Assembly: GCA_003819975.1 (NCBI GenBank)
Contig: RPPU01000026.1
Location: 1 to 15,778, forward strand
Length of the DNA stretch: 15,778 nt
Origin: Desulfobacteraceae bacterium
GTDB taxonomy: Bacteria > Desulfobacterota > DSM-4660 > Desulfatiglandales > HGW-15
Reading direction: 5' to 3'
The notes under the pieces are model-generated. The model had not been told where the DNA came from and did not search any database. It saw only the letters and a program-made list of their open reading frames with translations. Shown here piece after piece: positions 1 through 15,778 of the stretch (position 1 is its first letter; each line of letters begins with the position of its first letter). The position numbers and the translations under genes are program-made.

Positions 1-1
1 A

Positions 2-436
2 GGGGATGTTTTTATCGTCTTTTCCCATACCGTCGCCGGCTCGAATGACGGCAGGATTCGCTATCAGATCAGAAAAGGCGCTTTTGACGAGGCGTTCCGT
101 CTCAACGGCGATACGCCCGTGGCCTTCGACCTTGGGCAGGGACCTTTCGGACTAGAGCCGATCGATGCCTTTTCCGAAATGGCGTTTGATCCCAACGTCG
201 GCACGTTTGCCGATAACTACGACGGATATGTTTTCCTCGGACCTTGGGATGAGGAACCGAGCGATTATATCCTTTATGAGCTGTATTCGGACGATTTTAT
301 ACAAGAGCTGAGCCGGCGGGCGATGTTGGAAAAAGCGACTGTCGAGGAGTGGTTTGAGGTCAAAAACGCGGATAAAGAGTCGATCGTCGCCCAGTTGAAA
401 AAAGAGCACGAGGGGAAAAAGCGCTGGATCAAATGA
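2..436 (+). CDS. 3' end of an unrecognised protein, cut by the window edge
   Basis: The frame is open from the first bases of the window to the TGA at 434-436, giving 144 visible residues; a GTG at 119 is internal, so the real start lies upstream of the window. The visible part has a hydrophobic strand (DVFIVFSHTVAG), an acidic stretch including FDLGQGPFG and YDGYVFLGPWDEEP, and ends in a charged helix (AQLKKEHEGKKRWIK). I see no catalytic motif I can name. GC-rich codon use matches the backbone. A following 53-codon ORF overlaps its stop by ATGA, which suggests translational coupling. Function unknown. Confidence 0.75.
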   Translation, partial: GDVFIVFSHTVAGSNDGRIRYQIRKGAFDEAFRLNGDTPVAFDLGQGPFGLEPIDAFSEMAFDPNVGTFADNYDGYVFLGPWDEEPSDYILYELYSDDFIQELSRRAMLEKATVEEWFEVKNADKESIVAQLKKEHEGKKRWIK

Positions 437-594
437 ACGCGGGAAAGAAGCTTTATCGGGAAGAAACGATCCGGGCGCGGTTGGAGGCGCCGAAACCTCA
501 GGCGACGCTGTTCTCGCGGGACGACCAAGGGCGCATCACCGGCTTCATCATCGACTCCGAGCAGGTCCGCGACCTCGTCTTCCGTCTCCGGTAA
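433..594 (+). CDS. Small 53-aa ORF resembling the C-terminal tail of a serine hydrolase
   Basis: The ATG at 433 overlaps the preceding stop codon (ATGA) and the frame runs to TAA at 592-594. The second half reads ATLFSRDDQGRITGFIIDS followed by EQVRDLVFRLR. That pattern (F-x-R-D-x-x-G-R-I-T-G-F) is common in the small beta domain at the end of beta-lactamase-type serine hydrolases; this match is from memory, not a search. No good Shine-Dalgarno sequence precedes it and the same frame is closed by a stop at 373-375. It could be a real coupled small gene, or the tail of a larger gene whose body was lost or shifted into another frame. Confidence 0.45.
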   Translation: MNAGKKLYREETIRARLEAPKPQATLFSRDDQGRITGFIIDSEQVRDLVFRLR

Positions 595-601
595 GAACGC
601 G

Positions 602-1825
602 TTATACCCGTAGCTCCCGCAAATCGATCCGCGAGAGGTCGTCCGTCCCCAGGCCGGCGGCGGCGCAGGAGGCGACGTGGGTGGCGATGGAGCGGATGGA
701 GTCCAGGCCCTGGGCCTTGCGTTTGTCTTCGAGGATGTCCAAGCCGAGGCGGTCCATCGCCACCGGATCACGGCTGAAAAAGATGCGGTTGTCCATGGCC
801 AGGCGGGTGCCGGCGACACTGACGGTCGAAATCTTGGCCGCCTCGCCGATATGGAGAACCATCTTGCTGCGGAGGCAGGCATGGGACAGAATCGCGGGGA
901 TGGCCTTGGCGCAGTAGTCGATATGGAAGCGGACCTTGTTGGTGGTGACCCCGAGGGCGATGTTCTTGGTCGCCCAGGTCACGCCGCTGTCCTCGTTGTG
1001 CTTGAGAACGGCGATATTGACCAGCTTGGTGATGTCCCGGCTGACGATCCGGGAGAAGCACGACTTGTCCTCGTCCGGGATGGTCATGTCCTCGAATCGA
1101 TCGGCCACGGCGTCGGCGATCTTCTTGATCCCCTCCCGGTCGTCGTAGGCCGTATAGAGGCGCCGCATCTCGGGCTCGAATTCAGCCGCTCGGGCATCGC
1201 CCATCCGGCTCAACATCCACAGCCAGGCCAGGGAATTGAAGAGTTCGCGATAGGAAGCGCTCTTGAGAAAGCCCCCTCGGACAAGCTCCCGGAATTTTTT
1301 CAGGGTGCCGTCTTCCATGGTGATGAAAGCTTCCCGGTCGTAACCCTCGACCCAGGGCAGGATCGATTCTCCCTGGGTGGATGTGCCCGTCACCCGCATC
1401 CCGACGGGGCCTTTATTGAGCGTCAATCCGGTCCGCTGGAATTCCCGGTCCAGCCGGTCCCAGACGATGATGGCGTTTTCCTTAACCCCGGCGGATTGAA
1501 GCCCCGCCGCCACCGCCTGGATCGACTCGACCGAGGAGGAAACCCTCGGCGCCCCGAGGCAGTTAATCTTGATCCCGACCACGTCGTCGGGTGAGAAAAG
1601 GGAGGCCCAGGCCGCCGCTTCGGTCTTCTCGCCGGTCAACTCCTTCAGGCCCGCGGCGAAAGCCCGCTTGACCGCGGAGGGATTGTAGCGGGTCTCGGCG
1701 AGCATGTCGTCGGCGGCGACGGAGACGACCCGGCTCTTGGCACCGGTTTTTCCGCCGAAGCCGGAGAAGACCGTCCCGCCCGCAAGCGCCGCGGCCGTCT
1801 TGATGAATTCACGCCGGGTTGTCAT
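602..1825 (-). CDS. Tat-exported DUF362 domain protein
   Basis: The 407-residue product starts MTTRREFIKTAAALAGGTVF: a twin-arginine motif (TRREFIK, residues 3-9) followed by a hydrophobic stretch, so it should be exported folded through Tat. DUF362 features follow: VVGIKINCLGAP (about residues 83-94), an AIIVWDR strand, and near the C-terminus SRDPVAMDRLGLDILEDKR (from about residue 351), the usual DPVA-x-D signature. The family is biochemically poorly defined and often linked to Fe-S or redox proteins; I see no 4Fe-4S ferredoxin motif here, so this is the DUF362 core alone. The start is supported by AAGGAGG just upstream on the minus strand. It is transcribed divergently from the beta-barrel gene at 2012, with 186 bp between them. 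A long antisense frame within it is a GC shadow. Confidence 0.88.
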   Translation of the reverse strand: MTTRREFIKTAAALAGGTVFSGFGGKTGAKSRVVSVAADDMLAETRYNPSAVKRAFAAGLKELTGEKTEAAAWASLFSPDDVVGIKINCLGAPRVSSSVESIQAVAAGLQSAGVKENAIIVWDRLDREFQRTGLTLNKGPVGMRVTGTSTQGESILPWVEGYDREAFITMEDGTLKKFRELVRGGFLKSASYRELFNSLAWLWMLSRMGDARAAEFEPEMRRLYTAYDDREGIKKIADAVADRFEDMTIPDEDKSCFSRIVSRDITKLVNIAVLKHNEDSGVTWATKNIALGVTTNKVRFHIDYCAKAIPAILSHACLRSKMVLHIGEAAKISTVSVAGTRLAMDNRIFFSRDPVAMDRLGLDILEDKRKAQGLDSIRSIATHVASCAAAGLGTDDLSRIDLRELRV

Positions 1826-1957
1826 GGAAGCCTCCTTCTTGATGCCCGGTATTCTATCAAAGTCAGGAGCTTTTGGCTTCCACGCGTCCAGGCACTCGCT
1901 GAGAGAATCTTGATTTCAATTAACAGAATAAATAGAATACCCCCGATGCCGGATTTA

Positions 1958-1987
1958 TTGATTTTTCCTTTTCTCGACTTCTAATAT
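1958..1987 (+). promoter_or_regulatory. Possible sigma70-type promoter of the beta-barrel gene
   Basis: TTGATT (1958-1963), an 18-bp spacer and TAATAT (1982-1987) lie 24 nt before the ATG at 2012. The surrounding bases are AT-rich, so a chance match is possible. A Shine-Dalgarno AAGGGAG at 1999-2005 follows. Confidence 0.35.
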
Positions 1988-2011
1988 TATCGATAATTAA
2001 GGGAGTTCCGC

Positions 2012-2899
2012 ATGAAGAAAGCAACGGTTATATCGCTGTTCATTTTGATAATGGTTGTCGCTTCGTGGTCGCAGTCCCTGCCCCGTTTCGATATTTCCCT
2101 CTTCGGCGGGTATGGGTTGACCAGCCTCAACGGAATGTCCCAATACAGCAACTCATGGAGCGCAGGACTGCTTTGGATGGTTGACGAATCCGCGACTATA
2201 AAGGCCAAGTCAAAGGCGGGAAATTTTTACGGCGGAGGAGTCGGCTACTATATCACCCCCAAGATCAGCCTCGGATTGAATATCGGCTTTATTAAAGGAA
2301 AAGTCGAAACGACCTCGGACGCGAAGTTCAATTGGCAATGGACCGACGGCAGATCTGCAAAAAAGGATATGGATTTTATCAATGCGGACGATTCCATTCA
2401 GAGCATGGTTCTTAGCTTGAACTTGACCAGCCGGTTCGGTGGAGAACGCCTCCAGGGATTCGTCCGAGTCGGACCGACCCTATTTTTTAATAAGGTTAAG
2501 CTGAATTCTGCCTTCCTCTATGGTGTTTTCGAAGCCGATTTGACTCGGTATCCTGTGAGTTATTATCAATATGTGGATGCGCTGACGATCCCGATCGAGC
2601 TGAACCAGAGCTGGACCGGATTAGGGGCGGATTTAGGCGCAGGATGCACTCTCTGGATTACGCCCGCTTTCGGACTCACGCTGGATGCCCGTTATTTTTT
2701 CTGCCCGAAGAAATCATTCGATTGGAACTTCATCACGGGAACGTATGATGGGACTTTTTATACTCAAATTAAAAACGTCACCGTCAGCGAAGCCACCATC
2801 GCTTTCATGAATAATACCGCCCAGACTCCTTTGGAGAAGATCAATATTAATCCGTCGTTCTTTCAGTTAGGAATCGGATGCCAGATCCGTCTCTTCTAA
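2012..2899 (+). CDS. Exported outer-membrane beta-barrel protein
   Basis: The product has 295 residues with a clear Sec signal peptide (MKKATVISLFILIMVVASWS, cleavage near residue 20-22). The mature part is rich in alternating aromatic and glycine strands typical of an OmpA/autotransporter-like eight-strand-class barrel: FDISLFGGYGLTSL, FYGGGVGYYITPKISLGLNIGF, LQGFVRVGPTLFF, WTGLGADLGAGCTLWITPAFGLTLDARYFF. It ends in FFQLGIGCQIRLF, with the C-terminal phenylalanine used by the BAM machinery. It probably sits in the outer membrane; its specific role (porin, adhesin or structural) cannot be read from the sequence. Start chosen for AAGGGAG six bases upstream. It is the last backbone gene before the island and stands alone; after it, 2900-3001 holds nothing I recognise. 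Confidence 0.8.
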   Translation: MKKATVISLFILIMVVASWSQSLPRFDISLFGGYGLTSLNGMSQYSNSWSAGLLWMVDESATIKAKSKAGNFYGGGVGYYITPKISLGLNIGFIKGKVETTSDAKFNWQWTDGRSAKKDMDFINADDSIQSMVLSLNLTSRFGGERLQGFVRVGPTLFFNKVKLNSAFLYGVFEADLTRYPVSYYQYVDALTIPIELNQSWTGLGADLGAGCTLWITPAFGLTLDARYFFCPKKSFDWNFITGTYDGTFYTQIKNVTVSEATIAFMNNTAQTPLEKININPSFFQLGIGCQIRLF

Positions 2900-3001
2900 G
2901 ATGCGCTGGCCGGCCGGGCGGGTTCGGGCGCGGAAAATAATGACCTTCCTTACGTCGGGAATTCTGTCACTGATTTGATTGCGAATATTAAATATGTTCG
3001 T

Positions 3002-3031
3002 TTGTCGAGAACCCTCCCGATCGATTATAAT
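3002..3031 (+). promoter_or_regulatory. Orphan promoter left in front of the split tRNA-Leu 5' half
   Basis: TTGTCG (3002-3007), an 18-bp spacer and a perfect TATAAT (3026-3031) lie 21 nt before the tRNA-like 5' half at 3053. The right-hand copy before the intact tRNA has the same layout. This is probably the original chromosomal tRNA promoter, now firing into the island. Confidence 0.6.
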
Positions 3032-3051
3032 TCAAAAGATGAATTCCTTAG

Positions 3052-3094
3052 GGCCGGGGTGGCGGAATTGGCAGACGCAAGGGACTTAAAATCC
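3052..3094 (+). other. Attachment site: intact 5' half of tRNA-Leu(UAA)
   Basis: Forty-three bases are identical to 13298-13340, which is one base of leader plus the first 42 nt of the complete tRNA-Leu. The match covers the acceptor 5' strand, D arm, anticodon 5' stem (AGGGA), the full CTTAAAA loop and three bases of the 3' stem (TCC). At 3095 the sequence leaves the tRNA for the element's left end. No variable loop, T arm or acceptor 3' strand follows, so no tRNA can be made from it. This marks the left boundary of the island. Confidence 0.88.
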
Positions 3095-3230
3095 GATCAG
3101 GACGATTAAAACTTTCCCCTTATTTCCCCTGATAATCCTTATATATCAATGAGTTTCTTTTGTTTTTTTGTTCCGTTGTTTGCCGTTGTTGTCCGTTGTT
3201 TACCGCATAAATAAACACAAATTGAACACA
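3095..3230 (+). repeat. Left-end repeat of the elements, copy 1
   Basis: Aligns almost base for base with 9106-9230. Shared blocks are GATCAGGA-GATT, TTTCCCCTGAT-ATCCTTATA, ATCAATGAGTTTCTTTTG, and the CCGTTGTT repeats, ending around CACAAATT. Both copies start immediately after the tRNA-derived segment, as expected for one arm of an integrase attachment site. Small frames on either strand here do not look like genes. Confidence 0.8.
3173..3200 (+). repeat. Three CCGTTGTT repeats at exact 10-bp period
   Basis: CCGTTGTT occurs at 3173-3180, 3183-3190 and 3193-3200, so each copy falls on the same face of the helix. The equivalent place in element 2 keeps two copies. They lie 79-106 bp inside the tRNA junction, a reasonable position for integrase arm-type sites or accessory-protein sites. 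Confidence 0.7.
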
Positions 3231-3309
3231 TCGGAGATCTAACTTCTGTTTTAACGCTCTAGTTTTTATATCGAGGTCGATATCCTTCGATTCTACTTAT
3301 AACGTATAG

Positions 3310-3411
3310 AATCAGAGGGGTAGGCGGAGGCGTCTCGGTACGCCTGAAGGCTACAAGGACGTGACCAAGGCCGAATCTTGGAACATCGGCGTGATAAAGC
3401 TCGTCCGGTAA
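3310..3411 (+). pseudogene. Probable remnant of the C-terminus of a lost gene
   Basis: Between two AT-rich stretches is a GC-richer patch with an open frame of 33 codons ending in TAA at 3409-3411. Its last 20 codons read as ordinary protein, GYKDVTKAESWNIGVIKLVR. The frame has no start codon and is closed upstream by TAG at 3307. It looks like the tail of a backbone-like gene captured or left behind in the element. I do not recognise the family. The rest of 3231-3789 holds nothing else I can support. Confidence 0.3.
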
Positions 3412-3789
3412 GTAATTATTCAGAAGCCATGAGTGAATTGAGAAATATCCAATCACGTTTAGGCGCGTCTGTAATGGGCTATCAAGGACAGATCATCGTG
3501 ATAATACCATTCTGAGATATCTTCGTTGTCCGGATTGGGAATGATAATTGGCGATAATTGGAACATATTTTGATAAAAACTATCGCGTTGAACTTCATCA
3601 AAAAAATCGAGTATATGTCTGTATTTGACTTTACTCGATGGTCGACGTATATTCATAATCAAGTTTATGGGAATAAGCAAATCGAGAGTTGTTTTGGGAA
3701 AAAAGTCTGTCATTTTGGGTCGTTTTTTTTTAATCCATCAGGCTGAGCAACCTCGTGTTTGTCGGATCTGATAAAAAAGGAGGAGGAAT

Positions 3790-5076
3790 ATGAGACTCGC
3801 GATTAATTCTTTTTTTGTGTTTTTATTTCTTACTAATCATGCTTTTTCTCAAGCTCCTTCTCAAGCAAAATGGACGATAATGGTCTATTTAAACGCCGAT
3901 AACAATTTAGAAGAATGTGGAATATGGGATTTCGACGAAATCGCTAAAGTTGGAAGCACTTCCGAAGTTAACGTCATTGTGCAGATGGATCGAATCGGGA
4001 AATATTGTGTAACTTCCCCTCAATGGACGCAGACGTTGCGTTTCCGAGTCACAAAAGGAATGAAAGCTATTCCCAAAAATGCATCGAAGGACCTTGGAGA
4101 AGTCAATATGGGTTTAGGGGATAGCCTTCGTGATTTTGTGCGATATTGTCAGTTTAATTACCGGGCTGACCATTATTTTTTGATTATTTGGGATCATGGA
4201 CAAGGGTATAGGGGTATCGGGAGCGAGAAAAGATTCAATTTCCGTAGCACTTCAACCGTTCCTTTTAAAAGCGTGTCAAACGATGAGACGGATAAAGATA
4301 AACTTTATAACCGTGAAATCCAAGACGCCCTCAATAATCCCGCCGACCCTATTACAAAGCTTGATGTAATCGGATTTGATGCTTGTCTCATGGCTATGGT
4401 CGAAACGGCGTATGCGATGCGTGATGCTTCGAAATATATGGTGGCAAGCGAAGAAATTGAGTCGGGATATGGGTGGGATTATACGAGATGGCTGGGAAAA
4501 ATTATCGGAAATCCGAACATGACTGATGAAGAAGCGGCCAAGCAGACTGTAGATTCTTATCGCGAAGCATGTGAGTCGATTCAGGGATCGACTTATTCAG
4601 CGATTGATTTATCAAAAATATCTCTAATAGCTTCGCAAATAAGCGAGTTAGCCGATGCTTTATCAGAGAAAATTGACGATAGCTCTCATTTAATCGAGGC
4701 AGCAAGAAAAAAATGTAAGGAGTTCGCACCGGAAGGCTTTGGCAACAGGAAAGATTATTTCCGTCATATAGATCTTGGATATTTCTGCGAGATGATTGCC
4801 GATTTAAATATATCTCCGATAGTTACGAATCAAGCTAAAATATTAAGAAAAACTCTGGCGTCTACCGTGATTTCCTGTTATGCGCATGAGAGCAGAACAA
4901 AAGGATGGGGTTCTTATGGTCTCGCGATTTATTTTCCCAAAGGAAACGATGATTATATAAATGATCGTTTTACCGAAAAAGGATACGAGCAGGAAAATAC
5001 TCTTTTTCCGGTAGAATTTGTCCAAAAATATCATTGGGATGAATTCCTTCATAGCTATTGGAGGAAAATTAAATGA
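3790..5076 (+). CDS. Exported clostripain-family cysteine peptidase (C11)
   Basis: The product has 428 residues with a Sec signal peptide (about 1-20, cleavage near AFS-QAPS). Peptidase C11 hallmarks are in order: KWTIMVYLNADNNLE (27-41), FLIIWDHGQGYRG (130-142) with catalytic His136, and DVIGFDACLMAMVETAYAM (192-210) with catalytic Cys199, followed by VASEEIESGYGWDY, which is conserved after the nucleophile. C11 enzymes are clan CD peptidases that usually cut after Arg or Lys and often self-process. It should act outside the cytoplasm. Start chosen for AAGGAGGAGG at 3777-3786. It is first in a same-strand cluster; its stop is 9 nt before the caspase-like gene. The AT-rich codon use differs from the backbone. 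I see no convincing promoter, though 3700-3770 includes a run of T. Confidence 0.9.
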   Translation: MRLAINSFFVFLFLTNHAFSQAPSQAKWTIMVYLNADNNLEECGIWDFDEIAKVGSTSEVNVIVQMDRIGKYCVTSPQWTQTLRFRVTKGMKAIPKNASKDLGEVNMGLGDSLRDFVRYCQFNYRADHYFLIIWDHGQGYRGIGSEKRFNFRSTSTVPFKSVSNDETDKDKLYNREIQDALNNPADPITKLDVIGFDACLMAMVETAYAMRDASKYMVASEEIESGYGWDYTRWLGKIIGNPNMTDEEAAKQTVDSYREACESIQGSTYSAIDLSKISLIASQISELADALSEKIDDSSHLIEAARKKCKEFAPEGFGNRKDYFRHIDLGYFCEMIADLNISPIVTNQAKILRKTLASTVISCYAHESRTKGWGSYGLAIYFPKGNDDYINDRFTEKGYEQENTLFPVEFVQKYHWDEFLHSYWRKIK

Positions 5077-5099
5077 GAGAAGACCTTGTTAAAGATTAA
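5073..5099 (+). other. Eight-codon mini-ORF on the best ribosome site before the caspase-like gene
   Basis: GGAGG (5060-5064) is ideally placed for the ATG at 5073, which overlaps the C11 stop as ATGA. That frame reads MREDLVKD and stops at 5097-5099. The caspase-like frame is shifted relative to it and opens with TTG at 5086. Either this is a coupling leader, or a one-base indel near 5085 separated the true ATG from the gene. Confidence 0.4.
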
Positions 5100-6237
5100 A
5101 TCCGTTGTTATCGCTTTTGAATGTCTTTTTGTCGCCTCGTTTGCCAATATTCGATTGTTTTCCCAAACGATTGGTCTTCCGACTGCTTTAGTCATAGGTA
5201 ATAAAGAATATCCTTCTTTTCCATTGTCAACGACAGTTCAAGACGCTGTCGATTTTGGAGCCGCTTTAAAAGTACTTGGTTGGGATGTTGAAACAAAAAT
5301 TGATCTTACTTTAAAGGAAATGAAGGATTTAATAGGTAAGTTTGCTGATAAATCGGAAGACAGCTCCGAAATCTTATTTTATTATGCAGGCCATGCGGTT
5401 CAGCTGAATGGAGAAAATTATCTGGTTCCTGTAGATGCAACTTTTGAAAGTGCCGAAGAAATCCCGCAAATTACGATAAGCCTTCGGGATATATTTGATT
5501 CATTGAAAGGAGAGGGCGCGAAAATTGTCATTCTGGATGCCTGCCGAAACAATCCCTTTAGATCCGGGCGAGGGCGAATTTTACCGATAGAAGGAGAATG
5601 GATTCCGGGCTTGGCTCCTCCCTCAGGAGCGACTGATAACACACTTATCGCCTATGCAACGGATCCGGGAAAGGAAGCCGCCGACCCAACTCTATCGTTC
5701 GAGCATTCATACTACACTTGGGCGCTATTGCAGAACATGCAAGAACCCGGTCTGGAAGTACGTGATCTGTTCAGCCGGGTGCGCGAGATCGTCAGGACAA
5801 GTACGCAAAGACACCAAACGCCTTGGGAAAACGTATCCCTTTTGAATAAGAAAATATATTTTAGAAAACCGGCGACGGTACGAATATCGGTTCCGGACAG
5901 GGATGATTTTGTTGTATGCTTTTTGAACGGCGAAGAAATATTCTCCGCCCAATTGGACGATCCAATCCCTTCAGGGGAAGTGCCTTTAAAAAGCGGCGAA
6001 AACAAGTTTGTGATCAAGGTTTATAATCAAAAAACATATAGGAATCAAAATCCATTTCTTGGACGTGAAGGATGGAAATATAAAGTCATTCTTTCTCAGG
6101 ACGATAGCCCGGAACCGTTGAAGATCTTTGAAGGAAGGGAAGATAATCCGCCGGAATCACGATGGGGCCGTTTTTTTACCGTAGCAACGGCCGTTATTTA
6201 CGTGGACCCAAAGACGGGCAAAATATCGATTTTTTGA
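5086..6237 (+). CDS. Exported caspase-like peptidase (C14, metacaspase type)
   Basis: The product has 383 residues. A hydrophobic signal segment (about 8-26) is followed by a p20 caspase fold: ALVIGNKEYPSFPL (34-47), AVDFGAALKVLGWDVE, then FYYAGHAVQLNGENYLVPVDA (98-118) with catalytic His103, and KIVILDACRNNPF (146-158) with catalytic Cys153. NTLIAYATDPGKEA is the usual next block. Residues about 262-383 form a beta-rich tail with no sign of a transmembrane helix. Most bacterial C14 proteins are cytoplasmic or fused to sensors; here a signal peptide puts it outside the cytoplasm beside a C11 peptidase. The only in-frame start is TTG at 5086; an out-of-frame ATG at 5073 has the better ribosome site, so a frameshift or coupling is possible. 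The catalytic pair is intact. Confidence 0.87.
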   Translation: MLKIKSVVIAFECLFVASFANIRLFSQTIGLPTALVIGNKEYPSFPLSTTVQDAVDFGAALKVLGWDVETKIDLTLKEMKDLIGKFADKSEDSSEILFYYAGHAVQLNGENYLVPVDATFESAEEIPQITISLRDIFDSLKGEGAKIVILDACRNNPFRSGRGRILPIEGEWIPGLAPPSGATDNTLIAYATDPGKEAADPTLSFEHSYYTWALLQNMQEPGLEVRDLFSRVREIVRTSTQRHQTPWENVSLLNKKIYFRKPATVRISVPDRDDFVVCFLNGEEIFSAQLDDPIPSGEVPLKSGENKFVIKVYNQKTYRNQNPFLGREGWKYKVILSQDDSPEPLKIFEGREDNPPESRWGRFFTVATAVIYVDPKTGKISIF

Positions 6238-6245
6238 AAATAAAT

Positions 6246-6320
6246 ATGAAGATCAATATTGACCAAAAAGTATTGGGGATGGAGAATCAAATAAATCTGG
6301 TTCAAGGGGGAGAAAAATGA
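6246..6320 (+). CDS. Possible 24-aa ORF coupled to the 767-aa gene
   Basis: ATG at 6246 opens 24 codons that stop at 6318-6320, overlapping the next start as ATGA. The peptide contains INIDQKVLGMENQINLVQGG, resembling the short Q-x-x-x-G-x-x-N-Q-x-x-x-x-GG beta segments seen at the start of some caspase-associated and effector-type proteins. It has no Shine-Dalgarno sequence, and part of it is simply the ribosome site (AAGGGGGAG) of the next gene. It may be a coupling peptide, a gene remnant or chance. Confidence 0.25.
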   Translation: MKINIDQKVLGMENQINLVQGGEK

Positions 6321-8620
6321 AAATATCAATGGGCAAGATTTCTTTCTTTATTGTTGTCGTATTGTGGGTGATGATTGGATTTTCTATAACGGCTGAAAAA
6401 CAGCAAAATGTCGGTTCGGTCCACGTCGCCGTTATAGGTGTTGCCAGATGGTCGGATGTCGCCTCACAGTTGCAGCCAAAGTTCATATTTACTGAAGAAA
6501 ACGCTTTATCCAAAGCTATTCCTACGACTTTAGCCCAATACCAGGAATTGCTGGATTCGATCAAAATCGCTTTAAGACTTGCCCCGCCCACCTCGGCGAC
6601 GACGAGCGAAGAAATGATTTCAAAAAAAGATTCCGGGGAAGAAAGCAAAACAAGTCAATCGACAGCCGAAAAGAAAGCCGGCGATGTTTCCCAGACGACG
6701 CAAATTTCTGCGACCGCGGCTACCCGCTTGTATGATAAGCCTCCCTTTACGGCGGCCGCATCCGTATATGATCCGATTATGGTGTATCAAAACGCCCTTA
6801 CTTTATATCAATTGGTCGCTTTGCTTAATAGGTCGATTAAGGATGCGGCGCTGAGAGAAGGATATGATCCATATATCGTCACTCTACAAATAACTCTCAT
6901 GCCATATTCCCATGATCTTAAATATGATGCTTATAGCACTATATCATTTTTTTCGGGAAGCAAAATGGAAGGTGCGGCCACACCAACTAAAGTTGAATCA
7001 GATTCTAATAATTATAATAGCTTTGTGGAATATATACTTCAATGGGCGCTTAAACAACCATATAATGATATTAAGACATTAAAGGAAGAAATAGAAAAAA
7101 CCGAATTTTTTAAGATTACATATTCTAAGGAAAATAAAGAAAATAAGGCTAATGAACTTGCCATAAAATTATATGAAATGTATAAAAATAAGCTTCGTAA
7201 TTTACTAGGCGGGAAGAGTTGTCAAAATCCTTTTATCCTACCTCTTCTCGCGACGGATAACCTGGAAGCCGGATCAGATGTTCGCTGTGTAAATGAAATT
7301 CGTCAATTAAGCCTTGCTCTTGTCGCTCTTGTGCAGGGATTCGGCGCATCGGCCGGAATTGATAAAACAAAACAGTTTATGAGCTCCGTCGCTGGAAACG
7401 ACCTAAACAGTTTGCTAACGTTAGGGCGACTGTCGGACAACACGATACAAGCCCGATTGGGGGCGATGTTGCAGCCGAATAAAAACAATTTCTCAATGGT
7501 TCCCAGAACCCATAATATCTCTCTTCTTGTAATGGCCCCAAAAACGGGTCTTAATTCCAATACTACAAACCCTTCGATAGAAATTAAGTCCATAAGGGCT
7601 ATTTCGAGAACAATTTTCCGAGATACCAAAACCGGCGATATGCTGAATACTCGAACGGAACGCATTATTAACAATAATTTATTGAGAATATTAAATTCCT
7701 ATAATATCATTATTCCCACAGACGAATCTGTAAATAAGATATGTCAAACTCTGTTAAACTCTGTTCAAGAAAATGATTATGATTTATTTGTACAAGTTTT
7801 GAACTTTCAATTTAATGCAAAAAATATAGATTTATCTTATGAATCACTATGGGTCGATCTCGCCAGTTTGTGGATCGGCGGCCAATATACGCAGATCACA
7901 TTTGATCTTCCGAGTCGGCTGCAAATAGAATGGCCGGACATGAAGCAATGGCTCATATGTAATGATGATATGAAAACGAAAATGACAGTCCTGCTTAAAG
8001 GAGGAAATAATATATTTGGAGAAGATTTAAAAAATGCATCCTTAGAGATTAAATTGCCGAAAAAAGAAGAACCGCCCGCGAAAAATAATGGCTCAGAAGA
8101 AGCGATCGTTATCTATGCCGATTCCATCGAAATATTGAACCAATCGAATATTCTGATCGCCTTTCCAACGCTGAAAACATTTGGTGATTATGAAAATGGG
8201 AAACTAGTGGGCTTTAAATTAAATCTGAATAATTCAATGGCTTCTCCTCATAAATTCGAAAATCTTTTCCTTAATAAGCTGACGGCAGCGGCGGAACCTC
8301 CAACGCCGAAGCCGAATTATATTCGGTCCATACAAACATACATTTTATCGGATAAAGGAGATGGATGGATTGATATTATTATTAGCAAAATACCTAATAA
8401 TAAATTATTTATAAAAAATACTAATGCGGTTTTAAAATCTTCAAATCCAAGTGGTATTATTGATAATGGGAAAGAGGGATTATATCTAATATTAAAGGAA
8501 GGGCAAGTGAGATTGAATTATGAAAATATGATACCAGGAACGAAGATTAAAATCGAAATTGTCGACGAGAAAAAAGCCGTAATTGAAAGTTACGAATATC
8601 CCGTTATTCAAAAAGTATGA
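6317..8620 (+). CDS. Large exported protein of unknown function in the peptidase cluster
   Basis: The product has 767 residues and starts with a signal peptide or N-terminal anchor (hydrophobic 8-24). After VGSVHVAVIGVARWSDV (32-48) comes a Ser/Thr/Lys/Glu-rich linker (about 93-135), a helical region with YDPIMVYQNALTLYQLVALL (151-170), a strand block YDPYIVTLQITLMPYSHD (183-200), another Lys/Glu-rich helix (about 250-295), then LPLLATDNLEAGSD, DLNSLLTLGRLSDNTIQARL and VPRTHNISLLVMAP (395-408). The last ~120 residues look beta-rich. I do not recognise the family. No enzymatic motif is visible; the Lys/Arg-rich linkers could be cleavage targets for the neighbouring peptidases, which is speculation. 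Start chosen for AAGGGGGAG just upstream; the gap after the caspase-like gene is 79 nt. Its stop is the last coding feature of element 1. Confidence 0.8.
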   Translation: MKISMGKISFFIVVVLWVMIGFSITAEKQQNVGSVHVAVIGVARWSDVASQLQPKFIFTEENALSKAIPTTLAQYQELLDSIKIALRLAPPTSATTSEEMISKKDSGEESKTSQSTAEKKAGDVSQTTQISATAATRLYDKPPFTAAASVYDPIMVYQNALTLYQLVALLNRSIKDAALREGYDPYIVTLQITLMPYSHDLKYDAYSTISFFSGSKMEGAATPTKVESDSNNYNSFVEYILQWALKQPYNDIKTLKEEIEKTEFFKITYSKENKENKANELAIKLYEMYKNKLRNLLGGKSCQNPFILPLLATDNLEAGSDVRCVNEIRQLSLALVALVQGFGASAGIDKTKQFMSSVAGNDLNSLLTLGRLSDNTIQARLGAMLQPNKNNFSMVPRTHNISLLVMAPKTGLNSNTTNPSIEIKSIRAISRTIFRDTKTGDMLNTRTERIINNNLLRILNSYNIIIPTDESVNKICQTLLNSVQENDYDLFVQVLNFQFNAKNIDLSYESLWVDLASLWIGGQYTQITFDLPSRLQIEWPDMKQWLICNDDMKTKMTVLLKGGNNIFGEDLKNASLEIKLPKKEEPPAKNNGSEEAIVIYADSIEILNQSNILIAFPTLKTFGDYENGKLVGFKLNLNNSMASPHKFENLFLNKLTAAAEPPTPKPNYIRSIQTYILSDKGDGWIDIIISKIPNNKLFIKNTNAVLKSSNPSGIIDNGKEGLYLILKEGQVRLNYENMIPGTKIKIEIVDEKKAVIESYEYPVIQKV

Positions 8621-8836
8621 ATTTGGTTCGAAATATAAATTGGTATCTATAGATAATGACCAACTGGCTGCCGGAAGTGAGGGGAGGGGTTCCGCTCATG
8701 GTGTTCCCGTCTCGGGATGTCCCGGGGAGATAATAAATAACGACTCTGATTCCGACGTCCCGCCGAATAAGATCGCCACTTGCAAGTGACGGGGTCCTGT
8801 CAATAAATATTCGCAATTTCGGGGCCATCGCAATTT
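8621..8836. other. Non-coding stretch after the peptidase cluster
   Basis: I see no supported gene here. There is a perfect 12-bp palindrome, CACTTGCAAGTG, at 8777-8788 and a short inverted repeat CGGGA-TG-TCCCG near 8713-8725. Neither is followed by a T run, so I cannot call an intrinsic terminator. Confidence 0.4.
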
Positions 8837-8956
8837 TCATAAGTTAGCAGCGTGCGCCATAACGAGCTCCAAAGAACCGAGGACTTTGCCTACGCGGATG
8901 TAATTTCGTTCCGTATCCCAGTCTTCGGAATACTCAATCAGATAACAAGAAGGGCC
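8837..8956 (-). pseudogene. Remnant of the C-terminus of an unrecognised gene
   Basis: On the minus strand 39 codons read as convincing protein, with LIEYSEDWDTERNYIRVGKV followed by LGSLELVMAHAANL, ending in TGA at 8839-8837. The frame begins directly after an in-frame stop at 8957-8959, and the only ATG is near the end, so it is a fragment. The patch is GC-richer than its surroundings, like the one at 3310-3411 at the other end of element 1. Confidence 0.35.
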
Positions 8957-8970
8957 TTATAATGCGTTTG

Positions 8971-9073
8971 AGCCATCTGAGTATAAATCCTCCTCTCTTT
9001 TGGTTGGAAGATCGAAGAGAGTTTGCGATGGCTCCTCCTTTAATCCAAATTGCGAACGTCACTGTACACTACC
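8971..9073 (+). repeat. Right-end repeat of the elements, copy 1
   Basis: Aligns with 13091-13192 with gaps. Shared blocks are AGCCATC, CTCTTTTG-TTGGAA-AT, CGATG-CCTCC and GAAC-T-ACTGTACA-TACC. After TACC, copy 2 continues through ~105 bp with a promoter into the full tRNA, whereas this copy jumps straight into the decayed tRNA segment at 9074. Confidence 0.68.
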
Positions 9074-9105
9074 CGGAATTGGCAGACGTAAGGTACATAA
9101 AATTC
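9074..9105 (+). other. Decayed middle copy of the tRNA-Leu 5' half
   Basis: Thirty-two bases match tRNA positions 11-42 (13309-13340) with four substitutions, at the 16th, 21st, 24th and 31st bases of the segment. The first ten tRNA bases and the promoter seen at the right-hand copy are missing. It lies exactly between a right-end repeat and a left-end repeat, so it is the junction of two tandem elements. Confidence 0.85.
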
Positions 9106-9230
9106 GATCAGGATGATTGAAAATTTCCCTGATTTCCCCTGATTATCCTTATAGATCAATGAGTTTCTTTTGTTTTTGTGTTCCGTTGTTGTCCGTTGTT
9201 TACTCCTTGAATATTCACAAATTATGCACA
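9106..9230 (+). repeat. Left-end repeat of the elements, copy 2
   Basis: Counterpart of 3095-3230. It carries two CCGTTGTT copies at 10-bp spacing (9183-9190, 9193-9200) where copy 1 has three, which accounts for most of the length difference. Confidence 0.8.
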
Positions 9231-9241
9231 CTATAAGAGCC

Positions 9242-9270
9242 TTGAATTCATTATTTTAATCGGCTAATAT
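9242..9270 (+). promoter_or_regulatory. Possible promoter giving a leaderless mRNA
   Basis: TTGAAT (9242-9247), a 17-bp spacer and TAATAT (9265-9270) end 7 nt before the ATG at 9278. Transcription would start at or next to the A of the start codon. The ATG has no Shine-Dalgarno sequence, and an in-frame stop at 9257-9259 excludes a longer start. The AT-rich context makes chance matches common. Confidence 0.4.
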
Positions 9271-9277
9271 TGCTTTT

Positions 9278-12200
9278 ATGAGGGAGCGTAAGTGGGTAGC
9301 AGCATATCAGCTTAACCTTTGGGCTGAAACAACTAATGCTAAGACACTATTTCCCGAGCTTATACGTCGCTTGGCTCATGCTACGGTGGAACAGGTCGAT
9401 CTAGAAAGCGTAGATTTTCCATCTGGCGAGGAAATTCACCGCCCTGGCTACGATGGCGTGACCGTTTCGAAACGTGGAAACGCTTGGGTTCCTGTTGGGA
9501 TGACTTATTGGGAGTTGGGAACAGATAAATATGTGGAGGGCAAACTTAATAAAGATTATAACAAACGGATTAAAGATCGTGGCCAAGGCGATTTTAGAGA
9601 AACAACTTTCATTTCGATTACGCCACATGACTTTACAAAAAAAAGAAAATGGGTAGAAGCGAAAAATAAACTCGGACACTGGCGAGAAGTCCGTATCTAT
9701 GATTCAGATAATTTGGAACAATGGCTAGAGAATGCTCCTGGTGTCGCTTTATGGCTCAGGGCGCATATGTCAATCCTGCCCGATGGTTTAGCCGACTTAT
9801 CTTCTCATTGGGACAATATCCAAGACAGTTTAAGAAAAAAATTACCTCCGGCAGCTCTCCTAGTTACTCGGCAAAATATGATCGAATCGTTCAAGGAATG
9901 GTTAAATAGGCAACCACAAGCATTAATTGTTCAAGGACATTCACCCCAAGAGGTCGTAGATGTATTTACGGCTTGGGTGGAATCGCTTCCCAAAATCGAA
10001 CAGGATATAATTGCTAGCCGTACAATTATAATTGAAAACGCAAAAGAAGGCCGCGCCCTTATCGATTCTGAACAACGTTTAATTCTAATTTGCGGGGAGC
10101 GATCAGGCCTTGACCAAACGTTTGTAGGAGAAGCACGCCGAAAGGGCCATCATATATTGATTCCGGTTTCTTCGATCTGGTCACAAGGAAACGAAATAGT
10201 TCGCCTAGATCGTATGAATCGAGTCGAGCTCGAGAAGATCTTAGCCGAAGCCGGATTAACTGAACAGGAGGCTTATTCGCTAGCCCATCAATCAGGTGGA
10301 TCTTTTACGGTCCTTAAGCGTCGATTTTCTTCAGTTCCAATTATTGAATCGCCAAAATGGGGAGAAGGTACGGAAGCTATCGAAATAGCTCCACTTCTTC
10401 TAGCTGGTTCATGGAAAGAAAGTATTTCTGCTGATCAAGTTATTATTAGCAAGATTGCCGGTCGTCCCTATAATGAAGTGTGGGGAATAGTAAATCGGTT
10501 GAGATATGAAGATGATGCGCCTGTGAGGTGGATAAATGGTATTTGGGAATTTATATCTCCTCTCGATGCATGGACTTTTCTTAGCACATCGATAAGTCCA
10601 GCGCAGTTGGATTTATTTGGAGATGCGGCGAAAGATGTACTCGGAGTAAATGACCCGCGGCTCGAATTGTCACCAGAGGAACGATGGCAAGCCTCATTTT
10701 TAGGAAAAAGATTTGATCATTCAAACGAGCTTCGCAATGGCATTGCTCAAACTTTAGCATTGCTCGCGACACAAGATGTTTCCGCACAAATCGCTGACAC
10801 GATGCCATTACAGATTCGTGTGAATCGTATTGTAGCGGAAATATTACCCGAGAACGCAGATTGGCGGAGATGGGCTTCTCTTGGAGGGCTGCTCCCCCTT
10901 ATCGCCGAAGCGGCGCCAGAAATATTTCTCACTGCGGTCGAATATGGTCTACGCGGAGACCAACCAGAACTTGCAAAGCTTTTTATTGATGAATATGGTG
11001 CCATAGGACAGTCAGAACATACTGGTCTGCTTTGGGCTTTAGAGCGATTAGCATGGTCGCCCGATTTCCTTCCTCGCGTATCTGTTTCATTGGCAAGACT
11101 TGCCGAGTGCGATCCTGGTGGGAAAATTGCTAACCGGCCTCAATCGAGTCTTCGAGATATATTTTTTTCGTGGATGCCTCACACCGCGGCTCCCCTTGAA
11201 CAGAGAATAGATATTCTCAAGTTATTATTATCCCGACATCACCTTATTGGATGGAAGCTGTTGCTGTCTTTGCTCCCCCACGGCGCTGAGAGCATCCTAG
11301 ATAATCCTACGCCCGAATGGAGGTTTTGGGCGGAGGGATGGAATCGTGGTGTTTCGGTCAAAGAGTATTTACTTTTTGTCCAAGCGATGATCCAATTGGC
11401 GACATCCACAGCAATAAAAGTACCTGAGAGATGGATAGATCTTATAGATTATTTAATCTTTATTCCTCGAGAAGACACAGAATCCGTGCTTGAAGGCCTT
11501 GAAAGCACAACTAAAGCTGATCTTGCGGTTGATTTACAAAAAAGGCTTTGGGATGGGCTTCGAGAAGAAATACGAAAAATCCAATATCACTCTGATACAA
11601 AGTGGGCGCTACCACAACATATCATAATCCGCCTTGAAACGATTCGGGACAGCCTCCAACCACAAGACGCTATCGATTTGGCTATTCCCCTCTTTAAAAA
11701 AGGATTTGATCATGTTTTCGATAAATCGCTCTCTTGGGAGCAAAATGAGAAAATTCGATGGCAAAATCGAGAAGATGCTATTAGGGCTATTATAAAAAGC
11801 CACGGATTTGATAGCATAATCAATCTCGTACAAAATGTCCAAAAAGATTGGGATGTTGGTGTTGCCTTCGTTAAAGCGACTGGTCCGGAATATCTGGCGT
11901 ATGTTCTCCCGGCTTTGTTATGTCACCCTGAAGAATCAGTTGCTAATTTCGCTGGCGCGTATGCGACCAATCTTATTGGGATATCTGGTCGCGATTGGGC
12001 TGAGAGCCTTCCCTTAGTTGGATGGAAAACTGCCGAAGTAGTTAAGTTCATTATTAGAATGCCTTTTGATAATAGAACTTGGGATTATATTAAACGTTTT
12101 GGCTCGACGATAGAAGATGATTATTGGCGACAGACGAATTATCTTACTTTAAGGCTTTCTCCAGGTGAAATAGAACGCGCATGTCGAAAACTCATTACAG

Positions 12201-13072
12201 TTGGTAGGCCAATATCGGCAATTGAATTGCTCGCAATGGAAGCGCCTACAATAGATAGCTTCGCTCCAAATGTTATACTCGATATCCTCGAAATTGCGCT
12301 AGCCGCGCCTCTAAAGGAGAAAGAAAATTTAATTGATAGGTATCATATTCTGGAATTGCTTGAACGACTCCAGAAAGCAACAGATGTGGATGAAACTAAG
12401 CTCGCCCGGCTTGAATGGCTTTTATTGCCCTTAATCGAATGCTACCATTATTTTCCAGCTACCTTACACAAAAGGATATCGGGAGATCCCGATTTCTTTA
12501 TTGAACTACTAACGGCGATTTATAAACCTCATCATCGAGATATTGATGAAGAGAAAAATCAAACTGATAATGAGAACGATGAAATAAATCGACTTCAATC
12601 AGAGCGTGCGTGGAAATTGCTAAATGAATGGCGTCAGATACCGGGAATGAAAGGTGATGGCAAGCTCGGTCGGCGAGAATTAAAAGAATGGATTAAATCG
12701 GTGAGAGATAAAGCGGCCGAATTGGATAGAAAGGAAGTGTGTGATATTACGCTCGGGGGAGTATTTGCTTTTTCTCCGAATGAAGAAGATGGAAGTTGGC
12801 CATGTATTCCTATTCGGGAAATTATTGAAGATGCCGAGTCGTCTGAACTCGAAAGAGGATTTGCTATTGGTATCGCAAACAAAAGAGGAATTTTCTCGAA
12901 AGCAATAGGGGAAGGCGGACAGCAGGAACGAGCATTAGCAGAAAAATATGATGCTTATGCAAAATCATGCCTTAGCAGTCATCCCAGGACTGCATCCATT
13001 TTATTGAAAGTTGCTAAAGACTACAAAATCGAAGCGAAGAGTGAAGATGAAAGAGCAAAGGTAGACAAATAA
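9278..13072 (+). CDS. Putative antiviral-type protein: nuclease-like N-terminus, degenerate NTPase, helical repeats
   Basis: The product has 1264 residues and no signal peptide, so it is cytoplasmic. Residues about 1-165 form a compact domain with RPGYDG (55-60), VPVGMTYWELGTD (71-83), a basic segment GKLNKDYNKR (88-97), FISITPHDF (111-119) and DSDNLEQWLENAPGVALWL (142-160). Asp59, Glu79 and Lys92/Lys96 could be a PD-(D/E)XK nuclease centre with a migrated lysine. Residues about 190-350 are laid out like a STAND/NACHT NTPase, but the Walker A position reads ALIVQGHSPQEVVDVF (215-230), with no GKT/S. Then come hydrophobic strands (RLILICGE, HHILIPVS) and a winged-helix-like part. The rest is helical repeats, with a conserved-looking C-terminus (DGSWPCIPIREIIED, ELERGFAIGIANKRGIFS, QERALAEKYDAYA). 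The protein seems full-length. Large proteins of this kind are widespread and mostly unnamed; a defence role is inference. There is no Shine-Dalgarno sequence. Confidence 0.8.
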   Translation: MRERKWVAAYQLNLWAETTNAKTLFPELIRRLAHATVEQVDLESVDFPSGEEIHRPGYDGVTVSKRGNAWVPVGMTYWELGTDKYVEGKLNKDYNKRIKDRGQGDFRETTFISITPHDFTKKRKWVEAKNKLGHWREVRIYDSDNLEQWLENAPGVALWLRAHMSILPDGLADLSSHWDNIQDSLRKKLPPAALLVTRQNMIESFKEWLNRQPQALIVQGHSPQEVVDVFTAWVESLPKIEQDIIASRTIIIENAKEGRALIDSEQRLILICGERSGLDQTFVGEARRKGHHILIPVSSIWSQGNEIVRLDRMNRVELEKILAEAGLTEQEAYSLAHQSGGSFTVLKRRFSSVPIIESPKWGEGTEAIEIAPLLLAGSWKESISADQVIISKIAGRPYNEVWGIVNRLRYEDDAPVRWINGIWEFISPLDAWTFLSTSISPAQLDLFGDAAKDVLGVNDPRLELSPEERWQASFLGKRFDHSNELRNGIAQTLALLATQDVSAQIADTMPLQIRVNRIVAEILPENADWRRWASLGGLLPLIAEAAPEIFLTAVEYGLRGDQPELAKLFIDEYGAIGQSEHTGLLWALERLAWSPDFLPRVSVSLARLAECDPGGKIANRPQSSLRDIFFSWMPHTAAPLEQRIDILKLLLSRHHLIGWKLLLSLLPHGAESILDNPTPEWRFWAEGWNRGVSVKEYLLFVQAMIQLATSTAIKVPERWIDLIDYLIFIPREDTESVLEGLESTTKADLAVDLQKRLWDGLREEIRKIQYHSDTKWALPQHIIIRLETIRDSLQPQDAIDLAIPLFKKGFDHVFDKSLSWEQNEKIRWQNREDAIRAIIKSHGFDSIINLVQNVQKDWDVGVAFVKATGPEYLAYVLPALLCHPEESVANFAGAYATNLIGISGRDWAESLPLVGWKTAEVVKFIIRMPFDNRTWDYIKRFGSTIEDDYWRQTNYLTLRLSPGEIERACRKLITVGRPISAIELLAMEAPTIDSFAPNVILDILEIALAAPLKEKENLIDRYHILELLERLQKATDVDETKLARLEWLLLPLIECYHYFPATLHKRISGDPDFFIELLTAIYKPHHRDIDEEKNQTDNENDEINRLQSERAWKLLNEWRQIPGMKGDGKLGRRELKEWIKSVRDKAAELDRKEVCDITLGGVFAFSPNEEDGSWPCIPIREIIEDAESSELERGFAIGIANKRGIFSKAIGEGGQQERALAEKYDAYAKSCLSSHPRTASILLKVAKDYKIEAKSEDERAKVDK

Positions 13073-13090
13073 CTACGAAGCTAAATAATA

Positions 13091-13192
13091 GAAGCCATCG
13101 AAAACTCTTTTGATTGGAAAATATCGAGAGGAAGATTTTTACAACGATGACCTCCCTTCTATTCCATAATGTGAACATTACTGTACAATACC
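13091..13192 (+). repeat. Right-end repeat of the elements, copy 2
   Basis: Counterpart of 8971-9073, starting 19 nt after the stop of the large gene. Short frames through here are not credible genes. The region 13193-13245 that follows holds nothing I recognise. Confidence 0.68.
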
Positions 13193-13245
13193 GATCTTCG
13201 AACGGATCAACGATAGCAAGAAAATCTTGTGAAGATATCCCATCG

Positions 13246-13275
13246 TTGCGGGCGCCGCTTTCAATAGATTATAAT
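13246..13275 (+). promoter_or_regulatory. Element-borne promoter of the reconstituted tRNA-Leu
   Basis: TTGCGG (13246-13251), an 18-bp spacer and TATAAT (13270-13275) end 23 nt before the tRNA. Spacing and the GATTATAAT core match the orphan promoter at 3002-3031, but the flanking bases differ, so it is not a simple recent copy. Confidence 0.6.
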
Positions 13276-13298
13276 CCCCCGTGTTCTTTCTGCTTCAG

Positions 13299-13384
13299 GC
13301 CGGGGTGGCGGAATTGGCAGACGCAAGGGACTTAAAATCCCTCGGGGTGAAAGCCCTGTACGGGTTCGATTCCCGTCCCCGGCA
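13299..13384 (+). tRNA. tRNA-Leu(UAA)
   Basis: A full 86-nt cloverleaf. The acceptor stem GCCGGGG pairs with CCCCGGC (13377-13383), with A as discriminator base. The D arm has AATTGGCAGAC and the anticodon stem is AGGGA/TCCCT around the loop CTTAAAA, giving anticodon TAA at 13333-13335. A long type-II variable arm (CGGGGTGAAAGCCCTG) identifies leucine, and the T arm is CGGGTTCGATTCCCG. CCA is not encoded. A T-rich stretch follows. Its first 42 nt are the segment duplicated at both element junctions, so the 5' half and promoter came with element 2 and only the 3' half is certain to be original. Confidence 0.96.
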
Positions 13385-13404
13385 GATTTTTTAGTCGGTT
13401 ATTT

Positions 13405-13656
13405 TTAGATCCCTTGGCGGGGGCCGAAAGAGTAAAGAGTTATTGATCCTTTTTCCCATTGATAAACGAGGCGCCGCGCTTGCCCGCGGACGGAATAGGC
13501 GTATGATCGCAAATCGTTGAGCTCGCCTCTGAGCTTTTTCCCGATTTCCGGACGATCGCGAACGTCGAGAATGGCCGCTTTCAACTCTTCACGCTCGTCC
13601 TCATCCCTGACTTTCTTTCGGAGATGGGCGAACTTGGCGGTTTCGAGGAGGATCAT
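13405..13656 (-). CDS. RelE/ParE-family toxin of a type II toxin-antitoxin pair
   Basis: The product has 83 residues. The closing blocks LRSYAYSVRGQARRLVYQWEKG and SITLYSFGPRQGI follow the RelE/ParE pattern of a strand with R-S-Y-x-Y, then R-R-L-V-Y, and a last strand ending in F-G-P-R. Preceding helices (AKFAHLRKKV, REELKAAILDV) complete the small alpha/beta fold. RelE members cut mRNA on the ribosome and ParE members poison gyrase; the sequence alone does not say which. The ATG overlaps the antitoxin stop (ATGA, 13653-13656), so translation is coupled and the antitoxin comes first. Codon use is GC-rich, like the backbone, so the pair may predate or be independent of the island. The stop lies 21 bp from the tRNA 3' end. 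Confidence 0.8.
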   Translation of the reverse strand: MILLETAKFAHLRKKVRDEDEREELKAAILDVRDRPEIGKKLRGELNDLRSYAYSVRGQARRLVYQWEKGSITLYSFGPRQGI

Positions 13657-13880
13657 AGATCGTCGGGATCGAGCGCCGAAACGCGCTTGGCCTTGGCGTC
13701 GAGCCGGGCTTCAAGGATATCCTTGATTTCCCGTACGGTAAGGTCGGGATTCTCCAGGGCGATGAGGCCGATGCGCGTGGCATACCGGACGGTGTTCGAA
13801 AAATCCCGCTGGTCTTTTTCGGCGAACCGGTTCACTTCATAAAGAAGGTGCTTGTCCATGACGATGGTCTTTCTGATCAT
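13653..13880 (-). CDS. Ribbon-helix-helix antitoxin
   Basis: The product has 75 residues. MIRKTIVMDKHLLYEVNRFA is a typical RHH beta strand followed by helix 1, and DFSNTVRYATRIGLIAL is helix 2 with a D-x-S-N-T-V-R capping motif. The C-terminal part, from TVREIKDILEARLDA to the stop, would wrap the toxin. Antitoxins of this class bind as dimers to repeats in their own promoter and neutralise the RelE/ParE partner. Start chosen for GGAG (13890-13887 on the minus strand), six bases before the ATG. An operator candidate sits directly upstream. Confidence 0.8.
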   Translation of the reverse strand: MIRKTIVMDKHLLYEVNRFAEKDQRDFSNTVRYATRIGLIALENPDLTVREIKDILEARLDAKAKRVSALDPDDL

Positions 13881-13890
13881 GACTTACTCC

Positions 13891-13926
13891 ATATGATAAT
13901 ATATGATAAAAGCGTACTTGTGTCAA
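13891..13926 (-). promoter_or_regulatory. Promoter and likely autoregulatory operator of the toxin-antitoxin pair
   Basis: On the minus strand there is a perfect TTGACA (13926-13921), a 17-bp spacer and TATATT (13903-13898), placing the start of transcription about 11 nt before the antitoxin ATG. Overlapping the -10 are two ATATGATA repeats (plus strand 13891-13898 and 13901-13908) at exact 10-bp spacing, the usual operator layout for an RHH repressor. Confidence 0.7.
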
Positions 13927-13954
13927 CAACGTATTCGTTGAATTTTCGACCGGA

Positions 13955-14638
13955 ATGCGGTTTAATGACCGCTTGATGAATCATCCGCCGCGACGCTTCG
14001 CCCCCGGTTGCGCTCTGATCCTTTATAAGCCTCATCTCGTCGAAAAGCTCCGCCAATTCCTCCGGCCGATTCTAAGCGCCGACGAGGTTTGGACGAGATG
14101 CTGCCGGAAAGATCCGGGATTCGGCGCCGATACCGAGCTCATCAACGTCTGTCCGGGCTGCGACAAGCGGTTCCGGCTGGATTACCCGCTGACGCGGACG
14201 GTATCCGTTTGGAAGATCCTGGCCGAGAGCGAGGATTTCCCTTTTCCCGATTATGGCGGGCGGAAGATGTCCATCATCGACGCCTGTCCGACCCGGGATC
14301 AGCCGCGGATTCACGAGGCCGTCCGGACGCTCCTTGGGCGGATGAGCATCGCGATCGTCGAGCCGAAGGCGACCCGGACGAAGGGCGTCTGCTGCGGCGA
14401 TTCCTTTTGGGGAGAGATTCCCACGGGCGAGGTCACGGACTGGATGAAAAAGCGCGCGGCCCAGCTTCCGGCCGATGAGGTCGCGGTTTATTGCGTGTCG
14501 TGCGCCGTCGCCTCGGGGATCGGAGGGAAAAAGCCGCGCTACCTCGTCGACCTTCTTTTCGGCGAGGAAACGCGGCCGCCGACTTCAGACCTGGATGCCT
14601 GGCACGCCGCGCTCCAAGCGCATATCGACGCCAGCTGA
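13955..14638 (+). CDS. CCG-domain Fe-S (cysteine-rich) protein
   Basis: The product has 227 residues with two cysteine-rich motifs of the CCG type found in heterodisulfide reductase subunit B, GlpC and LutA-like proteins. The first is CCRKDPGFG (Cys49, Cys50) with CPGC (Cys66, Cys69), the second GVCCGDSFWG (Cys146, Cys147) with CVSC (Cys180, Cys183). Such paired motifs bind Fe-S clusters and take part in electron transfer. No signal peptide or membrane segment is visible, so it is cytoplasmic or a subunit. The start is uncertain: neither the ATG at 13955 nor the one at 13976 (MNHPPRRFAPGCA) has a clear Shine-Dalgarno sequence, and the later one gives the more typical N-terminus. It is a stand-alone gene, divergent from the toxin-antitoxin pair and convergent with the next gene. 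Confidence 0.85.
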   Translation: MRFNDRLMNHPPRRFAPGCALILYKPHLVEKLRQFLRPILSADEVWTRCCRKDPGFGADTELINVCPGCDKRFRLDYPLTRTVSVWKILAESEDFPFPDYGGRKMSIIDACPTRDQPRIHEAVRTLLGRMSIAIVEPKATRTKGVCCGDSFWGEIPTGEVTDWMKKRAAQLPADEVAVYCVSCAVASGIGGKKPRYLVDLLFGEETRPPTSDLDAWHAALQAHIDAS

Positions 14639-14646
14639 ATTTTGAC

Positions 14647-15777
14647 TTACTTGATCACGGCCGCGGCTCGGCGGATCAGCGAGTCGGGTCCGATCCAGTC
14701 AAGGAACGAGTATTCCGCCTTGTAAGCCCTGAGGATGTCATCCCGGACCATATCATCGGCGCTTTTCCCGGCCTCGCGATTCTTCCGGACGATCGCGATC
14801 ATCGCGGCCAGGTCGTCGCGGTACTTTTTCAAGCCGGTCTTCGTCAGATCGGGGCCGTGACCGCCGGCAAACGTCGTTCCGTCCGGGAAGGCGGCCAGGA
14901 CGTTGTCCAGAAAGCCCAGATAAACGATGGGATCTGGGACGGCCGGGCACGTCCCGGCCAGCAGCAAGTCGCCCAGGCAAAGCACCTTCGACTTCGGGAA
15001 GTACACGAGAATATCCTCCGGAGAATGAAGGCCGGGGTTGGGAATGATCTGGATCGTTTCGCCGTTGAACGGCAGGAGGAACGGCGCCCCCAGCTCCCGG
15101 TCTCCGTCTTTCCAGAAGGGCTTATCGCTTCGGGACATCCGGTCCTTGAATTCCTGGCCGTCGAGATTCTTGAAGTTGATGACGTTGGCCTCGGCCGGGG
15201 CGACAGCGTTCGCGTCCACGTGGTCGCCGTGAGAATGCGAGTTGATGAGATACCTGATGTCTCCCGAAGCCAGCCGGCCGATCGTCTTTCTCAGCTCGGG
15301 CACGGCCAGCTTGGTGAATCCCGAATCGAGGAGGAGGATTCCCTCCGGGCCGGAAAAGACGATGACGTTGTTTCTCATCCCCCAAGGATAAGCGATCCGA
15401 TGGAGGGCGGGAGCGAGTCGGAAGGTTTCGAATGTCAGCAGGGTGGGTTCCGCTCCCTTGGATTTCAAGTAGGCGATGATCTCCGCGTTCCCGATTTCCA
15501 GGGCCATGTCCAGCGGTTTCCCGGAATATTTCGCCACGGCGTTGACGTCGGCGCCTTTCTCGACGAGAAGCCTGACCAGGGAGAGGGGTAAATCGTTGCT
15601 GCAGGCCACATGGAGCGCGGCTGTATGGAAATTGTCCTGGGCGTTCACGTCCGCCCCTTTGGCGAGCAAATACTCCGCCACCTCCGCCCGGTTGTAACCG
15701 ACGCCGATATAGAGAGGCCGCCGACCGCCTAGGTCCGCGGCTTTAACGGCCTGAGGATCCTTTTCGACCAATTCTTT
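14647..15777 (-). CDS. Ankyrin-repeat protein fused to a metallo-beta-lactamase fold, 5' end outside the window
   Basis: The visible 376 residues begin outside the window; TTG at 15771 is internal. Ankyrin repeats come first (RPLYIGVGYNRAEVAEYLLA, ALHVACSNDLPLSLVRLLVE, GADVNA twice, then KPLDMALEIGNAEIIAYLKS). A metallo-beta-lactamase fold follows, with the metal-binding SHSHGDHVDAN motif (H-x-H-x-D-H, near visible residue 181), PNPGLHSPEDI supplying the third histidine, CLGDLLLAG (bridging Asp) and GGHGPD (last His). The metal ligands look complete, so it is likely an active zinc hydrolase. The substrate cannot be told. The repeats may present a partner protein. It ends facing the CCG gene, with 8 nt between stops. 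Confidence 0.85.
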   Translation of the reverse strand, partial: KELVEKDPQAVKAADLGGRRPLYIGVGYNRAEVAEYLLAKGADVNAQDNFHTAALHVACSNDLPLSLVRLLVEKGADVNAVAKYSGKPLDMALEIGNAEIIAYLKSKGAEPTLLTFETFRLAPALHRIAYPWGMRNNVIVFSGPEGILLLDSGFTKLAVPELRKTIGRLASGDIRYLINSHSHGDHVDANAVAPAEANVINFKNLDGQEFKDRMSRSDKPFWKDGDRELGAPFLLPFNGETIQIIPNPGLHSPEDILVYFPKSKVLCLGDLLLAGTCPAVPDPIVYLGFLDNVLAAFPDGTTFAGGHGPDLTKTGLKKYRDDLAAMIAIVRKNREAGKSADDMVRDDILRAYKAEYSFLDWIGPDSLIRRAAAVIK

Positions 15778-15778
15778 G

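Follow-up and report, generated by a model that had tools for sequence, protein, structure and literature searches.

The tRNA-Leu(UAA) locus probably holds two integrative elements in tandem, tRNA-targeted and of a single att family, now non-autonomous and CIME-like, which occupy positions 3095–13340 of the window (the whole 15,778-nt stretch analyzed). Unit A, on the left, would be ~6.0 kb long and unit B ~4.2 kb. Three copies of the tRNA 5′ half and two homologous pairs of ends, far above shuffled sequence, support this reading. Against it stand the missing integrase and the fact that the array is known from one genome, with no empty site in a relative; all evidence on the array comes from one contig. 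Coordinates are collected in Table 1.

Table 1. Features of the tandem array at tRNA-Leu(UAA), in window coordinates.
Feature	Position	Strand	Evidence
Sigma-70-like promoter before left tRNA 5′ half	3002–3031	+	TTGTCG, 18 nt, TATAAT
Intact tRNA-Leu(UAA) 5′ half plus base −1, putative host half of attL of unit A	3052–3094	+	
Left arm (P′) of unit A	3095–3230	+	homology to unit B left arm, repeats
Cargo A1, clostripain-family peptidase (Peptidase_C11)	3790–5076	+	PF03415, E = 2.7e-55
Cargo A2, caspase-like peptidase (Peptidase_C14)	5086–6237	+	PF00656, E = 1.3e-36
Cargo A3, 767-aa protein	6317–8620	+	
Right arm (P) of unit A	8995–9073	+	65/90 columns vs. 13105–13192
Damaged tRNA 5′-half core (nt 11–42) at A/B junction	9074–9105	+	
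Left arm (P′) of unit B	9106–9230	+	homology to unit A left arm
Cargo B, 1264-aa protein of PHROG_18693	9278–13072	+	E = 2.8e-182
Right arm (P) of unit B	13105–13192	+	homology to unit A right arm
Leader of present tRNA gene	13193–13298	+	TATAAT box at 13270–13275
tRNA-Leu(UAA), complete	13299–13384	+	ARAGORN, RF00005

ARAGORN found one tRNA gene in the 15.8-kb window, Leu(taa), which the Rfam tRNA model RF00005 matches at 59.3 bits. Two further 5′ halves lie upstream of it in the same orientation (+). The left one is identical to the gene at 43 of 43 positions (3052–3094 against 13298–13340, comprising base −1 and nt 1–42), with the identity ending after nt 42, in the 3′ strand of the anticodon stem. 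The middle one has no counterpart of nt 1–10 and agrees with nt 11–42 at 28 of 32 positions; 15 nt of the D arm are common to all three copies. Elsewhere in the window, the runner-up match to nt 11–42 reached 19/32 on the + strand and 18/32 on the reverse, and shuffling the window's mononucleotides 60 times gave at most 21/32. The preliminary description had listed these same three copies, one intact, one decayed, and one in the full gene at 13299, and its account of them holds.

The two units also resemble each other at their ends. With the tRNA core included, the left ends (3063–3223 and 9074–9223) agree at 133 of 161 columns and score 187, where 500 dinucleotide shuffles averaged 20.3 and never exceeded 29; without the core (3095–3223 and 9106–9223), the score is 143 over 129 columns, 105 of them matching (maximum 29 in 300 shuffles). 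The right ends (8995–9073 and 13105–13192) align with 13 gap positions and a score of 47 (500 dinucleotide shuffles: mean 19.1, maximum 30). Both end pairs in this junction alignment thus lie far above shuffles. They had been called the same; homology is borne out but sameness is not, since the left pair agrees at ~81–83% of columns and the right pair at 72%. In unit B the right-end similarity runs to 13192, which leaves 106 bp before the tRNA gene; at the middle junction the right arm of unit A directly adjoins the tRNA-like core. Between the ends, the interiors of cargo A and cargo B score 33 against each other, not above 30 shuffles (mean 30.2, maximum 39), in agreement with the earlier statement that each unit carries different cargo.

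Base composition steps down within the array, from a GC content of 0.61 (1–1850) and 0.59 (13385–15778) in the outer flanks to 0.40 (unit A) and 0.43 (unit B). The left boundary is not sharp at 3095, because the outer-membrane-protein (OMP) gene adjoining the array on the left (1851–2899) has a GC content of only 0.47. Farther out on the left, the DUF362 protein at 602–1825 has 509 matches, with identity up to 95% among the 120 listed; four of the five organism-named rows among the matches listed are Candidatus Aminicenantes or Aminicenantales (best 72%) and one is Acidobacteriota, from which we take the host as probably one of the Aminicenantes. The protein was found in 0 of 61 Bacillota genomes, a count of little weight for the host lineage because it had no positive control. 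On the right, a scan of genome contigs for the cysteine-rich protein at 13955–14638 returned two loci (a Bacillota MAG, 54%; Selenomonas, 25%). Among the papers listed for Aminicenantes, none has a title about this locus.

Repeats at helical-turn spacing next to an attachment core have the look of integrase arm-binding sites. The P′ arm of unit A carries 10-bp direct repeats CCGTTGTT at 3173, 3183, and 3193 and a second 10-bp set TTTCCCCT at 3113 and 3123; that of unit B has the same layout with one CCGTTGTT copy fewer (9183, 9193), a copy gained or lost between the two. On sequence grounds, the 10-bp repeats of the P′ arms are candidate integrase arm-binding sites. The sequence marks of the P′ and P arms are the 10-bp CCGTTGTT repeats and ACTGTACANTACC. 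Folded as single-stranded DNA, the four end regions did no better than shuffles (z −1.22 to 0.37), and an integron cassette array with structured attC sites was rejected for this lack of excess folding.

Joining 2900–3094 to 13341–13500 yields an intact tRNA-Leu(taa), the predicted empty site, whereas no tRNA is called when the middle half (9074–9105) is placed before the 3′ half. We read nt 1–42 of the present gene as donated by an element and nt 43–86 as the original host 3′ half. The promoter before the left half matches at 10 of 12 positions and, since shuffles contain a mean of 0.6 such sites, is weak by itself; in our reading, its region is the original host leader. The right leader (13193–13298) is absent at the A/B junction, bears a TATAAT box that ends 23 nt upstream of the intact tRNA gene, and has no homology to the left leader (score 19; shuffles mean 15.6, maximum 31). 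Identity between left copy and gene that stops at base −1, together with differing leaders, is as expected if the element donated both leader and half. A promoter scan of the right leader called a site at 13062–13089 and not the TATAAT at 13270–13275, presumably owing to a poor −35 element; because the scan gave only that site, the case for the right promoter is the TATAAT box.

The repeats and their statistics, the GC step, the intact tRNA, and the lack of an integrase in the frames examined are direct observations, and we infer the enzyme class, the position of strand exchange, the donated promoter, the mobility, and the order of events. An integrase-type enzyme would have exchanged strands within the anticodon arm of tRNA-Leu(UAA) to insert the elements. 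Each unit would consist, in order, of a P′ arm with 10-bp direct repeats, cargo, and a P arm, with unit B additionally bringing a substitute tRNA 5′ half preceded by a leader with a promoter. Integration would split the host promoter and 5′ half, which stay at 3002–3094, from the host 3′ half, to which the element would join its own leader and 5′ half and so reconstitute a working tRNA gene at 13193–13384. Since unit A has its P arm directly against tRNA nt 11, A itself now donates no usable 5′ half, and either a ~116-bp deletion must be assumed or A never had such a half. A crossover in the D arm was judged less likely than one in the anticodon arm, since it would require A to have destroyed the tRNA and B to have rescued it.

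In neither unit did we recognize a gene for an integrase, an excisionase, or transfer. The four main ORFs returned no recombinase from Pfam, NCBIfam, PADLOC, or PHROGs. Among the 56 intergenic frames of at least 25 aa, the 20 searched with Pfam contained no integrase and gave only two, negligible, matches (E 0.15 and 0.2); the other 36 are mostly the shortest, and a very short integrase remnant among them is possible. ICE or IME genes were likewise not recognized within the 15.8-kb window. Because no integrase was found in either unit, the elements are best called tandem CIME-like and non-autonomous, and the earlier attribution to one integrase family loses its enzyme and is left with the shared ends as its argument. 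Movement would now be possible solely with an integrase provided from elsewhere in the cell. The missing integrase, with the damaged middle core and the diverged ends, would also suit a fixed, dead remnant, an old array without a helper whose cargo is kept only for its usefulness. That account, which we regard as a real possibility though short of probable, has to contend with a left half that equals the gene half over 43 nt and with arms still recognizable on both sides of both units.

The order of events turns on the condition of the two orphan halves: 0 changes in 42 nt on the left and 4 in 32 in the middle, where nt 1–10 are also lost (Fisher P = 0.03, from a small sample and assuming neutral decay). 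A perfect left half beside a decayed middle half fits a single composite integration better than two insertions, and this favors a preassembled A+B composite that integrated once, and recently, over sequential arrival. A and B would already have been joined, with their internal att site decayed, when they last integrated as one, a history that needs no added assumption. The preliminary description had instead read the array as two sequential insertions. Its tRNA-targeted, site-specific footprint, its two units with homologous ends, and its AT-rich interior stand, but the perfect left and damaged middle halves favor an order other than the one it gave. In full, that proposal has A inserting first, B inserting separately at the rebuilt tRNA gene to its right, and the integrases being lost later. 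It draws on the combination of like ends with unlike cargo and on a middle half that would be the one donated by A, and accretion of this sort is described for ICE/IME/CIME tandems in the available portion of one account (PMC5704250). That order makes the left half the oldest orphan, although it shows no change, and the younger middle half carries all four and has lost its first 10 nt and its leader; we consider this history possible but doubtful.

Entry of A into the left attachment site of B with an imperfect core would likewise explain the decay pattern. Here B would have come first at the tRNA, and A, with its own imperfect core and no promoter, would have followed. The core that starts at nt 11 with mismatches after the right arm of A then needs no decay, but A could not enter a bare tRNA gene without destroying it and would depend on preexisting elements, and we think this sequence rather unlikely. 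Separate insertions, B first, and a dead remnant are variants inside the general reading and are not mutually exclusive. Improbable in our estimate is an integron-like cassette system on an essential tRNA gene, in which integrase-less units are moved in trans by an integrase elsewhere in host-lineage genomes. A unit would then be no more than its cargo, a pair of attachment arms, and a promoter with tRNA 5′ half to replace those of the host, and every arrival would re-equip the same tRNA-Leu gene and stack accessory, possibly defense, genes before it. An origin by chimeric assembly, or by the tRNA 5′ half having been duplicated locally, with no site-specific insertion, is very improbable: identical 43-nt stretches may mislead assemblers and there is no comparative genome, but duplication would have copied the leader, which differs, and would not produce the matched ends outside the tRNA at distances of 6.0 and 4.2 kb. 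Further against this origin, the cargo B and DUF362 proteins are each listed on two contigs, and cargo A3 recurs as a 763-aa, 100%-identical protein on a contig of 15757 bases, which suggests a second assembly of the region.

The cargo of the two tandem elements consists of three proteins in A and one in B. By eye, the N terminus of cargo A1 is signal-peptide-like. Cargo A2 is matched in PADLOC by a caspase entry (2.7e-9), and its caspase type appears in 269 plasmid records, none covering 80%. Cargo A3 has no significant domain and no match in plasmids; its family comprises at least 11 proteins, itself included, among 8000 scored candidates, and its predicted structure is poor (pLDDT 63). In cargo B, the N domain is restriction-nuclease-like and the middle is AAA+/STAND-like, with an NTPase-like fold without Walker A; the model leaves out residues 451–1264. 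The Walker A motif GxxxxGK[ST] is present in 0 of 44 rows, which speaks against an Avs4-like STAND nuclease, a type marked by a Walker A ATPase together with a PD-(D/E)XK-type nuclease domain. The family is patchily distributed, with no close relative in viral contigs, one phage record (21% over 51%), and 22 plasmid records; a tRNA lies at 1 of 10 neighborhoods, drawn from four of five genomes and 6 of 22 plasmids.

Searches for the ends elsewhere recovered chiefly the tRNA part. The query 3040–3260 drew 136 plasmid and 94 phage records, and among the 40 matches listed, coverage is confined to query positions 3–64, that is, the tRNA half and ~10 nt around it. A search of 199 Bacillota genomes with the left end gave two weak, short matches (E 4.1e-4 and 7.4e-4, 21–31 nt). 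End-motif patterns in five viral-contig scans gave 0, 2, 0, 0, and 0 stretches, and the two were set aside as coding-sequence coincidences, both lying inside open frames.

The array is unusual in its 5′-half configuration, in the missing integrase in both units, and in its cargo; otherwise, it is of a known kind. Among the 3919 islands of the Islander survey, in the available portion (PMC4383910), a 5′ fragment accompanies 159 and a 3′ fragment 3760, which makes restoration of the 5′ half by an element an uncommon configuration; the survey also counts 2083 anticodon-centered sites and 125 tandems with at least two members. Like the 5′-fragment islands of that portion, the array pairs an intact tDNA (13299–13384) with a cognate upstream 5′ fragment on the same strand (3052–3094); the left copy is an end fragment (nt 1–42) and the middle copy internal (nt 11–42). 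Islander, as that portion has it, discards candidates without an integrase and, unlike its islands, the tRNA-Leu array contains none in its four main ORFs and 20 of 56 small frames, so it would go unlisted. An integrase of its own, as in an ICE or IME, is absent from the same frames.

CIMEs, as characterized in the part of PMC5704250 available, keep their ends and have lost integration and transfer genes, and their tandem accretion is described. The array is like the CIMEs, with ICEs and IMEs, of that part in its attL/attR-like ends, in the genes it lacks in the frames examined, and in stacking at one gene end, the conserved arms being the putative attL and attR; it differs in that the window shows neither an ICE nor an IME as partner and that the tRNA 5′ half, not the 3′ gene end, is used. 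In Dehalococcoides, 15 ssrA islands without an integration module are suggested to be possible CIMEs in an excerpt of PMC3146451. They too form tandems at one RNA gene with direct repeats, but, on that excerpt, are tied to the serine recombinase DsiB, the 3′ end of tmRNA, and reductive dehalogenase cargo. The tRNA-Thr insertion of Caldiarchaeum subterraneum (PMC3293823, in extract) likewise has a 5′-terminus tRNA fragment upstream of the complete gene, flanking the insertion, but is archaeal, encodes a putative recombinase, and involves an intron-bearing tRNA. Phages with tRNA-dependent lysogeny (PMC10865867, in extract) also integrate at a tRNA gene and supply what tRNA upkeep needs; they bring a whole second tRNA and an integrase, whereas the array would donate a 5′ half and leader only. 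Tycheposons were rejected as a model because the passages at hand (PMC10872708) describe them with a tyrosine recombinase, and none was found here.

Integrase-less tRNA arrays are likely under-counted, because at least Islander, in the portion available (PMC4383910), filters them out. The preliminary description proposed the site as a possible hotspot where accessory systems rotate in the lineage. Should these ends prove to flank further cargo in this uncultured lineage, tRNA-Leu(UAA) would be an address for finding accessory and defense genes, and the question would become which trans-acting integrase serves the units.

The cargo of unit B, the right element of the array, encodes a protein whose restriction-endonuclease-like N domain carries D59, E79, and K89, invariant in 44/44 aligned proteins. 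None of those 44 has a Walker A motif in the AAA+/STAND-like fold, and some relatives include an HTH domain (PF01381 or PF13560). Cargo B looks like an Avs-like sensor whose ATPase site would be dead.

Features of the array, its host side, and the tRNA-Met locus (L025 and L026, stretches of another genome, have their own coordinates)
Feature	Position	Strand	Description
Cargo B	9278-13072	+	PHROG_18693, uncharacterised; restriction-endonuclease-like N domain, then AAA+/STAND-like fold
Unit A cargo	3790-8620		Adjoining clostripain-like and caspase-like peptidase genes; large uncharacterised protein
Fragment-like stretches	3301-3415, 8652-8800		Short, close to both unit A ends
Small gene, then ParE-like toxin gene	within 13405-13880		Toxin: PF15781, 1e-11
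Cargo-B relative	L025 7123-11663		0.4-0.7 kb downstream of tRNA-Met
Tyrosine integrase	L025 17423-18859		PF00589, 1.2e-22
Copy of tRNA-Met nt 32-48	L026 14051		17 nt, exact

By eye, all three cargo proteins of unit A, the left element, have signal-peptide-like starts; these genes possibly form an exported protease system. PADLOC matched nothing in this cargo except the caspase domain. The stretches flanking the cargo resemble gene fragments by eye (one such frame ends in KDVTKAESWNIGVIKLVR) and are possibly scars from lost genes or earlier insertions; Pfam returned no match for the tested frames overlapping them.

Immediately after tRNA-Leu(UAA), in the host DNA bordering the array, come a small gene and then the ParE-like toxin gene. 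The small gene, which had no Pfam match, is by position the probable antitoxin.

The cargo-B relative near tRNA-Met belongs to a genome of another phylum, with the integrase ~6 kb beyond it and the tRNA-Met copy ~26 kb from the tRNA gene. Although this copy stops short and does not extend through the remainder of that gene's 3' half, which counts against an island, the locus is possibly a tRNA island carrying the cargo-B gene family.
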